Source: Pseudomonadota bacterium
Lineage (GTDB): Bacteria > Chloroflexota > UBA6077 > JAJPGT01
Length of the DNA: 64,000 nt
Assembly: GCA_021325655.1 (NCBI GenBank)
Contig: JAJPGT010000096.1
Span: 124,001 to 188,000 of the forward strand
Reading direction: 5' to 3'
Shown: in pieces, positions 1 to 64,000 of the stretch
Layout: the number at the start of each line of letters is the position of its first letter
Numbering within the stretch: the stretch's first letter is position 1
Position numbers and translations under genes: made by a program
The notes under the pieces: model-generated
What the model saw: the letters and a program-made list of their open reading frames with translations, nothing else
What the model was told of the DNA's origin: nothing
The model's database searches: none

Positions 1-758
1 GCGATCATCGCGTTGAAAGCGCGGGCGAGCTGCCCCACCTCGTCGTCCCGGCACGGCACCTCCAGGCGGGTGTTCGTCTGGCCAGTCTGGGCAATGCCGA
101 GCGCGGTGGAGGTGATCTGCTGCAGCGGTCGGAGCGCGCGCCCGGCCAGCCACCAGCCCACCGCGGCGGCCAGGCCCAGGGCAAGCACGGCGCCGAGCGC
201 TAGCAGCCGCAGCACGCTCGCCATCGTCGCGCGCATCGCTTGCAGCGAGGCGGCGACCTGCACGGATCCGATCGGCCGCCCCTGCACCAGGATCGGGTGG
301 ATGAGCACCCGCAGCGGCTGGCCGTCGGGTGCAACGATCTCCGCCATCTCGTCCTGGCTGGGCGGCAGCGCGTAAGCTGGCGCCAGCGGCGCGTGCACAT
401 CGCTCTCCGAGCTGGCGAGTACCCGGCCGCGGTCGTCCAGCACCTGGATCAGCAGACCCGAGGCGCTCGCGTCCTCCAGCACCGGTAGGCCCAGACGGCC
501 GGGCGGGATGTCCTCCGGCCGCAGGGTGCTGCCTGGGACCCGGTGCAAGGCCCGCTCGGTCTGGCGCGCCTGGAGGGCGAGCTGTGTATCCACCTGGTCG
601 GACAGGGTGTTCAGCAGCGTCAGGTACAGCAGCGCCGAGAACAGGAGCAGGGTGGCGGCCAGCAGAACAGCGTAGAGCAGCCCGAAGCGGACGCGCAGCG
701 AGGTGGCGAACCAGGGCCGGCCGCTGAGGCGGAGGGACCAGCGGGCCGCGGGGCTCAT
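1..758 (-). CDS. Sensor histidine kinase, N-terminal part (cut by window edge)
   Basis: Membrane sensor kinase of an OmpR/EnvZ-type two-component system. Only the sensor half lies here: the reading frame starts at ATG 758 and is still open at base 1. Two hydrophobic segments (about residues 21-45 and 165-190) enclose a roughly 120-residue extracytoplasmic region, followed by a HAMP domain ending in the motif RAFNAMI at the window edge. The His-kinase and ATPase domains must lie upstream of base 1. Its ATG overlaps the stop of the response regulator gene (ATGA at 755-758), so the two are translationally coupled. The stimulus cannot be told from the sequence. Confidence 0.85.
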   Translation of the reverse strand, partial: MSPAARWSLRLSGRPWFATSLRVRFGLLYAVLLAATLLLFSALLYLTLLNTLSDQVDTQLALQARQTERALHRVPGSTLRPEDIPPGRLGLPVLEDASASGLLIQVLDDRGRVLASSESDVHAPLAPAYALPPSQDEMAEIVAPDGQPLRVLIHPILVQGRPIGSVQVAASLQAMRATMASVLRLLALGAVLALGLAAAVGWWLAGRALRPLQQITSTALGIAQTGQTNTRLEVPCRDDEVGQLARAFNAMI

Positions 759-1462
759 GGCTCCTGGCGGAGGGAGTAGCCGACGCCGCGCAGCGTGTGC
801 AGCAGCCGGGGCGCGCCGGCCGCCTCCAGCTTCTCGCGCAGCGAACGGATGTACACATCGATCACGTTGGAGTTCCCCAGGAAATCCGAGTTCCAGACAG
901 CTCGGAAGATCTGCTCGCGGCTGAGCACGTGGCGCGGGTGGCGCAAGAAGAACTCCAGCAGGTCGAATTCCTTCGCCGTCAGCTCCAGCCGCCTACCCCC
1001 TCGGCGCGCCTCGCGGGTGATGGGGTTCAGCGTCAGGTCCGCGAACGACAGCTCTTCTCCGGCGCCCGAGGCGGGAGCGCGCCGGCGGAGTAGCGCTCGC
1101 ACCCGGGCGAGGAGCTCCTCAAGCGCGAACGGCTTCACGAGGTAATCGTCGGCGCCGCTCTCGAATCCGCTCACCTTGTCCGGCACGGTGTCACGCGCCG
1201 TCAGCATCAAGACCGGCGTATCGGACACCTCGCGGAGCCGGCGGCACACCTCCAGCCCGTCGATGCCGGGCAGCAGGAGGTCGAGCACGATCAGGTCGAA
1301 GTCGGCGCGCTGGAGCGCGGCCAGCGCCTCGTGGCCGTCGCCGGCGAGCTCGACCCGGTAGCCTTCGAGCCCCAGCCCGCGCCGCAGCACGGCCTGGATC
1401 TTCGGATCGTCGTCGACGACCAGGATCCGCGCGATGGATTGCGCTGTGGGCGCCTCGCTCAT
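755..1462 (-). CDS. OmpR/PhoB-family response regulator
   Basis: DNA-binding response regulator paired with the kinase immediately downstream. The N-terminal receiver has the acidic pocket (VVDDD), the phospho-acceptor Asp in IVLDLLLPG and the conserved Lys in VKPF. The C-terminal winged helix of the trans_reg_C family includes TAKEFDLLEFFLRH and ends with RGVGYSL, both typical of the family. I chose ATG 1462 (MSEAPTAQ) over an upstream in-frame start at 1516 because a TACAAT -10 box sits only 8 nt before 1462, which would give a leaderless mRNA. Target genes are unknown. Confidence 0.9.
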   Translation of the reverse strand: MSEAPTAQSIARILVVDDDPKIQAVLRRGLGLEGYRVELAGDGHEALAALQRADFDLIVLDLLLPGIDGLEVCRRLREVSDTPVLMLTARDTVPDKVSGFESGADDYLVKPFALEELLARVRALLRRRAPASGAGEELSFADLTLNPITREARRGGRRLELTAKEFDLLEFFLRHPRHVLSREQIFRAVWNSDFLGNSNVIDVYIRSLREKLEAAGAPRLLHTLRGVGYSLRQEP

Positions 1463-1470
1463 GGCGCCCA

Positions 1471-1476
1471 ATTGTA
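1471..1476 (-). promoter_or_regulatory. Candidate -10 box (TACAAT) of the two-component operon
   Basis: TACAAT on the minus strand ends 8 nt before the ATG of the response regulator. Transcription would begin at or within a base or two of the start codon, so the message is probably leaderless. No good -35 hexamer is visible at the expected distance. Confidence 0.5.
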
Positions 1477-1637
1477 CCCGGACCCCGGGCCCGAGTCCTG
1501 AGAAAAGAGGCTTCATCCCCGCTTCATGAACATTTCACCGCGACCTCACGTTGGGGCAAGGTGGTGGGACGTAGGCTAGCGACGGAGCAGCGGACCGGGA
1601 CGTTCGGGGGCGGCTCGAGAAACCTCGGAGGGAGGCT

Positions 1638-2075
1638 ATGGCGGCATCGTTGCCGGCATCCCAGAAGGCGCGTAGCGCGCGCGCCGTCGAGCAGTGGGCA
1701 TCGCCGGCGGGCGAGGCTGGAGCTCGTCTGGGAGCGCCCGCGGACCTCGGTCCGTCGACACAGCAGGGCAGCGCCGCGCGGGGGGGACGGCTCTTCGCCG
1801 CCATGGCCGCGCTTCGCCTCAGCGCCCTGTGCCCGGCCTCAGCCCCAGCGCTGGATGGCCAGGCGGTTCGGCTCATTCCGCTTGACCAGCGCCTCCCGCT
1901 GCCCGGCTGGGCCACACTGCCCGAGCTGGCACGGACCTGTCTGGAGCTGCGCGAGCGCGAGCGCCTCAGCGTGGGGGCGATCGCCTCGCTGGTGGGCGCG
2001 CCGCCGGAGCAGGTACGCGACTGGCTGTTCGAGGCTCGCGAGCACCTGCGGCGCGCCGGGCGCTCACGGGAATAG
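1638..2075 (+). CDS. Small protein with sigma-70 region 4-like helix-turn-helix
   Basis: A 145-residue protein. The first ~85 residues are Ala/Pro/Gly-rich and look unstructured. Residues ~92-140 resemble a sigma-70 region 4 / LuxR-type HTH: LPELARTCLELRERERLSVG leads into a second helix pair with GAPPEQVRDWLFEAREHLR, the usual 'order of hydrophobics' of the recognition helix. There is no sigma region 2, so it is not a sigma factor by itself. The ATG follows a strong Shine-Dalgarno (GGAGGGAGG). It is divergent from the response regulator gene. It could be an anti-sigma-like or accessory DNA-binding protein; function unknown. Confidence 0.6.
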   Translation: MAASLPASQKARSARAVEQWASPAGEAGARLGAPADLGPSTQQGSAARGGRLFAAMAALRLSALCPASAPALDGQAVRLIPLDQRLPLPGWATLPELARTCLELRERERLSVGAIASLVGAPPEQVRDWLFEAREHLRRAGRSRE

Positions 2076-2201
2076 CCATGAGGGAAGCACACTGGCCACG
2101 CGGAGCGGCGTCCCGCTCGTCCCCGCCGCGCTCGACCCGCCTTTCCTCGCCCGGGCGCAGCCGTTCCCTCTATCTTGTGCGCCCGGGAGCGTGACACCCG
2201 C

Positions 2202-2843
2202 ATGCAGAACGCACTCGTCGCTGCCTTGACGCTTGCTGCGCTGCTGCTCAGCCAGGCAGCGCCAGTGCTCGCGGCTGGGCGGCAGATCCCCCTGGACCTG
2301 GTATCCCAGCTTAACTTCATCCTGCCCACGAACGCGGTCCCGACGGGGGGCGTAACGTGGGCGGGGGTCAACTACCGTCTGGACAGCCGCGTCTTCCGTA
2401 CTCGCGACGCGGCGCTGAGCTGGTATCCCGAGGAGCTGAGCCTGAGCGTGCCGGGCGAGGCGCGCCACGCTACCGCCGTGCACATCCTGATCAACCTGGA
2501 GGGCGAGCCGGGCGAGTTCACCGGCCAGAAGGTGGGCGAGCTGGTGCTCAGCGGGAGCAGCGGCGGCCAGCAAAGCGTCGATCTGGTGGCGGGCGTCAAC
2601 GTGCGTGGCTGGCTGCTGGCCGATTCGGCCACGCCGCTCACCGACCCGAATACCAAAGAGGTCTATCGCGGCCCAGACAGCTACGGCCGAACCGCGGTGA
2701 TCGACAGCCTGACCGTCCCAGTCGACCCGTCGCTCTCCGCCAGCGGCCTGGCCCGGATCAGCATCCGCGACACCTCGTTCGAAACCGCCAACTCGCTCGA
2801 CCCCGGCCTCATCATCCGCGCTGTCACGGTGGACACCGAGTAA
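2202..2843 (+). CDS. Secreted protein of unknown function
   Basis: A 213-residue exported protein. The start ATG 2202 gives an ideal signal peptide (MQNALVAALTLAALLLSQ, cleavage near VLAAG); an in-frame start at 2175 would add charged residues in front of it and is less likely. The mature part is rich in beta-prone stretches, including TAVHILINLEGEPGEFTGQ and a segment near the C-terminus with IDSLTVPVDPSLSASGLARI, suggesting a beta-sandwich. It has no cysteines and no membrane anchor. I do not recognise the family. It is followed by a strong hairpin terminator. Confidence 0.65.
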   Translation: MQNALVAALTLAALLLSQAAPVLAAGRQIPLDLVSQLNFILPTNAVPTGGVTWAGVNYRLDSRVFRTRDAALSWYPEELSLSVPGEARHATAVHILINLEGEPGEFTGQKVGELVLSGSSGGQQSVDLVAGVNVRGWLLADSATPLTDPNTKEVYRGPDSYGRTAVIDSLTVPVDPSLSASGLARISIRDTSFETANSLDPGLIIRAVTVDTE

Positions 2844-2895
2844 CCCCGGTCCCTCGTGCTGGCCAGGCAGCGACAGCGAGCAATTCTGAACACAC

Positions 2896-2936
2896 AAAAG
2901 GCGGAGCCCCTGGCGTACTGCCAGGGGCTCCGCTTG
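2896..2936 (-). terminator. Intrinsic terminator of the small minus-strand transcript (possibly bidirectional)
   Basis: A perfect 14-bp stem (2901-2914 with 2920-2933, 5-nt loop) is followed on the minus strand by CTTTTGTGTGTT. On the plus strand it lies downstream of the secreted-protein gene and is followed by TTGT, so it may serve both strands. Confidence 0.8.
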
Positions 2937-2949
2937 TCCTTGCGGACGA

Positions 2950-3021
2950 GAGGGCATCCGGCTTGGGAAGCCGGAAGCGCCCGGATGGGCCCTAGGAGGT
3001 CATCCCTCCCCGGATGCCCTC
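2950..3021 (-). ncRNA. Structured region of the small transcript with competing hairpins
   Basis: A perfect 12-bp pairing joins 3010-3021 to 2950-2961, enclosing most of the 14-codon frame. An alternative 7-bp hairpin (2958-2964 with 2968-2974) shares bases 2958-2961 with it, so the two folds exclude each other, as in attenuators. The terminator at 2896-2936 follows. Which fold forms, and whether translation of the short frame decides it, is inference. Confidence 0.35.
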
Positions 3022-3036
3022 ATGACTATTACTCAT
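2992..3036 (-). CDS. Candidate 14-residue peptide MSNSHEGIRGGMTS
   Basis: A 14-codon reading frame (ATG 3036 to TAG 2992). It is preceded by AAAGGAGGTG, a near-perfect complement of the 16S rRNA 3' end, ending about 9 nt before the ATG. It is the only start codon well placed for that ribosome-binding site. Downstream come a nested hairpin (2950-3021) and an intrinsic terminator (2896-2936), with no larger gene between, so the peptide or the RNA itself appears to be the product. The peptide is hydrophilic, with no membrane segment. It could be a leader peptide, a microprotein or part of a regulatory RNA; no homologue is recognised. Confidence 0.4.
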   Translation of the reverse strand: MSNSHEGIRGGMTS

Positions 3037-3166
3037 AATGGGCACCACCTCCTTTCACCGAGCGGCAGTGTACCACAGGCGGGGTGATCGCACCATGCAT
3101 TCGCCGCTGCCGCTGGCATACTGCCTGCCACTAGCCCAGCAGACGCTTCTGTGAGGCAGACGGAGC

Positions 3167-3496
3167 ATGGCAACGCTGGACCCCAACGAGCTGCGGACGG
3201 GGATGCAGGTAATCGACGCCAACGGCGTTCCGCTTGGCACCGTGAAGCGGGTGCTCACCCGCGGCGAGGTGCTGAGGCTGCCCGACATCCACCCGGAGGA
3301 CGTACCACCCGAGAGCGACTTCCCCTATCTAGAGGTAGAAGCGCGGGGGCACCATCCAACAACGCTGATCTACAACGGCTACTACATCCCGCGCAGCGCC
3401 ATCACCACGGTGCGCGGGGCCGACATCTGGATCAGCGGCACCCGCGCCGACCTGGACAACCTCGGCTGGAACGACAAGCCGGGCTTTCTCCCCTAG
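3167..3496 (+). CDS. PRC-barrel / DUF2171-like protein
   Basis: A 109-residue soluble protein. The N-terminus (LRTGMQVIDANGVPLGTVKR) matches the opening strands of PRC-barrel/DUF2171 domains: a conserved 'G-x-x-V-x-D-x-x-G-x-x-x-G-x-V' turn. It is followed by a charged loop and a second half with YIPRSAITTVRGADIWI, again as in the family. Such proteins usually bind other proteins or RNA and have no known catalysis. The ATG at 3167 follows a purine-rich stretch (GGCAGACGGAGC). No operon partner is evident: it is convergent with galE. Confidence 0.7.
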   Translation: MATLDPNELRTGMQVIDANGVPLGTVKRVLTRGEVLRLPDIHPEDVPPESDFPYLEVEARGHHPTTLIYNGYYIPRSAITTVRGADIWISGTRADLDNLGWNDKPGFLP

Positions 3497-3568
3497 CGCC
3501 GTTTCCCCCGCGCCCCGCGCTCCCACCCGGGTGCCTGAGGCGTCCCACTGGCTGGGTGGGCGCTCGGG

Positions 3569-4555
3569 TCAGTCTCCGTAGCCGTTCGGGTGGGTGGCGT
3601 GCCAGCGCCAGGCGGTCTGGATGATCTCCTGCAGCCCGGGCCGCTCCGGCCGCCAGCCGAGCTCCGCCTGGATGCGGGTGGGGTCGGCCACGAGTACAGG
3701 GGGGTCGCCGGCGAAGCGCGGCACCGCCTCCCAGGGGATGGTTCGGCCGGTCACCCGCTGGCAGGTCTCGATAACCTGGTGGACCGAGTAGCCGCGCCCG
3801 GTGCCCACGTTGTAGATCGGCGCCGTCTGGCCCGCACGGAGCGCCTCCAGCGCCAGCACGTGCGCCCGAGCGAGGTCACAGACGTGGATGTAGTCGCGGA
3901 TGCAGGTGCCGTCCGGCGTCGGGTGGTCAGTCCCGAAGACAGTGACCCGCTCCTCCAACCCCTGCGCCACCCGCAGCACCCGCGGGATGAGGTGGCTTTC
4001 GCCGCGGTGCGCCTCGCCCAGAGTGCCGCTGGGGTGGGCGCCGGCTGCGTTGAAGTAGCGCAGCGCGACCGAGCGCAGCCCATGCGCCGCCTGGTAGTCG
4101 GCGAGCACCCGCTCCACCATCGCCTTCGTCGCCGCGTAGGGGTTGATCGGGCGCGGCAGCTCCTCCTCGGGAATCGGCACCCGCGACGGCACTCCGTACA
4201 CCCCGGCGGAGGAGGAGAAGACGAGGTGGCGAACGCCGAACTGGAGCATCCGGTCGAGCAGCTCCAGGGTGTGCGCAACGTTGTTGCGGTAGTACTTGCC
4301 CGGGTTGGCCGCCGATTCCCGCGCCTCGATGTATCCGGCGAAGTGGATCACCGCGTCGAAGCCGTAGCGGCCGAACAGCAGCGGCAGCGCCTGCCCCCCT
4401 TCGACCGTCCCGACCACCAGGACCTCGGGCGGCACCGCTGCGGCGTGCCCGTGCTCCAGACTGTCCAGCACCACCGGCTCGTGGCCCGCGTCCAGCAGCG
4501 CCCGCACGGTGTGCGAGCCAATGTACCCGGCGCCGCCGGTGACCAGCACCCGCAT
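3569..4555 (-). CDS. galE: UDP-glucose 4-epimerase
   Basis: A 328-residue short-chain dehydrogenase-type epimerase interconverting UDP-glucose and UDP-galactose, supplying galactosyl units for polysaccharide and glycolipid synthesis. The NAD-binding motif GGAGYIGSH is at residues 7-15. The catalytic YxxxK is in NPYAATKAMVE, preceded by the Ser-rich FSSSAGVYG segment. The C-terminus ends with the usual substrate-binding helices. ATG 4555 places the Rossmann strand (MRVLVTGG) at the very N-terminus; longer in-frame starts lie inside pyrG. It begins 14 nt after the pyrG stop and is probably cotranscribed with it. Confidence 0.95.
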   Translation of the reverse strand: MRVLVTGGAGYIGSHTVRALLDAGHEPVVLDSLEHGHAAAVPPEVLVVGTVEGGQALPLLFGRYGFDAVIHFAGYIEARESAANPGKYYRNNVAHTLELLDRMLQFGVRHLVFSSSAGVYGVPSRVPIPEEELPRPINPYAATKAMVERVLADYQAAHGLRSVALRYFNAAGAHPSGTLGEAHRGESHLIPRVLRVAQGLEERVTVFGTDHPTPDGTCIRDYIHVCDLARAHVLALEALRAGQTAPIYNVGTGRGYSVHQVIETCQRVTGRTIPWEAVPRFAGDPPVLVADPTRIQAELGWRPERPGLQEIIQTAWRWHATHPNGYGD

Positions 4556-4568
4556 CGGTCGCTCGCCG

Positions 4569-6227
4569 CTACGCCAGGACTGAGGCACCGTTCGTCGGCA
4601 CAGCGCGCTCCGCGCCCGTGCGCCGCTGCTGGTAGGCCTTGGCGGCGCCAACGAAGTCCCGGAACAGCGGGTGCGGCCGGTTCGGGCGCGATTTGAACTC
4701 CGGGTGGAACTGGGTTCCCAGCATCCAGGGATGGTCGCGCAGCTCGCAGATCTCCACCAGCCGGCCATCCGGCGAGAGCCCGCTGGCCCGCAGTCCGGCG
4801 CGCGTCAGCAGCTCGCGGAAGTCGTTGTTAAACTCGAACCGGTGCCGGTGCCGCTCGAAGACGATCTGCTGGTCATAGGCCGCGGCCGCCAGCGTGCCGG
4901 GCATGAGCTGGCAGGGGTAGACGCCCAGCCGCATGGTGCCGCCCTTGTCCGCCACGTCCTTCTGCTCCGGTAGCAGGTCGATCACCGGGTAGCGGCTGAA
5001 CAGGTTGAACTCGGTCGAGTTCGGCTCCTCCGAGCCCAGCACGTGTCGAGCGAACTCGATCACCATCACCTGCATCCCCAGACACAGCCCGAAGTACGGC
5101 ACCCCACGCTCGCGGGCGAAGGTGGCGGTGCGAATCATCCCCTCGACGCCGCGGTAGCCGAAGCCGCCGGGGACGACGATCCCATCCAGATCCTCCAGCA
5201 CCCGCAGGTCGGCGTCGCCCTCCAGCGTCTGGGAGTCGATCCACCGGATCCGCACCTTGCGGTCATGGTGCCAGGCGGCGTGGTGGAGCGACTCGCGGAC
5301 GCTGATGTACGCGTCCTGGAGCTCGACGTATTTGCCGACAACGCCGATCGTCAGCTCCTCGCGCAGGCTCTTGACCCTGGTCACCAGCTCCCGCCAGTCG
5401 GACAGGTCTGGCCCCTGGCTCGCCTGGAGCTCCAGCCGCTCGATGATGAAGCTGTCCAGGTCGTGGGCGTCGAGGATGAGCGGCACTTCGTAGATCGAGT
5501 CGGCGGTAACCAGCGGAACGACGCCGCGCGCATCCACGTCGCAGAACTGGGCGATCTTCTCAGTCAGGTCCTCGGTGACCGGGTGGTCGGAGCGCAGGAC
5601 GATGACGTCCGGGTTGATCCCGATGCTCCGCAGTTCTTTGACCGAGTGCTGGGTCGGCTTACTCTTCAGCTCGCCGGTGGCGCCGATGTAAGGGAGCCAG
5701 GTGACGTGGATGAACAGGGTGCCGGCGGGGCCGGTCTCGCGATGGATCTGGCGCGCGGCTTCGAGGAACGGCAGGCATTCGATGTCGCCCACCGTGCCAC
5801 CCACCTCGGCGATCACCACCTGTGCCCCCGTCTGCTTGCCAACGCGGAAGATGCGGTCCTTGATCTCGTTGGTGATGTGCGGCACTACCTGGATCGTTCC
5901 GCCGAGGAAGTCCCCACGCCGCTCGCGGCCGATCACCGCCGAGTAGATCTGCCCGGTGGTGACGTTGGAGGTGCGGGTGAGGTTGGCGTCGATGAACCGC
6001 TCGTAGTGGCCGAGGTCCAGGTCCGTCTCCGCGCCGTCGTCGGTGACGAACACCTCCCCGTGCTGATATGGCGACATGGTGCCCGGATCGACGTTGATGT
6101 AGGGGTCGAGCTTGACCAGGGAGACCGAGACGCCGCGGCCCTTCAGCAAGCGGCCGAGCGAGGCGACGGTAATGCCCTTGCCCACCGACGAGACAACGCC
6201 GCCACTTACAAAGATGTACTTCGTCAC
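4569..6227 (-). CDS. pyrG: CTP synthase
   Basis: A 552-residue glutamine-dependent CTP synthetase converting UTP to CTP. The N-terminal amidoligase domain starts with the family signature [17 protein letters not shown] and contains the usual [16 protein letters not shown] segment. The C-terminal class I glutamine amidotransferase has the nucleophile Cys in YFGLCLGMQ and the His/Glu of [11 protein letters not shown] 6227 is chosen because GGGAGGGG lies just upstream and family members begin with this motif; an ATG at 6269 would add 14 atypical residues. It is followed closely by galE. A structured leader with a terminator-like hairpin precedes it. Confidence 0.95.
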
Positions 6228-6271
6228 GCACCCCTCCCAGCCTGGTTGCTTCCCGCGCAGCCTGCACAAAG

Positions 6272-6303
6272 AGACACCGGCGCTGGTGTGAGCGCCGGTG
6301 TCT
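6272..6303 (-). terminator. Terminator-like hairpin in the pyrG leader (candidate attenuator)
   Basis: A perfect 13-bp stem (6272-6284 with 6291-6303, 6-nt loop) is followed on the minus strand by CTTTGTG, about 45 nt before the pyrG GTG. A second 7-bp hairpin (6310-6316 with 6328-6334) lies just upstream. Known pyrG genes in Gram-positive bacteria are controlled by attenuation at a leader terminator; here that is an analogy only. Confidence 0.5.
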
Positions 6304-6396
6304 GAAGGAGCCGAGCACGAGACGGAGGCTCGGCAGGGTTTGGGATCACCCGCTGGTACCCTCGCCGCACGCCGCCTCCACGCGAGCTTCTCGTGT

Positions 6397-6402
6397 AGTG
6401 TA
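6397..6402 (-). promoter_or_regulatory. Candidate -10 box (TACACT) upstream of pyrG
   Basis: TACACT on the minus strand, about 170 nt before the pyrG start, would give a leader of ~160 nt containing both hairpins. No convincing -35 hexamer is seen. Confidence 0.35.
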
Positions 6403-6474
6403 CCCCACGGCGTGGCCCGGGAGCCCGATTCCGAGCATGCTGAGACGATGACGTGATGCTGACGGCGGGGCGCC

Positions 6475-7581
6475 TCAGCGCTCTGGGCCGAGCAGCCGAC
6501 CGGCGAGGAGCCGCAGCGCCGGGCGGGCGAGCACCTCCGGATCCTCGCGCGGGTCGTCCGGGTAGGCCACCAGGTCGGCCGGAGCGCCTTCCTCCAGGCC
6601 GGGCAGCCCCAGGAAGCGGCGCGCTGCCCACGAGCCGGCCGCCAGCGCGTCCGGCTGGGGCAGGCCCGCGCTCAGCAGCCGGCGAATCTCCTCGCGGATC
6701 ATCCCGTGTGGCCCCATGCCGGCGTCGGTTCCCGCCAGCACCAGCACCCCAGCCTCGGCGGCGCGTCGGGTCATCTCCGGGTGCCGGCTGGCCGCGGCCC
6801 GGAGCATCGCCTCCGTTCGCGGCGTCAGCTCCAACGCCCCAAGCATCGCCTCGACGGCGGGGATGATGGTCAGCGTCGGCACCAGCACGATGCCATGTCG
6901 CGCCATCGCCGCCAGATGGTCGTCCCGCAGTCCCCAGCCGTGCTCGATTGAGTCGAAGCCGGCCTCGATCGCGGCGTCGATCGTCTCGGCAATGGTTGCG
7001 TGGATCGCGATTCTGGCCCCGAGCGCGTGCACCCGCTGCGCCGCGGCGGCAAGCGTGGCGGGCCGGAAGTTCGACTGCATCCGGCCATTCGAGCTGAAGA
7101 AGTCGCCGATCACCTTGGCCCAGGCGCCGCTGGCCCGCGCCTCCTCCTCGGCAGCCTGCGGCAGCTCCTCGTCCCGTACCTCACGGGCAAGACCCGGGAA
7201 GTAGCCGCCGGGCGGCGCCAGGAACCGGCCACCGCTAAAGACACGCGGCAGGTCCTCATCCGGCCCCAGCCCCACGGAGGCGTGGTCCGGCCCGCCCGGC
7301 TCGCGGATCGTCAGGACGCCGGCCTCCAGTTGCGCCCGGGCGCTGGCCCGGGCGCGCTCCCGCGGCGGCGCGTGCGGCGGAGCCGGACTGGCCAGCCCGA
7401 GATGGGCGTGGGCATCTACCAGGCCGGGAGTCAGGTAACCGCCGTTCAGAGCGGTCTGGGCGTCCTCCGGCGCCTGAAAAGTGAGTCGGCCGTCGACCAC
7501 GAACAGGTCACGCCTGGCCCCCTCCGGCAGTAGGACTCCGCGCAGATGCAATGGCCGCGCCCCCAATGCTCCAGTGCCCAT
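6475..7581 (-). CDS. Amidohydrolase (imidazolonepropionase-like)
   Basis: A 368-residue metal-dependent hydrolase of the amidohydrolase superfamily. Metal ligands are visible: the HxH pair in [10 protein letters not shown], a Lys in [10 protein letters not shown] that may be the bridging carboxylated residue, His in ARIAIHATI, His in [11 protein letters not shown] and Asp in LAGTDAGMG. The barrel is flanked by the usual small beta-sandwich built from N- and C-terminal segments ([10 protein letters not shown], and [10 protein letters not shown] near the end). The substrate cannot be assigned: relatives hydrolyse cyclic amides, prolidase-type dipeptides or deaminate bases. It is upstream of pyrG on the same strand but separated by pyrG's own leader. 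Confidence 0.85.
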
Positions 7582-7664
7582 CAGCGCCCCCAGGTGAGAT
7601 GTCAGAGAGATCGTCGTGGGAGCGCGGGCAGCGTTACAGCGGCACCCGGGCTGGCCAGCCCACG

Positions 7665-7994
7665 TTAGTAGCGCTCGAACCGCTCGACGGGCAGGACGAA
7701 GCAGATGGCGCCGCCCACTTCCACTTCCAGCGGATAGGGCATGTACAGCTCGCCAGGCTCCATCACCGGCGGCAGCGGGTTGACGTACTGGCGGCGGGTG
7801 GTGCAGGTCTCGCGGATGATCGTGAGCACCTCGTCGACCCGCTCGTCCTCGACGCCGATGAGCAGCGTCGCGTTCACTTCGCGCAGGAACCCGCCTGCCG
7901 TCTTGACCCGGGTGCTGCGGAAGTCGCGCCGCGTCAGCCCATCGATCAGATCGCCGGCGTCTTCAGATTGCACGATGGCGATGACCAGCTTCAT
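7665..7994 (-). CDS. darA: Cyclic-di-AMP receptor (DarA/PstA family)
   Basis: A 109-residue PII-like signalling protein of the CdAMP_rec family (formerly YaaQ/DUF970). MKLVIAIVQSEDAGDLIDGL and LTRRDFRSTRVKTAGGFLRE carry the conserved beta1-alpha1-beta2 core and the Gly-Gly turn. NATLLIGVEDERVDEVLTII is the second ferredoxin-like half. Such proteins trimerise and bind c-di-AMP at subunit interfaces. Its ATG directly abuts the tmk stop codon, and the tmk-darA neighbourhood is common in Firmicutes and Chloroflexota. It implies c-di-AMP signalling in this organism; the cyclase is not in the window. Confidence 0.9.
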   Translation of the reverse strand: MKLVIAIVQSEDAGDLIDGLTRRDFRSTRVKTAGGFLREVNATLLIGVEDERVDEVLTIIRETCTTRRQYVNPLPPVMEPGELYMPYPLEVEVGGAICFVLPVERFERY

Positions 7995-8648
7995 TCAGGC
8001 ATCACCCGGGCGCTCGGAACGAGCGGCGAGCCGCTGCAGGACGGCGTCCAGGATCTCGCGAGCGAGGTCGTCCGCCGGACGCTGCGCGTCCAGCACCTGC
8101 CAGCGCCCTGGCTCGCGCGCGGCCAGCTCCAGGAAGCCGCGCCGCACCGCCCGATGATAGGCCACTGACTCCTGATCCAGACGATTCCACTCGGCACTGC
8201 CGCTCCGCTTTCGCGCCAAGCCGACCTCCGTCGGGAGATCGAGCAGGAACGTCAGGTCTGGCATAAGCCCGCCGGTCGCAAAGGATAGCACGTTGGCCAG
8301 CGCCTGCCTATCTAATCCGCGCCCAGCGCCCTGGTAGGCCTGGGTCGAGTCAACGTAGCGGTCGGCGAGGACGATCCGGCCAGCCGCGAGCGCTGGCCGG
8401 ATCACCGTGGCGACGAGCTGCGCCCGCGCCGCGCAGAACAGCAGCACCTCCGCCCGCGGGTCGAACGCCAGGCCCGGAGTGCTGAGCAGCAGCTCGCGGA
8501 CCCGTTCGCCCAGCGGGGTTCCGCCGGGCTCGCGGACGGCCAGGGCCTCCAGGCCGCGCTCCTGGAGCCGTTCCAGGAGCAGACGGATCTGGGTGGACTT
8601 GCCCGCGCCCTCCGGCCCCTCGAAGGTGACGAACAGCGCCGGGCTCAC
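7995..8648 (-). CDS. tmk: Thymidylate kinase
   Basis: A 217-residue P-loop kinase converting dTMP to dTDP, essential for DNA synthesis. Walker A is [11 protein letters not shown] near residue 8. The DR(Y/F) motif is in [13 protein letters not shown], and the LID region follows in [13 protein letters not shown]. Length and motif spacing are standard. It overlaps the upstream R3H ATPase gene by four bases (ATGA, 8645-8648) and its stop abuts darA, so the three form a tight operon. Confidence 0.95.
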
Positions 8649-10306
8649 TCTTCGGGCGCTTCGGGCGCGAACAGCTTGACCCGCCGGTGCGGCTCCTTGC
8701 CGAAGCTGCGGGAGATCACCCCGTACTGCTCGGCAAGCTGGTGCTGCAAGCGGCGGATGTACGAGGACTGCGGCGCCAGCTCCACCGGGCGCGAGGTCTC
8801 GAGCACCTGGGTGATCGCTTCCTGCGTCTCCTGCAGCGCGTCGGCCGCCAGTGCGCTGTCGGACAGCGGACTTGTGTCCAGCATCTGGACCACGCGCTGC
8901 AACCCCTCCTGGAGCTGGCCCTGCGAGGAGTTGCGCAGGACATAGATCGGGGTGCTGAACGCTTCGGCATCGCGCAGCGCCTGGGGCCGGCGCCGGTAAT
9001 AGGTTTTCAGCGTCAGCACTACGTCCGCGTTGCGGGGCTCGAGAGTGACGGAGACCGGGAGCTGCAGCGCCCGCACGATCTGCTCTAGCCGAGCGCGATT
9101 GATCCCGTACGGATACACCCGGATCGGCTTGTCGAGCTGAGGGGCAGGAGCCGCCGGTGGGGTGGCGCGCAGGGCGCGGCGGGTCGGGGCAGCCAGCGAC
9201 ACCCCGTCGCCGCTGGCGAGCGCTGGGGCGCTCTCGCGGGATGGGGTGTGCAGCGCCGGGCGGCTGGGCGCTGGCGTCTCAGTGCGCACACTACCCGTCT
9301 CATCCCGATAGCGGATCACCGGCGGACGCGGCTGGCCCCGCAGCAGGCTGTCCACCGCCTCCGCGGCGTTCTCGTGCACCGCCACCCGCACCCAGGATTG
9401 GATCTCCACGATCACATCGAAGGTGGGAGGCGCCTTTCGCTCCAGGATCGACTTCTGCGTCCCGCGCCGCCGCGCCTCCTCGTCGCCCAGCGTCACTGTC
9501 TGGATCCCACCGATCAGGTCGGACAGGGTGGGGTTGAGCATCAGATTCTCAAGGGTATTGCCATGCGCGGTGGCGATGAGCTGCACCCCGCGCTCGGCGA
9601 TCGTGCGCGCCGCCAGCGCTTCCAGCTCGGTGCCGATCTCGTCGATCACGATCACTTCCGGCATGTGGTTTTCCACTGCCTCGATCATGACCTGGTGCTG
9701 GAGCGCCGGGGTGGGCACCTGCATCCGCCGCGCGCGGCCAATGGCCGGGTGCGGGATGTCGCCGTCGCCCCCGATCTCGTTGGAGGTATCGACGATGATG
9801 ACCCGCTTCTTCAGGTCATCCGCGAGCACCCGCGCCGCCTCGCGCAGCAGCGTCGTCTTGCCCACGCCGGGCTTGCCCATCATCAGCACGTTGCGGCCGG
9901 ACTCGATGATGTCGCGGATGATGGCGATGGTGCCGAACACGGCGCGGCCAACGCGGCAGGTGAGCCCGACGATGCGTCCCTCGCGGTTGCGGATACACGA
10001 GATGCGGTGCAATGTCCGCTCGATCCCGGCGCGGTTGTCGTCGCCGAAGGTGCCAATGCGCTGGATGACGTAGTCGAGGTCGACCTCGCGGATGACCTGC
10101 GTGCTCAAGACGCTCTCGCGGCCCGGGAAGCGGGCCTCGGGCTCGCGGCCCAGGTCCATGACGACTTCCAGCAGGTCCGACCGCTCCGGCATGCGGCTCA
10201 GCGGCTCGGAGAGCGACGGCGGCAGCACCTGCAGGAGCAGCTCAAGGTCGTCAGTAATCACTTGATGGGGTAGGCGAACTGGCACAGAGTCTTGCCGAAG
10301 ATCCAT
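8645..10306 (-). CDS. AAA ATPase with C-terminal R3H domain (Ycf45/SpoIIIAA-like)
   Basis: A 553-residue protein. The central ATPase has Walker [14 protein letters not shown] and Walker [12 protein letters not shown], and resembles SpoIIIAA and plastid/cyanobacterial Ycf45 proteins. A DNA/RNA-binding R3H segment is at the extreme C-terminus ([20 protein letters not shown], followed by HRR). Between them lies a Pro/Ala-rich linker (~residues 340-395) and a small domain starting at [17 protein letters not shown]. The family binds single-stranded nucleic acid; its exact role is unknown. As first gene of the tmk-darA operon it is probably a housekeeping function tied to nucleic-acid metabolism. 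Confidence 0.85.
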
Positions 10307-10357
10307 GCGGTTCGGGCCGTTCCAGCCCTTTCTCGTCCTTCCTATTCCAGAATGTTC

Positions 10358-11323
10358 TCAGGTAGTAACGACGTGCGCCGGAGCCAGTGCCGGCCGCGGC
10401 ACGCGCGCAACGAGCAGCTTGACGTAGATGTCTGTCTCGCAGATGGCCCGGAATCCGGCCCGCTCCAGCGCCGCCGCGACCGCCGGCTGGTACTCGCGGG
10501 CGCTGGCATACAGCGGCGAACGCTCTGATAGCTGAGCGAGCACCCAGTGCAGCATCGCGTCGACGAGCGGTGCGTGCTCAGGATGCACCAGCAGCTCCAG
10601 GTACTGGCTGCGAGCCCCGTGGGTCACCTCGGCCCAGCCCACCAGCCAGGCGCCCGCCTCCCAGACGTACTGCTGCCGCTCGCTGAAGAGCGAGGGCGTC
10701 CACTTGCGCCGCCCCCGGTAGAGGGCTGCCCACTCCTCATAGGTGAGCGCCTCGGCCGAGCGCACCCGCGGCGGCACCGCCGCGTTGTAGAGCTGGAACA
10801 GCGGATGACCGTCCATCCGCTGCCGCGGCCGGCCCGGGCAGAGCTCGCCGCGCGGGCGCGGCGTGTGCGCGGGTAGATAGAACAGCGTCGCCGAGGTATA
10901 CCGCTCGCAGCAGGCGCGGCGCATCACATCGGCACCACGCGGCCCGGCGGGCGCCTCGACAAAGACACGCCGGGCTCCGAACCGCGCCGCCTGCGTGCAC
11001 AGGTAATCCAGCAGCGCGCTGGCGTCGCGGTTCTCCCTGGCGTACAAGTGCTCCACGTCCCAGGCGAGCCCCCCCGCCCGGCCGCGGCCGACGATCACCC
11101 CGCGGATCTCGCCCCCTTGCTGGCAGACCCAGGTTCGGCGGTGGTCGACGGGATGGGTAAGCGCCTGGGAGAGTAACCCCAGGTTGGAGAGGTGCCCGCT
11201 CTCCGGCTGCACCTTGGGCCACGTGTGCGAGGTGACCTCGCAGAGGGCTGCCTGTTGGTGCAGGCCGGACAGCGCGACAATGTCGGTAGGCCTGAACGGC
11301 CGAATAATCAACGAGCTACTCAC
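10358..11323 (-). CDS. GNAT-like N-acyltransferase protein
   Basis: A 321-residue protein. The N-terminal half starts IIRPFRPTDIVALSGLHQ, a typical GNAT opening strand and helix, and continues to ARRVFVEAPAG. The C-terminal half looks like a second, divergent GNAT fold (YLELLVHPEHAPLVDAMLHW) ending in AALERAGFRAICETDIYVK. I chose GTG 11323 because the fold begins right after it, while longer frames run into non-coding sequence. A TACAAT box (11338-11343) is 14 nt upstream. Substrate unknown. It is transcribed away from paaK. Confidence 0.65.
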   Translation of the reverse strand: MSSSLIIRPFRPTDIVALSGLHQQAALCEVTSHTWPKVQPESGHLSNLGLLSQALTHPVDHRRTWVCQQGGEIRGVIVGRGRAGGLAWDVEHLYARENRDASALLDYLCTQAARFGARRVFVEAPAGPRGADVMRRACCERYTSATLFYLPAHTPRPRGELCPGRPRQRMDGHPLFQLYNAAVPPRVRSAEALTYEEWAALYRGRRKWTPSLFSERQQYVWEAGAWLVGWAEVTHGARSQYLELLVHPEHAPLVDAMLHWVLAQLSERSPLYASAREYQPAVAAALERAGFRAICETDIYVKLLVARVPRPALAPAHVVTT

Positions 11324-11650
11324 AGCCTGCCCCGCAAATTGTAGCACGGGCCGCGCTCGCGACGCGGCCCGGCGAACGGCGTGGAACAAACTTCGCCCGT
11401 GGAGCGTCTTGAAACGATGGAGCGAGCGGTCAGGCCACACGCCGCTGCTCGCCCTGGTTGCGCGGTGGAGTGGCCACCTGTGCGCCGACCCGCCAGAGTG
11501 TCGTGGGCGCTGCACTGCTGGCGGGGAGGCGAGAGGTGGCCAGGCCGATCTTGCGGGCGTCCCGCTCTTGCACCGGGGGCTGGGGCGGGGCGCACACGAG
11601 ATCGCACCGGCTGGGTCGCGCGGGCCTCCCCAGCCCATTCGACCCGTGGC

Positions 11651-11679
11651 AGGGGCTCGGGATGGCAACCCGAGCCCCT
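11651..11679 (+). terminator. Orphan intrinsic terminator upstream of paaK
   Basis: An 11-bp perfect stem (11651-11661 with 11669-11679, loop ATGGCAA) is followed by the pyrimidine-rich run TTCTCTGTCTGTTC. No plus-strand gene ends before it, so it either shields paaK from read-through or ends an unrecognised RNA. Confidence 0.6.
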
Positions 11680-11734
11680 TCTCTGTCTGTTCGCTCGCCC
11701 GCCGCCAGCCAGCCCCCTACCGCCTGCGCCGCGC

Positions 11735-11763
11735 TTGACGCTCCGCGGTCCTGGCCCTACGAT
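11735..11763 (+). promoter_or_regulatory. Sigma-70-type promoter of the paa operon
   Basis: TTGACG (11735-11740) and TACGAT (11758-11763) are separated by 17 bp, about 55 nt upstream of the paaK GTG. This is one of the best promoter matches in the window. Confidence 0.65.
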
Positions 11764-11816
11764 GCCTCCACGCCGAGTACTCACCTCTCCCCTGGCCGGG
11801 CGCTGTCGGAGGAGCC

Positions 11817-13151
11817 GTGTTCTGGAATCCATCCGTCGAACAGATGCCGCGCCCCGAGCTGGAGGCGCTACAACTGCAGCGGCTGCGCTGGTCCGTGGCT
11901 CACGCTCGCCACGGCAACCCGGTGTACCGGGCGCGGATCGAGCGGGCCGGCGCAACCGAAGACCGCCTCGCCAGCCTGGACGACCTGCGCCGACTGCCAT
12001 TTACCACCAAGGCGGACCTGCGCGAGCACTACCCCACCGGCCTGTTCGCGGTGCCGCTGGACCAGGTGGTGCGGATTCACGCCTCCAGCGGGACCCGCGG
12101 CAAGCCTACCGTAGTCGGCTACACCCGCAAGGACCTGGCCACCTGGTCGGAGGTGATGGCCCGCTGCCTGGCGCAGGGTGGTGCCAGGCCCGGCACGGTG
12201 CTCCACGTCGCCTACGGCTATGGCCTGTTCACCGGCGGGCTCGGCTTCCATATGGGCGGGGAGCTCCTGGGCTGCCGGGTGATCCCGATGTCGAGCGGGA
12301 ACACCGCCCGGCAGATCCTGATGATGCGCGACCTCGGCTCCCAGATGCTCGGCTGCACCCCTTCCTACGCGCTCACCCTCGCCGGAGCGCTCGCCGAGCA
12401 GGGCATCCAGCCGAGCCAGCTCCGGCTGGAGAGCGGAATGTTCGGCGCTGAGCCGTGGACCGAGGGGATGCGCCAGGCAATCGAGCAGGGGCTGGGGCTG
12501 CGGGCCTATGACATTTATGGGCTCTCGGAGGTGATCGGCCCCGGGGTGTCCGCCGAGTGCCAGGAGCAGGACGGACTGCACATCCAGGAGGACCACTTCC
12601 TGCCGGAGATCGTCGACCCGGCCAGCGGCGAGCCGCTCCCAGAAGGTGCGGAGGGCGAGCTGGTGCTCACCTCGCTCACGAAGGAAGCGCTGCCCGCCAT
12701 CCGCTATCGCACCGGCGACGTCACCGCGCTCACCCGCGCCCCCTGCCGCTGCGGCCGCACCAGCAGCCGCATGGCGCGCATCAAGGGGCGCTGCGACGAC
12801 ATGCTCATCATCCGCGGCGTGAACCTGTACCCCTCCGAAGTCGAACGGGTACTGCTACGGATGAAGGAGCTGGCGCCCCACTACCAGCTCTTGCTGCGGC
12901 GCGAGCGGGCGCTGGACGAGCTGGAGGTCCAGGTGGAGGTGGCGGAGACGTTCCTGGCGAGCGCCGCCCCGGGCTGGCAGAGTGACGCCGAGCCAGTACC
13001 TGCCGCAGTGCAGGGGCTGGCCGAGCGCGCCCGCCAGCGGCTGCTGGACGAAACAGGCGTGCGGATGCGCGTCACCCTGCGCCCGCCCCGCTCGCTGCCG
13101 CGTAGCGAGGGCAAGGCAGTGCGGGTGGTGGACCTGCGCGATCGGGGCTGA
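11817..13151 (+). CDS. paaK: Phenylacetate-CoA ligase
   Basis: A 444-residue acyl-adenylate-forming enzyme activating phenylacetate (or a related aryl acid) to its CoA thioester with ATP, the first step of aerobic phenylacetate breakdown. The phosphate-binding loop is SSGTRGKPTVVGYT. The adenine-binding core is YDIYGLSEVIGPGVSAEC, the hinge YRTGDVTAL is followed by a Cys-rich CRCG turn, and the mobile C-terminal domain carries DDMLIIRGVNLYPSEVE. GTG 11817 follows GGAGGAG. Two hydratase-family genes follow closely, matching a paa-type operon. The oxygenase genes paaABCDE are not in the window. Confidence 0.9.
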   Translation: MFWNPSVEQMPRPELEALQLQRLRWSVAHARHGNPVYRARIERAGATEDRLASLDDLRRLPFTTKADLREHYPTGLFAVPLDQVVRIHASSGTRGKPTVVGYTRKDLATWSEVMARCLAQGGARPGTVLHVAYGYGLFTGGLGFHMGGELLGCRVIPMSSGNTARQILMMRDLGSQMLGCTPSYALTLAGALAEQGIQPSQLRLESGMFGAEPWTEGMRQAIEQGLGLRAYDIYGLSEVIGPGVSAECQEQDGLHIQEDHFLPEIVDPASGEPLPEGAEGELVLTSLTKEALPAIRYRTGDVTALTRAPCRCGRTSSRMARIKGRCDDMLIIRGVNLYPSEVERVLLRMKELAPHYQLLLRRERALDELEVQVEVAETFLASAAPGWQSDAEPVPAAVQGLAERARQRLLDETGVRMRVTLRPPRSLPRSEGKAVRVVDLRDRG

Positions 13152-13176
13152 CAGGTACGCGGAACGGGGGACAGGG

Positions 13177-13950
13177 ATGAGCGAGGAGCTGGTGCAGGTC
13201 GAGCGCCGTGGCGCGGTGGGCGTCATCACCATGAACCGCGCCCGGCAGCTCAATGCGCTCAGTGAAGAGCTGATGAGCGCGGTGGGTGACGCGGCCGAGA
13301 CGCTGGACCGGGACGAGGCGATCGGGGCGCTGGTCCTGACCGGCGGGCCGGAGGTGTTCGCCGCGGGCGCGGACCTGAAGCAGATGGCCGAGCAGTCGGC
13401 GGTGGATATGGTGTATGCCAACCGTATCCGGCACTGGGACCGGCTGCGGCGGATCGCCAAGCCGCTCATCGCCGCGGTGAGCGGCTACGCGCTTGGCGGC
13501 GGCTGCGAGATGGCGATGCTGTGCGACCTGATCGTCGCCTCCGACAGCGCCCGCTTCGGCCAGCCGGAGATCAACGTCGGCCTGATGCCCGGCGCCGGGG
13601 GCACCGCTCGCCTCACCTACGCCGTCGGCAAGAGCGTCGCGATGGACCTGGTGCTCACCGGCCGGATGCTCGACGCCTGGGAGGCGCAACGACGCGGGCT
13701 GGTCTCGCGGGTGGTGCCCCGGGAGCTGATCGTGGACGAGGCAGTGGCGCTGGCAGCGGAGATCGCCACCAAGCCGCGGCTGTCGGCACGGCTGGCGAAG
13801 GAGGCGGTGACCCGCGCCGCCGAAACCACGGTGGCCGAAGGGGTGGAGCACGAGCGCAAGCTGTTCTACCTGCTGTTCGCCAGCGAGGACGCGCACGAGG
13901 GGATGCGGGCATTCGTCGAGAAGCGGCGGCCCCAGTATCGCGGCCGCTGA
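13177..13950 (+). CDS. Enoyl-CoA hydratase/isomerase family protein (PaaF-like)
   Basis: A 257-residue crotonase-fold protein. The oxyanion hole lies in AAGADLKQMAE and GYALGGGCEMAMLCD; the catalytic glutamates of a true hydratase are present in GGCEMAM and GQPEINVGLMPGAGGT. It therefore likely adds water to an enoyl-CoA, as PaaF does in phenylacetate degradation. ATG 13177 follows a purine-rich GGGGGACAGGG; a longer frame upstream overlaps paaK and lacks family sequence. It sits between paaK and the PaaG-like gene in an apparent operon. Confidence 0.85.
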   Translation: MSEELVQVERRGAVGVITMNRARQLNALSEELMSAVGDAAETLDRDEAIGALVLTGGPEVFAAGADLKQMAEQSAVDMVYANRIRHWDRLRRIAKPLIAAVSGYALGGGCEMAMLCDLIVASDSARFGQPEINVGLMPGAGGTARLTYAVGKSVAMDLVLTGRMLDAWEAQRRGLVSRVVPRELIVDEAVALAAEIATKPRLSARLAKEAVTRAAETTVAEGVEHERKLFYLLFASEDAHEGMRAFVEKRRPQYRGR

Positions 13951-13973
13951 GTCCGGCCGGCGGCGAGGGAGAG

Positions 13974-14768
13974 ATGGGCTACGAACAGATCCAGACCGCG
14001 TCTGCGGACGGCGTGCTGACGATCACGCTGAACCGCCCCGAGGCGCTGAACGCCTTCATCCCGGAACTCCATCGCGAGCTGGCCGATGCGCTCAAGCAGG
14101 CGGAACGGGACGCGGCCACCCGCGTCCTGGTGATCACCGGCGCCGGCCGCGCCTTCTGTGCCGGCCAGGACCTGAAGGCGCTGGAGGACCTCCCGCCGGC
14201 GGGCCAGCCGACCGGGCTGCAATCGCTGCTGCGCACCAGCTACAACCCGCTAATCCTGCGGCTGCGCGCGATGGAGAAGCCGGTCATCGCCGCGATCAAC
14301 GGCGTCGCCGCGGGCGCCGGCCTGAGCCTGGCCCTGGCCTGCGACATCCGTATCGCCGGCGAGTCCGCCGTGTTTACCTGCGCGTTCACCCGCGTCGGAC
14401 TGGTGCCAGACTCCGGTAGCACCTACCTGCTGCCCCAGGTGGTGGGCATCGGCCGAGCGCTCGAGCTGGCCTGGACCTCGCGCACGGTGAGCGCGCAGGA
14501 GGCGCTCCAGATCGGGCTGGTGAACCGGGTGGTTCCGGCCGAGCGGGTCCTACCCGAGGCTCAGGAGCTCGCCGGCCAGCTCGCTCGCGGCGCCGCCACA
14601 GCGATCGGGCTCACCAAGCGCGCGATGTACCGCGGGCTGACGTCCGACCTGGAGACGATGCTGGACTACGAGGCCGGCTTGCAGGAAGCGGCGGCCCGCA
14701 CCGAGGACTTCCGCGAAGGCCTGGCAGCCTTCAAGGAGAAGCGGCCACCGCGCTTCACCGGCCGCTAG
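13974..14768 (+). CDS. paaG: Enoyl-CoA hydratase/isomerase family protein (PaaG-like)
   Basis: A 264-residue crotonase-fold protein. The motif FCAGQDLKAL and the segment GLVPDSGSTYLLPQVVG resemble PaaG, the ring-1,2-epoxyphenylacetyl-CoA isomerase, more than ordinary hydratases: an Asp replaces the second catalytic Glu region (VGLVPD). Together with paaK and the PaaF-like gene this supports phenylacetyl-CoA catabolism. ATG 13974 follows GGCGAGGGAGAG and is 23 nt after the previous stop. The exact substrate is inferred from context. Confidence 0.75.
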   Translation: MGYEQIQTASADGVLTITLNRPEALNAFIPELHRELADALKQAERDAATRVLVITGAGRAFCAGQDLKALEDLPPAGQPTGLQSLLRTSYNPLILRLRAMEKPVIAAINGVAAGAGLSLALACDIRIAGESAVFTCAFTRVGLVPDSGSTYLLPQVVGIGRALELAWTSRTVSAQEALQIGLVNRVVPAERVLPEAQELAGQLARGAATAIGLTKRAMYRGLTSDLETMLDYEAGLQEAAARTEDFREGLAAFKEKRPPRFTGR

Positions 14769-14924
14769 CCCTGGCCGACCCGAACGGGCCCCGCCTCACG
14801 CTGGTACGAGGCATGCATTCTGTCAAGTCACCCCTGGCGTGTCGGTGCGCCGCTGGCCAGCCTGGCTGCTCGGGCGAGACAGGCCATAGCGAGTGCCGAG
14901 GCCGATACCTGATCGCGGGTGCCG

Positions 14925-15170
14925 ATGAGCGCGCAACCGGCCGCTGGCCACACGGGCCAGCGCGAGATGAAGCTGTGCGATGGCTGTCTCTTGTTCCAGC
15001 CCTGGGACCACGACACCTGGTACGAAGCTCCTCTCGCGTGCCGCCCGGTCCTGTTCTGCCCGGGCTGCATCCAGGCGTGGGGCGGGTGCGGGACGCTCCG
15101 TCATAATGCAGAGCAGATCCACCAGGATGGCGGGGGCTGCTCGATCTGCACTCCACCACGAAGGCTCTGA
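14925..15170 (+). CDS. Small Cys-rich (zinc-ribbon-like) protein
   Basis: An 81-residue protein with three CxxC pairs (about residues 18-21, 45-48 and 72-75) plus Cys39 and Cys55, rich in Trp, His and aromatics: KLCDGCLLFQPWDHDTWYEA is followed by LFCPGCIQAWGGCG. Third codon positions are strongly G/C, as in neighbouring genes, and the reverse strand gives no sensible protein. ATG 14925 is the earliest good start; an internal ATG at 14967 would still keep all cysteines. It probably binds zinc or iron. Function unknown. It ends just before the convergent ABC ATPase gene. Confidence 0.5.
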   Translation: MSAQPAAGHTGQREMKLCDGCLLFQPWDHDTWYEAPLACRPVLFCPGCIQAWGGCGTLRHNAEQIHQDGGGCSICTPPRRL

Positions 15171-15189
15171 ACGCGAGCGGCGCGCCGCG

Positions 15190-16206
15190 TCACGGTCTCT
15201 CAGCCTGGAACATGTCGCGGATGACGTCCTCCAGCTCCGCCTCCTGGACGGAAAGGTCGGCGACCGGGAAGCGGGCCAGCAACGCCGCGGCGCGAGCCGG
15301 CACCTCGTCGCGCGGGACGCGCAGCACCGCGCGCTCCGGCTGATAGCTGACAACCTCGCCCAGCTCGGCGAGCGCGGCGACAGGGACCGGGGCGGCAAAG
15401 TCGGCCCCGAGCAGCTTGTGATCGGCGTAGCGGCGGATGATCGCGCTCAGCGGTCCGTCGTAGACCAGCCGGCCACCGTTGATGACGATCACCCGCTCGC
15501 ACAGCTCCTTTACGTCGTCCATGTAGTGGCTGGTCAGCAAGACCGTCGCCGCGTGGCGGCGGTTGTACTCGCGGACGAACTCGCGCACCCGCTTCTGCAT
15601 CAGCACGTCCAGCCCGATGGTCGGCTCGTCCAGCAGCAGGACGCGCGGCCGGTGCAGCAGCGACACCGCCAGCTCACACTTCATCCGTTCGCCCAGGGAG
15701 AGCTTGCGGACCGGGACGCGGAGCAGCTCACCCAGGTCCAGCAGCTCCACCAGCCCCGCAATCCGGTCGCGGAAGCTGGCGTCGTCCACGGCGTAGATCT
15801 CTTTGAACACCAGCAGCGAGTCTAGCGTGGGCAGGTCCCACCAGAGCTGGCTCTTCTGCCCCATCACCAGGGCTAGTTGCCGCTGGAGCGCCGGCTCGCG
15901 CCGCTGTGGCACGTAGCCCAGCACCCGCACCTGTCCCGCCGTAGGGTGCAGCAGGCCCGTCAGCACCTTGAGCGTGGTCGTCTTGCCGGCGCCGTTTGGG
16001 CCGAGGAAGCCAACCAGTTCACCGGGCCGGATGTCGAACGAGACGTCGTGTACCGCGCGCACCTCCTGGTAGTGGCGGTGGACGAACGACAGCAGCGCCC
16101 CTCGCAGCCCCGGCTGGCGCGTGTGGACACGGTAGTACATGCGCAGCCCGCGCACCGAGATGGCAGCGGCGGGATCAGGCTCGGGAGGCAGAGAGAGCAC
16201 ATACAC
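15190..16206 (-). CDS. ABC-2-type transporter ATP-binding protein
   Basis: A 338-residue ABC ATPase of the daunorubicin-resistance/ABC-2 exporter type. Walker A is FLGPNGAGKTTTLKVL, the Q-loop lies in VMGQKSQLWWDLPTLD, the signature is LSLGERMK and Walker B is VLLLDEPTIGLD, followed by the switch His in LTSHYMDD. A ~90-residue C-terminal extension follows the ATPase domain, as in drug/polysaccharide exporters. No ABC-2 permease lies next to it: it is flanked by a small Cys-rich gene and a divergent sugar-binding protein. Its permease must be encoded elsewhere. Confidence 0.85.
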   Translation of the reverse strand: MYVLSLPPEPDPAAAISVRGLRMYYRVHTRQPGLRGALLSFVHRHYQEVRAVHDVSFDIRPGELVGFLGPNGAGKTTTLKVLTGLLHPTAGQVRVLGYVPQRREPALQRQLALVMGQKSQLWWDLPTLDSLLVFKEIYAVDDASFRDRIAGLVELLDLGELLRVPVRKLSLGERMKCELAVSLLHRPRVLLLDEPTIGLDVLMQKRVREFVREYNRRHAATVLLTSHYMDDVKELCERVIVINGGRLVYDGPLSAIIRRYADHKLLGADFAAPVPVAALAELGEVVSYQPERAVLRVPRDEVPARAAALLARFPVADLSVQEAELEDVIRDMFQAERP

Positions 16207-16440
16207 TCCAGGCGTCGCGGCGCAGATGTCTGGCCCTTACACGCGTCGCGCGACCACGTCCGTCGACACTCTACCCGCCAGCGTCCCGCCGCGCCCGCAA
16301 ATTGCCGCATCATGGCCGGCGCTCGTCACCAAGGCTGGCAAGGAGTATGCTCCAGATTAAGACCGCACTCGCGTGTATCGGCTACACGCCATGTCGATGC
16401 GCCGCGAATCGGCGCTCCAGATCGGAGAGGAGTGAAGAGG

Positions 16441-17994
16441 ATGCCAGGTACGCCACGCGCAATCCATCTCTCCGCGCCCCTTGTCGCCCTCACGCTGCTG
16501 CTGTCTGCCTGCGCGGGCGGTGGAACGACAGGCCCTGCCGCCGCGCCGACCACCGCGGCCGGCGCCGCCGCGACCACCGGGGCAGCCGTGGGCGGCGCAC
16601 CGACCCGGGCGGCCGCGGCAGCGACGAGCGCGCCCGCCGCCGCCACCAGCGCCCCAGCGGCTGGTGGCGCGACCCCGAGCGCGGCCAGAACCCCGGCCGC
16701 GACCACTGGCGCCGCGGCCGGGGCAACGCCCGCGGCCACCAGCGCGGCAGCCGCGCCTGCCGCTCCCTCGGCGCCGCTGGAGAAGATCGGCGGCACCGTC
16801 ACGGTGCTCGGCACCTGGGGCGGCAGTGAGCAGGACAGCTTCCTGGCGATGGTCAAGCCGTTCGAGGACCAGACGGGCGTCACGGTGCAATACGAGGGCA
16901 CGCGCGACCTGAACGCGATCCTGACCACCCGGGTGCAGGGCGGCAATCCCCCGGACGTGGCCGGGCTGCCCGGCCCCGGGCAGATGGCCGAGTTCGCCCG
17001 CGCGGGCAAGCTGATCGACCTGAGCCAGGTGCTCGACATGAACGCCATGCGCCAGCAGTACTCTGAGGATTGGATCACGCTGGGCACGGTAGACGGCAAG
17101 CCGGTGGGAATCTTCATCAAAGCCGCCGTCAAGGGGTCCATCTGGTACAACCCGAAAGAGTTCTCCAAGGTCAGCGGCGGCACTCCGCCTAAGAACTGGA
17201 ATGACCTGATGGCGCTGTCCGAGAAGATCGCCAACTCGGGCACCGCGCCTTGGTGCATCGGGCTGGCCAGCGGCGCGGCCAGCGGCTGGCCCGGCACCGA
17301 CTGGCTGGAGGACATCTTCCTGCGCCAGGCGGGGCCCGACAAGTACGACCAGTGGTGGCAGGGCAAGATCGCCTGGACCTCGCCCGAGGTCAAGCAGGCC
17401 TGGCAGACCTGGGGACAGATCGTCGCCAACGACAAGATGGTCTTCGGCGGCCGCCAGGGAATGCTGGCGACCAACTTCCAGGACGCGGGCAACGTCCTGT
17501 TCACCAGCCCGCCGCGCTGCTACATGATGCACCAGGGCAGCTTCATCACCGACTTCTTCGTGAAGGCCAATCCGAACCTGAAGCCGGTGGACGACTTCAA
17601 CTTCTTCCCCTTCCCGGACATCGATCCGCAGTACAGCGGATCGATCGAGGCGGCGGGGGATCTGTTCGGCATGTTCAAGGACACGCCGCAGGCGCGGGCG
17701 CTGATCAAGTACCTGACCACGCCTGAGGCGCAGACGATCTGGGTCAAGCGGGGTGGGGCGATCTCCCCGAACAAGCAGGTGTCTCTGGACGCCTACCCGG
17801 ACCCGATCTCCAAGGAGCTGGCGCAAACGCTGACCTCGGCGAAGATCGTCCGCTTCGATGCCTCGGACCTGATGCCCGAGGCGATGAACAACGCCTTCTG
17901 GAAAGCGATCCTGGATTACGTCCAGAGCCCGAACAACCTCGACTCTATCCTGGCGAACCTGGACAAGGTCCAGCAGGACGCGTACAAGCACTGA
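16441..17994 (+). CDS. ABC transporter substrate-binding lipoprotein (family 1, sugar-type)
   Basis: A 517-residue extracytoplasmic solute-binding protein. The signal peptide ends in a lipobox (LLLSACAGG, Cys ~residue 22), so it is membrane-anchored. A long Ala/Thr/Pro low-complexity tether (~residues 25-112) precedes the binding domain, which starts GGTVTVLGTWGGSEQ and contains typical family 1 motifs (PFEDQTGVTVQYEGTRD, GGNPPDVAGLPGPGQM). ATG 16441 follows GGAGAGGAGTGAAGAGG. It is followed by a hairpin and two MalFG-type permeases. The substrate is probably a sugar or oligosaccharide, but this is inferred only from the family. Confidence 0.9.
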   Translation: MPGTPRAIHLSAPLVALTLLLSACAGGGTTGPAAAPTTAAGAAATTGAAVGGAPTRAAAAATSAPAAATSAPAAGGATPSAARTPAATTGAAAGATPAATSAAAAPAAPSAPLEKIGGTVTVLGTWGGSEQDSFLAMVKPFEDQTGVTVQYEGTRDLNAILTTRVQGGNPPDVAGLPGPGQMAEFARAGKLIDLSQVLDMNAMRQQYSEDWITLGTVDGKPVGIFIKAAVKGSIWYNPKEFSKVSGGTPPKNWNDLMALSEKIANSGTAPWCIGLASGAASGWPGTDWLEDIFLRQAGPDKYDQWWQGKIAWTSPEVKQAWQTWGQIVANDKMVFGGRQGMLATNFQDAGNVLFTSPPRCYMMHQGSFITDFFVKANPNLKPVDDFNFFPFPDIDPQYSGSIEAAGDLFGMFKDTPQARALIKYLTTPEAQTIWVKRGGAISPNKQVSLDAYPDPISKELAQTLTSAKIVRFDASDLMPEAMNNAFWKAILDYVQSPNNLDSILANLDKVQQDAYKH

Positions 17995-18026
17995 GCCGGG
18001 GCGGCAGCGCCGCCCTTCGATGCTGG

Positions 18027-18055
18027 GGAGGGCGGGCGATAGTCGCCCGCCCTCC
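18027..18055 (+). terminator. Intercistronic hairpin after the binding-protein gene
   Basis: A 13-bp perfect stem (18027-18039 with 18043-18055, 3-nt loop) is followed by GTTTGG. Such hairpins between binding-protein and permease genes commonly stabilise or partly terminate the message, keeping the binding protein in excess. Confidence 0.6.
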
Positions 18056-18090
18056 GTTTGGCCTGAGGGCAGGGCAACGGAGCGAGTGCT

Positions 18091-19071
18091 ATGGCTGATC
18101 GACTCTTGCTCGCTGCGATCGTTGTCTTCGGCGTCCCGGCCGCGCTGGTCGCCTACATCAGCGTCGTCGAAGGCGTCCTGATGCGGCTGATCCCGTTCAA
18201 GCAGCAGCCCCGGGCGCGACCCTGGCTCTGGCTGCTGCCCGCGCTCGCGTTCCTCCTCGTGTTCCTCGTCTACCCCACGCTCAACACCCTCGCCTTGAGC
18301 CTGCAAGACGCGCAGTCGGAGCACTTCGTTGGGTTGGCGAACTACGCTTACGTCTTGACAGATGGGACCATGCTCATGGCGCTCCGCAACAACGCCATCT
18401 GGCTGGTCCTGTTCACCCTGCTGACCGTCGCGTTCGGGCTGCTGATCGCGGTGCTCACCGACCGCGTCTCCTACGAGTCGGCCGCGAAGGCCGTCATCTT
18501 CCTGCCGATGGCGATCTCCTTTGTCGCCGCGGGCGTGATCTGGAAGTTCATGTACGACTACCGGCCCCCGGGCGTCCCGCAGACCGGCACGGTCAACGCG
18601 GTGCTCACCGGCCTCTTCCCGGGCTTCGAGCCGCAGGCCTGGCTCATCAATCCCCCCTGGAACAACGTGGCGCTCATCGTCGCCGCCGTCTGGGTATGGA
18701 CGGGCTTCTGCATGGTCATCCTCTCCGCCGGGCTGAAGGGCATCTCGACGGAGGTGCTGGAGGCGGCACGGGTGGATGGGGCGAACGAGTGGCAGGTGTT
18801 CTGGCGGATCATCGTCCCGCTGCTCGGCTCGACGATCGCGGTGGTGGCCACGACGATGATCATTACCGCGCTCAAGGCGTTCGACATCGTCTACGTGATG
18901 ACCAACGGGAACTTCGACACCGAGGTGATCGCGAACCGGATGTACAAGGAGATGTTCAACGCCCGTGATTTCGGCCGGGCGAGCGCCATCGCCGTGATCC
19001 TGCTGCTCGCGATCATCCCGGTGATGCTCCTGAACCTGAAGCGGTTCAGGGAACAGGAGGCGATACGCTGA
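18091..19071 (+). CDS. ABC transporter permease (MalF-type)
   Basis: A 326-residue integral membrane protein with about seven hydrophobic segments. The first is residues ~7-32; the second starts at WLWLLPALAFLLVFLVYP. The cytoplasmic EAA loop that contacts the ATPase is EVLEAARVDGANEWQVFWRI, with the invariant Gly. It forms a heterodimer with the next gene product. The longer N-terminus with an extra helix is typical of MalF-type subunits. It overlaps the MalG-type gene by one base (TGATG). No ATPase is encoded nearby. Confidence 0.9.
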   Translation: MADRLLLAAIVVFGVPAALVAYISVVEGVLMRLIPFKQQPRARPWLWLLPALAFLLVFLVYPTLNTLALSLQDAQSEHFVGLANYAYVLTDGTMLMALRNNAIWLVLFTLLTVAFGLLIAVLTDRVSYESAAKAVIFLPMAISFVAAGVIWKFMYDYRPPGVPQTGTVNAVLTGLFPGFEPQAWLINPPWNNVALIVAAVWVWTGFCMVILSAGLKGISTEVLEAARVDGANEWQVFWRIIVPLLGSTIAVVATTMIITALKAFDIVYVMTNGNFDTEVIANRMYKEMFNARDFGRASAIAVILLLAIIPVMLLNLKRFREQEAIR

Positions 19072-19964
19072 TGGACACCGTCGCCATTCCTGGGCGGCGC
19101 GCCGCCGCGCTCCAGCAGGCGCAGCGCGACGGTCCGCTGCGGCGCGGGCCGCTGCACCTGGCGATCCTGATCATCTGCCTGATCTGGATGATCCCCACCG
19201 TTGGCCTGCTCATCTCCTCGTTCCGCCCGCCGGCGCTCGTCTCGACCACGGGCTGGTGGATGGCGTTCACGCCGCCGTTCATCTTCACGCTGGAGAACTA
19301 TCAGCGGGTGCTGACGACGAACAACATGGCGCAGAGCTTCGTCAACAGCCTGTTCGTCACCATCCCGGCGACGGTGATGCCGATCCTGATCGCGGCGTTC
19401 GCCGCCTACGCCTTCGCCTGGATGGACTTCCCGGGACGGAACTGGCTGTTCCTGGCGGTGGTGGGGCTGCTGGTTGTCCCGCTCCAGACCACCCTCATCC
19501 CGGTACTGCGGCTGTTCACCGCCCTGGGCCTCACCGGCACCTTCCTGGCGATCTGGCTCGCTCACACCGGCTACGGCCTGCCGTTCGCCATCTACCTGCT
19601 GCGGAACTTCTTCGGCGGGCTACCCCGGGAGATGTTCGAGTCGGCCTACCTGGATGGGGCCGGGACGTGGACCGTCTTCTTCCGCCTGGTGCTGCCGGTC
19701 TCCGTCCCGGCCATCGCCTCGCTGGCGATCTTCCAGTTCATGTGGGTGTGGAACGACCTGCTGGTCGCGCTGGTGTATCTGGGCGGCCAGCCGAGCGTCG
19801 CCCCCATGCCGGTGACGATCAGCAACCTGGTCAACTCGCTGGGCCAGGACTGGCAGCTCCTCACCGCCGCCGCGTTCATCTCGATGGCGCTGCCGCTGGT
19901 GATCTTCTTCTCGCTCCAGCGCTACTTCACCCATGGCATCCTGGCCGGCTCGGTGAAGGGCTGA
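19071..19964 (+). CDS. ABC transporter permease (MalG-type)
   Basis: A 297-residue permease with six hydrophobic segments, starting with HLAILIICLIWMIPTVGLLI. The EAA loop is FESAYLDGAGTWTVFFRLVL. It pairs with the MalF-type subunit encoded upstream; the start codon overlaps the preceding stop, indicating translational coupling. As in many Actinobacteria and Chloroflexota, the importer lacks its own ATPase gene and probably uses a shared MsiK/UgpC-like ATPase encoded elsewhere. Confidence 0.9.
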   Translation: MDTVAIPGRRAAALQQAQRDGPLRRGPLHLAILIICLIWMIPTVGLLISSFRPPALVSTTGWWMAFTPPFIFTLENYQRVLTTNNMAQSFVNSLFVTIPATVMPILIAAFAAYAFAWMDFPGRNWLFLAVVGLLVVPLQTTLIPVLRLFTALGLTGTFLAIWLAHTGYGLPFAIYLLRNFFGGLPREMFESAYLDGAGTWTVFFRLVLPVSVPAIASLAIFQFMWVWNDLLVALVYLGGQPSVAPMPVTISNLVNSLGQDWQLLTAAAFISMALPLVIFFSLQRYFTHGILAGSVKG

Positions 19965-19970
19965 TCGCAG

Positions 19971-20022
19971 CCCCCCACCCGCCCCTCTCCGGCGCGTCGA
20001 GCGAAGAGGGGCGGGTGGGGGG
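19971..20022. terminator. Bidirectional terminator-like hairpin
   Basis: A perfect 18-bp GC-rich stem (19971-19988 with 20005-20022) with a 16-nt loop lies between the convergent permease gene (ends 19964) and the TPP-enzyme gene (ends 20033). There is no clear U-tract on either strand. Confidence 0.6.
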
Positions 20023-20032
20023 CGCAGCGCGG

Positions 20033-20623
20033 CTACTCCCAGGCCATCTGCTCTTCGGGCGCCAGGCTCCCGATAGCCCGGCGGAACCGATAGGTGAGCG
20101 CGGCCGGGCGGCGGGGGGGCCGGGCGCTGCCCGCCTGCTGTCCGACACGGGCGACGACGAGGGAGGGGCCGGGCTGGGTGAGCGCCCGATCCAGCGTCGC
20201 TCGGAACGCCTCCAGTGTCTCGACGCGTTCGCTCCAGGCCCAGCCGAGGTCGCGCACGACGGCCGCCAGGTCGGCATTGACGGCGGTGGCGCTCTCCTGC
20301 CCGCCGGTCAGCCCGAGTCGCTGGTTGTCCCAGATGATCACCGCCAGGTTGGGCGGGGCGAAGCGGCCGACGGAGACCAGTCCGCTCAGGCCCATCAGCA
20401 CCGCCCCATCTCCTTCCAGCACTAGGACCCGGTCGTCCGGCCGGGCCAGCGCCAGGCCGAGACCGACGGAGACCGCGACGCCCATTGAGCCCCAGGTATA
20501 GAAGTTCCGGGCGCGATCGCCCGCCTGGAACAGGTCGAAGGTGGCGTTGCCCAGCCCGGTCACCACCAGTTCGTGGGTGAGGCGCGCGGCCACCACGCGG
20601 TTGGCTGCCTGTCGGTCGATCAT
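20033..20623 (-). CDS. Thiamine-diphosphate enzyme, PP-domain subunit (sulfopyruvate decarboxylase beta-like)
   Basis: A 196-residue protein corresponding to the C-terminal pyrophosphate-binding domain of TPP-dependent decarboxylases. The TPP motif is EGDGAVLMGLSGL, followed by the Asn of VIIWDNQRLGLTGGQ. The N-terminal ~30 residues lead into GLGNATFDLF. In this family (ComE, and the matching half of phosphonopyruvate decarboxylase) it pairs with a separate PYR-domain subunit, here encoded by the overlapping upstream gene. The substrate may be sulfopyruvate, phosphonopyruvate or another 2-oxo acid; sequence alone does not decide. Confidence 0.8.
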   Translation of the reverse strand: MIDRQAANRVVAARLTHELVVTGLGNATFDLFQAGDRARNFYTWGSMGVAVSVGLGLALARPDDRVLVLEGDGAVLMGLSGLVSVGRFAPPNLAVIIWDNQRLGLTGGQESATAVNADLAAVVRDLGWAWSERVETLEAFRATLDRALTQPGPSLVVARVGQQAGSARPPRRPAALTYRFRRAIGSLAPEEQMAWE

Positions 20624-21126
20624 CCGCGATTCCCCCCGGTCAGGCGGCTATCCAGGATCACGGCAACCCCGCGGCCGGTGTCGTAGGCGAGCTTCGCCGC
20701 GCCCCGGATGACGCGGTCCAGGTCGTCGGGCGCGGTCACGGTGTAATGCGGGATGCCGAGGCTATCGAACAGCGGCCGCGCGGCGAGCTGCATCGGGACC
20801 TGCACCGGGTTCCACTCGCCGAGCCCGCCGCGCTGGCTGATGAGCATCAGCAGCGGAATCTCGTAGGGAACGGCCAGGGAGGCGAGCGCGTTGGCAGCGT
20901 TGCCCAGCCCGGAGTTCTGCATCAGCAGCGCCGCGCGCCGGCCGCCCAGGTACAGCCCGCAGACCACGCCCACGCCATCCTCCTCACGAGGCATGGGCAC
21001 CAGGCGCACCGCGCTGTCCGTCTCCGCCCGGCGCAGGATCTCGTGCAGGATGATGTCGGGGACGTAGACCAGGGTGTCCACGCCGCTGGCCTTCAGGGCA
21101 GCGAGGGCGATCTCAGCCCAGTGCAC
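20620..21126 (-). CDS. Thiamine-diphosphate enzyme, PYR-domain subunit (sulfopyruvate decarboxylase alpha-like)
   Basis: A 168-residue protein corresponding to the N-terminal PYR domain of TPP decarboxylases (ComD-like). It has the conserved Glu in PMPREEDGVGVVCGLYLGG and the segment ALLMQNSGLGNAANALASL, which is diagnostic for ComD and phosphonopyruvate decarboxylase. The start is GTG 21126, with GGGAGG about 8 nt upstream. It overlaps the PP-domain gene by four bases (ATGA), as expected for subunits made in equal amounts. A TATAAT box lies ~30 nt upstream, back to back with the AOR promoter. Confidence 0.8.
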   Translation of the reverse strand: MHWAEIALAALKASGVDTLVYVPDIILHEILRRAETDSAVRLVPMPREEDGVGVVCGLYLGGRRAALLMQNSGLGNAANALASLAVPYEIPLLMLISQRGGLGEWNPVQVPMQLAARPLFDSLGIPHYTVTAPDDLDRVIRGAAKLAYDTGRGVAVILDSRLTGGNRG

Positions 21127-21155
21127 CGGTGCCTCCCACGGGGTGTCGGCGCGGC

Positions 21156-21161
21156 ATTATA
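21156..21161 (-). promoter_or_regulatory. Candidate -10 box (TATAAT) of the TPP-enzyme pair
   Basis: Consensus TATAAT on the minus strand, ~30 nt before GTG 21126. No clear -35. It is divergent from the AOR promoter only ~35 bp away, so the two units could share a regulator. Confidence 0.5.
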
Positions 21162-21193
21162 GTCGGCCCCGCGGCCTCCCCGGCCGCGGCCGC

Positions 21194-21221
21194 CTGACAC
21201 CGCCGCGGTGGACGGTATACT
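21194..21221 (+). promoter_or_regulatory. Promoter of the aldehyde:ferredoxin oxidoreductase gene
   Basis: CTGACA (21194-21199) and TATACT (21216-21221) are separated by 16 bp, giving a leader of about 70 nt before ATG 21297. Confidence 0.6.
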
Positions 21222-21296
21222 TTGGCGTCTCGACGCCGTAGCGCGCTCCGCTCTGCCTGGCGCGATCCGAGCGTGCTCTGATGAAAGGAGCGGTCC

Positions 21297-23180
21297 ATGA
21301 CTCTGTACGGCTACGCGGGGAAGATCCTCGAGGTTGATCTGGCCGCGCGAACACACACGGTGCGCGATCTGGACCCTGATCTCGCCAACCGCTTCATCGG
21401 CGGCACTGGGCTGGGCGCCTACTTGCTGTACCAGGAGGGCACCTACGCGGTCGATCCGCTCGGGCCGGACAACACGCTCATCTTCGGCACTGGCCCCTTC
21501 GCCGGCACCTCGGTGCCGCTGTCCAATCGGTACGGCGTGTGTGCCCGCTCGCCATTGACGGGGGTGTTCGGCGAGTCGGAGTGCGGCGGACACTGGGCGA
21601 ATGACCTGAAGCGGGCTGGCTACGATCTGCTGATCGTGCGAGGTAAGGCGGATCGCCCGGTCTACCTCTGGATCCACGACGACGAGGTCGAATTTCGGGA
21701 CGCCTCCCACCTCTGGGGCAAGGATACGTTCGAGACCCACGACCAGCTCCGCGAGGAGGTCGGCCAGGTCGGGCGCAGCGGCCAGGAGGCGCGCATCATC
21801 TGCATCGGGCCGGCCGGGGAGCGGCTGGTGCGCTACGCGGCGATCATGAACGACGGCGCCGACGGCCGCGCCGCCGGGCGCACCGGCATGGGCGCGGTGA
21901 TGGGCTCGAAGAACCTGAAGGCGATCGTCGTCCGTGGGACCAAGGACTTCCCGATCTACGACAAGGCCGGGCTGGACAAGAGTGTCAAGGGCCTGGCCAA
22001 GGACATCGTCAGCACCGCCAAGGGCTTCGGCAAGCTGGGCACCGCCGGGGGTGTGCCAACCCACGACAAGATGGGCAACTGGCCGGTGAAGAACTGGGCC
22101 GGCGACCACTTCCCGCAGGGCGCAGAGAACCTCTCCGGCGCCCGGATGGCGGAGTCGATCCTGACCGGCCGCTACTACTGCGGCAACTGCATCATCGGCT
22201 GCGGCCGGGTGGTGCACGTGAAGGAGGGGCCGTATGCCGGCATCGAGCAGGCAGGCATCGAGTACGAGACGATGTCGCTCAACGGGGCCAACCTCCTGCT
22301 CGACGACCTGGCGGCAGTCCAGAAGCTCAACGAGCTGTGCAACCGCCTCGGGATGGACACCATCTCCGCAGGCGCCACGCTCGGCTTCGCGCTGGAGGCG
22401 TACGAGCGCGGGCTGATCGACAAGGACGACACCGACGGGATCGACCTGACGTGGGGCAACGGCCCGGCGCTGGTGGAGGCGATGCGCCGCGCCGGGATGC
22501 GCGAGGGCAAGTTCGGCAACCTGCTCGCCGAGGGCACCCGGCGCGTCGCCGCGGCGATTGGCGGCGTGGAGTTCGCGGTCCACGTCCGAGGGCTGGACGC
22601 TCCGGCGCACGATCCGCGCGCGTACTACGCCAACGCCGTCGCCTACGCCACTTCCGCCCGTGGCGCCTGCCATCTGTCGTCGTTCGGCCACGTCTTCCAG
22701 CGCGTGGTGAGCCTGCCCGAGCTAGGCTACCCCGAGCCGGTGAATCGGCTGGATGCCGAGCGCACCCCGCAGCTTGTGCTGGACGGCCAGAACCTGATGG
22801 GCCTGTACGACAGCTTGAAGATCTGCAAGTTCACCCTGTTCGGCGGGGTTAAGCCGCGCCACCTGCACGAGTGGTACAACCTGATCACTGGCCGGAACCT
22901 GACGCTGGAGCAGTTGCTGGAGATCGGCGAGCGGATCTTCACCGTGAAGCGGATGTACACGCTCGCCGCCGCGCCCGACGAGCCGGACACCTTGCCGCGG
23001 CGCTTCCTGGAGCTGCCCCGCGACATCGGCATGGAGTCGCGCTCGGTGCCGCCATTCGAGCCGATGCTGAAGCGGTACTACGAGCTGCGCGGCTGGACCG
23101 AACACGGTCGGCCGAAGCCGGAAGTACTGCGGCGCCTCGGGCTGGACACCCTGGCCCCGCTCCCGGTCGCCACCGCTTGA
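21297..23180 (+). CDS. aor: Aldehyde:ferredoxin oxidoreductase (tungsten enzyme family)
   Basis: A 627-residue AOR-family enzyme oxidising aldehydes to carboxylates with ferredoxin. The N-terminal domain has YAGKILEVDLAART and GTGLGAYLLY; the cofactor-binding core includes GVFGESECGGHWANDLKRAG. [4Fe-4S] ligands are Cys295, Cys298 and Cys302 (YYCGNCIIGC) and the distant Cys510 (KICKFTLFG), the same spacing as in archaeal AOR. The enzyme would need tungsto- or molybdo-bispyranopterin made elsewhere. ATG 21297 follows GAAAGGAGCGG. Divergent TPP decarboxylase subunits could supply an aldehyde substrate, which is an inference. Confidence 0.9.
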   Translation: MTLYGYAGKILEVDLAARTHTVRDLDPDLANRFIGGTGLGAYLLYQEGTYAVDPLGPDNTLIFGTGPFAGTSVPLSNRYGVCARSPLTGVFGESECGGHWANDLKRAGYDLLIVRGKADRPVYLWIHDDEVEFRDASHLWGKDTFETHDQLREEVGQVGRSGQEARIICIGPAGERLVRYAAIMNDGADGRAAGRTGMGAVMGSKNLKAIVVRGTKDFPIYDKAGLDKSVKGLAKDIVSTAKGFGKLGTAGGVPTHDKMGNWPVKNWAGDHFPQGAENLSGARMAESILTGRYYCGNCIIGCGRVVHVKEGPYAGIEQAGIEYETMSLNGANLLLDDLAAVQKLNELCNRLGMDTISAGATLGFALEAYERGLIDKDDTDGIDLTWGNGPALVEAMRRAGMREGKFGNLLAEGTRRVAAAIGGVEFAVHVRGLDAPAHDPRAYYANAVAYATSARGACHLSSFGHVFQRVVSLPELGYPEPVNRLDAERTPQLVLDGQNLMGLYDSLKICKFTLFGGVKPRHLHEWYNLITGRNLTLEQLLEIGERIFTVKRMYTLAAAPDEPDTLPRRFLELPRDIGMESRSVPPFEPMLKRYYELRGWTEHGRPKPEVLRRLGLDTLAPLPVATA

Positions 23181-23189
23181 GGCGAGGAT

Positions 23190-23227
23190 AGCCCGGAGGG
23201 AAGCGGAGCTCCGCTTCCCTCCGGGCT
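23190..23227. terminator. 38-bp perfect palindrome after the AOR gene
   Basis: A perfect palindrome centred on GAGCTC, starting 10 bases after the AOR stop. It can form a very stable hairpin and probably ends transcription, though no U-tract follows. Confidence 0.55.
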
Positions 23228-23264
23228 GGTTCCGTTCGCGCACCTCTCCGCGCGACTGGTCCCT

Positions 23265-23404
23265 AGTGCGGGAGCTTGCGCCCCGCCACCCCGCTCTGAG
23301 CCCCGGTGCGAGGTTGGCAACGGCGTGGGGACCGGCCGCGCAGGCGCACAGCACCTCGTTGTGTCTGGCCGTATCGGGCCGGGCGGGGCGCAAGCTCCCG
23401 CACT
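23265..23404. repeat. 23-bp perfect inverted repeat with 94-nt spacer
   Basis: Arms at 23265-23287 and 23382-23404 are exact reverse complements. The spacer shows no coding frame. It could be a non-autonomous mobile element, a structured RNA or a second terminator. No target-site duplication is obvious. Confidence 0.6.
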
Positions 23405-23453
23405 ACTGACTGGCGACTGGTGTCGGAACGGTGCTGGGGCGAAGTGTTCGCGA

Positions 23454-23669
23454 TCAGGCGCTGCGCCGCTCCGAGACGCGGCCAGTGCGGTACAGCCACT
23501 TCCAGAAGACCAGCCGCTTGACCTCGGCGGTCGTGAAGCCGTTGATCTCGAGCTGCAGCCGCTCGTTCAGCCCGATCAGCGCGTCGGCCTCTTCGTGGGA
23601 GAGGACGCTCAGCGTGGCCTTGCGGCGTGGCTTGCGGGTTCCAGCGGGGGTGGGCGTGGTGCCGTCCAT
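23454..23669 (-). CDS. Small basic protein of unknown function
   Basis: A 71-residue protein with a perfect Shine-Dalgarno (AGGAGG, 6 nt before ATG 23669). The first ~18 residues are Pro/Lys/Arg-rich. The remainder (LSHEEADALIGLNERLQLEI, then FTTAEVKRLVFWKWLY) reads as two amphipathic helices ending in a basic, aromatic-rich tail. It is not part of an evident operon. No family recognised. The strong ribosome-binding site and the balanced amino-acid composition support it being real. Confidence 0.55.
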   Translation of the reverse strand: MDGTTPTPAGTRKPRRKATLSVLSHEEADALIGLNERLQLEINGFTTAEVKRLVFWKWLYRTGRVSERRSA

Positions 23670-23882
23670 GGCCTGCCTCCTGGCGCTTATGCTCTGCCCG
23701 CCGCTTCACCCTTCCCTGGATCGCGGCTGACTCGGGTGCGCCGTACACCAGGATGATCTGGCAACGTTGCTAGCCACAGTAAGGACTGTTCGGGCCACCA
23801 GGGACGACCAAATGGCCCGCCCGGCCGCCATCTTCGGGCACCCCGGCCAGGCCCTTCGCGGCACGATCGCGCCGCGACGACG

Positions 23883-24269
23883 CTAGAGCTCGGCGTCCAG
23901 GTCGTCACCCGCCGCCGGCCCGGCGCCCTCGGGCTCTTCGCCCGACAGGTCGCCCGACTCGATCTGGTCCACCACCTCGTGCCAGTCGTCGCCCAGCTCG
24001 TCGCCAAACGTCTGGCCCATCTTGCGCGCCCAGCGCGCGACACTCTTCGGGTCGTTCTCGTCGACGTCGCCCAGGCTGCTCGGGTCGGCCAGATCATCCA
24101 GGCGGCTTTCCTCGCTGCGATGCACCGCCACGCGCGACACCAGGCGGTCCAGCCGGCTGGAGCGGCAGTGAGGGCACTCGGGGGCGGCGGCCGCGGCGGC
24201 GGAGAACGTCTGGTAATACAGGCTGGCGCGCCGGCCGCAGTCGGCGCAGCGATACTCGTAGATCGGCAT
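23883..24269 (-). CDS. FmdB-type zinc-ribbon protein
   Basis: A 128-residue protein. It opens MPIYEYRCADCGRR, the FmdB/CxxC regulatory-protein signature, with the second knuckle PECPHCRSS ~22 residues later; four cysteines bind one zinc. The rest is acidic (SLGDVDENDPKSVARWARKM, then several Glu/Asp runs), as in longer FmdB family members. ATG 24269 is fixed by the motif; an upstream in-frame start would precede it with unrelated sequence. TATACT at 24296-24301 is a likely -10 box. Role unknown; the name derives from formamidase operons. Confidence 0.8.
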   Translation of the reverse strand: MPIYEYRCADCGRRASLYYQTFSAAAAAAPECPHCRSSRLDRLVSRVAVHRSEESRLDDLADPSSLGDVDENDPKSVARWARKMGQTFGDELGDDWHEVVDQIESGDLSGEEPEGAGPAAGDDLDAEL

Positions 24270-24355
24270 CCCTGGCTCCGCTCGCTGTGTGCAGCAGTAT
24301 AGCCGCCGGCACGCCGCGGCGCCGGGAAAGCCCACCTCCGCCCGCGGGAGCGCGC

Positions 24356-26041
24356 CTACGCTCCCCAGGCCTGGTACACCAGCCGGGAGAGGTCGGCGAT
24401 GAGCTGATTGCCGGCCTCATCGCTGGTCGAGCCGCTCGTCATCACCGCCAGCACGTAGGTGCCACGGTGCCCGTGGATGATCCCCACGTCGTTGGCCACC
24501 CCCGGGTACCAGCCACTCTTATGCTCGATCCGCACATCCGGGGGCAGCGCCCGGGCGAGCTTACTGAAGTCCTCCGTGGTGCTGAGCAGCGCCCGCATCT
24601 CCGCACTCGCCCTGCTGTCTACGAGCCGATCGGTAGCAAGCAACTGCAGCAGGCGCGCCATGTCGGCAGCGGTGGTCAGGTTTCCCCCCGGCTGCGCCGG
24701 GCTGCGGGTGGAGGAGAAGTGGTTGCGGAGCTGGGTGTGGCGCAGCCCGTAGTCCTCGAGCACGGCGTTGACCCGATCCACGCCAACCAGGTCCATCAGT
24801 CGGTTCGCCGCGTCGTTGTCGCTCACCGAGATCATCCGGCTCAGGTCCTGGCGCACGGCGTCCGTCCAGGTCAGGTGTCCGTCACTCGCCTCCTGGTACA
24901 GGGTCACCATAATCCCCAGCTTCAGGACGCTGGCGGAGGGAAGTACGGCGTCTGGGGAGACAGCGACCCGCTCGTTCGTCGCCAGGTTGAGGCCAACCAG
25001 GCCGACCTCCACCGCGGCGGGCTGGCGGGCGAGCAGCGCCTCGATCTGGTCCTGCAGGCCCGCGCGGGCCGAGGCCGGAGTGGTGGCCGGCGGCTGGGGT
25101 GACGGGGTGGGAGTGGCCGCCGGCGCCGGGGTGGGATCGGCCGCGGGTACAGTCCCCGCCGCGCTGAGGCGCTGAGCCAGGTCCAGCACCTCCTGCACCC
25201 GCTCCTGTGTCGCCGGGCTGACTCCACGCGAGCGCACGCTCGCCGGGCCTTGCAGGTACGCCGCCACCGCCTGCGACTGGTCGCCGAACCGATCCAGCAG
25301 GTAGCGCAGGTAGGTGACCCCGGCCTCGATGTTATCCGCGACCGGGTCGCCCGAGGGCGCCCTGCCCAGGAGGGTCGTCTGCACCCACTGCTGGGTCGCC
25401 GGGGTGAGCTGCATCACCCCGTGCGCCGCGTCCTCGCTGCCGGCATCCGGATTCCAGCGGCTGACGTGCCAGGCCAGCGCCCGCACCAGCGTGGCATCCA
25501 CCCCATGCTTCAGCGCCGCGCTGTCGAGCTGGCCGGCGATCGGGGAGCTGGGGAGCGCTGCCGCCGCCACCGGCGCGGGCGTGGGCGACGCCGCCGGAAG
25601 CGTGAGCCGGGCGCCTACCACCAGGGTATCCGGGTTCTGCAGCCGATTGAGGCGCGCCAGCTCCTCTACACTCAGCCCATGCGCCCGGGCGATCGTCCAG
25701 AGCGTATCGCCCGGCTTCACCGTCACCACAGTCACGTCCGATGCCGCCGCGTCTGCGGTGGCCGGCGTTGCGCTGGGCGCCGGGCTCGGGCCGTCGGCCG
25801 GGGCGCCGCTGATGGTGAGCACCTGGCCAACCCGAATCAGGTCCGGGTTCGTGATCCCGTTCACCTGGGCGAGCTGGCTCACCGAGACGCCGTAACGGCG
25901 GCTCAACCCCTCCAGGGTGTCGCCCGGCTTCACCACGATCTCCGTCACCTCTCCGCGCGCCCCGGCGAAGCTGGGGCCCACGAGCGCGAGCGCTGCGCCG
26001 ATCGTCGCGCAGAGCCGCGCCCAGCGCCACCGTCGTCGCAT
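24356..26041 (-). CDS. LysM-LysM-degenerate SLT-class A serine hydrolase fusion
   Basis: About 561 residues, exported by a signal peptide (WARLCATIGAALALVG). Counted from an alternative GTG at 26047, the order is LysM 36-80, LysM 106-150, a lytic-transglycosylase (SLT)-like domain ~175-290, a Pro/Ala linker ~300-328 and a class A beta-lactamase-like hydrolase ~330-563. The hydrolase has SxxK (Ser373-Lys376), SDN (409-411) and KSG (510-512). The SLT domain keeps AHGVMQLTPAT, but WHVSRW stands where the catalytic Glu-Ser should be (His194). It probably binds peptidoglycan and cleaves or senses it. ATG 26041 has the better-spaced GGGGAG. An obvious beta-lactamase Glu166 equivalent is not visible. 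Confidence 0.75.
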   Translation of the reverse strand: MRRRWRWARLCATIGAALALVGPSFAGARGEVTEIVVKPGDTLEGLSRRYGVSVSQLAQVNGITNPDLIRVGQVLTISGAPADGPSPAPSATPATADAAASDVTVVTVKPGDTLWTIARAHGLSVEELARLNRLQNPDTLVVGARLTLPAASPTPAPVAAAALPSSPIAGQLDSAALKHGVDATLVRALAWHVSRWNPDAGSEDAAHGVMQLTPATQQWVQTTLLGRAPSGDPVADNIEAGVTYLRYLLDRFGDQSQAVAAYLQGPASVRSRGVSPATQERVQEVLDLAQRLSAAGTVPAADPTPAPAATPTPSPQPPATTPASARAGLQDQIEALLARQPAAVEVGLVGLNLATNERVAVSPDAVLPSASVLKLGIMVTLYQEASDGHLTWTDAVRQDLSRMISVSDNDAANRLMDLVGVDRVNAVLEDYGLRHTQLRNHFSSTRSPAQPGGNLTTAADMARLLQLLATDRLVDSRASAEMRALLSTTEDFSKLARALPPDVRIEHKSGWYPGVANDVGIIHGHRGTYVLAVMTSGSTSDEAGNQLIADLSRLVYQAWGA

Positions 26042-26171
26042 CCTCACTCCCCATCATGGGCCGTGGGATGGCCCATCAGAGAAGCGTAGGGCAGTGACGA
26101 TTACGCCGACGTTACTCCCACGTGCCGGAACGTCACAATGCTCCTACAACCGGCACGGGGCGGCGGCGCGG

Positions 26172-26927
26172 CTAGCGGAACAGGTCGCGCTCCGCGGGGC
26201 GAAGAAGATCCCGGCCACTGCCCGGACCGGCCTGATAGCGGACGCCGCGCACGAGCGCGACCGGCACCTGGTCGATCTTCCCCATCACCAGCTCCGCGGC
26301 GGAGGCCAGCTCATCGGCCAGGGCGATCTCGCTCACCTGCATCACGTAGCCATACGGGTCGGTCTGCCCGACGTAGCTCTGGATGGGGGACAGGCCGGCG
26401 ACGCCAATGGCAACGTTGACCAGCCCGTTGCGCCAGGGGCGTCCGAAGGTGTCCGAGATCACCACCGCCAGCTCGACGCCGGCCAGCCGGCTGAGCTGCG
26501 CCCGCAGCCGCGCCGCCGAGGCGTCCGGGTCGAGCGGGAGCAGGCACACCTGCTCGCCGCCATCGACGTTCGACTCATCCACACCGGCGTTGGCGCAGAC
26601 GAAGCCGTGATAGGTTTCGGTCACCAGCACCCCACGGTCCATCTTCACCACCCGGCGGCTCTCGCGCAGGACGATCTCGACGTAGCGGGGATCTTTGCCC
26701 CATTGCTGGGCATACCGGCGAGCGAAGACCGAGGGCTCGACGTCGGCGAGGCGGACAAGTCGCCCTTCGGCCTTGGAGACCACTTTTTGCGTGACGACGA
26801 CCACATCGCCAGGCTCCAGGCGTTCGTCCTGATCGCGCAGCGCCGTCCAGATCGCGGCGGCGAGGTCGGTGCCGGGGTGTACCTCTCCGATTCTGCGCAC
26901 AGGAATAACACGGACCGCCACGCTCAC
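26172..26927 (-). CDS. cofE: Coenzyme F420-0:L-glutamate ligase
   Basis: A 251-residue GTP-dependent ligase adding glutamate residues to F420-0. Family motifs: EPGDVVVVTQKVVSKAEGR near residue 40, GFVCANAGVDESNV (GTP/metal site) and VVISDTFGRPWRNGLVNVAI. It corresponds to CofE and to the N-terminal half of mycobacterial FbiB; the FbiB C-terminal domain is absent. Its ATG overlaps the cofC stop (ATGA, 26924-26927). It completes a three-gene cofD-cofC-cofE operon. Confidence 0.95.
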   Translation of the reverse strand: MSVAVRVIPVRRIGEVHPGTDLAAAIWTALRDQDERLEPGDVVVVTQKVVSKAEGRLVRLADVEPSVFARRYAQQWGKDPRYVEIVLRESRRVVKMDRGVLVTETYHGFVCANAGVDESNVDGGEQVCLLPLDPDASAARLRAQLSRLAGVELAVVISDTFGRPWRNGLVNVAIGVAGLSPIQSYVGQTDPYGYVMQVSEIALADELASAAELVMGKIDQVPVALVRGVRYQAGPGSGRDLLRPAERDLFR

Positions 26928-27610
26928 CGTCCCGCTCCACTCGCTGCCAGCCGGGGGAAGCGCTCGGCGATCCCGAGCTGCGCCAGCGCCCGCCGGGTCG
27001 CCGGCCCGCCGCCGCGGTCCAGCACCAGCCGCAGATCATCCGGGGTATCCACGTCCAGCGCGAGGTTGGGGTTCAGCCAGACGCGGCAGGTCAGTCCAGC
27101 CGCACGCGCCGCCTGCTGGTGGCGGAGCAAGCTGTCTGGCCCGAACTGCGCCGCGATGCAGGCTGGGGGGCGGCGCAGCAAGGCATTGGTCCCCCGCTGG
27201 GCGCGATCCGGGCAGAGCACCACGCCGCGCGGGTGCGCCTCGTTCAGCGCGATCAGCTCGTCCACATCGCGGGCGGTGAGCAGGGGGACGTCGGCTGGCA
27301 GGACCAGCAGCGCCTCCCAGCCCCGCGCTTCGGCCAGGCGGGCGGCGGCGTCGGCCGCGGCGTGGTAGCCCAGCGCCGCCGACTCGAGCAGCACCTCGGC
27401 GCCCCAGCCGCGCGCCAGCGCCAGGAGCTCGTGGTCCGTGCTCTGCACCGCCACACCCGCAACCAGGCGCGCAGCGGTCAGCGCCGCCAGGACGTCCGCG
27501 AGCATCGCGGTGACCAGCAGGGCTCGCTCCTCGGCGGCCAGCGCCTCGCGCAGCCGCTCTTTGGCGCGCTCGCGGCTCTTGACAGGCACCACGGCCCAGG
27601 TACGCTTCAT
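26924..27610 (-). CDS. cofC: 2-phospho-L-lactate (or phosphoenolpyruvate) guanylyltransferase
   Basis: A 228-residue nucleotidyltransferase activating 2-phospholactate or PEP with GTP for F420 synthesis (CofC/FbiD). It starts TWAVVPVKSRERAKERLRE, the MobA-like N-terminus with the conserved PVK and LR residues, and contains VLPADVPLLTARDVDEL (metal-binding Asp pair) and GTNALLRRPP. ATG 27610 overlaps the cofD stop by four bases. Whether phospholactate or PEP is used cannot be told. Confidence 0.9.
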   Translation of the reverse strand: MKRTWAVVPVKSRERAKERLREALAAEERALLVTAMLADVLAALTAARLVAGVAVQSTDHELLALARGWGAEVLLESAALGYHAAADAAARLAEARGWEALLVLPADVPLLTARDVDELIALNEAHPRGVVLCPDRAQRGTNALLRRPPACIAAQFGPDSLLRHQQAARAAGLTCRVWLNPNLALDVDTPDDLRLVLDRGGGPATRRALAQLGIAERFPRLAASGAGR

Positions 27611-28548
27611 CGGACCACCCCCGCGGCCGCCAGCACGCGCCGCGCCAGCTCCCGCTTCTCCCCTGCACCGCGCATGATCGTCGGCGCCACCACCACCTCC
27701 AGCCCCAGGGCTCGCAGCCCCGGGACCAGCACGACGTCCAGCTCGTCCAGCACCATATAGTGCAGAAAGTCCTGGTAGAGCCGGGCAACCCCGACCGGTG
27801 ACACCTCGTGGCCCAGGCTCCGCAGCATCCGGTCCGCCGGCCCTTTCAGTGCCGCCCCGCCGACAATCGGGCTGACGGCCACCCTGGGCGCCGAGGCGGC
27901 GCGCAACGCGGCGCGAATGCCGGGTACCGCCAGGATCGGCCCCAGGCTGACCAGCGGATTGCTCGGCGCCAGCAGGATCGCTCCCGCCTGCTCCAGCGCC
28001 TCGATCACTCCGGGCGCGGGCGTCGCCTGCTCCACACCCGCGAACGCAATCTCCAGCACCTCGTCCTGCTGGCGCCGCTTGACGAAGTACTCCTGGAACG
28101 GCAGCCAGCCGTCCGGGGTGCGGATCCGGGTGGCCACCGGCTGGTCGGTCATCGGCAGGAGCCGGACCCGCACCCCGAGGGCGCGCCGGGCCTGGTCTGT
28201 GATCTGGGAGAGCGGCACTCCGCGGCGGAGCAGGTCGGTGCGATGGATCGCCAGCGCCAGGTCGCGGTCCCCCAACCGGAACCACGTCTCGCGGTCGTAG
28301 CGGCCAATCTGCTCGAGCACTGCGAAGGTATCGCCGCGCAGTCCCCAGCCCTGCACCGGGTCCACCAGCCCGGCCAGGGTGTAGGTGACGATGTCCAGGT
28401 CTGGCGAGACGTGCAGACCCCAGAACTCGGCGTCGTCCCCGGTGTTGACGATCGCGGTCACACGCTCCGGCGCGACGACCTGGACGAGCCCCTCCAGGAA
28501 GCGCGCTGCGCCTACCCCGCCTGCCAGCACCACAATGGAATCGGCCAT
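27607..28548 (-). CDS. cofD: 2-phospho-L-lactate transferase
   Basis: A 313-residue transferase joining the phospholactyl (or phosphoenolpyruvyl) group to the deazaflavin Fo (CofD/FbiA). The N-terminus SIVVLAGGVGAARFLEGLVQ is the Rossmann-like GTP-derived substrate loop; the Fo site carries NTGDDAEFWGLHVSPDLD, diagnostic of the family. APSNPLVSLGPIL and the GGAALKGPADRML segment complete it. ATG 28548 starts directly at the motif. It is the first gene of cofDCE, with TATACT ~45 nt upstream. Fo synthase (cofGH/fbiC) and F420-dependent enzymes are not in the window. Confidence 0.95.
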   Translation of the reverse strand: MADSIVVLAGGVGAARFLEGLVQVVAPERVTAIVNTGDDAEFWGLHVSPDLDIVTYTLAGLVDPVQGWGLRGDTFAVLEQIGRYDRETWFRLGDRDLALAIHRTDLLRRGVPLSQITDQARRALGVRVRLLPMTDQPVATRIRTPDGWLPFQEYFVKRRQQDEVLEIAFAGVEQATPAPGVIEALEQAGAILLAPSNPLVSLGPILAVPGIRAALRAASAPRVAVSPIVGGAALKGPADRMLRSLGHEVSPVGVARLYQDFLHYMVLDELDVVLVPGLRALGLEVVVAPTIMRGAGEKRELARRVLAAAGVVR

Positions 28549-28590
28549 CGCTCGCCAGAACCCAGCGCCCCGTGCCGGGGCAGCCCGGCG

Positions 28591-28596
28591 AGTATA
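28591..28596 (-). promoter_or_regulatory. Candidate -10 box (TATACT) of cofDCE
   Basis: TATACT on the minus strand, 42 nt before the cofD ATG. No strong -35 hexamer. Confidence 0.4.
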
Positions 28597-28665
28597 GCCC
28601 GCCCCCACCACCCCGGCCACGCGGGCGGCCATGAGCTGCTCCGTGGTCGCGTGGCGCGGCCTCGG

Positions 28666-29064
28666 CTAGAAGGTGACGCCGCCGACCAGGATGGCGTTGG
28701 CGTAGGGGCTGCATTCGCCGGTGCGCACCACCAGCCGGGCGTCGCCGACGAGGGCCTTGAGCTCGGCGTGGCTCACCTGGCGCAGCGGGACGCCGGGCCA
28801 GAGCGCGGCGACCCGGCGCTGCATCTCGGCGTTGACCTGCTCGAGCTCCCGCGCCACGATCACCTGCTCCACAGCCAGCGTCCCGGCCAGCACCTCCAAC
28901 GTCTGGAGGAAGCCGGGCACGCCAGCCACCAGCGACAGGTCCAGGATGAGCGCGCCTGCCGGAATCGGCAGTCCGGCATCACAGACGACGATCGTTTGGC
29001 CGTGTCCCAGGCCGACGACGGCTGCTGCCAGCCGAGGGTTGAGAATGGTTCCACCCCGTTGCAT
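28666..29064 (-). CDS. rbsD: D-ribose pyranase
   Basis: A 132-residue RbsD/FucU-family mutarotase interconverting pyranose and furanose forms of ribose before phosphorylation. It has GGTILNPRLAAAVVGLGHGQ (catalytic His) and VVCDAGLPIP near the N-terminus, and the C-terminal RTGECSPYANAILVGGVTF active-site loop. ATG 29064 follows AAGGAGG. There is no rbsK or ribose transporter nearby, so the sugar may reach it through another importer. Confidence 0.9.
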   Translation of the reverse strand: MQRGGTILNPRLAAAVVGLGHGQTIVVCDAGLPIPAGALILDLSLVAGVPGFLQTLEVLAGTLAVEQVIVARELEQVNAEMQRRVAALWPGVPLRQVSHAELKALVGDARLVVRTGECSPYANAILVGGVTF

Positions 29065-29187
29065 TGCTGCTCCTCCTTGCCGGCCAGGTTCTGCCCCGCC
29101 AGTGGCTACGCCACCGGCGGTATCGCCATCATAACTGCGCCGCCCGCCTGCTGGCGCGAGGTCTGGAGCACGGGATCCGCGCCAGCG

Positions 29188-29976
29188 CTACTCGCGCATC
29201 AGGCTGCGGGAGACGAACTGGTCCAGAGCGCGCGGATCAAGCAGATGCTGGGGCAGCGGCTCGCGCACCGGTCCCGTCTCGCCGCCCACCAGCCGCCCCT
29301 GCCACCAGTGGCGGTAGGCGCGCAGCAGCGCAAAGCCATCGGCGGAGCAGACCGCGGCCAGACGCTGCTGATAGTCCAGCAGGAGCCGCTGGCCGGCCGG
29401 AGTGAGACGGTCGAGCGCCAGCACGTCGATCTGGCGCCGCTCCGCCGGGTCAAGCTGATCCAGGAAGCGGTTGACCTGCCGGGTGAGTCCCGCCCGCAGC
29501 GCCTCGTCGCGGCGATCTGGAACGAATGCCGTCCCGTCCCAGATGAATACGTGCGCGACCTGGTCGCCCTCGCAGCAGGGCGGACTATCTGCTGCCGAGA
29601 TCGTCTCGCGGATGCTCACCCCATAGCGTCCGGGGAGCGGCACAACCCGCGGCAGGCGCGCTTCCACATCCAGCACCGGCCGGCCGGCATGGAAGACGAT
29701 CACCCGGCGGACGTCGCAGGCGGCGCAGGCATCCGCCGCGGCGATGACGATCTCCTCCGGCACGCCATCCTGGGTGAGGTCTGATTCGAGCCGACCCACG
29801 ACGTGCAGCCCCAGGCGCTGGAGCTGCTCCTCCGATGTCTCGCTCACCTCGGAGGCCAACACACTCGGCCCTGCGGCCGGGGTGTCAGCCGCGCGCGGCC
29901 CTTCCGGCAGCACGGGCTGGCAGCCGGCCGCCAGGCCGACGATGAGCGACGCCAGAGCCGCCAGAGGGAGCCGCAT
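29188..29976 (-). CDS. Lipoprotein of unknown function
   Basis: A 262-residue exported lipoprotein (lipobox LAAGC, Cys ~residue 19). The mature protein has a Pro/Ala spacer, then LESDLTQDGVPEEIVIAAAD, a calcium-binding-like 'D-x-x-x-D-G-x-x-E' turn often seen in FG-GAP/VCBS-like proteins. Two Cys pairs (ACAACD, PPCCEGD) follow, then HVFIWDGTAF. The C-terminal third is helical. ATG 29976 has GAGGG 6 nt upstream; GTG 29979 is an alternative. Family unknown. Confidence 0.65.
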   Translation of the reverse strand: MRLPLAALASLIVGLAAGCQPVLPEGPRAADTPAAGPSVLASEVSETSEEQLQRLGLHVVGRLESDLTQDGVPEEIVIAAADACAACDVRRVIVFHAGRPVLDVEARLPRVVPLPGRYGVSIRETISAADSPPCCEGDQVAHVFIWDGTAFVPDRRDEALRAGLTRQVNRFLDQLDPAERRQIDVLALDRLTPAGQRLLLDYQQRLAAVCSADGFALLRAYRHWWQGRLVGGETGPVREPLPQHLLDPRALDQFVSRSLMRE

Positions 29977-30050
29977 CACCAGCCCTCACGCTGCGATCGC
30001 CTCGAGCTGCCTTGCGGGGAGGGCGGGGATCTCCGCCCGCCTCGGCCGAG

Positions 30051-30173
30051 CTAAGGCCGGTCCCTGCGGTTGGTTCGCCAGGTGGCGAAGCCACGGGCCA
30101 GCTCCCGGCCCAGCAAGAACGTCACCACGTACACAGCCAGCCCGGCTCCGGCCGCTAGCAGCTCTACAGACAT
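30051..30173 (-). CDS. Small single-span membrane protein
   Basis: A 40-residue protein, MSVELLAAGAGLAVYVVTFL followed by LGRELARGFATWRTNRR: one hydrophobic helix (~residues 5-22) and a positively charged cytoplasmic tail, a topology common in small membrane proteins. A GTG two codons upstream (30179) is an alternative start with GGAG at better spacing. It lies between two unrelated genes. Real but uncharacterised if expressed. Confidence 0.4.
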   Translation of the reverse strand: MSVELLAAGAGLAVYVVTFLLGRELARGFATWRTNRRDRP

Positions 30174-30303
30174 CGTCACGAGCACTCCGCGTCGCTCCTC
30201 AGGAGGAGAAGGGTCCGCGGAGTATGACGCCTCCGTTTTGTCTCGGTCAAGAGTTAGGTTACCGAAACGCGGCGATTCTCTTACGCCGGGACGTGAGCCG
30301 CCA

Positions 30304-30555
30304 TTGGCATGGGCGTGGGGCAGCATCGCCTACGGCTGGGAGGCGGCGCACAGCCCGGCCTACCGGGGCCAACGGGGCCGATCCTGGCAAGAGGTCGAGC
30401 CGGAGCTCCGCTGCGGCTGGGAGAGCCAGAACACGCGCTCTACCTGGGACGAGGTGCAGAACCAGGTCCGCGACGCCTGGGACGTCGCGCTGGAGGCCCG
30501 ACCTGCGGAGCGATCCTCCGAGCCAGCGGAGCCAGCGGCAGCGCCAGTGCGCTAG
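30304..30555 (+). CDS. Small conserved-looking hypothetical protein (start uncertain)
   Basis: About 83 residues beginning near TTG 30304. The core, YGWEAAHSPAYRGQRGRSWQ followed by EVEPELRCGWESQ and WDEVQNQVRDAWD, has the pattern of a widespread bacterial stress-associated small protein: 'YRYG...YRGRSWEEVEPELRRDWE...WERVKDAVR.AWD'. The frame is open further upstream, but that part is antisense to the small membrane gene and does not look like protein. Its stop codon overlaps the stop of the convergent DUF2721 gene (shared CTAG at 30552-30555). Function unknown. Confidence 0.5.
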   Translation: MAWAWGSIAYGWEAAHSPAYRGQRGRSWQEVEPELRCGWESQNTRSTWDEVQNQVRDAWDVALEARPAERSSEPAEPAAAPVR

Positions 30556-31031
30556 AGCCGCAGCTTTGCCACCTGCTCCACCTCGAACGACACCGCATGG
30601 TGCGAGCGGTACACCTCGAACGCCTGGAGCACGAGCGCAGCCAGCAAGGCCGCGGTTCCAGCCAGGAACAGCAGCAGCGCTGCGGTTGCCACCGCGGCGG
30701 CCGCGGTGGCAACCGCGAGCCCAAGGACAAACATCGTCACGACGAATCCCAGCATCGCCAGGTAGACCGCGAACGCTGCCTGCTGGATGATCCGGTGCCG
30801 GTGAAGCAGTTCTGGAAGCTGCGCGTCGATCAGCTCCAGCCGCTGCCGGGCGAGCGGATCACCGGGCGCCGTCCGGAGCAGCTCGAGCCGCTCCAGGGCC
30901 ATCACCCGCAGCCGATCGTTGACCGCCGAGTAGCGGCCGAGCACCCCATTGAGGATCAGCGCGGCAGTGGTCACCATCACGACCGGCGCCAGGACGAGCT
31001 GAATCGTGCGGGCCACCATATCGAGGTTCAT
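30552..31031 (-). CDS. DUF2721-family membrane protein
   Basis: A 159-residue protein with three hydrophobic helices (~residues 10-28, 85-107 and 110-138). It contains the family features: an N-terminal membrane helix followed by NGVLGRYSAVNDRLRVMALE, a charged cytoplasmic helix (LELIDAQLPELLHRHRIIQQ) and a C-terminal hairpin. Function of DUF2721 is unknown. It is convergent with the small gene at 30304, sharing four bases at the stops. Confidence 0.8.
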   Translation of the reverse strand: MNLDMVARTIQLVLAPVVMVTTAALILNGVLGRYSAVNDRLRVMALERLELLRTAPGDPLARQRLELIDAQLPELLHRHRIIQQAAFAVYLAMLGFVVTMFVLGLAVATAAAAVATAALLLFLAGTAALLAALVLQAFEVYRSHHAVSFEVEQVAKLRL

Positions 31032-31351
31032 CAGTCTGCGCCTCCCACTCGCCTCCCCACCATCTTGTGGCCGACGGCGGCGTTACACCAACGCGGCGGG
31101 GCCAGCCCGCGTGGCCAGCCCTTGACGACATCCCACCACTCCGGGTCGGATGCTCAGCCACATCGCTTGAGGTGGGCGCACCCCTTTTCCATCCCGGCAG
31201 GGCGGCGAATATCTCTCGCAGAGGGCTCAGGCACCATGGCCTCCCAGCGGCGCACGCAGGCCAGCCGGTTCGCTCGCTCCCGCTGCACGATCCAGCGCGG
31301 CGATACGGATTCGGTGGAGGAGACAGCTCGCAGGATTCGGCAGGAGCACAG
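31032..31351. other. Intergenic region between divergent DUF2721 and PilZ genes
   Basis: 320 bases. A TTGACG (31122-31127) points toward the PilZ gene, but the matching -10 (near 31145) is poor. A 59-codon frame from ATG 31236 overlaps the PilZ start and loses coding character past that point; not accepted as a gene. Confidence 0.4.
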
Positions 31352-31750
31352 ATGTCTCACGAGCGCAGGCAGTATTTCCGTCTCAGAATGGGCGTACCCC
31401 CGATTCGGGCCGTGATGGTGAGCCCGAGCGGCAACCCCGAAAAGGCGCTGGAGATCAAGAAGATCCTCATTGTGGACCTGAGCGCTGGCGGGATGCTGTG
31501 CGACGTGGGGACACGCCTGCCCGTGGGCTCCACGCTTCAGATCACCCTGCGGCTGCGGGAGCAGACACGCACCCTGGAGGCCACCGTGCTGCGGGTGGGG
31601 CCGGCTTCACCCGAGCGGGAGCTGCCCTATCGCATCGGCTGCCAGTTCGCGAATCTCGCGATGGCCGACCGTGACGCGCTCGTTGCGTACCTGTTCTCGG
31701 AGCAGGCCAGCGTCCTGCGGTCACAGCGACAGCACTGGACACAGCAGTAG
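31352..31750 (+). CDS. PilZ-domain protein (c-di-GMP effector)
   Basis: A 132-residue single-domain PilZ protein. The c-di-GMP-binding signature is present: RRxxxR in HERRQYFRL near the N-terminus and the (D/N)xSxxG motif in VDLSAGGMLCDV. The barrel continues through LQITLRLREQTRTLEATVLR to IGCQFANLAMADRDALVAYL. ATG 31352 follows AGGAGCACAG and places the arginine motif near the N-terminus. It is convergent with a stand-alone receiver protein, suggesting a motility or surface-adhesion response, but no target gene is near. Confidence 0.85.
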   Translation: MSHERRQYFRLRMGVPPIRAVMVSPSGNPEKALEIKKILIVDLSAGGMLCDVGTRLPVGSTLQITLRLREQTRTLEATVLRVGPASPERELPYRIGCQFANLAMADRDALVAYLFSEQASVLRSQRQHWTQQ

Positions 31751-31759
31751 CCGGAGCGG

Positions 31760-32158
31760 CTAGTTGGGCGGGTCGCCGATCACGGACTGGACCGCGGCCA
31801 GCACGTCCTCCAGCTCGAACGGCTTGGAGAGGCACCCCTGCGCCCCGATCTCGTCGGCCCATTTCCGGGCGTCCTTGGCGGCGGTCATGACCAGAATCGG
31901 GACCTGCACCTGCCGCTGTCGGAGCCGGCGCGCGAACTCCCAGCCATCCAGCACGGGCATGCGCATATCTAGCAGGACGACCGATGGCCGGACCGAATCG
32001 ATGAGATGAAGTGCCTCCGCGCCGTTCTCCGCCGTGGCGACGGGGTAGCCTTCTAGACCCAGGAACTCCGAGAGGATCGACCGGATCGTGCTCTCGTCAT
32101 CGACGACTAGCACCGGCCCCCGGTCCGTGTCATCCACCTCGGTGCGGCTCGCCATCAT
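31760..32158 (-). CDS. Stand-alone response-regulator receiver (CheY-like)
   Basis: A 132-residue single-domain receiver. The acidic pocket is LVVDDESTI, the phospho-Asp is in VVLLDMRMPVLDGWEF, the Thr and Lys of the active site are in ILVMTAAKD and CLSKPFELEDVL. There is no output domain, so it acts by protein interaction. It is convergent with the PilZ gene, with only 9 bases between stops. A hairpin (32182-32206) sits just upstream of its start. Confidence 0.9.
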   Translation of the reverse strand: MMASRTEVDDTDRGPVLVVDDESTIRSILSEFLGLEGYPVATAENGAEALHLIDSVRPSVVLLDMRMPVLDGWEFARRLRQRQVQVPILVMTAAKDARKWADEIGAQGCLSKPFELEDVLAAVQSVIGDPPN

Positions 32159-32181
32159 CCGATCCGTACTCTCCGGAAACC

Positions 32182-32206
32182 GGGAGCGCCGTAAAGCGGC
32201 GCTCCC
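32182..32206. repeat. Hairpin upstream of the receiver gene
   Basis: A perfect 10-bp stem (32182-32191 with 32197-32206, 5-nt loop), 24 nt before the receiver start. It would lie in that gene's leader; on the opposite strand nothing upstream needs a terminator. Confidence 0.5.
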
Positions 32207-32229
32207 TCGGTAGTCGGTTCCATCCTAGC

Positions 32230-32268
32230 GCATGATCATGTCTGAAAACGCGGCCGCCCTGATCATGC
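32230..32268. promoter_or_regulatory. 9-bp inverted repeat, possible operator
   Basis: GCATGATCA (32230-32238) and TGATCATGC (32260-32268) are exact inverted copies with a 21-nt spacer, each half itself containing the palindrome TGATCA. A dimeric regulator site is possible; unproven. Confidence 0.3.
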
Positions 32269-32508
32269 TGCGTGGTACCCTCCGTTCGGAGCGCAGCCAC
32301 CACCTGGCACTCCCTGCGGGGTTGGCTGCCGAGCCCAAGCACGCACATCGAGTGTATCAGGCGCGCGTGAGAGAGCGCCTGCGCTTCTCTCACCCCTCCA
32401 GCCGCCAAACACCTATCATTAGCCACTGCGTGTCGCGGCTGGTCCGACTCTGCCACTGAGCAGCGCTGGCGCGAGCTGAGGGGCGATCACACAACCGGGA
32501 GCGTTCGC

Positions 32509-33726
32509 GTGGGGAGCATTGAGGCGCATGTGGTGCGCGCGCTGTACGAGTGGGCCGCCGGCAGCGCCCTGGCCGCGCGGGTCGTGGCAGCGGCAGCGCA
32601 GTGGCTGGTGCTCCTGGTGCCGCTGGCGCTGCTGCTGGCCTGGTGGTGGCCGGCGCCCGGCCGGGCGGCGCGGCGGCGCGGAATCGTCGGTTCCCTGATC
32701 GCGGTGGCGCTGGGCGGAGCGACCGCGGCGGCGCTGCTGGCGGTGGTACACCGCTCCCGCCCGTTCGTCACCTTACAGCTCCAGCCGCTGGTGGAGCACG
32801 GGGCGAGCGCGTCGTTCCCGAGCGCGGAGGTGCTGCTGGCGAGCGCGCTGGCCGTGCCGCTGCTGTGGCAGCAGCGGCGGCTCGGCGCGGCGCTGCTGCT
32901 GGTGGCGCTGCTGGCGGGGATCGCCCGGGTGGCCGCGGCGCTGAACTGGCCGAGCGACGTCATTGGCAGCCTGGCTCTGGCGCTACTGCTCGGGGCGCTG
33001 GCCGTGTCCCTCTCCCGGCGGGCCCTGGCCTGGCTGCCCGCCGGCTGGGCTACTCCTCAGCCGGCCCCACCAGCAGCTCCCGTCGCCGCGCCGGCCCCGG
33101 CAGCAGGGCCGGCCTCGTCCAGCTCGCTCCCGCCGCTGCGTCCGCCGCCGATCGAGCCGACACCCACCACGATGGTGGGGGGAGTCAGGGTCCGACCACC
33201 GCAGCCACGCGAGACGCGCGAGGGCCTGAACCTGCCCGGCGCCACGCGGCTGTACTGGAGCGGCCCGCCCGGGCTGGCCGAGCTCCAGGTGGTTACGCCG
33301 GGCGGCTACTGGGGCCGGGTGCTGGAGGCGCCGCTGCTGGCAGCGCCCGAGCAGCCTGGCCAGGAGTGCGTCGCCCTGCCAACCGCAGAAGTGCCGGCGA
33401 CCATCCTCGAGATGGCGCTGGAGTGGGTCCGGGTAGCCGAGTTCCCCGACCGGCCGAGTCGGGCGCAGTGCCTGTTCACCTGGGAGAGCGAGGAGGTGGC
33501 ACGAGCGTATCACCGCACCCGGCGCCAGGCCAGCCTCTATGAGGTTCTGCCAGTTGGCGGCGCCCGCCTCTTCCGCGCGGACTACACACTCGGCAACACC
33601 TTTCGCGAGCACGACACGCTGGAAAAGCTGGCCGAGCGGGCCCGGCGCTACTGGCGCGGCGAGCCGGAGGGTCAGGTGGAAGTGCTGGTGGAGGGCCCGC
33701 TCGTGATCGCCCGCGTCCTGCTCTGA
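32509..33726 (+). CDS. PAP2-like membrane protein lacking both catalytic histidines, fused to a DUF2441-like domain
   Basis: A 405-residue protein. The N-terminal ~170 residues are a six-helix PAP2 (lipid phosphatase) fold with recognisable motifs: HRSRP at 81-85, PSAE at 104-107 where PSGH/PSDH is expected, and ARVAAALNWPSD (139-150) where the catalytic His is Asn146. Both phosphate-handling histidines are therefore gone. A Pro-rich linker (~175-225) joins a soluble C-terminal domain (LYWSGPPGLAEL to the end) resembling DUF2441: VRVAEFPDRPSRAQCLFTWE then Tyr/Phe-rich strands. Start GTG 32509 by context. It may be a lipid-binding sensor rather than an enzyme; function unknown. Confidence 0.6.
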   Translation: MGSIEAHVVRALYEWAAGSALAARVVAAAAQWLVLLVPLALLLAWWWPAPGRAARRRGIVGSLIAVALGGATAAALLAVVHRSRPFVTLQLQPLVEHGASASFPSAEVLLASALAVPLLWQQRRLGAALLLVALLAGIARVAAALNWPSDVIGSLALALLLGALAVSLSRRALAWLPAGWATPQPAPPAAPVAAPAPAAGPASSSSLPPLRPPPIEPTPTTMVGGVRVRPPQPRETREGLNLPGATRLYWSGPPGLAELQVVTPGGYWGRVLEAPLLAAPEQPGQECVALPTAEVPATILEMALEWVRVAEFPDRPSRAQCLFTWESEEVARAYHRTRRQASLYEVLPVGGARLFRADYTLGNTFREHDTLEKLAERARRYWRGEPEGQVEVLVEGPLVIARVLL

Positions 33727-33745
33727 GCCCCTCGGGCGAAGGCCG

Positions 33746-35596
33746 CTACGCGGCGTCGCCTTCCTCGTCCTCGTACTCGGCTGGCGTTTCGGGCGGGGGA
33801 ACGAGGGCATCGTAGATCAGTGGCTTGCCCATCGCCTGCTCGATCGCCGCCAGCAGCGCCCGGGTGCGCACCGCGAAGAACACGGCGAAGTTGTCCGCGC
33901 GCAGCAGGTCCGGGTCCACCAGGTGGGACCGCAAGCGCTCGTCTAGCGCCCGCTCGGCCAGCCCGGCCCGCTTCTGGAGCGCGGGCAGGTAGGCGCTGGG
34001 CGGCCGGGCGCCGATCAGCCGCGCCGTCGCGGCCGAGAGCGGGGTGCGGTTCACCACGCTATCGCAGCGCAGCGGATCCACCCCGTTGGCGCGGCACCAG
34101 GCCTGAGGAAAGAGGTGCCGCAGGTCGATACGGTCCAGATAGTACGTCTGCGCGTCGATCGGCGCACCCGTCAACAGGTCGGGCGCGCCAGCGCGCAGCA
34201 GCAACGCCTGCACACCCTTGTAGGCCGCGCCGCTCCGTCGCCGCAGCCCGAGCAGCCGGGCCGGGGCGAACTGCGCCTCGGCGATGGTCGACGGCTCCGG
34301 ACCGTTCTCCTCGATCCAGGCCAGCAGCTCGGGGAGATCGCGGGCGACGCGACCCTCGATCCCCGCCCCGTACAGGTCGCCGAACACCCCGCACCAGAAC
34401 CAACGCGCCAGCTTCCGACGCGCCTCCTCGCGCTCGGCACGTTCGCCTAGCAGGGCCAGCGCCGCGGCCAGCGGCAGGAGCTGCGCCCGGTAGGGGACGT
34501 CGCGGGCAGTAAAGATACACTGCTCCTGGAGGAAGCGCGCGGCGCGCTCGAATCCGGTCATCGCCGGCTCAGCCCAGGCGCGGTACTCGCCCACGGACAG
34601 GCGCAGGATCTCCTTGCGCTTGCAGCCGATCGGAGGCGCCTCCTCTGGCCGCGCGCCGGCGCGGAGCGCGCTCCGGCGGCGGTCCCAGGTGGCCAGCAAG
34701 GTGACCACCTGGAGAAAGTCTGGGCTCTCCACGCTCCCCAGCACTCGGTGGTGCTTCAGGTGCTTTTCCCGCGCCGCCCAGTCCTCCCGCAGCCGCAGGT
34801 CGTCGATGGCGTAGGTGGCGGTGAGTAGCTCGAACACGGTCAGCGCCACCGCCCCGGTGTTCACCCGCTCGAACACCTGGCACACCGCGTCCTTGGGCGT
34901 CTCCTTGCGCAGGATGATCAGCGGTACCTGGTAGTGCTGGAAGCGCTGAATGACCTCCTCCACCAGCCGGTTCCAGCGCGCCAGCCGCTCCGCCATCCGT
35001 TGGGGCTCGACCTGCAGGTAGGTCATCATCCAGCTCAGCAACGCAGACGTGTCCCAGATGTGCTGGAGCGGCAGCAGCTCGGCGGCGCACTCCCGCTCGG
35101 TCGTGGAGTAGTCCGCGATCACCTCGCCGCGGAAGCTCCGCAGCACGCGGTCCTCCGGCACGCCGACGATCGCGTCCACCCGGTCAACGTGCGGATCGAG
35201 CGCCTTGACGATGTCCAGGTAATACCAGCGCTTGATCGGGTTGCCCCGCGCATCGCGGGTCCCGACCGGCCGACGCGAGAACAGCGCCTGATACAGCGAG
35301 GTAAGCCGCTGCTGGCCGTCGAGCACCAGCCGCTCGGGGAGCGGCGGCTGCTCCAGCACCACACCCTCAATGAGCCGCGGCTTGAAGCGGACGTCGGCGC
35401 CACCCACCTGGAGCATCAGCACCGCGCCGATGGGGTACGAGAGCGAGACGCTCGCCAGCAGCCCCCGGATCCGCTCGTCATCCCAGACCCAGCCGCGCTG
35501 GAAGTCGGGGAGCTGCGTCATGCCCTCGTCGATGTGCTGCAGGAGGGCGTGGAGCGGCTCATCAGGACTATCAAAGGTCTTCTGCACCCCGGTCAC
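33746..35596 (-). CDS. DUF262 protein (GmrSD-like, possible defence nuclease/NTPase)
   Basis: A 616-residue protein. The N-terminal DUF262 domain has LPDFQRGWVWDDERIRGLLA (30-49) and the DGQQR motif (93-97), the ParB-like NTP-binding site of GmrS. The C-terminal part resembles the DUF1524/HNH nuclease half of GmrD: RIDLRHLFPQAWC, then a conserved NRTPLS turn and PPSAYL. One of the paired His residues (usually DxHHIFP) is Arg here. GmrSD cuts DNA with modified cytosines; related fused proteins act in phage defence. It stands alone, convergent with the PAP2 fusion. GTG 35596 is the start. Confidence 0.75.
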   Translation of the reverse strand: MTGVQKTFDSPDEPLHALLQHIDEGMTQLPDFQRGWVWDDERIRGLLASVSLSYPIGAVLMLQVGGADVRFKPRLIEGVVLEQPPLPERLVLDGQQRLTSLYQALFSRRPVGTRDARGNPIKRWYYLDIVKALDPHVDRVDAIVGVPEDRVLRSFRGEVIADYSTTERECAAELLPLQHIWDTSALLSWMMTYLQVEPQRMAERLARWNRLVEEVIQRFQHYQVPLIILRKETPKDAVCQVFERVNTGAVALTVFELLTATYAIDDLRLREDWAAREKHLKHHRVLGSVESPDFLQVVTLLATWDRRRSALRAGARPEEAPPIGCKRKEILRLSVGEYRAWAEPAMTGFERAARFLQEQCIFTARDVPYRAQLLPLAAALALLGERAEREEARRKLARWFWCGVFGDLYGAGIEGRVARDLPELLAWIEENGPEPSTIAEAQFAPARLLGLRRRSGAAYKGVQALLLRAGAPDLLTGAPIDAQTYYLDRIDLRHLFPQAWCRANGVDPLRCDSVVNRTPLSAATARLIGARPPSAYLPALQKRAGLAERALDERLRSHLVDPDLLRADNFAVFFAVRTRALLAAIEQAMGKPLIYDALVPPPETPAEYEDEEGDAA

Positions 35597-36097
35597 GTCG
35601 CCACCACCCGCGTCACGCTGCGTCCCCTCTCACGGGCTCTTACGGCTGCCCCCTGGCGAATCGGCGCCATGATACTCCCGCAGTGTGGACTACACGTTCG
35701 AGCCAGGGGCAGCCGTAAGAGCCCGTTCGCGACCACGGCCACTGGCCCCTGGAGGGCTCGCGGCGGCACCGGGAACGCCGCGCCCTCTTCGGCTGTACGA
35801 TATCCAGGCGCTGGCCCTGCCACCCAAAGGCCAGGGGAGGCGCGGATACACCTCGTATCACCCATGTTCCTGCGGTTCCAGGCAGGCTCCACGCAACCAG
35901 GCCGATGTTCTCTCTCGGGTCTTCCGAGGCGGGTGGAGCCGAGCGCCACCCTGCTGTGCTGGCTGGGCCTGGACGACAAGGTGGGCGACACCAGCCCCTA
36001 CGCCAGGTACGGGCTGTTCGCCCTCCCGAATGCCAGCAACGTCGCCTCACCCAAGCCGGTGTTCTCTGTCTAGCAAGGCGGTGATTGCTGAGCCCGG
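35597..36097. other. 501-base region between DUF262 and hyuA genes
   Basis: Holds a 24/25-bp inverted repeat (35633-35725). Bases ~35860-36073 give a plus-strand reading frame with protein-like composition (CWLGLDDKVGDTSPYARYGL) ending at 36073 but no start or family, so it may be a gene remnant. Nothing else is recognisable. Confidence 0.45.
35633..35725. repeat. Long inverted repeat upstream of the DUF262 gene
   Basis: Arms 35633-35657 and 35702-35725 are reverse complements except for one extra C in the left arm. The 44-nt spacer contains TATCAT on the minus strand, which could be a -10 box for the DUF262 gene starting 37 nt away. It may be a stable hairpin, an insertion-element remnant or an invertible segment; no recombinase is nearby. 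Confidence 0.6.
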
Positions 36098-38143
36098 CTA
36101 GCCGCCGTCGAGCCGCAGCTCGAGCCAGCCGTTGGGGGTGGCGAGGGCGCGCTCCCCGGGGCGGACCAGCACGGTGGTCGTCGCGGATTCGAACAGGGCC
36201 GGGCCCCGTGTCTCGCTTCCGGGCGGGAGCTGGTCCAGGTCGTACACGGGCACCTGGAGCCAGGCCCCGAGGTACGCCTGGCGGCTGCCGCGTGGCGCCA
36301 GGCGGCCGTCCCGGGGCGTCTCCGGTTCGGTAGGCAGCGGCGGCAGCTCGCCGACCACGGCGACGCGGGCGTTGACCAGGACCACCTCCTGGTCCGGGGC
36401 ACTGTAGGTGAACAGCTCCTCGTGGCGCTGGTGGAAGCGCGCCGCCGCCTGCTCCACCAGGTCCGGTGCTTGCACGTCCACGCCGTCCAGTGAGACGGTG
36501 ATCTCGAAGATCTGCTCGCCGTAGCGCATGTCCAGCGCGCAGCGGACGTGGACCGGCCCGGAGAAGCTGGCCGCCAGGCGAGCGCGCCCCTCCTGCTCCA
36601 TCTCCGCGAACAGCGCGCGCAGCTCGGCCGCGCCCACCCGCCGCGCCTCGCCCAGGTGCGTCCGCACCAGCTCGTAGCGCAGGTCGGTCGCTAGCATGCC
36701 CCAGGCGGACAGCACCGCGGCGGTGCGCGGCACCACCACCCGGGGGATCTCCAGCAGCCGCGCCACGGCGGTGACGTGCAAGCCGGCCGCGCCACCAAAG
36801 GCGAGCAGGGTGAAGCGGCGCGGGTCGACGCCGCGCCGGGCGGCGACGAGGCGGATGCCTTCGGCCATGCTGGTGTTTACGACGCGGTGGATGCCTTCGG
36901 CGGCCTCGACCGCAGAGCAGCCGAGGCCACGGGCGATCGCCTCCACCGCGTGCAGCGCCGCCTCCGGGTGGAGCGGCGTCCGCCCGCCCAGGAAGCTGGC
37001 CGGGTCGAGGTAGCCGAGTATCAGGTTGGCGTCGGTCACGGTCGCCGCCTGGCCGCCCTTGCCGTAGCAGGCGGGCCCGGGCTCGGCCCCGGCGCTCTCT
37101 GGCCCGACGCGCAGCAGGCCGCCGGGATCGACGCGCGCAATGGAGCCGCCGCCGGCGCCGAGGGTGTGGATGTCGATGCTCGGCAGCGCCACCTTGTGCC
37201 CGCCGACGCTGCGATCCCCGCTCAGCCGCGGCTCGCCGTGCTCCAGCAGGGCGATGTCGGTGCTGGTGCCGCCCATGTCGAACGACACCAGGTCACCCGT
37301 CCCGAGTAGCCGGGCGCTGGCGCGGCTGCCGGCCACTCCGCCCGCCGGGCCAGACAGGATCGCCCCGGCCGCCACCCGGGCGGCGTCCGCCAGCGGCGCC
37401 ACCCCGCCGTGGGACTGCATGATCAGCACCTCGCCGCGGTAGCCGGCCGCGGCCAGCCGCTCCGCGAGGCGGGTGAGGTAGCGGGCGAGCAGCGGCCCGA
37501 CGTAGGCGTTGACCACCGTGGTGCAGACGCGCTCGTACTCTTTGATCTGCGGCAGCACCTCAGAGGAGAGTGATCGATACGCCTGTGGCAGGCGGGCGGC
37601 GAGCAGCTCCGCGCTGGCGCGCTCATGCCGGGCGTCGCGGTAAGCGTGCAGATAGCAGACGGCGACAGACTCGACGTTCGCTTCGGCGAGGCGCTGGATC
37701 GCTGCCGCCAGGGAGGCCTCGTCCAGTGGGATCTCTACCGTGCCGTCGTGGCGCAGCCGCTCGCGCACCCCGAGCCGCAGCGCCCGGGGCACAAGCGGGA
37801 GCGGGGGCGGCATGCGGACGTTGTAGCGGTCGTCCTTCAGCCCCTCGCGCATCTCCAGCACGTCGCGGTGTCCCTCGGTAGTTAGCAGCCCCACCCGGGC
37901 GCCCTTCCGCTCGAGCAGCGCGTTGGTCGCCACCGTGGTCCCGTGGACGATCCGCTCGGTCTCGGCGAGCAGCGTCGCCAGGTCGCGGCCCAGCTCGGTG
38001 GCGAGCAAGCCGAGCCCTTCCATCACGCCCAGAGAAGGGTCCGCCGGCGTGGTGGCCGCTTTGGCGAGGGTCACCCTTCCGGCCGCGTTCACCGCCACCA
38101 GGTCGGTGAACGTTCCGCCGACGTCGATCCCGATGCGATACAT
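36098..38143 (-). CDS. hyuA: Hydantoinase/oxoprolinase subunit A
   Basis: A 681-residue ATP-dependent subunit of a hydantoinase/oxoprolinase/acetone-carboxylase-like enzyme. It starts YRIGIDVGGTFTDLVAV (actin-like ATPase phosphate-1 loop) and contains VSFDMGGTSTDIALLEHGEP (second phosphate loop) and the metal/active-site stretch GTTVATNALLERKGARVGL. It pairs with HyuB, encoded 16 bases upstream. The pair usually opens 5-membered cyclic amides such as hydantoins or 5-oxoproline at the cost of ATP; the true substrate is unknown. Confidence 0.9.
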   Translation of the reverse strand: MYRIGIDVGGTFTDLVAVNAAGRVTLAKAATTPADPSLGVMEGLGLLATELGRDLATLLAETERIVHGTTVATNALLERKGARVGLLTTEGHRDVLEMREGLKDDRYNVRMPPPLPLVPRALRLGVRERLRHDGTVEIPLDEASLAAAIQRLAEANVESVAVCYLHAYRDARHERASAELLAARLPQAYRSLSSEVLPQIKEYERVCTTVVNAYVGPLLARYLTRLAERLAAAGYRGEVLIMQSHGGVAPLADAARVAAGAILSGPAGGVAGSRASARLLGTGDLVSFDMGGTSTDIALLEHGEPRLSGDRSVGGHKVALPSIDIHTLGAGGGSIARVDPGGLLRVGPESAGAEPGPACYGKGGQAATVTDANLILGYLDPASFLGGRTPLHPEAALHAVEAIARGLGCSAVEAAEGIHRVVNTSMAEGIRLVAARRGVDPRRFTLLAFGGAAGLHVTAVARLLEIPRVVVPRTAAVLSAWGMLATDLRYELVRTHLGEARRVGAAELRALFAEMEQEGRARLAASFSGPVHVRCALDMRYGEQIFEITVSLDGVDVQAPDLVEQAAARFHQRHEELFTYSAPDQEVVLVNARVAVVGELPPLPTEPETPRDGRLAPRGSRQAYLGAWLQVPVYDLDQLPPGSETRGPALFESATTTVLVRPGERALATPNGWLELRLDGG

Positions 38144-38159
38144 CGCGCCCTCTCGCTCC

Positions 38160-39803
38160 TCAACCCGTCTCGGTCATCAGGCCGTTGTCCAGGTCGCGCC
38201 TCCGGGCAGCCGGGTCGCGCTCGCGCGGATCGCCGTAGCCGCCCCCGCCCGAGGATTGGATCAGGAACACGTCGCCGGGCTGGACCGGGATGCCGACCTC
38301 CTTGGTCTTCAGCTCCCGCGTCTGCCTGTTGGAGAGCAGGCGGTAGCGATGGGGCAGGCCGTCCTGGCCGCCGAACAGCCCGTAGGGCGCGTGGCGCACC
38401 CCGTCGCCGGCGGTGTTCGCCCGCGCCGGCTCAGCGATCTCCACCCGCAGCTCCAGCTCCGAGCCGACCCCGCCCCGAAAGCGTCCCTGGCCGGCAGAGT
38501 TGGGCCGGAACTCGTGGCGGACGAAGAACAGCGGGAAGCGCGTCTCAGTCACCTCGACGCTGCCGAACTTGATCCCGCCGACCGCCTGCCCCTCGCCGGC
38601 CGTCTCCCAGCCGTCGCCCACCGGCGAGGCGCCGCCGCCACCCCGGGCGTGGAACATGTGCCAGATGAACGGCTTGCCAGTGCGTGGATCGACACCACGG
38701 ATAGCGATGCGGAAGCGGCGCGACCAGCCGGCGATCACCCGCTCCGGGCAGGAGCCGGCCAGCGCCTTGATCACCGCCTCGGCGATCTCCTGGGCGCAGT
38801 GATTGGTCGCCAGCGTCACCGGCGCGGGCGGGAACGGCCAGACCACGGTGCCTTGCTTCAGCTTGACGCTGAGCGGGCGGAAGATGCCGTCGTTCTTGGG
38901 GGTGCGCGGATCGAGCAGGAACGCCAGCGCCATGCGTACCGCGGACATAGTGTTGGGGAACGACGAGTTGACGAAGCCGATTACCTGGGGGTGCGAGTCG
39001 GTCAGGTCCACCGTCAGCCCATCGCCCTGCTTGGTCACGGTCGCGCGGATTGCAATGTCGGTGATCCCGTGGCCGTCGTCGTCCAGCACCGCCTCACCCT
39101 GGAACACACCGTCCTTCCAGCCACGGATACAGGCACGCGCCTCGCGCTCGGCACTGTCCAGAACCTCGTCCACCGCCGCCGCCAGGGTGTCGGCCCCGTA
39201 CTCGTCCGCCAGCCGCAGCAGCCGCCGCTCGCCGACGTGCGCCGCGCCGATCATCGCCCGCAGGTCGCCCAGGAAGTCGTGGGCATGGCGCACGTTCGTC
39301 GCCACCAGGTGCAGCACGTCGTCGCGCAGCGCGCCCGCGTCCCGCAACTTGAGCGGGGTGATCCGCAGCCCCTCCTGCCAGATCTCCGTCGCCGCCGGGT
39401 TGTAGCCCCCGTGGGTGGCGCCGCCGATGTCGCTCTGGTGCGCCCGGCTGATCGACCAGAACGCGAGCCGCTCCCCGACGAATACTGGCAGCAGCGCGGT
39501 GAGGTCTGGCAGGTGGTTGCCGCCGTGGTACGGATCGTTGAGCAGGTACAGGTCTCCGGGCCGGATCCGGTCGGCGAAGAAGGCACGGATGGACTCCACG
39601 GCGTAAGGCATCGCCCCGACGTGGATCGGGACGTGCTCGGCCTGGGCCACCAGCCGCCCCTGGGCATCGCAGATAGCGGTCGAGAAATCACGGCTGGAGT
39701 TCAGGATCTGCGAGTACGAGGTGCGCAGCAGCACCTCCCCCATCTCCTGGACGATCGCCTCCAGCCCCAGCCCCAGGACCGAGACGGTAACTCGACTCAG
39801 CAT
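38160..39803 (-). CDS. hyuB: Hydantoinase/oxoprolinase subunit B
   Basis: A 547-residue subunit forming a heteromer with HyuA. Typical segments are SSRDFSTAICDAQGRLVAQA, HVGAMPYAVESIRAFF, YLLNDPYHGGNHLPDLTALL and FWSISRAHQSDIGG, including the conserved Asp/His metal ligands. ATG 39803 follows GAGGTGCGGCGG; a longer in-frame start would precede it with low-complexity sequence. hyuB is transcribed first, then hyuA. Confidence 0.9.
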   Translation of the reverse strand: MLSRVTVSVLGLGLEAIVQEMGEVLLRTSYSQILNSSRDFSTAICDAQGRLVAQAEHVPIHVGAMPYAVESIRAFFADRIRPGDLYLLNDPYHGGNHLPDLTALLPVFVGERLAFWSISRAHQSDIGGATHGGYNPAATEIWQEGLRITPLKLRDAGALRDDVLHLVATNVRHAHDFLGDLRAMIGAAHVGERRLLRLADEYGADTLAAAVDEVLDSAEREARACIRGWKDGVFQGEAVLDDDGHGITDIAIRATVTKQGDGLTVDLTDSHPQVIGFVNSSFPNTMSAVRMALAFLLDPRTPKNDGIFRPLSVKLKQGTVVWPFPPAPVTLATNHCAQEIAEAVIKALAGSCPERVIAGWSRRFRIAIRGVDPRTGKPFIWHMFHARGGGGASPVGDGWETAGEGQAVGGIKFGSVEVTETRFPLFFVRHEFRPNSAGQGRFRGGVGSELELRVEIAEPARANTAGDGVRHAPYGLFGGQDGLPHRYRLLSNRQTRELKTKEVGIPVQPGDVFLIQSSGGGGYGDPRERDPAARRRDLDNGLMTETG

Positions 39804-39980
39804 CCGCCGCACCTCGCCTCGCCGCGGCGGAGTGCTCCCGGCCGCGCTCACTGAGCAGGCAGTGTAGCGCGGCGCGCGAAATGCGCGCGCTCGGCCAGTG
39901 AACAGGCTGGCGCCCACGCCGCGACGGGAGGAGCCACGGCGCCAGGCGGACACCGGGCCTCTCACTGCGCCCAGGCGGGC

Positions 39981-40610
39981 TCACTCGGCGACCACCAGCT
40001 CCAGCGGGCCGATGCACACCTGGCGGTAGAACTCGATGTCCAGTCGAATGGCGCTCTCCGGAGCTCCGTCCGGCCGCTCCACCCGAACGCCACCCCCCGC
40101 GATCACCGCCTGGCCGCTCGGGAGCGTGCCGATCGCGGTGTGCACTCCCGGATAGCCGGGGAGGTCGCCGGCCGGCACCCCTACCCAGTAGTCTCCAGGG
40201 GCGAGCAGGAAGCGCGCCTCGCCGCTACGGTCGGTCCATTCCCGCGCCGCCAGCACCTGCGGCTCCGCCTGGCTGAACACCCACACCTCGGCGCCCGTCA
40301 CCGGGCCGACGCGGCGGTTGGGATCAGACACGCACGGCTGGGCCGGCGAAAGCTGCGGGAGCTCGACCGCGCGCACCCGGGCGACCAGCCGGCCCAGATG
40401 GGGATCCGAGGTGGCTGGGAATACCGCGACACCCCGCGCTGGCTGCTCCTGCACGAGCAGGCTCACAGCCAGCAGCGCCAGGACGGTGAGCGCCAGGCTC
40501 GCCGCCAGGTACCATGCCGCCAGGCGAAGCGCAGCCACGCTGTCCTCGACCCAATCTCCCGCGGGCACTTCTCGAGGGGCCATGCGTCCAGGCGTGGGAC
40601 TCCCTCCCAT
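39981..40610 (-). CDS. Single-span membrane protein with extracytoplasmic domain
   Basis: A 209-residue protein: a short cytoplasmic N-terminus, one membrane helix (AAWYLAASLALTVLALLAVS, ~residues 31-53) and a ~150-residue outside domain. That domain contains TGAEVWVFSQAEPQ, TDRSGEARFLLAPGDYWVGV, a pattern typical of carboxypeptidase-regulatory/CnaB-like beta-sandwiches. The two cysteines (QPCVSD, QVCIGP) could form a disulfide. ATG 40610 is the outermost start; ATG 40583 is equally possible. Function unknown. Confidence 0.65.
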   Translation of the reverse strand: MGGSPTPGRMAPREVPAGDWVEDSVAALRLAAWYLAASLALTVLALLAVSLLVQEQPARGVAVFPATSDPHLGRLVARVRAVELPQLSPAQPCVSDPNRRVGPVTGAEVWVFSQAEPQVLAAREWTDRSGEARFLLAPGDYWVGVPAGDLPGYPGVHTAIGTLPSGQAVIAGGGVRVERPDGAPESAIRLDIEFYRQVCIGPLELVVAE

Positions 40611-40776
40611 GTGCGAGCGCCAGATCGGCCGCCCTTCAGCCTAGCGCACGCCCGCGAGCGTGTCGAGCGCCCTGACGCAAGCCAGCTCCCCGCGTTGTCG
40701 CCTGGGCCGCGCTTGCCGGCTGCCGTCGCGTCCGCCCTGGTACCATCTCGCCGATCCACACCCGAGGCCGCGTCCC

Positions 40777-42735
40777 ATGAGTACCCCCTTCCCGCGCCTG
40801 TTCAGCCCGATCCGAGTTGGCCAGCTTACCCTGCGCAATCGCATCGTCAGCACGCCTCATGCCTCCGGGTACGTGCGCGACGCCCTGCACGACGAGCGCG
40901 AGATCTTCTACCAGGCGGAGAAGGCCAGGGGTGGGGTGGGCTTCCAGTTCATGGGCGCCACCAACGTGGTGCGGACCCACGGCTACCTCAACCTGATGGC
41001 GAACGTGGACGAGCGCATCATCCCGATCTACCGCCAGATCGCCGCCGCGGTGCACCGCTTCGAAGGACGGATCGGGGCGCAGCTCAGCCACTTCGGGGCG
41101 ATGGGCAACGCCAGCCTCCAGGCCGCCCCGCTGGTCGGCCCCTCCCCGGTCGCCAACGAGGCCGAACGCCAGACACCCCAGGTGCTGGAGCGCGAGGAGC
41201 TGGCGGAGATTGCCCAGGCGTTCGCCACGGCGGCGCGACGCTGCCGCGAGGGGGACCTGGACGCGGTGATCCTGCAGCTCGGCCACGGTTATCTGCTCAC
41301 CAGCTTCCTGTCCCCACGCTACAACCAGCGCACCGATGAGTATGGCGGGTCGACCGAGAACCGGGTCCGCTACCCCCTTGAGGTCCTGCAGGCGATGCGG
41401 CGGGAGGTGGGGCGGGACTTCACACTAGGGGTGCGGATCAGTGGCTCGGAGCTGATCGAAGGCGGGATTGACCTGGCCGAGGCCCAGCGCATCGCCCAGC
41501 TCCTGGATGCCAGCGGGCTGGTGGACTGGATCGACGTCTCGCAGGGCAACGACGCGCACCTGGTGTCCAAGGCGACGCACTACGGCGGGCTCTACATCGC
41601 CCCCGGGGCGTTCGTCCCGCTGGCGGCGGCGATCCGCGAGGTCGTCAGCGTCCCCGTCGTCGCGGTAGGGCGCATCCTCACCCCACAGCAAGCGGAGCAG
41701 GTGTTGGAGGAGGGACAGGCCGACCTGGTGGCGATGACCCGGGCGCTGATCGCGGACCCGCACCTACCACGTAAGGCGCAGGAGGGGCGGCTGGACGACA
41801 TCCGCGTCTGCGTCGGGGCGAACGAGGGCTGCCTGGGGCGCATCTTCGTCGGGGATCCAATCACCTGCGTCCAGAACCCGCTGATCGGGCGGGAGCAGGA
41901 ATGGGCCGAGCTCCCACCCGCGCCGCGCCCGCGGCATGTCCTGGTGGTGGGCGGGGGACCGGCCGGGCTGGAAGCGGCGCGGGTGGCGGCTGCACGTGGG
42001 CACCGGGTGACGCTGCTGGAGCGCGCCGGCGCGCTGGGCGGGCAGGTGCCGCTGGCGGCGCGCATCCCGGGGCGCGCCGAATTCGCTGGGATCACCCGCT
42101 GGCTGATCGGCCAGGTGCGCAAGCTCCCGGTCGAGGTGCGCCTGGAGACGGAGGCGACGCCGGAGCTGGTGGAGGCGCTCCAGCCGGAGGTGGTGGTGCT
42201 GGCGACCGGCTCCCGCCCAGCCTCACTGCAGGTACCCGGCGGGGAGCTGCCACACGTGGTGGATGCCCGGGCGGTGCTGGCCGGCGCAGTGGAGGTGGGC
42301 GAGCACGTCCTGGTGCTGGATGGCGAGGGCTACCTCAGCGGGCTGGGCGTGGCTGACTTCCTGCTCGGGCAGGGCAAGCGCGTGCAGCTTCTCACCCGAG
42401 CGCTCTACCCGGGCGACCACGTGGACGTCATCACCCTGCCGCTGGCGCTCAAGCGCCTGGCAGAGCAGCGCTGTGTGTTTACCCCCACAAGCTGGGTGCG
42501 CCGGATCGAGCCAGGCCAGGTCATCGCCTACCACACGCTGGCCGGCTGGGAGTTCGCTATTGCGCCGGTCGAGACCGTCGTGCTGGCGCTGCCGGCGCTG
42601 CCCGAGGACGGGCTGTACCGAGCGCTGAAGGGACGGCCCGGCCGCTACGAACTGCACCGGATCGGCGATTGTCTGTCTCCGCGCCACATCGACAGCGCCA
42701 TCTACGAAGGCCAGCGGATTGGCCGGCTGGTGTGA
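40777..42735 (+). CDS. NADH:flavin oxidoreductase / FAD-dependent reductase (2,4-dienoyl-CoA reductase type)
   Basis: A 652-residue two-part flavoprotein. The N-terminal old-yellow-enzyme barrel has FSPIRVGQLTLRNRIVSTPH, the catalytic-type GHGYLLTSFLSPRYNQRTDE and VVAVGRIL. The C-terminal FAD/NAD(P)H half has VLVVGGGPAGLEAARVAAAR. The usual [4Fe-4S] motif CxxCxxxCx11C is altered: Cys345, Ala348, Cys352 and Cys364, so one ligand is missing or replaced. ATG 40777 begins the barrel motif. Relatives reduce dienoyl-CoA, trimethylamine or N-methylated amino acids; substrate unknown. Confidence 0.85.
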   Translation: MSTPFPRLFSPIRVGQLTLRNRIVSTPHASGYVRDALHDEREIFYQAEKARGGVGFQFMGATNVVRTHGYLNLMANVDERIIPIYRQIAAAVHRFEGRIGAQLSHFGAMGNASLQAAPLVGPSPVANEAERQTPQVLEREELAEIAQAFATAARRCREGDLDAVILQLGHGYLLTSFLSPRYNQRTDEYGGSTENRVRYPLEVLQAMRREVGRDFTLGVRISGSELIEGGIDLAEAQRIAQLLDASGLVDWIDVSQGNDAHLVSKATHYGGLYIAPGAFVPLAAAIREVVSVPVVAVGRILTPQQAEQVLEEGQADLVAMTRALIADPHLPRKAQEGRLDDIRVCVGANEGCLGRIFVGDPITCVQNPLIGREQEWAELPPAPRPRHVLVVGGGPAGLEAARVAAARGHRVTLLERAGALGGQVPLAARIPGRAEFAGITRWLIGQVRKLPVEVRLETEATPELVEALQPEVVVLATGSRPASLQVPGGELPHVVDARAVLAGAVEVGEHVLVLDGEGYLSGLGVADFLLGQGKRVQLLTRALYPGDHVDVITLPLALKRLAEQRCVFTPTSWVRRIEPGQVIAYHTLAGWEFAIAPVETVVLALPALPEDGLYRALKGRPGRYELHRIGDCLSPRHIDSAIYEGQRIGRLV

Positions 42736-42912
42736 GCCGGCGGGCAGCGAGCGCCCCCTGGCGGGGAGGGCGACATTGCCCGGCGGCCGCCGGGGTATGC
42801 CACACCCTGCGTCCGCAGGCGTGGCGAGGGCAGCAGGATTCCGCAAAGGTGCCCAGCCTGTTCCCACACCTGCTCGGGGCCGAGGCCAGGACCGGGGCAA
42901 CGAGCGCAGATC

Positions 42913-43794
42913 TCAGTCGGCGGCAGGCGCCAGGAACGCCTCCACCGCAGCCAGAAAGGCGCCGTAGCGGGTGCGATGGATGTTGTGATCGGCGCCGGGC
43001 ACAGTGGCCACCTGGATACGCGGGTTCGCCCGCGCCCGCGCCACCGCCTCGGAGCTGACGATCCCGCCCCGCTCGGGCTCCGCGAGCAGCAGCAGCGTTG
43101 GGCAGCGCAGCTCGACCAGGCGGTCGCGGAAGTCCCAGGGTTCGTTCTCGTCGAAGACTGCCCGCACCGCGGCCGGGCTCCCCTTCATCGCCGCGTCCGC
43201 TTTGCCCGCCACATCCTGTTCTGTCCAGCCGAGCGCCAGGTTGGCGCGGGCCAGCGCCAGCGCGGCCTCGTAGTCCAGCCCTACCGTGGCGGCGTAGTCC
43301 TCCCGCGTCTGCGCCCGCTGCTCGGGCGTGCGCCGGCGCTGGTCGATGGCCGGGTCCTCCAGCACCAGGCGACTGACACGGTCGGTCGATGTCGCCAGGA
43401 CCAGCGCAATGGCACCGCCCCAGGAATGGCCGATGACCGCCGGCTGGCGCAGCCCGAGCACCTCGCAGAGCGCCGCCACCTCCGCGGCCTGATCCTGAAT
43501 CCGATACCCCGCCGGCGGACGGTCCGAGTCTCCGTGGCCCTTCAGATCCACCGCGATCACGCGGGCGTGCCGGCCGAGCGCGGGCCCCACGCGCACCCAG
43601 CTCAGCGACGAGCTGGTGATTCCGTGAATCAGCACCACCGCCTCGGCGGCGTCCGATCGCCCCCACTCGCGGTAGGCCATTCGAACTCCGGGCAGCTCCA
43701 CGAATGCCAGCGGCGGGGCATCCAGGGCCAGGTTCCGCTCCACGCGCATCGCCTCCCACGGCCCGTTGCTCGCCGGGCCATTCCTGCAGGTCAT
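42913..43794 (-). CDS. Alpha/beta hydrolase
   Basis: About 293 residues. The alpha/beta-hydrolase fold is clear: VVLIHGITSSSLSW (oxyanion strand), the acid-loop region VIAVDLKGHGDSDRPP, the nucleophile elbow GHSWGGAIAL, and the C-terminal catalytic His in VPGADHNIHRTRYG. The acid is probably an Asp/Glu in LLLLAEPERGG. The start is uncertain: ATG 43794 has GGAGGAG ~14 nt upstream, ATG 43749 lies closer to the fold. Substrate unknown. It is divergent from the phosphoesterase gene. Confidence 0.8.
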   Translation of the reverse strand: MTCRNGPASNGPWEAMRVERNLALDAPPLAFVELPGVRMAYREWGRSDAAEAVVLIHGITSSSLSWVRVGPALGRHARVIAVDLKGHGDSDRPPAGYRIQDQAAEVAALCEVLGLRQPAVIGHSWGGAIALVLATSTDRVSRLVLEDPAIDQRRRTPEQRAQTREDYAATVGLDYEAALALARANLALGWTEQDVAGKADAAMKGSPAAVRAVFDENEPWDFRDRLVELRCPTLLLLAEPERGGIVSSEAVARARANPRIQVATVPGADHNIHRTRYGAFLAAVEAFLAPAAD

Positions 43795-43977
43795 GCTACC
43801 GGGGCGCTCCTCCTGCCTCAACCCCGGGCAGGCGGCCGCTCCCGCCAGTGGCCCCGATCGAGATGCCTTGTCCGGACAGGCGCGAGTAGGCCATCATTGC
43901 CGCCACGCGGCCGAGCCCTGTCCAGCCGGGTGAAAGCCGCGCAATGCGCACGCTGAAAAAGCCCGGGATCTCTTCCT

Positions 43978-45551
43978 TTGTCCCCCTCCCCATCCCTGCG
44001 CGGCCGGACGGCCGCGCTCCTGGCCGCCGCTGCCATGCTGTTCCTGTCCTCCTGTACACCATCCCAACCGGCGAGTCTCGTCGGCGCCACCGACGAGACG
44101 GCCCGGGCGCCGGCGGCGCTGGCCCATACGGCTCAATCCGCCGAGCGCGCGCCCGGGTCCCCAACAACCACGCCCGCCCCGCCGGTGGTCGCGACTGCCG
44201 CCCCGCCGTGCCCGCACGACAAGATCAAGCACGTTGTTGTCGTCATTCAGGAGAACCGTTCGTTCGACAACTACTTCGGCCTCTTCCCGGGCGCCGATGG
44301 CATCCCGCTGGACGCCAGCGGCCAGCCAGCAGTGTGCGTGCCCGACCCGCAGACTAAGAGCTGCGTCCGGCCGTTCCACAATCCCAAGGACGTCGAAGAG
44401 GGCGGGCCGCACTCGGCCGTAGACGCCGCGGCGGACATCGATGGCGGCAAGATGGACGGGTTTATCCGTCAGCAGGACGATAGCCGCCGCCGGGCCTGTC
44501 TTGGTGCTGCGGTGAAGCTCGCCTGCGAGCGTCCCGGCGGCGTTGCGGACGTGATGGGCTATCACGATGCCCGCGAGATCCCGAACTACTGGACCTACGC
44601 TCGGCAGTTCGTGCTCCTGGACCATCTGTTCCAGCCGAACGCCTCCTGGAGCCTGCCCTCGCACCTGTTCCTGGTCTCCGCCTGGTCGGCCCGCTGCCGC
44701 ACCAGCGCCTCGGCCACCTGCCGTAACGAGATCCAGGACGTCGAGGCGATCCGGGACGGGAGCACGGGCGGGGACCCGGCGGCGCAGCCCTACGCCTGGA
44801 CCGACCTGACCTACCTGCTCCGCAAAGCGAACGTGAGCTGGGCCTACTACGTCGCCGAAGGCACCCAGCCAGACTGCACCGACGACGGCATGGCCTGCCA
44901 GGCCAAGCCCCAGCGCGCCGACTTCGACACGCTCGTCAGCCCGCTGCCCCGCTTCCAGACGGTGCACGACGACCACCAGGTTGGCAACATTCAGCCGATC
45001 TCGCGCTTCTACCAGGCGGCGCGAGATGGCACGCTCCCGGCGGTCGCCTGGATCGTTCCGGACGAGCCACACAGCGAGCACCCGCCATCATCGATCCACG
45101 CCGGCCAGGCCTACGTCACCGGGCTGATCAACGCCATCATGCAGGGGCCGAACTGGAACAGCACCGCGATCCTTGTCACCTGGGACGACTGGGGCGGGTT
45201 TTACGACCACGTCGTGCCACCCACAGTCAACCAGAACGGCTACGGGCTGCGGGTGCCGGGGCTGATGATCAGCCCCGACGCTCGGCGCGGCTCCATCGAC
45301 CATCAGATCTTGAGCTTCGACGCCTTCCTGAAGCTCATCGAGGACCTCTCCTCGGCAGCCAGCGGCTGGACCCCGCCACTGACGGGCGGCCGGACCCCCG
45401 TCCCACGGGGCGCGAGAACGCGCCCCAGCTCGGCAATCTGTTGCAAGACTTCGACTTCAGCCAGTCGCCCCGCCCGCCGCTGGTCCTGGACCCCAACCCC
45501 CCGCCCGGGCCGCCGGCCTCCGACCCGGTGTGGCGGCAGCGACCCGGCTGA
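43978..45551 (+). CDS. Phosphoesterase/phospholipase C-family lipoprotein, frameshifted
   Basis: A secreted hydrolase of the acid phosphatase/phospholipase C family (PF04185-like). A lipoprotein-like leader (AMLFLSSC) is followed by a Pro/Thr/Ala tether, then the diagnostic VVVIQENRSFDNYFGLFPGADG, DEPHSEHPPSS and VTWDDWGGFYDHVVPP. After IEDL (~45347) the frame is lost. Continuing in the +1-shifted frame restores the expected tail, LGSQRLDPATDGRPDPRPTG through DFDFSQSPRP to a stop at 45551. One base (T in CTCT-TCCTC) appears missing. Start codon unclear (TTG 43978). Either a recent mutation or a sequencing error. Confidence 0.7.
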
Positions 45552-45564
45552 GCGAGCCGGCCGG

Positions 45565-46329
45565 TCACGTCGCCATCGGCTCGGGCTCCGCGGCCTCCAG
45601 CGCCCAGAATACACGGCAGAGCAACGCGGAGGGCAGCGCCTCCTCCAGCCGCTCCAGCGCGCGTGCCGCCCACGGCGGCAGCCGCCGGTACAGGTACGGG
45701 GAGAGGAGAAAGCAGGGGCGCTCGGCGCGCACGCGCCAGCCGGCCGCCTGCGCCAGGGCCCGGAAGCGGGCCCGGCTGATCGGAAAGACCCGCTCGCCCC
45801 AGTGTCGGCGGTCGAGCGGGAGGAGCGCCCGCGGGGACCAGGTGCAAGTATCGCACACCAGCGTCCCCCCGACCCGGGTGATCCGTCGCAGTTCGCGCAG
45901 CAGCGGCACCGGGTCGTCGAAGTGGAACAGCAGCCGGATACAGGTGACGGCATCGCAGGCGCCAGCCGCCACGGGGAGCGCGAAGGCATCCGCCTGCACC
46001 AGCCGGTCGGCGCCCCGTCCCGCCGCCGCCTGGAGCATCGGGAGCGAGGCGTCGAAGGCGAGTAGCCAGCGCGCGCGCTGGCGGAGCGCCGGCAGCGCGC
46101 GGCCCGTTCCGCACCCCACATCCGCCACCACTCCGGCGGCAGGCAAGAGCGCTGCGACGAGCCGGAGTTCGCGGGCGTTGACGTAGGCGCCGCTGGCCCC
46201 CCCAAAGCGCTGCTCGTCGTAGCTGGCTGCCACCTCCGGCTGGCGATAGAATCCGCGCTTCGCCGCCAGAAGCGCACCAGCGCCGACCGCGGCTTGCCCT
46301 GGCCGAACATCAGCGCGGCGCGTCATCAT
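45565..46329 (-). CDS. Class I SAM-dependent methyltransferase
   Basis: A 254-residue methyltransferase (Methyltransf_11-like). SAM motif I is VVADVGCGTGRALPALRQ, motif II region WLLAFDASLPMLQAA, and DAVTCIRLLFHFDDPVPLL corresponds to motif IV/post-I. The C-terminus (ARFRALAQAAGWRVRAERPC) resembles small-molecule or lipid methyltransferases. ATG overlaps the stop of the flippase-like gene (46326-46329). It is the last gene of a glycosyltransferase operon, so a glycan or lipid carrier is a plausible acceptor. Confidence 0.85.
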   Translation of the reverse strand: MMTRRADVRPGQAAVGAGALLAAKRGFYRQPEVAASYDEQRFGGASGAYVNARELRLVAALLPAAGVVADVGCGTGRALPALRQRARWLLAFDASLPMLQAAAGRGADRLVQADAFALPVAAGACDAVTCIRLLFHFDDPVPLLRELRRITRVGGTLVCDTCTWSPRALLPLDRRHWGERVFPISRARFRALAQAAGWRVRAERPCFLLSPYLYRRLPPWAARALERLEEALPSALLCRVFWALEAAEPEPMAT

Positions 46330-47279
46330 GGCTGCACCAGCGCCGGGCGCGTCGACGCGCGGAAGGCGAACCAGAGCCCAAGCGGGACCCAGACCCAGAG
46401 CGTCAGGCAGCGCGCCAGCACCGCCGCGACGAGCGCGCTGGCGGGATCGCCGCCCAGCGCCGCGGCGGTGGCGACCAGCGAGCCTTCGACCGCACCGACG
46501 CCCGCGGGCAGCAGCAGGAGCCCGCCAGCCAGGCCCGCCAGGCCAAAGGCGAGCGCCGCCCCGGCGAGCGGGAGCGGCACCCCCACCGCGGACGCGGCTG
46601 CCCAGAAGAGCAGGGCGTCACAGCACCGCGCCGCCAGCGCGCAGAGCAGCGCCAGCAGGAGCGCTCCCGGGTTCACGAGTGACTGGATACCGTGCGTCAT
46701 CTGCCGCAGCCAGGCGCCGCGGGCCGCCACCCCTCCGCGGCGCCGGTGGAGCACCAGACCAATGAGCGCCAGCGCTGGCAGTGCGGCGATTGCCCCCAGC
46801 ACTCCCAGACCCAGCCGGCCGAGCCCGAGATGCCCGAGCCCGGCCCCGGCCACCGCCAGCCCGGCGAAGCTGGTCGCCTCGGTCGCCCGCTCCAGCGGGA
46901 AGACGAAGGCGCTCCGCGCCTCCGGCACGCCGGTCTCGTCGCGCAACAGCGCGAACTTGCAAAACTCCCCGACTCGCCCCGGCGTCAGGCCCATCGCAAA
47001 CCCCGCCATGTAGATCCGCAGGCTGGGACGCAGCCAGAGCCGCGGCGCCACCCGGCGCGCCAGCAGGTGCCAGCGCAGGAATCGCAGCGTGTAGCTGCCG
47101 ACGCCGAGCGCTGCCATGGCCGGTAGCCAGCTCACACCTCCGCTCGACCAGCCGGCCGTCTGGACGAGCTGCCAGCTCACGGCCAGGCCAATCGCCAGGA
47201 ATACGGCCGCGAGCAGGCCGGCGGCCAGGATCACCCAGCGCGGCGCCCAGGCGAGTGCCGTACGACTGCTGATGCTCAC
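46326..47279 (-). CDS. Flippase-like integral membrane protein (LPG_synthase_TM / AglD-type)
   Basis: A 317-residue membrane protein with about eight hydrophobic segments. The diagnostic cytoplasmic motif MGLTPGRVGEFCKFALLRDE of the lysylphosphatidylglycerol-synthase TM/AglD family is at ~residues 96-115. Such proteins are proposed to move lipid-linked intermediates or to assist glycan synthesis. It overlaps both neighbours by four bases (ATGA), so it belongs to the same operon as the sulfatase and the methyltransferase. Confidence 0.8.
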   Translation of the reverse strand: MSISSRTALAWAPRWVILAAGLLAAVFLAIGLAVSWQLVQTAGWSSGGVSWLPAMAALGVGSYTLRFLRWHLLARRVAPRLWLRPSLRIYMAGFAMGLTPGRVGEFCKFALLRDETGVPEARSAFVFPLERATEATSFAGLAVAGAGLGHLGLGRLGLGVLGAIAALPALALIGLVLHRRRGGVAARGAWLRQMTHGIQSLVNPGALLLALLCALAARCCDALLFWAAASAVGVPLPLAGAALAFGLAGLAGGLLLLPAGVGAVEGSLVATAAALGGDPASALVAAVLARCLTLWVWVPLGLWFAFRASTRPALVQP

Positions 47280-49075
47280 GAGATTCCCACCGCCTTCATC
47301 CAGGTCTGCGTCTGCTCGGCCAGCCGCTGAGCGAGATCCGGCTGGGCGCCCGCCAGATCGTGCGTCTCGTTCGGGTCGGCCTGCAGGTCGAAGAGCTGCC
47401 GATGGCCACTGGCGTTGTTCAGGATGAACTTCCAGCCCGGCACCGTCACCGAGGTGAAGGTGTAGTCTGCCAGCGCGGAGAAGGCGGCCCGGTCGTGCCC
47501 GTCGTCGCTGCCGTCGAGCAAACCGCGCAGACTGCGCCCCTGTGATTGGGCCGGCACCGGCACGCCGGCCAGCTCGAGCAGGGTGGGGAAGAGGTCGATC
47601 GCCTGCGTCGGGACGGAGACGACCGTGCCGGGACGGATCAGCGGTGGATAGCGCAGCAGCAGTGGCACGCGCTGCTCGGTGTTGTAGAGGCTGTGGGGAT
47701 GGAAGAAGGGCGGGCCAACGATCTCCTGTGTGTGCTCCCCGAACGCCTCGCCATGGTCGGCAGTGACGGCAATGACCGTGGTGTCGGCCAGACCCAGCGT
47801 ATCGAGCGCGGCGAGCAACCGCCCGAGGTGGAGATCGAGAAAGGTGAGCTCCCCTTCGTACAGGCTGACCAGCCGCCGCAGGTCAGCGCCGCGCGGGACC
47901 AGCGCGCCCGAGTCGATCGCGTCAACGGTCGCCATGCTCGAGTCGATCGGCCCGCTGTAGCCGCTGTCGTACTGGTCTGCCAGCTCCGCCGGCGGCTGAT
48001 AGGGATAGTGCGGATCGAAGTAGTGCAGCCAGAGGAAGAACGGCTGGCCATGCACTGCCTGGAGTTGCGCGATCGCCGCGTCGGTCGTCAGATCAGCCCG
48101 CCCCTTGGCGATCTCCTCGATCCGCTGCTGCACCCCGGTCGCCTGGTTGAGCATCTTGGGTAGGAGCAGATACTCGCGCGCGACCCGGTAGTCGGCCGCC
48201 ACCTCCTTGCCGATAGGATTGTCCAGCGCCGCGGGCCCACCCGGCGCAACGTTCTGGTAGACCTGGAACCCGCGCTGGAACTGGCAGTACTGGGGATCGA
48301 AGCTCAGCCAGCTATACAGCGCCGCCGTGGCGTATCCGGCCCCGTTCAGCAGCGTGGCGAGCGTATCCAGGTTGGCGGGAAGCGTGTCCACCATGTGGAC
48401 GCGCACGCCGCTGCTGGATGGGTACATGCCGGTGAACATGCTGGCATGCGAGGGATTTGTCTGCGGCTGCTGCACGATCTGCAGGTCGAAGCGAGCGCCC
48501 TGCGCCGCCAGCCGGTCCAGGTTCGGCGTCTGGATCGACGGATGGCCGTAGACGCGCAGGTAATCGGACCGCACCGTGTCGAGCGTGACCAGGAGAATGT
48601 TCGGCGGGCCATCCGCCCGGCTGGCCAGCCGGGCCGGGGCGGCCTGCGCCCAGGCGGCCTGCCGGCGCCCGTCGGTGGCCCAGGCCAGCGTCAGGACCCC
48701 GAGCCCGCCAGCCGAGGCGAGCGCCAGCCCGAGCCGCAGCGCCGCGCGACGCGTCAACGTCGGTCCGGCCGCCGGAGACGCCTCCCTCACGACCAGGCCG
48801 ACCCGAGCACGCGCCTGAACACGACCAGCGCTCCACACACTCCAGACCAGGCCGAGAAGGAGCCCGACGGCCAGCCCGAGCCCACCCTCGATGACGGCGC
48901 CATAGAGGAGTAGCTCCGGGCGGAAGCCGGCGCCGCGCACCGACCAGGCCACCCACACCACCTCGCCGGTCGCCGCCAGGATCCCCAGCAGCGCGCCCAG
49001 GGCCGCGCCGGCCAGCGCGGCCCGCGCGAACGATACGCTGTGTGGCCGCCTAGGCCGCCAGCCGAGCGACATCAT
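47276..49075 (-). CDS. Membrane-anchored sulfatase-family hydrolase (alkaline phosphatase superfamily)
   Basis: A 599-residue protein. The first ~155 residues hold three hydrophobic segments. The catalytic domain follows: ILLVTLDTVRSDYL (metal Asp pair), then QQPQTNPSHASMFTGMYPSS. The nucleophile position is Thr (TxPSH), not the Cys of formylglycine sulfatases, so it is more likely a phosphoethanolamine/phosphoglycerol-type or desulfating enzyme that needs no formylglycine activation. VTADHGEAFGEHTQE completes the metal site. It overlaps the glycosyltransferase gene by 26 bases. Role in modifying an exported glycan is inferred. Confidence 0.85.
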   Translation of the reverse strand: MMSLGWRPRRPHSVSFARAALAGAALGALLGILAATGEVVWVAWSVRGAGFRPELLLYGAVIEGGLGLAVGLLLGLVWSVWSAGRVQARARVGLVVREASPAAGPTLTRRAALRLGLALASAGGLGVLTLAWATDGRRQAAWAQAAPARLASRADGPPNILLVTLDTVRSDYLRVYGHPSIQTPNLDRLAAQGARFDLQIVQQPQTNPSHASMFTGMYPSSSGVRVHMVDTLPANLDTLATLLNGAGYATAALYSWLSFDPQYCQFQRGFQVYQNVAPGGPAALDNPIGKEVAADYRVAREYLLLPKMLNQATGVQQRIEEIAKGRADLTTDAAIAQLQAVHGQPFFLWLHYFDPHYPYQPPAELADQYDSGYSGPIDSSMATVDAIDSGALVPRGADLRRLVSLYEGELTFLDLHLGRLLAALDTLGLADTTVIAVTADHGEAFGEHTQEIVGPPFFHPHSLYNTEQRVPLLLRYPPLIRPGTVVSVPTQAIDLFPTLLELAGVPVPAQSQGRSLRGLLDGSDDGHDRAAFSALADYTFTSVTVPGWKFILNNASGHRQLFDLQADPNETHDLAGAQPDLAQRLAEQTQTWMKAVGIS

Positions 49076-50240
49076 TGACCTCCAGCATCGAGGTGTAGAG
49101 CTGCTCGTAGCGCTGCACCAGGGCCTGGGATGCGAAGTGCGTCTGCACCACCCAACCCTGTGCCTCCGACATCGCCCGCCGCTGCTCCTCGGAACGCAAC
49201 AGCAGCTCCAGCCGCTCGGCGAGCAGATCGGGCCGCTCGGGCGGACAGTTCAGCGCCACCGGCCCCAGCGACGTCACCTCGCGCAGCAGCGGGAGGTCGG
49301 TGGTGACCAGGGACCGGCGGGCGTGCAGCGCTTCCAACAGCAGCGACGGAAACGCGGCCTGGCCCGCCGTCGATCGGTAAGGCAGCGCCAGGACATCGAT
49401 GGCGGACAGGAAGGTGCCCACATGGACCTTGCGCAGCCAGGTCACCCGGGCTTCGAGCCCGGCCAGCCGCTGCTGGATCGGCCTCGGGTCTCCTTGCCCG
49501 CTCCAGGCGAGCGCGAGCGTTGCCGACGGTAGTCGCTCGGATAGCGCGCGAAACGCTGCAGCCAGCACGTCGACCCCTTTCCCGTCGTTGAAATGGCCCA
49601 CGTAGCCGACGACGGGCACGCCATCCTGAAGCCCGAGGCAGCGGCGCGCCACGCGCGGGGCGCAGCCGGCGAGCTTGCTCTCTTCGACCATATTGGGCAG
49701 AACGACGACCCGATCGACCGGCGCGCCCAGCGCAATCAGCTCGTCGCGCTGGTAGTGGCTGCTCACCACGTAGGCCCGGCAGCGGTACGGGCGCAGCCGA
49801 CCAAACAGGCGATTGTTGACCGCCCAGAGGATGAGCAGGCTGCGCCAGGCGCGCGAGCGCCGCCGGGCCTTGAAGAGCTCTCGCGTATCCACCAGGTGGC
49901 CCTCGAAGCCGACGAGCACCGGAGCCGCGACACGCGCCTGCACGACGTTCCCCAGCCAGCCGAATGCCGGGGTAGGGAGCGCCAGGTGAACCAGGTCGCA
50001 CCCGCGGGATGCTTGTACCACCCGCGGGATGGCGCCGAGCATCTGCCGGGCCGCGGGCAGCAGCCGTGTCGGCCCGGTGTCCAGCTCGGCCAAGGCTCCG
50101 TTAAGGAGCGCGCCGGTGTCAAATGGAGCGACCAGTGTCACCTCAGTGCCGCGCCGAACGAGCGCCCGCCCCAGGCCGGTGAGACTATCGATCTGGCCGC
50201 TGAGAACCCTTGGGTGGAGAGAAGCCAGGCAGACTCGCAA
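49050..50240 (-). CDS. Glycosyltransferase family 4-like protein
   Basis: A 396-residue GT-B glycosyltransferase. The N-terminal domain starts VCLASLHPRVLSGQIDSLTG with the donor-domain linker VVSSHYQRDELIALGAP. The C-terminal nucleotide-sugar domain has VVGYVGHFNDGKGVDVLAAA and VLALPYRSTAGQAAFPSLLL, where the family EX7E motif lies. TTG 50240 with AGGAGG upstream is the start. It heads the four-gene operon GT-sulfatase-flippase-methyltransferase, pointing to synthesis and decoration of a surface glycan or glycolipid. Confidence 0.85.
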   Translation of the reverse strand: MRVCLASLHPRVLSGQIDSLTGLGRALVRRGTEVTLVAPFDTGALLNGALAELDTGPTRLLPAARQMLGAIPRVVQASRGCDLVHLALPTPAFGWLGNVVQARVAAPVLVGFEGHLVDTRELFKARRRSRAWRSLLILWAVNNRLFGRLRPYRCRAYVVSSHYQRDELIALGAPVDRVVVLPNMVEESKLAGCAPRVARRCLGLQDGVPVVGYVGHFNDGKGVDVLAAAFRALSERLPSATLALAWSGQGDPRPIQQRLAGLEARVTWLRKVHVGTFLSAIDVLALPYRSTAGQAAFPSLLLEALHARRSLVTTDLPLLREVTSLGPVALNCPPERPDLLAERLELLLRSEEQRRAMSEAQGWVVQTHFASQALVQRYEQLYTSMLEVNDVARLAA

Positions 50241-50559
50241 CCCCTATGCCCTCCTGTGGTGTTGCCCGGCCCGAGGCGGCCCGGGGCAGGCGGGAGCCGG
50301 GGTCCTGCAACACTCCGGCGTCAATCAGTGGCTCCTACAGGCAACTTATAGGCCTCGACCATCCACCACACCTTTTTGAAGATAAATTCTCCATAAAGGC
50401 CCGCTCCCAGCCGAAGCGGCAGGCGCACACTGGCGCGATGGGCAGATCGATACTGATCGCAGTGTCCCCGGTGAGCAGGCGGCGCCAGGACACCGCGGGC
50501 GAGCGGACAGGCAGAGAAATTCCGCCGCGCTGGCGGCGGCGCTGGTAGCATGCGCTCCG
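50241..50559. other. Intergenic region with an AT-rich patch
   Basis: 319 bases between divergent genes. Bases ~50335-50405 are markedly AT-rich for this genome and include ATAAATTCTCCATAAAG and a T5 run; probable promoter region for one or both genes, but no clear -35/-10 pair. No gene. Confidence 0.5.
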
Positions 50560-51681
50560 ATGCTGCGCCTGTGGCTCGTCCTGTTGCTCGTGGCCGCAGC
50601 GGCGCTCGCCTGCGGCCCCCGCGCTCCCGAGATCGCCCGGCCGACACCCGGCGGGGGGGAAGCGACACCCATGGCGACGGTTCCCGCGCTCGCCGCGACC
50701 GCGACGCCCGCGCCGACAGGGGCACCCCACGCGACGGGTCGCGTGGGGCCCCCGACAGCCCCCGCCGTAGGGCGGCCAGAGGCGGGCCCCACGCGCGAGA
50801 GCCGCGCGGCGGAAACGGAGCGCTCCGCGCCGGCCACGGTGCCAGTGCCGCCCACCGTGCCGGCGGCACCCACGCCCCCGGCTGCCCAGCCGTCCTCGAC
50901 GATCGCCGAGGTCCCGGCGCGGTCCCCAACAGCCAGCGCCGTGGTGGAACAGCCCACCAGTCCTGCCGGCAACGGGCCAGGCGACGCCGCGGCGCCCTGC
51001 GAGTCAGGGCCGCTCGTCCCGCTCCCCGCGCCTGGCGATCCAAACGCAGCCGCGTTCTGGCGCGCGTTCCGTGCCCCGCTGCCCCCGGCCCCGCGCTGGA
51101 ACCCGCCCGGCCCCAAGCGCGTTGGGCTCCAGGCCGGCCACTGGCGCACCGAGGAGGCCCCGCCCGAGCTGGGGCGCCTGCAGCAGGGCACCAGCGGTGG
51201 CGGCAAGGCCGAGTGGCAGGTCACGCTGGACCTGGCACAGCGGGCCAGGGCGCTGCTGGAGCAGGCCGGCGTCCAGGTCGACCTCCTGCCCGCCACCGTG
51301 CCGCCGCGCTATCAGGCGCACGCGTTCCTCGCCATTCACGTCGACGGTGACCCAACCGGGCAAACGCGCGGCTTCAAGATCGCCCGCCCCGGCTTCAGCT
51401 CCATCCCTGCGGTAGACGACCAGTTCGTCGCCGCGCTTGAGGCAGCCTACAGCGCCGCCACCGGACTGCCGCGTGACGACGCGCACATCAGTCGACGGAT
51501 GCTCTACTACTACGCCTTCAACTCCCGCCGCTACTGCCACGCCGTGGCGCCCGGGGTGCCGCAGGCGATCATCGAGACCGGCTTCCTGACCAATGCGGCC
51601 GACCGCGACGTTCTACTCGGCAACCCAGACGCGGTGGCACGCGGCATCGCCGACGGTGTGCTCACCTTCCTCGGCCAGTAG
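50560..51681 (+). CDS. N-acetylmuramoyl-L-alanine amidase lipoprotein
   Basis: A 373-residue exported Amidase_3-family enzyme that cleaves the peptide stem from peptidoglycan. Lipobox ALACG at the N-terminus, then a ~140-residue Pro/Thr/Ala tether, then the zinc domain: His in VGLQAGHWRTEE, Glu in GGKAEWQVTLDLA, His in FLAIHVDGDP and the catalytic Glu in AIIETGFLTNAADR. All four expected zinc/catalytic residues are present. ATG 50560 is close to the signal peptide. It probably acts at the cell wall during growth or division. Confidence 0.85.
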   Translation: MLRLWLVLLLVAAAALACGPRAPEIARPTPGGGEATPMATVPALAATATPAPTGAPHATGRVGPPTAPAVGRPEAGPTRESRAAETERSAPATVPVPPTVPAAPTPPAAQPSSTIAEVPARSPTASAVVEQPTSPAGNGPGDAAAPCESGPLVPLPAPGDPNAAAFWRAFRAPLPPAPRWNPPGPKRVGLQAGHWRTEEAPPELGRLQQGTSGGGKAEWQVTLDLAQRARALLEQAGVQVDLLPATVPPRYQAHAFLAIHVDGDPTGQTRGFKIARPGFSSIPAVDDQFVAALEAAYSAATGLPRDDAHISRRMLYYYAFNSRRYCHAVAPGVPQAIIETGFLTNAADRDVLLGNPDAVARGIADGVLTFLGQ

Positions 51682-52071
51682 CCCCCGCGCGCCCTCAGCC
51701 GGGATGCCAGATAAGTCAGTCGGTACGACCTGGAGATGCTTGCGGCCACCGATGATCGCGCTGACCAGCGAAGAACGCGCGAGGCGAACCTGATCGGGTC
51801 GGACGGGTGCGCTACGCGAGCACGTGGAAGTCGTACCCCTTGTGGCCCCGATTTCTCTGGGGGCCAGAAGGGGAGAGTGGCTCAGTCCGCCTTCGCCACC
51901 ACCCTAGCGGGGACGATACTCGTACCGCGTCCTACCGTCCGCGCCCACTGGCGCTAGGCCAGGTCGCGCGGCTGGTGGACGCAGTCAGGGGGTGCAGCAG
52001 AGGAGGAGACGGAGCAGCCGGGAGACGAAAACCCGCCCTCATTCCGAGGGCGGGCTGGGGGAAGGGACAGG
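51682..52071. other. Intergenic region before tRNA-Leu
   Basis: 390 bases. It contains the tRNA terminator (52032-52054) and a weak hairpin near 51853-51874. No gene or repeat recognised. Confidence 0.5.
52032..52054 (-). terminator. Intrinsic terminator of tRNA-Leu
   Basis: A 9-bp perfect stem (52032-52040 with 52046-52054) is followed on the minus strand by TTTTCGTC, about 17 nt past the tRNA 3' end. Confidence 0.8.
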
Positions 52072-52155
52072 TGCCGAAGCAGGGACTCGAACCCTGACGG
52101 GAGTACTCCCACTACGCCCTGAACGTAGCGCGTCTACCAATTCCGCCACTTCGGC
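52072..52155 (-). tRNA. tRNA-Leu(CAG)
   Basis: An 84-nt class II tRNA on the minus strand. Acceptor GCCGAAG pairs with CTTCGGC, the D-arm has GGAATTGGTAGAC, the anticodon stem CTACG/CGTAG encloses loop TTCAGGG (anticodon CAG), a long variable arm (GGGAGTACTCCC) follows, and the T-arm is CAGGG-TTCGAGT-CCCTG. The discriminator is A; the encoded 3' end is ACCT, so CCA is completed enzymatically. It has its own promoter and terminator. Confidence 0.95.
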
Positions 52156-52166
52156 ACGGCGCAGCT

Positions 52167-52196
52167 ATTCTATCCAACCCGCGCGCAGGAGCGCAA
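52167..52196 (-). promoter_or_regulatory. Promoter of tRNA-Leu
   Basis: TTGCGC (52191-52196) and TAGAAT (52167-52172) are 18 bp apart on the minus strand, 11 nt before the tRNA 5' end. Confidence 0.55.
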
Positions 52197-52269
52197 ATCG
52201 CCCCCGCTCCGGTATGGGGTGGTTCTCTCTCGGCCGGCCGTCTACAATCGGCCACGGTCCAACAACCTG

Positions 52270-52298
52270 TTGACCGGGGGGCGGCGAACGCGTATAGT
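52270..52298 (+). promoter_or_regulatory. Sigma-70-type promoter of the sigma factor gene
   Basis: TTGACC (52270-52275) and TATAGT (52293-52298) with a 17-bp spacer, 56 nt before ATG 52355. It is one of the closest matches to consensus in the window. Confidence 0.65.
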
Positions 52299-52354
52299 GG
52301 CGCCACTCCAGCGGCATTGCGGCCTGGTGTCCCAGCTTTTGGCGGGAGCGGTGT

Positions 52355-53847
52355 ATGTTCGCGTCCCCAGCCCTTGCGTTGGACGTCGTTCCCCGGTCCG
52401 ATCGGCCGTTGCAGGATGTATTCGCCAGCGACCTCGACGATGACGTCGCCAACGACCCTTTGCGGACGTACCTCCGCGAGATCCACGAAGTGGACTTGCT
52501 GAGCGCCGCCGACGAGCGTGAGCTCGCCTGCCGCATTGAAGAGCGCGCCGGGCTGTTGCGCGTGCAGGCGCTGGTGCGCGAGGTGATCGGCCGGGAGCCG
52601 AGTGCGCTGGACATTGCCATCGGCCTCTGCGCGCGGCTCGTCGAGGCCGGCGATATCGTGAGCTTGCTGGCGGAGCGGCTGGGCGAGGGCAGCCGAGCAG
52701 GGCTGCTCCGCCTGCCGGCGGTCCGAGCCCGGATCGACTACGTGCCGGACCCCGAGCTCATCGAACGGATTGCTCAGCAGCGCCAGATCAGCCTGGACGA
52801 GGCGCGGCGGGCCCTGATCGACTTCTCGGTCGAAACGCGGCTGCTGCCGCCTGCCGCGCTGGAGCTGCTGGAGCGCTACGACGGGCATCTGCCGCCCCTG
52901 GCGGCGATGGAAGCGGCGTTGAGCGGCCAGGAGCTCAGTCTAGAGGCCCATTTCGCCCAGGTGCTGATCGGCGCTCGCCGGGCAGAGCGGCATCTCACCG
53001 AGGCGAACCTGCGCCTCGTGGTCTCCATTGCGAAGAAGTACCTTGGCCGCGGTCTGGCGATGCTGGACCTGATCCAGGAGGCAACCTGGGCCTGATGCGT
53101 GCGGTCGAGAAGTTCGACCACCGCCGGGGCTTCAAGTTCTCCACTTACGCCACCTGGTGGATCCGGCAGGCGGTCGGCCGCGCGGTGGCCGACCAGGCGC
53201 GCACAATCCGTGTGCCGGTCCACATGACCGAGGTGATCAACCGGCTCAACCAGGTCTCCCGTGAGCTGATCCAGGACCTGGGTCGCGATCCGCACCCCGC
53301 CGAGATTGCGCTGGCGATGGGGCTGCTCTGTGACGAGACCGAGCAGGCGATCGTGCTGGAGATCGGCTGGGAGCCGCCCGAGGATTCGGCCGCCCGGCGG
53401 CGGCTGATCCTCGACAGCGGCGCGCTCCCGCGCTACGACCGGCTCCCCTCACCGCTGCGCGAAGAGGTGGAGCGCGCTGCCGGCCGGGTCCAGCACGCGC
53501 GCCGGGCGGTGCGGCAGCCGGTGTCGCTCGCTGCACCCGTTGGAGACGACCAGGATGGCGAGCTGTCTGACCTGATCGAGGATCGGGACGCGGCCTCCCC
53601 GCTCGATCAAACCACGATGAGCCTGCTACGCGACCAGGTGCGGAGTGTGCTCGGCTCGCTCAGCCAGCGGGAGAGCCGGATCCTGGCCCTTCGCTTCGGC
53701 CTGGACGATGGCCGGCAGCGGACGCTGGAGGAGGTGGGCCGCGAGTTCGGGGTGACCCGGGAGCGCATCCGCCAGCTCGAGGCCAAGGCATTGCGAAAGC
53801 TGCGCCACCCGAGCCGCGCCAAGCGCCTGCGCGACTATCTCCGCTAG
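52355..53847 (+). CDS. RpoD-type RNA polymerase sigma factor, split by a one-base frameshift
   Basis: Two frames together give a complete sigma-70 group 1/2 factor of ~497 residues. Part 1 (52355-53095) has region 1.2 ([20 protein letters not shown]) and region 2.1-2.2 ([27 protein letters not shown]). Part 2 (53095-53847) continues at [26 protein letters not shown] (regions 2.3-2.4), region 3, and region 4 ([20 protein letters not shown]). The expected [17 protein letters not shown] is broken because one G is missing near 53080. The halves meet as TGATG. Between regions 3.0 and 3.2 there is an unusual ~50-residue Arg/Ala-rich insertion. It may be a sequencing error or a recent lesion. Confidence 0.8.
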
Positions 53848-53881
53848 TGGCCACGGCGACCTATCCGCTGCCTGCCCGGCG

Positions 53882-53909
53882 CTGACGGCTGACCGCTCTC
53901 CGCTACAAT
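53882..53909 (+). promoter_or_regulatory. Promoter of the lipoprotein gene at 53945
   Basis: CTGACG (53882-53887) and TACAAT (53904-53909) with a 16-bp spacer, 35 nt before GTG 53945. Confidence 0.55.
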
Positions 53910-53944
53910 GCCCTCTGGAGACCCGTGGGCATGGATCAGCGCGG

Positions 53945-54532
53945 GTGAGGCGCAGGCTGCTAGCGGCGGCGTTCCTGTTGGCTGGCCTGGCGCTCGCCGG
54001 TTGCGGCGACGTTGGGCTGACGGCCACTGCCACTGAGGTGCCGGGCGCCGCGGCCACTGCCGCTCGGCGCGCCGCGACCCCGATCCCCACCCCGATCCGC
54101 ACCCCCACCGCCCCGGTGCCACCCTCCCCTCTTCCCCGCCCCTCGCCCACCAGCGGCCCCTCAGATGAGGAGCAGATCGCCGCCGCGGTCGACGCCATCG
54201 CCAAAGCGCTGGACTCCGGCAACCTCGACGCGCTGCGCGATCTGATGATCGACCAGGTTGCCATCGCCCCCGGCGGCGACCAAGGCGCGGAAACCATGGA
54301 TCGCGACCTGGCACTGAGCTGGCTGCGCGAGCGCGCTGGCCCCGGCCCGAAGGTCGTTTCGAGCGACGTGGTGGAGAACTTCGGGCTCCTGGAAGTGCAC
54401 ACCGAGCCCTGGGAGACAAAGCCGCCGGTGAGCAGCGGCAAGGTGCAGTTCAACCTCCACCGCTACAACGACCAGGGTGACCAGGACCCCATCCACGGCC
54501 AGTGGAAGATCGACGTCCTGATCCCCCAGTAG
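53945..54532 (+). CDS. Lipoprotein of unknown function
   Basis: A 195-residue exported lipoprotein (lipobox LALAGCG, Cys ~20) with a Thr/Pro/Ala linker to ~residue 72. The folded part starts EEQIAAAVDAIAKALDSGNL and continues LRDLMIDQVAIAPGG to WKIDVLIP at the end, a layout reminiscent of NTF2/SnoaL-like cystatin folds ('dsgn...l..lm.d.v'). That similarity is only suggestive. GTG 53945 is the start. It has its own promoter and precedes the M20 peptidase. Confidence 0.6.
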   Translation: MRRRLLAAAFLLAGLALAGCGDVGLTATATEVPGAAATAARRAATPIPTPIRTPTAPVPPSPLPRPSPTSGPSDEEQIAAAVDAIAKALDSGNLDALRDLMIDQVAIAPGGDQGAETMDRDLALSWLRERAGPGPKVVSSDVVENFGLLEVHTEPWETKPPVSSGKVQFNLHRYNDQGDQDPIHGQWKIDVLIPQ

Positions 54533-54583
54533 CGCGTCTGCCTGCCGAGTCGCTACCCTCGTCCCGCAAGGAGGACATGTGGT

Positions 54584-55960
54584 ATGAGCGCCCTGGTGGA
54601 CTACATCGAGGCCAACCGCGAACAGTTCCTGGCTGGCCTGGTGGAGCTCCTGACAATTCCCAGCGTCAGCGCGGATCCGCGGCACACGGCCGACGTCCGC
54701 GCCTGCGCCGAATGGCTTGCCGGCCAGATACGCGCCCTGGGGCTCGATAACGTCCAGATTCTCCCCACGGGTGGCCACCCGGCGGTCTACGGCGAGTGGC
54801 TGGAGGCGCCCGGCCAGCCCACTGTGCTGGTCTACGGCCATTACGACGTCCAGCCGCCAGATCCGCTCGATGAGTGGGACACCCCACCCTTCCAGCCCGC
54901 TATCCGCGATGGCCGCGTCTTCGCCCGTGGCGCCGCCGACGACAAGGGGCAGGTGTTCATGCATCTGAAGGCGGTTGAGGCCCATCTGCGCACCAGCGGC
55001 CGGCTGCCGATCAACCTGAAGTTCATCTTCGAAGGCGAGGAGGAGATCGGCAGCGTACACCTGGACGAGTTCATGCGCCGCTACCGCGACCTGCTGCGGG
55101 CGGACATGGTCGTCGTCTCCGACACCTCCTGGTTCGCCAACGACGTCCCCTCCCTGACCTACGGCTTGCGCGGCCTGGCCTACTTCCAGGTCGACCTCCA
55201 GGGCCCTGCTCACGACGTCCACTCCGGGCAGTACGGCGGCGCCGTGGGCAACCCGGCCTGGGCGCTGGTGCAGATGCTCGCCTCGCTGAAGGATGAGCAG
55301 GACCACGTGACGATCCCCGGCTTCTACGACGCCGTGCGCCCGATCAGCCCGCAGGAGCGCAACGCCTGGCAGGAGCTGCCGTTCGACGAGCCCGCCTACC
55401 GCGCGATGCTCGGCGTCCCGGCGCTGCACGGCGAGCAGGGCTACAGCGTGCTCGAGCGCCTCTGGGCCCGACCCACACTGGAGATCAACGGCATCTGGGG
55501 CGGCTTCACCGGCGAAGGCTCCAAGACGATCATCCCCGCCCGGGCCTCGGCCAAGCTCTCCTGCCGGCTGGTGCCAGACCAGGATCCGGAGCAGATCGCC
55601 GACCTGGTGGAGGAGCACCTGCGCCGGATCTGCCCGCCCTGGGTCACAATGACGCTCACCCGCCTGTCCACTGGCAAGCCGAGCGTCACCAGCCTGGACC
55701 ACCCCGGGGTGCAGGCAGCACTGCGGGCGCTGGAGCGCAGCTTCGGCAAGCGGGCGCGGTTCATCCGTGGCGGTGGCAGCATCCCGATCGTCGCCAGCTT
55801 TCAGGAGGTGCTGGGGCTCCCGGCGGTGTTGATGGGCATGGGCAATGCCGACGAGCGCGCCCACGCACCGAATGAGAACTTCGTGCTGGACAACTTCTTT
55901 GGCGGCATCAAGGCAGCCGCCTTTCTCTGGGAGGAGCTGGCCCAGCCACGGACCGAGTAG
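54584..55960 (+). CDS. M20-family dipeptidase/peptidase
   Basis: A 458-residue zinc-dependent M20 peptidase (CNDP-like). The metal site is complete: VYGHYDVQPPDPLDEWDTPPF (His-x-Asp), GAADDKGQVFMHLKAVEA (bridging Asp), FEGEEEIGS (catalytic Glu and Glu ligand). The lid/dimerisation domain follows (VDLQGPAHDVHSGQYGGAVG), and the C-terminal His lies in AHAPNENFVLDNFF. It probably hydrolyses dipeptides or N-acyl amino acids in the cytoplasm. ATG 54584 follows AAGGAGG. Confidence 0.9.
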   Translation: MSALVDYIEANREQFLAGLVELLTIPSVSADPRHTADVRACAEWLAGQIRALGLDNVQILPTGGHPAVYGEWLEAPGQPTVLVYGHYDVQPPDPLDEWDTPPFQPAIRDGRVFARGAADDKGQVFMHLKAVEAHLRTSGRLPINLKFIFEGEEEIGSVHLDEFMRRYRDLLRADMVVVSDTSWFANDVPSLTYGLRGLAYFQVDLQGPAHDVHSGQYGGAVGNPAWALVQMLASLKDEQDHVTIPGFYDAVRPISPQERNAWQELPFDEPAYRAMLGVPALHGEQGYSVLERLWARPTLEINGIWGGFTGEGSKTIIPARASAKLSCRLVPDQDPEQIADLVEEHLRRICPPWVTMTLTRLSTGKPSVTSLDHPGVQAALRALERSFGKRARFIRGGGSIPIVASFQEVLGLPAVLMGMGNADERAHAPNENFVLDNFFGGIKAAAFLWEELAQPRTE

Positions 55961-56148
55961 CTCGTCGCTGCCCAACGACCTAACACAGCCACGAAACCAA
56001 ACGGCGGGCCTGCTGGCCTGGTACGCTACAAAGGTCGTTGGGGCAGCGCAGGCCAGTGTTGAGGCGCTGAGGTGCTGGCGCTCCACAGGTCGACAGGCTG
56101 GTCGCCGCCAGCAGGGGCATGAGGCGGCTCGCCAGGGAGCAGGGGACG

Positions 56149-57705
56149 ATGCCACGCCGCGAACGTGACTCCCATAAGCCTGGGCTAGCCCGGGGCCAGC
56201 TCTCCGAAGCGGAGCTCGACCGGATCCTGGACGACGCCGGGGAGGCGACGCTCGCCGGCGATCAGGCCCGGCTCGACGCCGCTACCTGGTCGCTCTGGCA
56301 AGCGAGGCGGCTGCTACCGGAGCTGCTGACGCGGCGGCTGATCGAGGGGCGCAGCCGCATTCCCTTCCTGGAGCTCGAGCTCCTCGCCGGCTTCGCCGGG
56401 CCGCGAGCCGCCACCTATCTCCGCCGCGTCGCGGAGCAGCGCGTCGTCCCGGACATCATCCGCTTCGGCGCCCAGCGTCGGGCGGGCTGGCCGGAGCGTG
56501 GCGAAGCCAAGCGCCGCCTCACCTTCCTCGCCACGCTGCAGGATGCCGAGGCGACGCTCGTGCAGGCGGTGGAGCTGGCGAGCGCTCCCTGGCCCCCGGA
56601 TGCCCAGATGCTCGAAGAGGTGCTCGGCTACCTGGCGGCGCTGCCCGCGGGCCAGCAGCAGGCGGTGCTCGCCCGGGCGGCGCGCCAGCTCGGCCAGCAG
56701 GTGGCCTGGCTGCTGCGCGCCGCGCTCCACCTCTGTAACCCCGCTACCCAACGCCTCGCGCTCAGCGAGCTCGTCCGACTCCGCGAGCCCGGCACGGAGG
56801 GGCCGATTCGCCGGCTCGCTCACACTACCGCCGATCCAGCGGTGCGGGCCGAGGCGATGGCGGCCCTCGAGCGGCTCCAGCTTCGGGTCGTGGGGGCGGC
56901 GCAACAAGGCGCGCCACGGCCGCTGCCGCCGGTGGCTCAGGCCTTCCTCAGCCACGTCGACTCCGTAGGCGGCCAGGTGGCTATCGTGGTCCGCCAGCTC
57001 GCCGACGAGATCTTCCTCTTTGCCGACTTCCTCCATCGCGACGATTGGGGTATCCGCGGCGTGTACGGCTCGGTCCACGCCGATCGCGCGCTCGTGGACG
57101 AGCTGATCACAGGACTTCAGGAGGCCGGCGTCCCGCTGGTCGCGGTCGAGGTCGCCGCCGCCCGCGGCGCCATCGCGGCCGCGATGGAAGCGCACACCCT
57201 GTCCGGCCAGCCGATTCCCCCGGAGTTCGAGCTCTGGGAGCCGTTTCTGCACGACACGTATCCTCCTCTGGAGACAGAGGCCGTGCTGCAGCCAGAGCTG
57301 GACGACGCCCCCTATGCGGGGCGGCGCGAGCTACTCGCCCGCAGCGCCGCGCTGGCCGAGCATCCGTTCTTCGTCGACTGGGCCTTCGAGCTTGCCGACA
57401 CCTCGGTCGCGTTGCTCGCCACGCCCCCGCCCTCCAGCGTCCGGCTGACCAACAAGCAGTACCAACCGCTACTGGAGCACCTGCTGGTGGACGCGACCCG
57501 GCAGCAGCTCCGGCAGCGGCTGCGCCGGCAGGCCTGGCTGCTTGAGCAGGAGGGCGACGCGCGCTCGCGCGACCTCACGCTGGCGGTCTCCGCCCAGCTT
57601 GGTCAGGCACCTCCGGCCGAGCTGGGGAAGATCCCGTTCCTGCGCGAGCTGGTGAAGCACACCCTGGCCGCCCTGACCAGTCTGGCGCTCTTCAGTCGGT
57701 CCTAA
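56149..57705 (+). CDS. Large protein of unknown function, helical-repeat-like
   Basis: A 518-residue soluble protein. ATG 56149 follows GGGAGCAGGG; an in-frame ATG at 56119 is less likely. The first ~270 residues are Ala/Leu/Arg-rich helices with pairs such as VLGYLAALPAGQQQAVLARA and LRVVGAAQQ, looking like HEAT-type repeats. Residues ~280-470 are less repetitive (VGGQVAIVVRQLADEIFLFA, HRDDWGIRGVYGSVHADRAL). The C-terminus is again helical. No catalytic motif is recognised. It follows the M20 peptidase gene with a 188-base gap. It is probably a conserved lineage-specific protein. Confidence 0.7.
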   Translation: MPRRERDSHKPGLARGQLSEAELDRILDDAGEATLAGDQARLDAATWSLWQARRLLPELLTRRLIEGRSRIPFLELELLAGFAGPRAATYLRRVAEQRVVPDIIRFGAQRRAGWPERGEAKRRLTFLATLQDAEATLVQAVELASAPWPPDAQMLEEVLGYLAALPAGQQQAVLARAARQLGQQVAWLLRAALHLCNPATQRLALSELVRLREPGTEGPIRRLAHTTADPAVRAEAMAALERLQLRVVGAAQQGAPRPLPPVAQAFLSHVDSVGGQVAIVVRQLADEIFLFADFLHRDDWGIRGVYGSVHADRALVDELITGLQEAGVPLVAVEVAAARGAIAAAMEAHTLSGQPIPPEFELWEPFLHDTYPPLETEAVLQPELDDAPYAGRRELLARSAALAEHPFFVDWAFELADTSVALLATPPPSSVRLTNKQYQPLLEHLLVDATRQQLRQRLRRQAWLLEQEGDARSRDLTLAVSAQLGQAPPAELGKIPFLRELVKHTLAALTSLALFSRS

Positions 57706-57861
57706 GCGGGCGGCACCCGGCGCAGCTCAGCCGAGCTGTTGCCGGAAGAATACCGGCGTCCGCTCCCGGGACGGCGTCGCGGCCGTGGCGCCGCGCGTAA
57801 ACTTGAGCCAGCGCCTGGCGCGGGGCTACACTGTCAGCGTGACCCAGGAGGAACCGCCGGG

Positions 57862-58311
57862 GTGGCCCCCGCCGAGCTTCTACTCGTGGCGGTCCGGTGG
57901 GCGCACGCGATGGCCGCGGTGGCCTGGGTGGGCGGCAACCTCTTTCTCCTCTGGGTGCTCGAGCCCGCGCTGCGGAGCTTCAGTGGCTCCGAGGGCTCCG
58001 GACCGCTCTGGCGGGCGGTTTCCCAGGGCTTTCGCGAGCTGACGGATGCATCGATCATCGTATTCATCATCTCGGGGGCGGTGCTCACGTTCGACCGCCT
58101 GTCGAGCGTCGCAGCCTCGCCCGCGTATGCCGGGGTGCTGGCGGCGAAGCTCGCGCTGGCGCTGGTCGCGTTCTTCCTGGCGGCGCGGCTGCGCCGGGCG
58201 GAACCGGCCCGCCGGCTCTGGCTGGCGCGCTGGCAGGTGGGGCTGGGCGCGCTCATCATCTTGCTAGCAGCAGTGCTGAAGACGCTGTATGAAAGCGGGC
58301 TAACGGGATGA
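57862..58311 (+). CDS. CopD-like membrane protein
   Basis: A 149-residue protein with four hydrophobic helices, starting with LLVAVRWAHAMAAVAWVGGN. The conserved His and Trp-Val-Gly-Gly of CopD/YozB-type proteins are in that first helix; ASIIVFIISGAVLTFDRL and YAGVLAAKLALALVAFFLAA follow. Such proteins handle copper or heme at the membrane. GTG 57862 has AGGAGGAA 9 nt upstream. It overlaps ccmE by four bases (58308-58311), so it is the first gene of the cytochrome c maturation operon. Confidence 0.7.
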   Translation: MAPAELLLVAVRWAHAMAAVAWVGGNLFLLWVLEPALRSFSGSEGSGPLWRAVSQGFRELTDASIIVFIISGAVLTFDRLSSVAASPAYAGVLAAKLALALVAFFLAARLRRAEPARRLWLARWQVGLGALIILLAAVLKTLYESGLTG

Positions 58312-58706
58312 TCCGGCCGAAGGTCCTGGCGGTGGGGGTGGTGCTCGCCATCGCGGTCGCCTACCTCGCGCTGACCAGCCTTCAGACCACTACGGTTTAT
58401 TATCTGACCGTCAGCGAACTGCTGAGCCGTGGCCCGTCGCAGCAGTCCGTGCGTGTCGCCGGTATCGTCGCCCCAGGCAGCATCGCTAAGGATCCGAGCA
58501 GCCTGACGCTTCGCTTCACCGTGCAAGACGCTACGGGGAGCCTCCCAGTCGTGTACACCGGTGGCACGACCCCCGACATCTTCGCCGAGAAGGTGGAGGT
58601 GGTGGCCGAGGGCAAGTACGGCGCAGACGGCACCTTCCACGCGACCACGCTGCTCGCCAAGTGCCCGTCCAAGTTCGAGGGCCAGGTGGCCCAGGCGAAG
58701 AGCTAG
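58308..58706 (+). CDS. ccmE: Cytochrome c maturation protein CcmE (Cys-type variant)
   Basis: A 132-residue membrane-anchored OB-fold heme chaperone (N-terminal helix VLAVGVVLAIAVAYLAL). It carries heme to CcmF/H. Where proteobacterial CcmE has the heme-binding His in HxxxY, here Cys119 and Phe123 form CxxxF (AKCPSKFEG). A Cys in place of His is known from archaeal and deltaproteobacterial CcmE with CxxxY; the Phe at the last position is unusual. It overlaps the CopD-like gene and is directly followed by ccmF. Confidence 0.9.
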   Translation: MIRPKVLAVGVVLAIAVAYLALTSLQTTTVYYLTVSELLSRGPSQQSVRVAGIVAPGSIAKDPSSLTLRFTVQDATGSLPVVYTGGTTPDIFAEKVEVVAEGKYGADGTFHATTLLAKCPSKFEGQVAQAKS

Positions 58707-58709
58707 GGT

Positions 58710-60707
58710 ATGGGCGACCTCGGCCACCTCAGCCTGCTGGGCGCACTGCTCCTGGCCGCCCTGGCCGCCGCGACCTCGTTGCTGGGCGCCTGGCGCGAGC
58801 GTGACGACCTGCTGGAGAGCGGGCGGCGGGCGCTGTATGGCGCCTGCGCGCTGGTAGTGGTCGCGGCGCTCGCCCTGGCGGCAGCGTTCCAGCTCCATGA
58901 CTTCTCGATCCGCTACGTGGCGGAGAACTCCAGCCGCCTGATGTCGCCCCTGGACACGCTGGCCAGCTTCTGGGGCGGCCAGGCCGGCTCGCTGCTGTTC
59001 TGGGCGCTCGGGCTGGCGCTGCTGTCGGCGCTCTCCGTCTGGCGCACCCAGCGCCGCTCCCCCTGGCTCGTCCCGGTGATGGCCGGAACGCTCGCGCTGA
59101 TCCTGCTGTTCTTCCTCGGCATCCTGACGCTCATCGCCAGCCCGTTCGAACGCGTCCCGGTCGCTCCGCCCGACGGCCGGGGGCTGAACCCGATCCTGCT
59201 CGACACCGGGATGCGTATCCACCCGCCGCTGCTGCTATCTGGCTACATGAGCTACAGCGTTCCGTTCGCCATCACGGTCGCGGCGCTGGTGACCGGTCGG
59301 CTCGGCAACGACTGGCTGCGGGCGCTGCGCCCCTGGCTGCTGGCCGCCTGGACGATCCAGGGCTGCGGGCTGCTGGCCGGCGCCTGGTGGGCCTACCACG
59401 TGCTCGGCTGGGGCGGCTACTGGGGCTGGGACCCGGTGGAGAACGTGGCGCTGCTGCCCTGGCTGGTGGCGACCGCGCTGCTGCACTCGGTGATGGTGCA
59501 AGAGCGGCGTGGGATGCTAAAGGTCTGGAACGTCGGGCTGCTGCTGGCGGCGTTCAACCTGTCGATCTTCGGGACGTTCGTCGTCCGCAGCGGGGTGATC
59601 TCCTCGGTCCACTCCTTCGCCCAGTCCGCCATCGGGCCGTACTTCTTCGGCTTCCTCGGCGCTACGCTCGTCGTCACCCTGTCGTTGCTGTTCTACCGGC
59701 TGCCGGACCTCAGGAGCGAGGGCGAGTTCGACGCGCTGGTGTCGCGCGAGTCCAGCTTCCTCTTTAACAACCTGCTGCTGGTGGCGATGACCGCGGCGAC
59801 GTTCTGGGGGACGATCTTCCCGCTCGTCTCCGAAGCGATCCAGGGCACCCGGGTCGCCGTCGGTCCGCCCTACTTCCAGGCGGTCAACGGGCCGATCCTG
59901 CTGGCGCTGCTGCTGCTGATGGGCATTGGGCCGCTGCTCGCCTGGCGCCGCAGCTCCGCGGCCAGCCTCCGCCGCAACTTCCTGGCCCCGATTGCCGTGG
60001 GCCTCGCCAGCGGGCTGGTACTGGTCGCGCTCGGGATGCGCCAGCTCTGGGCGACTGTCGCGTTCGCCGCGGCGGCGTTCGTGTTCATGACGATCACGCA
60101 GGAGTTTTGGCGCGGCGTCCGGGCTCGGATGCGCGCCGGCGAGCCGGCCCCCGTTGCGCTGGTGGGCCTGGTGCGGCGCAACCGGCGACGCTACGGCGGC
60201 TACGTGGTGCACCTCGGGATGGTGTTTGTCGCGCTCGGGATCATCGGCTCCACCTTCTTCCAGCAGGACCACGGGCTGCGGCTGGCGCGCGGCGAGTCCG
60301 CCACGGTCGGCCGCTACACGCTGACGAACGAGGGGCTGTTCCAGGAGACGCAGCCGGGCCGCCAGGAGGTGTACGCCCAGATGGCGGTGCAGGCGGATGG
60401 CGCGCTGCTAGACGTGATCCGTCCGGGCAAGCACACCTACGTGAACTGGGAGCAGCAGCCGACCAGCAGCATCTCGATCACCACCACCTGGCCCTGGCTG
60501 GAGGACCTGTACGTGGTGCTGGTGAGCCCGAACGCGGACGGCTCGGCCAGTCTGCAGGTGTTCGTCAACCCGCTGGTGTCGCTGATCTGGCTCGGCGGGG
60601 TCCTGTTCCTGCTCGGAACGGTCATCGCAGCCTGGCCGGAGCGCCCCCGCCTGGGCACCCCGCGGCCGCTCGTATCCCGCCCCCAGGCGGTGGCGGTGGA
60701 GGCGTAA
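58710..60707 (+). CDS. ccmF: Cytochrome c maturation / heme lyase subunit CcmF
   Basis: A 665-residue integral membrane protein with ~14 hydrophobic segments. It carries the Trp-rich WWD heme-handling loop (YHVLGWGGYWGWDPVENVAL) and His residues in HPPLLLSGYM and in the later transmembrane helices. CcmF together with CcmH attaches heme to apocytochrome c. The C-terminal extracytoplasmic region (TLTNEGLFQETQPGRQEVYA) matches the family. It begins 3 bases after ccmE ends. Confidence 0.95.
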   Translation: MGDLGHLSLLGALLLAALAAATSLLGAWRERDDLLESGRRALYGACALVVVAALALAAAFQLHDFSIRYVAENSSRLMSPLDTLASFWGGQAGSLLFWALGLALLSALSVWRTQRRSPWLVPVMAGTLALILLFFLGILTLIASPFERVPVAPPDGRGLNPILLDTGMRIHPPLLLSGYMSYSVPFAITVAALVTGRLGNDWLRALRPWLLAAWTIQGCGLLAGAWWAYHVLGWGGYWGWDPVENVALLPWLVATALLHSVMVQERRGMLKVWNVGLLLAAFNLSIFGTFVVRSGVISSVHSFAQSAIGPYFFGFLGATLVVTLSLLFYRLPDLRSEGEFDALVSRESSFLFNNLLLVAMTAATFWGTIFPLVSEAIQGTRVAVGPPYFQAVNGPILLALLLLMGIGPLLAWRRSSAASLRRNFLAPIAVGLASGLVLVALGMRQLWATVAFAAAAFVFMTITQEFWRGVRARMRAGEPAPVALVGLVRRNRRRYGGYVVHLGMVFVALGIIGSTFFQQDHGLRLARGESATVGRYTLTNEGLFQETQPGRQEVYAQMAVQADGALLDVIRPGKHTYVNWEQQPTSSISITTTWPWLEDLYVVLVSPNADGSASLQVFVNPLVSLIWLGGVLFLLGTVIAAWPERPRLGTPRPLVSRPQAVAVEA

Positions 60708-60708
60708 G

Positions 60709-61269
60709 GTGCGGCGAGCCCTGAGCGAACGGCAGGCTCCGCGCGGTGCTGGTATCGGACTGGCCGCGAGCACGCTGGCCACGTTGCTGCTCCTGCTGGC
60801 TCTGGGGACGGCCCTGGCGCAGCCGATCACGGACCCGGACACCGACCCCCGGGTGCGCGAGGTGGCCAAGGACCTCCAGTGTCCGGTCTGCCAGAACCTC
60901 TCGGTGGCCGACTCGCCCTCCGGATTGGCCAAGGACATGCGAGCGCTGATCGCCAAGCAGCTCGACGAGGGGCAGACACGGGAGCAGATCGAGCAGTACT
61001 TCGTCGAGCGCTACGGCGAGGGGATTCTGCTCCGCCCCTCGCACCGCGGGTTCACCGGCCTGGTCTGGCTCGGCCCCTGGCTCGCCCTCGGCCTGGGCCT
61101 GGTGCTGGTCGCCCTGACGTTACGCCGCCTCGCCGCGCGGCGTGCCGCGCCCACGATTCAGCCGGTTGCCAGGCCGGAGGCTGACCCGGCGGCTGGGAGC
61201 GGGGAGACGGACCGGTACGAACGCCAGCTCGAGGCGGAGCTGGCGCGGTATCGCGAGCGGGTTGGCTGA
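60709..61269 (+). CDS. ccmH: Cytochrome c maturation thioreductase-like protein CcmH
   Basis: A 186-residue protein. A signal/anchor helix (~residues 18-37) leads into the CcmH domain with CPVC motif LQCPVCQNLS (Cys58, Cys61) and the family stretch DMRALIAKQLDEGQTREQIE, FVERYGEGILLRP. A second membrane helix (~105-127) follows. It reduces apocytochrome CxxCH disulfides. GTG 60709 starts one base after the ccmF stop; the stop overlaps the next gene. Confidence 0.95.
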   Translation: MRRALSERQAPRGAGIGLAASTLATLLLLLALGTALAQPITDPDTDPRVREVAKDLQCPVCQNLSVADSPSGLAKDMRALIAKQLDEGQTREQIEQYFVERYGEGILLRPSHRGFTGLVWLGPWLALGLGLVLVALTLRRLAARRAAPTIQPVARPEADPAAGSGETDRYERQLEAELARYRERVG

Positions 61270-62651
61270 TGAGCACCGACGCCTTCGCCATCCTGGGAGT
61301 CGTGGTGGTCGTCGCGACGCTGCTGTACGCCGTTCAGCCGCTGCTCCGGCCCGGCCGGCGCCGGCCCGGCGAGCGCGCGCGGATTGCCGCCCGCGCCGAG
61401 GAAGATCAGCTCCTGGACGAGCGGGAGGCCGCCTACCGGGCGCTGGCGGAGCTGGACCTGGACCGCCAGCTCGGCAACCTGGACGAGGCGGACTACCGCG
61501 ACCTGCGGGAGCGCTACCGCCAGCGCGCGGTCGCGGTGCTGCGGGCGCTGGATGGACACGAGCCGGAGCTGGACGAGCAGATCGAGCAGGCGGTGGCGCT
61601 GCACCGGGTCGCCCGCCGCGAAGAGGCGAGCCGCGGCGTGCTGGCCCAGCGCGCCGCGACCCAGCCGCGGGTGCCGCGGCGTGTCGGCGGCCGCGACCTG
61701 CCCGAGCGACCGGTTGCGGAGCCCGGGCGGCGGCAGACCTGGGCCTGGATCGCGCTCGGCGGCGTCTTCATGTTCGCCGGCGCTGCGCTCACCCTTTACC
61801 TGGCGTTCAGCCGCGACCACGCCGCCCAGACGCCACTGGCCACGGTTGATGTCGCCGCTCCGCGCGGCCTGGCCGCCACCGCCGGGCCGGCGCCGCTGCT
61901 GTATCTCGGCGCCGCCGATGGGCTGCTGCGCAGCCGCGACCTCGGCCGCACCTGGGTGCCGGTCGCCGAGGTAGATAGCGCGGCGCGAGCCGTGCTCGCC
62001 AGCCCGGACGGGACGCAGCCCGTCTACGCCGCGACCGAGACGGCGATCGAGCGCAGCCCCGACGGCAGCCGCTGGGAGCGGACAGGCCCCGCCCCGAGCC
62101 CGCGGCTCGTCGCCCTCGCCCACGGCAGCCGGCCCGACACGCTATATGCCGCCAGCGACGACGGCAGCCTGTACCGCAGCCCGGACGGCGGCGCGACCTG
62201 GACCACGCTGCCCGGGAAGGCCCCGGCGCCGCTGACCGCGCTGGCGGTGCTGCCCGGCGCGCCCGACCTGCTTGTCGTGGGCACCGACGGCCAGGGCGTG
62301 CTCGCGTCCGAGGACGACGGTGCCACCTGGCACGCCGCCAACGGCTTCGCCAACGGCCTGCTCGACAGCACCCACGTCCGTGCCCTACTGTTCGACCCGA
62401 ACAGCGGCGACACCGCCACTGCCCCGAACGGGCGCACGTTCCACGGTACCCTGTACGTGGGGACCGAATTCGGCCTGTCGCGCTCGCTCGATGCCGGGGC
62501 GAGCTGGTCGCGCCTGCCGTTTCACGGCGACGTGCGAGTGCTCGGCGCGGGGGTTGGCAACGGCGGCCCCGCCCCGCTGTACCTGCTCGACGCGCAGTCG
62601 CGGCTGTACCGCAGCTTCGACCGGGGGATCACATGGCCCGGCGCGTCGTGA
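61269..62651 (+). CDS. CcmI-like membrane protein fused to an Asp-box beta-propeller
   Basis: A 460-residue protein. Residues 5-24 form a membrane helix, 38-95 a charged helical module (YRALAELDLDRQLGNLDEAD) like the N-terminus of CcmI, and 158-180 a second membrane helix. The rest is extracytoplasmic with six Asp-box (BNR-type, S-x-D-x-G-x-T-W) motifs near residues 222-229, 263-269, 304-311, 347-354, 406-413 and 449-456, implying a propeller. CcmI normally carries TPR repeats that hold apocytochrome; here a propeller takes their place. ATG 61269 overlaps ccmH by one base (TGATG) and the 3' end overlaps the next gene by 19 bases. Confidence 0.75.
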   Translation: MSTDAFAILGVVVVVATLLYAVQPLLRPGRRRPGERARIAARAEEDQLLDEREAAYRALAELDLDRQLGNLDEADYRDLRERYRQRAVAVLRALDGHEPELDEQIEQAVALHRVARREEASRGVLAQRAATQPRVPRRVGGRDLPERPVAEPGRRQTWAWIALGGVFMFAGAALTLYLAFSRDHAAQTPLATVDVAAPRGLAATAGPAPLLYLGAADGLLRSRDLGRTWVPVAEVDSAARAVLASPDGTQPVYAATETAIERSPDGSRWERTGPAPSPRLVALAHGSRPDTLYAASDDGSLYRSPDGGATWTTLPGKAPAPLTALAVLPGAPDLLVVGTDGQGVLASEDDGATWHAANGFANGLLDSTHVRALLFDPNSGDTATAPNGRTFHGTLYVGTEFGLSRSLDAGASWSRLPFHGDVRVLGAGVGNGGPAPLYLLDAQSRLYRSFDRGITWPGAS

Positions 62652-63964
62652 CCAGGCTGATGCGTCGGCGACTCGGGCTGGCGGCGCTCGGCGGCCTGGT
62701 CGCACTGTGCCTGCTGGGCTGGCTGGTGGGCACGGCCTCGGCGCAAGCGACCGGAACGCTGGACGGCACGGTGACACAGGGTACCCCTGGGGGTGGCTCG
62801 GTCTCCGGGCTGCCGGTGCTGCTGCTCGTCTTCAAGGACGAGCAGAAGGTGGACGAGCAGCACACGACGACCGACGTGAATGGGCACTTCCGCTTCGAGG
62901 GGCTGGACCCGGCGCCAGAGCGCATCTACTTCCCGGTGGTGGACTACCAGGGGGTCTCGTACTACTCTGACCCGCTGACCTTCAAGGACAGCACTGCGCA
63001 GTCGGTACAGATCACCATCTACGAGCCGACCCCGAGCGACGAGAAGATCGCCGTTCCCCGGGCGAACATGATCGTCACCGGGGCTGAGCCCGACCGGCTG
63101 TACCTGATGGAGATGGGTGTGGTCGCCAACAGCGGCGACCACACCTACACCGGGGCAGAGACGCTCCACTTCCCTCTTCCGGCCGGGGCGGAGAACTTTG
63201 CCCCGCGCTTCGGCTTCCTGGCGAACAGCGTCAGCCAGCGCCCGGATGGGTTCGTGGTCAACGGCCCGGTGCTGCCCGGCGAGCACCAGCTCGCCTACAG
63301 CTACGAGCTGCCAGCCAGCGGCCAGGAGGTCGTCCTCACCCGGCGAATCGCGTACCCCACCGAGACGTTCTCGCTGTTCGTCCCGCTCCAGGACGGGCTA
63401 CAGGTGAGCAGCCCGCAGCTTTCCGACGACGGGACGCGCGATCTGGGCGGCCAGACCTACCGGGTGTTTAGCGCCAGCCACCTGGCGCGGGGCGAGCAGG
63501 TGAGCATGCGCTTCAGCGGTCTACCCGCTATGCCCGGCGCCACCGCGCAGCGGCTGGGATACCTGCTGCTGGTCGCCGGCGCGGCGATCTCCATCGCCGC
63601 GCTCGTCTTCGCCTGGCGCCGGGGCGCGACCACGCCAGCCGCCGCGCCCGCGGCAGAGCCCGCCGCGGCGCGCCGCGAGCGGCTGCTGGACATCCTGGCC
63701 GACCTGGACGAGCGCTACGAGGCCGGGGAGCTGGACCAGGCCGAGTACCAGCGCTCGCGCGACGTCGCCAAACGCCGCCTGGTGGCGCTGCTGCGCGAGC
63801 ATCCCGCGCTAGCGGAGCCAAGCGCCGCGGCTCAGGTCGGAATTCGGGATTCGGCAGTCGGCGTTCGATCCCCCGATGGCGTTCGATCCCCCGATTCCGA
63901 ACCCCGAACCCCCAATGGCGAACTGGAGCCAGACGCAGCACAGGCCGAGCGCCGCGGGCGGTAG
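62633..63964 (+). CDS. Membrane-anchored beta-sandwich protein of the ccm cluster
   Basis: A 443-residue exported protein. Signal peptide (AALGGLVALCLLGWLVGTAS) leads to a CnaB/carboxypeptidase-regulatory-like domain (TTTDVNGHFRFEGLDP), a second beta-rich region (LHFPLPAGAENFAPRFGFLA) and a membrane helix at ~316-336. The cytoplasmic tail has a short helical module (LLDILADLDERYEAGELDQA), similar to the one in the preceding protein. The last ~35 residues are encoded by a repetitive element containing an 18-base tandem duplication (63860-63895). ATG 62633 overlaps the upstream gene by 19 bases, so the two are probably cotranslated. Function unknown; a role in cytochrome assembly is an inference. 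Confidence 0.65.
   Translation: MARRVVTRLMRRRLGLAALGGLVALCLLGWLVGTASAQATGTLDGTVTQGTPGGGSVSGLPVLLLVFKDEQKVDEQHTTTDVNGHFRFEGLDPAPERIYFPVVDYQGVSYYSDPLTFKDSTAQSVQITIYEPTPSDEKIAVPRANMIVTGAEPDRLYLMEMGVVANSGDHTYTGAETLHFPLPAGAENFAPRFGFLANSVSQRPDGFVVNGPVLPGEHQLAYSYELPASGQEVVLTRRIAYPTETFSLFVPLQDGLQVSSPQLSDDGTRDLGGQTYRVFSASHLARGEQVSMRFSGLPAMPGATAQRLGYLLLVAGAAISIAALVFAWRRGATTPAAAPAAEPAAARRERLLDILADLDERYEAGELDQAEYQRSRDVAKRRLVALLREHPALAEPSAAAQVGIRDSAVGVRSPDGVRSPDSEPRTPNGELEPDAAQAERRGR
63838..63909 (+). repeat. REP-like element with an 18-bp tandem duplication inside the last gene
   Basis: GGCGTTCGATCCCCCGAT occurs twice in tandem (63860-63877 and 63878-63895). It is flanked by imperfect inverted copies (ATTCGGGATTCGG near 63843-63855 and its partner near 63895-63907). 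The whole segment is translated in frame, adding a Pro/Arg/Asp tail. It may be a small palindromic insertion. Confidence 0.5.
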
Positions 63965-64000
63965 ACTGCCCAGCGGCGCCGCCGTGCCCCCGGGCCAGCG

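Follow-up and report, generated by a model that had tools for sequence, protein, structure and literature searches.

The window analysed here, a stretch of DNA of 64,000 nucleotides, encodes in one open frame (24356..26041, minus strand, 561 amino acids from ATG to stop) a protein that combines a putative signal peptide, two LysM modules, an SLT domain without its catalytic Glu, a Pro/Ala-rich linker and a PF13354 hydrolase domain. Judging from its sequence, this protein is fairly probably a wall-tethered DD-carboxypeptidase/endopeptidase. This is the best reading because the acylation machinery of the hydrolase is kept and the class A deacylation residue is gone, as in PBP-A and LRA-5, although the similarity to PBP-A is remote and a deletion in the hydrolase domain could have changed the substrate class altogether. 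LysM modules bind glycan, and the protein, once exported, would be tethered on glycan strands through its two modules. The SLT domain, devoid of the acid/base Glu, would not cut glycan and would contribute at most weak additional binding, and the C-terminal PBP-A-like serine DD-peptidase would be the working enzyme. In this enzyme, Ser371, assisted by Lys374, Ser407 and Lys508, would attack the D-Ala-D-Ala end of the stem peptide or the D-Ala-mDAP cross-link, forming an acyl-enzyme that would subsequently be hydrolysed. Beta-lactams would be expected to acylate the enzyme and to be turned over slowly, since there is no Glu166.

All domains exceed their Pfam gathering scores within the single frame, in agreement with the LysM-LysM-SLT-beta-lactamase-type fusion reported in the initial annotation. 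The interpretation given there, of a serine hydrolase borne on a scaffold that binds peptidoglycan, is likewise supported. The N-terminus, read by eye, displays a basic start followed by a hydrophobic stretch typed here as a putative signal peptide (residues about 1-29, 25955..26041, minus strand as for all features of the gene), and no lipobox was seen in it. LysM 1 (residues 36-77, 25811..25936) and LysM 2 (residues 106-149, 25595..25726) are the two stretches of a match of 118.4 bits (cut-off 20.9; E 1.2e-34), and the SLT domain (residues 174-273, 25223..25522) scores 64.2 bits (cut-off 21.3). The class-A-type serine hydrolase domain (residues 326-561, 24359..25066), placed by Pfam, PDB sequence matches and alignments, matches Beta-lactamase2 PF13354 with 149.7 bits (cut-off 22) in two stretches, between which profile positions 52-75 are missing. 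Structure prediction from the single sequence (AlphaFold) gave a mean pLDDT of 48 for the full protein and of 48 for the hydrolase domain alone.

The protein belongs to a small clade found in six of 400 genomes drawn from its phylum, own genome included, which were searched with the whole protein as query; all six lie in one order. The four-domain order, for which a search had been proposed, recurs in a single further protein, L017 (608 aa, genome G003), which the search matched across all four domains and whose SLT domain is confirmed by Pfam (E 2.2e-6); these phylum searches return the best candidates per genome only, so that more distant fusions could be missed. Three further members from one genus (L018-L020) consist of LysM-LysM-hydrolase with no SLT domain, and the sixth (L021) is cut by a contig edge. 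Two families of the order thus still have a recognisable SLT domain.

The serine hydrolase motifs SxxK, SDN and KSG, which had been noted as kept, are found as S371-V-L-K374 (24920..24931), S407-D-N409 (24815..24823) and K508-S-G510 (24512..24520), the latter within HKSGW, with HKSG starting at residue 507. These columns, including the whole HKSGW motif, are invariant in all six clade members. For comparison we take the class A position numbers to be 70, 130, 166 and 234. At the position of class A Glu166, alignments with PBP-A and within the clade place Phe442 (24716..24718), which faces Leu158 of PBP-A and is Phe in 6/6 members. Moreover, the omega loop (residues 434-458) contains neither Asp nor Glu and, therefore, no alignment shift can supply Glu166. 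The absence of this residue, a more important loss than that of the SLT Glu, had been overlooked in the initial annotation, as had the shortening by about 25 residues of the stretch from SxxK to SDN. The best solved relatives in a phmmer search of the PDB are the PBP-A structures 2j9o/2j7v (E about 2e-21, a remote similarity), followed by 4ewf. Since Glu166 is absent and the omega loop carries no acid, the closer parallel for the hydrolase domain appears to be the DD-peptidase PBP-A, not a beta-lactamase.

A wall-tethered beta-lactamase shielding the cell surface from antibiotics would agree with the PF13354 match, with the presence of SxxK, SDN and KSG and with a weak class A similarity, as the NCBIfam model NF033103 (bla_class_A) gives 80.7 bits. 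However, this score is far below the curated cut-off of 200, the acid-free loop leaves no candidate for Glu166 under any alignment and the segment ahead of SDN is deleted in all six clade members, which makes this role highly improbable; antibiotic degradation, one of the activities suggested initially, is disfavoured by the low score and the acid-free loop. Hits of environmental proteins to class A beta-lactamase models may be misread as resistance genes. The window protein should not count as one, for a reason that can be checked at a single position (166).

The favoured DD-peptidase-like function, also among the initial suggestions, draws on the comparison with PBP-A (Tll2115 of Thermosynechococcus elongatus, 2j7v/2j9o), for which the available part of PMC11189452 describes DD-carboxypeptidase and DD-endopeptidase activity. 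Like the window protein, PBP-A carries SxxK, SDN and K[S/T]G motifs and a hydrophobic residue in place of Glu166, in a fold that sequence similarity suggests here; both also have an N-terminal membrane or export part and a Pro-rich spacer, those of PBP-A as described in that part of PMC11189452. The same text reports that adding a Glu at the 166 position of PBP-A raised its beta-lactamase activity only 90-fold, and it mentions no LysM modules, unlike the architecture found here. LRA-5 (8eo5) is another class-A-like protein without Glu166 (Val166), whose beta-lactamase activity is described in the abstract of PMC12777564 as negligible and biologically insignificant. LRA-5 is a weaker match to the window protein than PBP-A (E 5.7e-10 vs about 2e-21) and, as far as that abstract goes, is named with no wall-binding modules.

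Penicillin-binding sensors form a long-lived acyl-enzyme, and the absence of Glu166 would give such a species if the hydrolase bound beta-lactams or muropeptides covalently and signalled without turnover. Nevertheless, Pfam finds neither a transmembrane signalling partner nor a DNA-binding domain in the protein, and its neighbours, a Zn-ribbon protein and cofactor F420 genes, are not conserved beside the relatives. No positive evidence was found for the sensing role raised in the initial annotation, which we consider very unlikely.

Proteins of the PF13354 family without Glu166 seem to be the norm in this group, with PF13354 matches in 28 of the 29 genomes of the class. Among 42 aligned rows, some of them from outside the class, Glu occupies the 166 column in just one (L171), in a loop that is poorly aligned. 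The frequency of such proteins in this class bears on the origin of class A beta-lactamases from wall peptidases. One PF13354 match (L185, genome G006) shows no SxxK, SDN or KTG at the aligned columns and is possibly a dead hydrolase domain.

The second distinctive trait of the clade is the deletion between SxxK and SDN, located at residues 394/395 (24857..24862) by the PBP-A and family alignments. The gap spans 25 columns, and residues 86-112 of PBP-A, including Glu96, face only two residues of the window protein. The distance between the Ser of SxxK and the Ser of SDN is 36 residues in 6/6 clade members and 58-73 in 36/36 other rows, one of which (L185) is without the motifs themselves, in an alignment, also used for the tree, of 42 rows (50 loci and the window supplied, nine loci dropped as duplicate or too weak). 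A further 22 loci from outside the clade have a spacing of 59-73 in 21 cases and of 35 in one (L221), and in a cyanobacterial sample of 30 loci the spacing can be read as 59-67 in 29 and is 43 in the remaining one (L231). Consequently, with L221 at 35 and L231 at 43, the 25-residue deletion is not fully confined to the clade. L221 comes from another family of the phylum (G382) and is without LysM; an equally long deletion may therefore have occurred independently in the clade and in L221.

Simulations reported in the available part of PMC11189452 put Glu96 of PBP-A at the entry of the active site, in long-lived contact with D-iGln. Without these 25 residues at the active-site mouth, the cleft would be wider and accessible to bulky cross-linked muropeptides, and the part that reads amidated D-iGln in PBP-A would be missing. 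The clade thus offers a natural deletion of the segment proposed in PBP-A to read the amidated substrate, rendering that proposal testable by comparison. With the mouth of the active site rebuilt in this manner and HKSGW invariant in all six members, the enzyme could share the serine hydrolase fold and yet act on a different wall substrate, such as an ester, an amide or a D-amino-acid conjugate. We regard this as rather improbable, given that a PBP-A-like core together with wall-binding modules suits a DD-peptidase at least equally and that no positive evidence points to another substrate.

Turning to the SLT domain, an SLT domain without its Glu cannot carry out the usual reaction, as established for Slt70, whose Glu478 we take to be the catalytic residue. 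In an ungapped HMMER alignment with Slt70 (1qsa), Val193 (GTC, 25463..25465) faces Glu478, a position also supported by the family alignments, while His192 faces Gln477 and Ser194 faces Ser479. The initial annotation was accordingly right about the dead domain and about its MQLTP core, which starts at residue 210, but its placing of His-Val at the Glu-Ser positions is off by one, the Ser being retained. Among the other 32 SLT domains aligned, this column holds Glu in 31 and Asp in the one exception, L017. The residue is Glu in 29/29 LysM-SLT relatives, which are the 32 without L017 and two other SLT proteins of the window's own genome, both of which keep the catalytic Glu too; wherever the frame is complete, LysM precedes SLT in these 29 relatives. 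It would take two substitutions to turn the GTC codon into either Glu codon and, therefore, a single base error would not explain Val193. Judged from these alignments, the absence of the catalytic Glu is a real loss. No other Glu stands at the catalytic column in the alignment, and the nearest acids considered as a replacement, Asp198, Glu203 and Asp204, lie downstream, before GVMQL and off that column. Loss of the Asn of AYNAGP was likewise considered as a further sign of decay and dropped, because the active relatives mostly have Tyr there (23/32).

The ancestor of the domain was probably a LysM-LysM-SLT lytic transglycosylase of the same phylum that still had catalytic activity. Proteins of this kind (L136, L137 and others) resemble the window protein in having LysM modules followed by SLT, with up to 42% identity in the SLT domain (L136, 54/128), but differ in keeping the catalytic Glu and in having no hydrolase domain; such shorter LysM-SLT proteins are spread through the phylum. 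MltD-type transglycosylases also combine SLT and LysM modules, although in loci from named organisms belonging to other phyla the LysM modules come after SLT, unlike the window protein with LysM first, which scores 63.8 bits with the NCBIfam MltD model (cut-off 508).

Could the SLT domain still be a working glycan-binding clamp under selection, steering the peptidase along glycan strands? This idea is compatible with a DD-peptidase hydrolase, and the window SLT domain keeps the G-x-M-Q motif (G208, M210, Q211) and 15 of the 18 near-invariant positions (at least 90% conserved in the 29 relatives), having lost only Glu193, Gly205 and Tyr281 (Arg here); a recognisable SLT domain also persists in both families of the order mentioned above. 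However, L017 keeps only ten of the 18, the end branches in a tree of 33 SLT domains are 0.61 for the window and 1.51 for L017 against a median of 0.21, and L018-L020 have no SLT domain at all. A clamp under selection is, on balance, somewhat unlikely. The window and L017 domains pair in that tree with a support of 92/76, which is not decisive.

Since three relatives are LysM-LysM-hydrolase proteins without any SLT domain, the dead domain looks, on sequence comparison, like a decaying relic of the LysM-LysM-SLT enzyme widespread in the phylum. It is doubtful that the domain serves as an essential scaffold, because three of the five complete clade members are without it, a fact that also speaks against SLT binding mattering to the DD-peptidase. 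The SLT domain of these proteins displays stages from a catalytic domain to a pseudo-domain and then to loss. The corresponding order of events, in which fusion came before the loss of catalysis and the domain itself disappeared last, would follow from parsimony on a partly unresolved tree. As a tentative proposal, the clade may represent a distinct non-cyanobacterial lineage of wall-tethered PBP-A-like DD-peptidases, marked by Phe166 and the mouth deletion, in which the hydrolase was fused onto a LysM-LysM-SLT transglycosylase whose SLT domain then lost catalysis. In some lineages it would have served as a glycan clamp that no longer cuts, and in others it would have been discarded. If true, the clade and its relatives would record, in full and legibly, the path of an active enzyme through a pseudo-domain to its disappearance.

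The distribution of the hydrolase domain is relevant in this context, since PBP-A is described in the available part of PMC11189452 as exclusive to cyanobacteria. In the hydrolase tree, the six clade members form one branch (SH-aLRT 99), separate from L197/L198, which stand for cyanobacterial PBP-A; the Nostoc and Calothrix relatives of PBP-A lie on a branch apart from the clade. The clade is sharply bounded. A profile of the six hydrolase domains gives 376-416 bits on the members, at most 122.5 elsewhere in the 400 phylum genomes and at most 102.8 in the 292 genomes searched from the phylum of G400, which was reached via a locus titled as a filamentous cyanobacterium. Moreover, of 73 hydrolase ORFs (repeat copies included), those of this clade are the only ones to share their frame with a LysM module, and none of the 30 loci of the cyanobacterial sample does so. 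A collection of contigs from 84,980 species yielded, among the matches listed, LysM-driven ones and none reaching the hydrolase domain, and a search of viral contigs with the hydrolase domain found no relative. Literature searches, whose reach left out most subscription papers, found no paper on a LysM-SLT-beta-lactamase fusion. Each domain is known, and the combination together with Phe166 and the deletion is a variant not found described in the literature searched.

A different PF13354 clade, mostly with KWG for KTG, has a LysM ORF just upstream of the hydrolase gene and on the same strand in 7/8 genomes (L127, on contig C109 of the window's own genome, L163, L166, L167, L169, L171 and L189; absent in L165). 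This gene pair mirrors the fusion of the window.

The fusion gene is flanked by genes for a Zn-ribbon protein, CofE and CofD. A comparison with four relatives found no adjacent genes common to their loci, and the only common matches are to frames of the window more than 5 kb away, at 12865-14765 (three relatives), 6478-7962 (two) and 31763-32224 (one). Since the adjacent genes are not conserved in relatives, the genomic context gives no support to the function. Upstream and on the same strand, 26175-29064 holds the cofactor F420 genes cofE and cofD and an RbsD/FucU gene, and the frame between cofE and cofD resembles cofC by eye. Finally, a TPP enzyme is split at 20036-23177 into separate genes for its N- and C-domains, with a gene for an aldehyde ferredoxin oxidoreductase next to it on the opposite strand.

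Follow-up and report, generated by a model that had tools for sequence, protein, structure and literature searches.

Near its 3' end the window, by which we mean the whole 64,000-nucleotide stretch of DNA that was analysed, enters an intact operon of the order ccmE-F-H-I-X-A-B-C. A 460-aa open reading frame, here called I, lies in it between ccmH and a further gene, X. The start ATG of I shares one nucleotide with the ccmH stop codon (TGATG), and the 3' end of I overlaps gene X by 19 nt. The ccmA, ccmB and ccmC genes are found 3' of X, past the end of the window; ccmB was recognised by its Pfam profile (PF03379, 2.9e-33), and ccmA and ccmC were called by reading the ORF translations, with no profile search. 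All core genes of System I (CcmA, B, C, E, F and H) are thus present, and the operon is therefore a System I operon. Eight matches to c-type cytochrome domains, which are possible substrates, were found in the same genome. The features of the locus are as follows.

57739..58311, plus strand: CopD-like small membrane protein, 5' of ccmE (weak PF05425 / PF06181)
58308..58706, plus strand: ccmE, Cys-type, with CPSKF, the System I* signature (PF03100, 2.8e-28; motif read from the sequence)
58710..60707, plus strand: ccmF heme lyase (PF16327, 1.6e-61; PF01578, 3.7e-32)
60709..61269, plus strand: ccmH with the LQCPVC motif (PF03918, 1.5e-33)
61269..62651, plus strand: I, CcmI-like protein with a propeller ectodomain, 460 aa (profiles, AlphaFold2)
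61275..61346, plus strand: TM helix 1 of I, residues 3-26 (hydropathy, AlphaFold2)
61365..61661, plus strand: predicted cytosolic helical hairpin, CcmI-1-like, residues 33-67 and 73-131 (AlphaFold2, TIGR03142, hhalign)
61728..61823, plus strand: TM helix 2, residues 154-185 (hydropathy, AlphaFold2)
61836..62642, plus strand: six-bladed Asp-box beta-propeller, predicted extracytoplasmic, residues 190-458 (AlphaFold2, Foldseek, BNR)
61932..61955, plus strand: Asp box 1, SRDLGRTW, residues 222-229 (sequence; S, D, G and W invariant in the alignment of relatives)
62055..62075, plus strand: Asp box 2, degenerate, SPDGSRW, residues 263-269 (sequence, alignment)
62178..62201, plus strand: Asp box 3, SPDGGATW, residues 304-311 (sequence, alignment)
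62307..62330, plus strand: Asp box 4, SEDDGATW, residues 347-354 (sequence, alignment)
62337..62447, plus strand: conserved stretch specific to the family, ANGF-NG-L...SGD...G...G, residues 357-393, located between blades 4 and 5 (invariant alignment columns)
62484..62507, plus strand: Asp box 5, SLDAGASW, residues 406-413 (sequence, alignment)
62613..62636, plus strand: Asp box 6, SFDRGITW, residues 449-456 (sequence, alignment)
62633..63964, plus strand: gene X, signal/TM, beta-rich ectodomain, TM and CcmI-like hairpin predicted to be cytosolic (AlphaFold2, pLDDT 81.2)

The CopD-like gene is kept in many ccm operons of Chloroflexota, where it may have a part in heme or copper handling.

Domain structure of I and its relation to known families

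The AlphaFold2 model of I (mean pLDDT 85.8, pTM 0.65) consists of a TM helix, a helical hairpin, a second TM helix and a propeller of six blades, which carries six Asp boxes. The helices span residues 3-26, 33-67, 73-131 and 154-185, and the propeller, most of it modelled at pLDDT >90, extends from about residue 190 to 458. The initial annotation had placed a membrane/helical module followed by six Asp boxes, and a likely beta-propeller, in the CcmI slot of a ccmE-ccmF-ccmH operon; the ORF, the Pfam profiles and the structure prediction agree on this arrangement. One box of the form S-x-D-x-G-x-T/S-W is found in each of the six blades, as in Asp-box (BNR) beta-propellers, and the profile matches accord with this assignment (Pfam BNR, 1.1e-8, 34.3 bits against a cut-off of 27; Sortilin-Vps10, 9.2e-8). 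The best Foldseek matches include the six-bladed Pizza6 and PknD (TMt about 0.7), DAIP and Ycf48. There are no Cys residues in I. The invariant columns single out residues 357-393 as the most promising candidate for a functional surface of the propeller, and we propose that they may form its client-binding face.

In canonical CcmI a cytoplasmic region connects two TM helices, and the second of these is followed by TPRs in the periplasm, to which apocytochrome binds (PMC3884852). I resembles CcmI/CycH in its slot after ccmH, its two TM helices, the profile-homologous hairpin between them and the single ectodomain past the second TM helix. It differs in that this ectodomain is a six-bladed Asp-box propeller and not a set of TPRs, and in that the N-terminal module of the window protein falls below the NCBIfam cut-off. 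By analogy with CcmI, the hairpin would be cytosolic and the propeller extracytoplasmic. In E. coli the counterpart of CcmI/CycH is the C-terminal part of CcmH, with NrfG corresponding to the TPR part.

The CcmI-like character of the N-terminus, also claimed at the outset, was examined with the CcmI family profile TIGR03142 and by profile-profile comparison. The match of the window protein alone (E 0.0047 for the whole chain, 0.0013 for its N-terminal part; 17.2-19.0 bits) lies below the curated cut-off of 29.3 bits. At the family level, TIGR03142 matches 23 of 32 Chloroflexota slot proteins (best 6.4e-8), and two homologs that carry the propeller exceed the cut-off, L079 with 30.6 bits and L071 with 29.6 bits. 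TPR-type CcmI proteins with the layout TM-hairpin-TM-TPR follow ccmH in other Chloroflexota (groups f22 and f41), among them L118, L119 and L097. When the N-terminal modules of propeller-type proteins were aligned by hhalign with three TPR-type proteins, the probability was 96.9% (E 1.4e-10) across TM1 and the hairpin, against at most 0.1% for eight column-shuffled controls and below 3% for CcmH, CcmE and CopD-like profiles. On the strength of these profile comparisons and of the TPR-type CcmI of other Chloroflexota, the membrane half of I and the N-terminal domain of CcmI are homologous, and the ectodomain has been exchanged. By its membrane half, its operon slot next to ccmF and ccmH and its TM-helical region-TM layout, whose middle part is presumed to face the cytoplasm, I is a CcmI. 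No TPR match was found in I, where the propeller stands in the place of the periplasmic TPR domain, and I is therefore classed as a CcmI variant and not as a canonical CcmI. A canonical CcmI TPR domain encoded elsewhere was also considered and rejected: PF23914 has no match over its cut-off in this genome.

Among Asp-box propellers, I invites comparison with Ycf48/HCF136, a photosystem II assembly factor that is likewise a membrane-associated extracytoplasmic propeller. The C-terminal tail of D1 wraps around the Ycf48 propeller (PMC10403576). Two fused homologs of I, L071 and L149, pass the cut-off of the Pfam Ycf48 family PF14870 (L071 with 39.9 against 27 bits). I itself differs from Ycf48 in having six blades and not seven, in being carried by a two-TM hairpin module where Ycf48 of cyanobacteria is lipid-anchored, and in its pathway. 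No invariant Arg that would answer to the Arg patch of Ycf48 was found among 20 relatives; with this and its six blades, I falls outside the Ycf48 family. The closest family-level sequence match of the propeller is to another group of Asp-box propellers, the F510_1955 family (NF045728, 5.6e-24). The score of 84.7 bits is below the cut-off of 175, and the NF045728 model omits the N-terminal TM-hairpin module. Reading the propeller as a glycosidase on the basis of this match was rejected, as the score is far under the cut-off and the catalytic residues are unconserved: sialidases and BNR glycosidases use an Arg triad with a Tyr, a Glu and an Asp, and no Arg, Glu, Tyr or His is invariant among the 20 relatives.

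Some Chloroflexi are reported to have a Cys-type CcmE (PMC3601427). The window shares with this System I* the CPSKF motif of its CcmE, and departs from it in that CcmH is present and in that the propeller occurs independently of the Cys type. CcmE of the fused operons has Cys in G000 and G058 and His in G006, G041, G066, G090 and G104 (KHGPEF and others); fused operons with the His type occur in groups f24, f36, f7 and f16. The idea that the propeller is tied to Cys-type CcmE was thus rejected, since fused operons carry both types.

Gene X, which has little or no Pfam annotation, also contains a part that resembles CcmI. Its AlphaFold2 model shows an N-terminal helix, a confident beta-rich ectodomain, a TM helix and a helical hairpin predicted to be cytosolic. 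The hairpin matches TIGR03142 weakly (E 0.0016) and the hairpin of I with an hhalign probability of 30.8% (E 5e-4). The best Foldseek matches of X are ribophorin I/Ost1 chains of oligosaccharyltransferase (E 1e-9, with low TM scores). Of 71 ccm loci 50 contain X, and among the 20 propeller loci it is found in 16; for at least two of the four that lack it, L062 and L070, the contig stops at the propeller gene or a short way past it. X went undetected in those TPR-type operons that we examined, and it recurs as a downstream partner in the majority of Chloroflexota ccm operons without a TPR-type CcmI. We amend the description of the locus by adding that X, with its TM helix, CcmI-like hairpin and beta-rich ectodomain, may share the CcmI job as a second half of the CcmI function.

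Occurrence of the fusion and other forms of the slot protein

We searched 121 genomes, detected CcmH in 73 of them and mapped their ccm regions. The propeller fusion was found directly after ccmH in at least 21 sampled Chloroflexota genomes from eight family-level groups (f1, f5, f7, f14, f16, f24, f33 and f36), as well as in further named MAGs. The fused proteins recur at about 25-40% identity, occupy the same operon position and are encoded in a continuous frame. Because the same architecture and position recur in many independent genomes, the fusion is neither chance nor an assembly chimera. Some genomes have two or three ccmH/ccm loci of differing type: G010 (L068, L089), G013 (L095, L109) and G021 (L060, L126, L130).

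The family was also sought in 84,980 species genomes using two conserved motifs, one of them ANGF-NG-L. The scan recovered 29 close Chloroflexota loci, and ccmF and ccmH lie immediately 5' of the propeller gene in 23 of these. Three of the other six begin at a contig edge, and three represent the detached genes of group f11 described below. Matches outside Chloroflexota are weaker and align over the propeller only, with the weak exception of L190, whose alignment reaches a little beyond it on the upstream side.

Two changes suffice to explain the fused trait on the CcmF tree, compared with about 18 when labels are shuffled. A tree in which all fused rows form a single clade loses 0.07 log-likelihood units and is not rejected (p-AU 0.50). 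The fusion has therefore long been inherited together with the ccm operon, and this co-inheritance is the main evidence for a role of the propeller in cytochrome c maturation. The tree of the propellers themselves is poorly resolved, as their sequences are short and divergent, those of f5 and f33 among the divergent ones; the data are thus compatible with a single fusion event, which they do not prove. Propeller-type CcmI is real and conserved over family-level groups. In the open-access literature searched we found neither a description of a link between Ccm and propellers in Chloroflexota nor any Ccm apparatus of this build, in line with the impression of novelty expressed in the initial annotation.

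That annotation had also spoken of a propeller instead of TPRs. The statement holds relative to canonical CcmI, but within the lineage it has to be qualified: in most of the remaining Chloroflexota groups the slot protein has 110-200 aa and consists of TM1 and the hairpin only, with no ectodomain at all. The propeller is thus inessential for a CcmI-like part. Since the slot protein of these sister groups is only a TM helix and a hairpin, the holding of apocytochrome must there be either dispensable or performed by another protein, such as X. Zinc-ribbon families match 13 of 32 sampled slot proteins. The ribbons of the short CcmI-like proteins are C-terminal and predicted to be cytosolic (L129, L126, L088, L124, L111, L113 and others).

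In group f11, the ccm operon encodes a short slot protein with a zinc ribbon, and the propeller is encoded by a separate gene elsewhere. The detached gene specifies a double zinc ribbon, a TM helix and an ANGF-type propeller (L158 3456-5828, L160 4399-6885, L162 4474-6864, and L003). It is adjoined by a homolog of the CopD-like gene; at the ccm operons of f11 no such homolog was detected. In a Dehalococcoidia genome from Baikal (L149 5995-7455), one chain comprises a TM helix, hairpin, zinc ribbon, second TM helix and propeller. The f11 and L149 arrangements form a bridge between the different kinds of slot protein and connect the detached propeller with the Ccm system. Asp-box propellers abound in Chloroflexota. 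Contig 16 of the present genome (L133 2558-6918) contains tandem genes for TM-anchored Asp-box propellers next to genes for a cytochrome c and a multicopper-oxidase-like protein, and one of these propeller frames looks broken into pieces.

Possible function of the propeller

The fold of I, its TM helices, the homology of its N-terminal half, its position in the operon, its conservation and its co-inheritance with CcmF are shown by computation. The conserved membrane half suggests docking as in CcmI, and the position of the ectodomain, by analogy with proteobacterial CcmI, points to apocytochrome c as the client. We consider it probable, with some reservation, that I is a variant CcmI of the CcmF-CcmH-CcmI heme-ligation complex in which a propeller takes the place of the TPRs and holds apocytochrome c. 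In the most likely course of events, the TM1-hairpin-TM2 module would dock I on CcmF/CcmH in the membrane, and the propeller, lying outside the cytoplasm, would bind unfolded apocytochrome c. The contact would probably be made through a flexible terminal segment of the cytochrome placed on or around the propeller, such that the CXXCH site is kept presented to the WWD site of CcmF and the thiols of CcmH for heme attachment. A parallel may be seen in photosystem II assembly, where the Ycf48 propeller holds the unfolded C-terminal tail of D1 at a cofactor site. Asp-box propellers in general bind many kinds of ligand. More tentatively, and in our estimate short of an even chance, a lineage of Chloroflexota may possess a distinct cytochrome c synthase, in which a propeller chaperone (I) replaces the TPR apocytochrome chaperone and is paired with the dedicated ectodomain protein X, the hairpin of I, which often bears a zinc ribbon in relatives, linking heme ligation to a cytosolic partner.

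The strongest competitor, which we regard as possible but rather unlikely, retains I as a CcmI-type subunit and makes the propeller a scaffold that clamps CcmF, CcmH, CcmE or the ectodomain of X, or shields the heme site, while X, or CcmF/CcmH on their own, would take care of the apocytochrome. It gains from the wide occurrence of X, with its own beta-rich ectodomain and CcmI-like hairpin, from the likeness of X to ribophorin I/Ost1 and from the sister groups whose I has no ectodomain. X, however, occurs both with and without the propeller and so is no simple substitute for it, and the canonical CcmI ectodomain at this position binds apocytochrome (PMC3884852), which favours substrate binding by its replacement. 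The likeness of the N-terminal half might also be that of a generic anchor of a TM helix and a helical hairpin, in the style of SHOCT or zinc-ribbon proteins, which would make I a Chloroflexota-specific Ccm accessory factor and not an ortholog of CcmI. The alignment is indeed limited to TM1 and about 60 hairpin residues, the window protein is under the TIGR03142 cut-off, a related hairpin is found in X and many short forms bear zinc ribbons. Against these points stand the operon slot shared with CcmI, the two propeller-fused homologs over the CcmI cut-off, the hhalign result with its clean controls and the TM-hairpin-TM layout of the TPR-type CcmI of the phylum, and we judge a generic anchor improbable.

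It is still less probable that the propeller serves outside cytochrome c maturation, for example in copper or heme stress, in connection with envelope carbohydrate or as a BNR glycosidase, and is fused to the membrane module for localisation only. The best NCBIfam match bears the name 'F510_1955 family glycosylhydrolase', the paralogous TM-propellers of contig 16 adjoin a multicopper-oxidase-like gene and a cytochrome c, and CopD-like genes lie near fused and detached propellers alike. But the bit score is less than half of the family cut-off, a sialidase-type site would need an invariant Arg, Glu, Tyr or His, of which the family has none, and the fusion tracks the CcmF tree with almost no scatter. 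An accidental joining of two genes by sequencing, assembly or gene calling would be conceivable in a multi-contig draft assembly with an estimated contamination of 7.8%; the continuous frame in so many sampled genomes and MAGs, at such low identity, makes it negligible, and we rejected it. We thus retain the apocytochrome-holding variant of CcmI as our preferred reading.

Opinions differ on what the TPR domain of CcmI does: E. coli can dispense with it, and Rhodobacter requires it (PMC3601427). Propeller-type CcmI bears on the question of how apocytochrome c is brought before CcmF in System I. A natural swap, by which one membrane module has come to bear an unrelated fold, sets the conserved part, the hairpin with its presumed docking function, apart from the exchangeable part, the putative holder, and the coexistence of propeller-type and TPR-type CcmI within one phylum amounts to a domain-swap experiment that evolution has already carried out. 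Asp-box propellers, known as assembly factors through Ycf48, would moreover have such a part in a second cofactor-insertion pathway.
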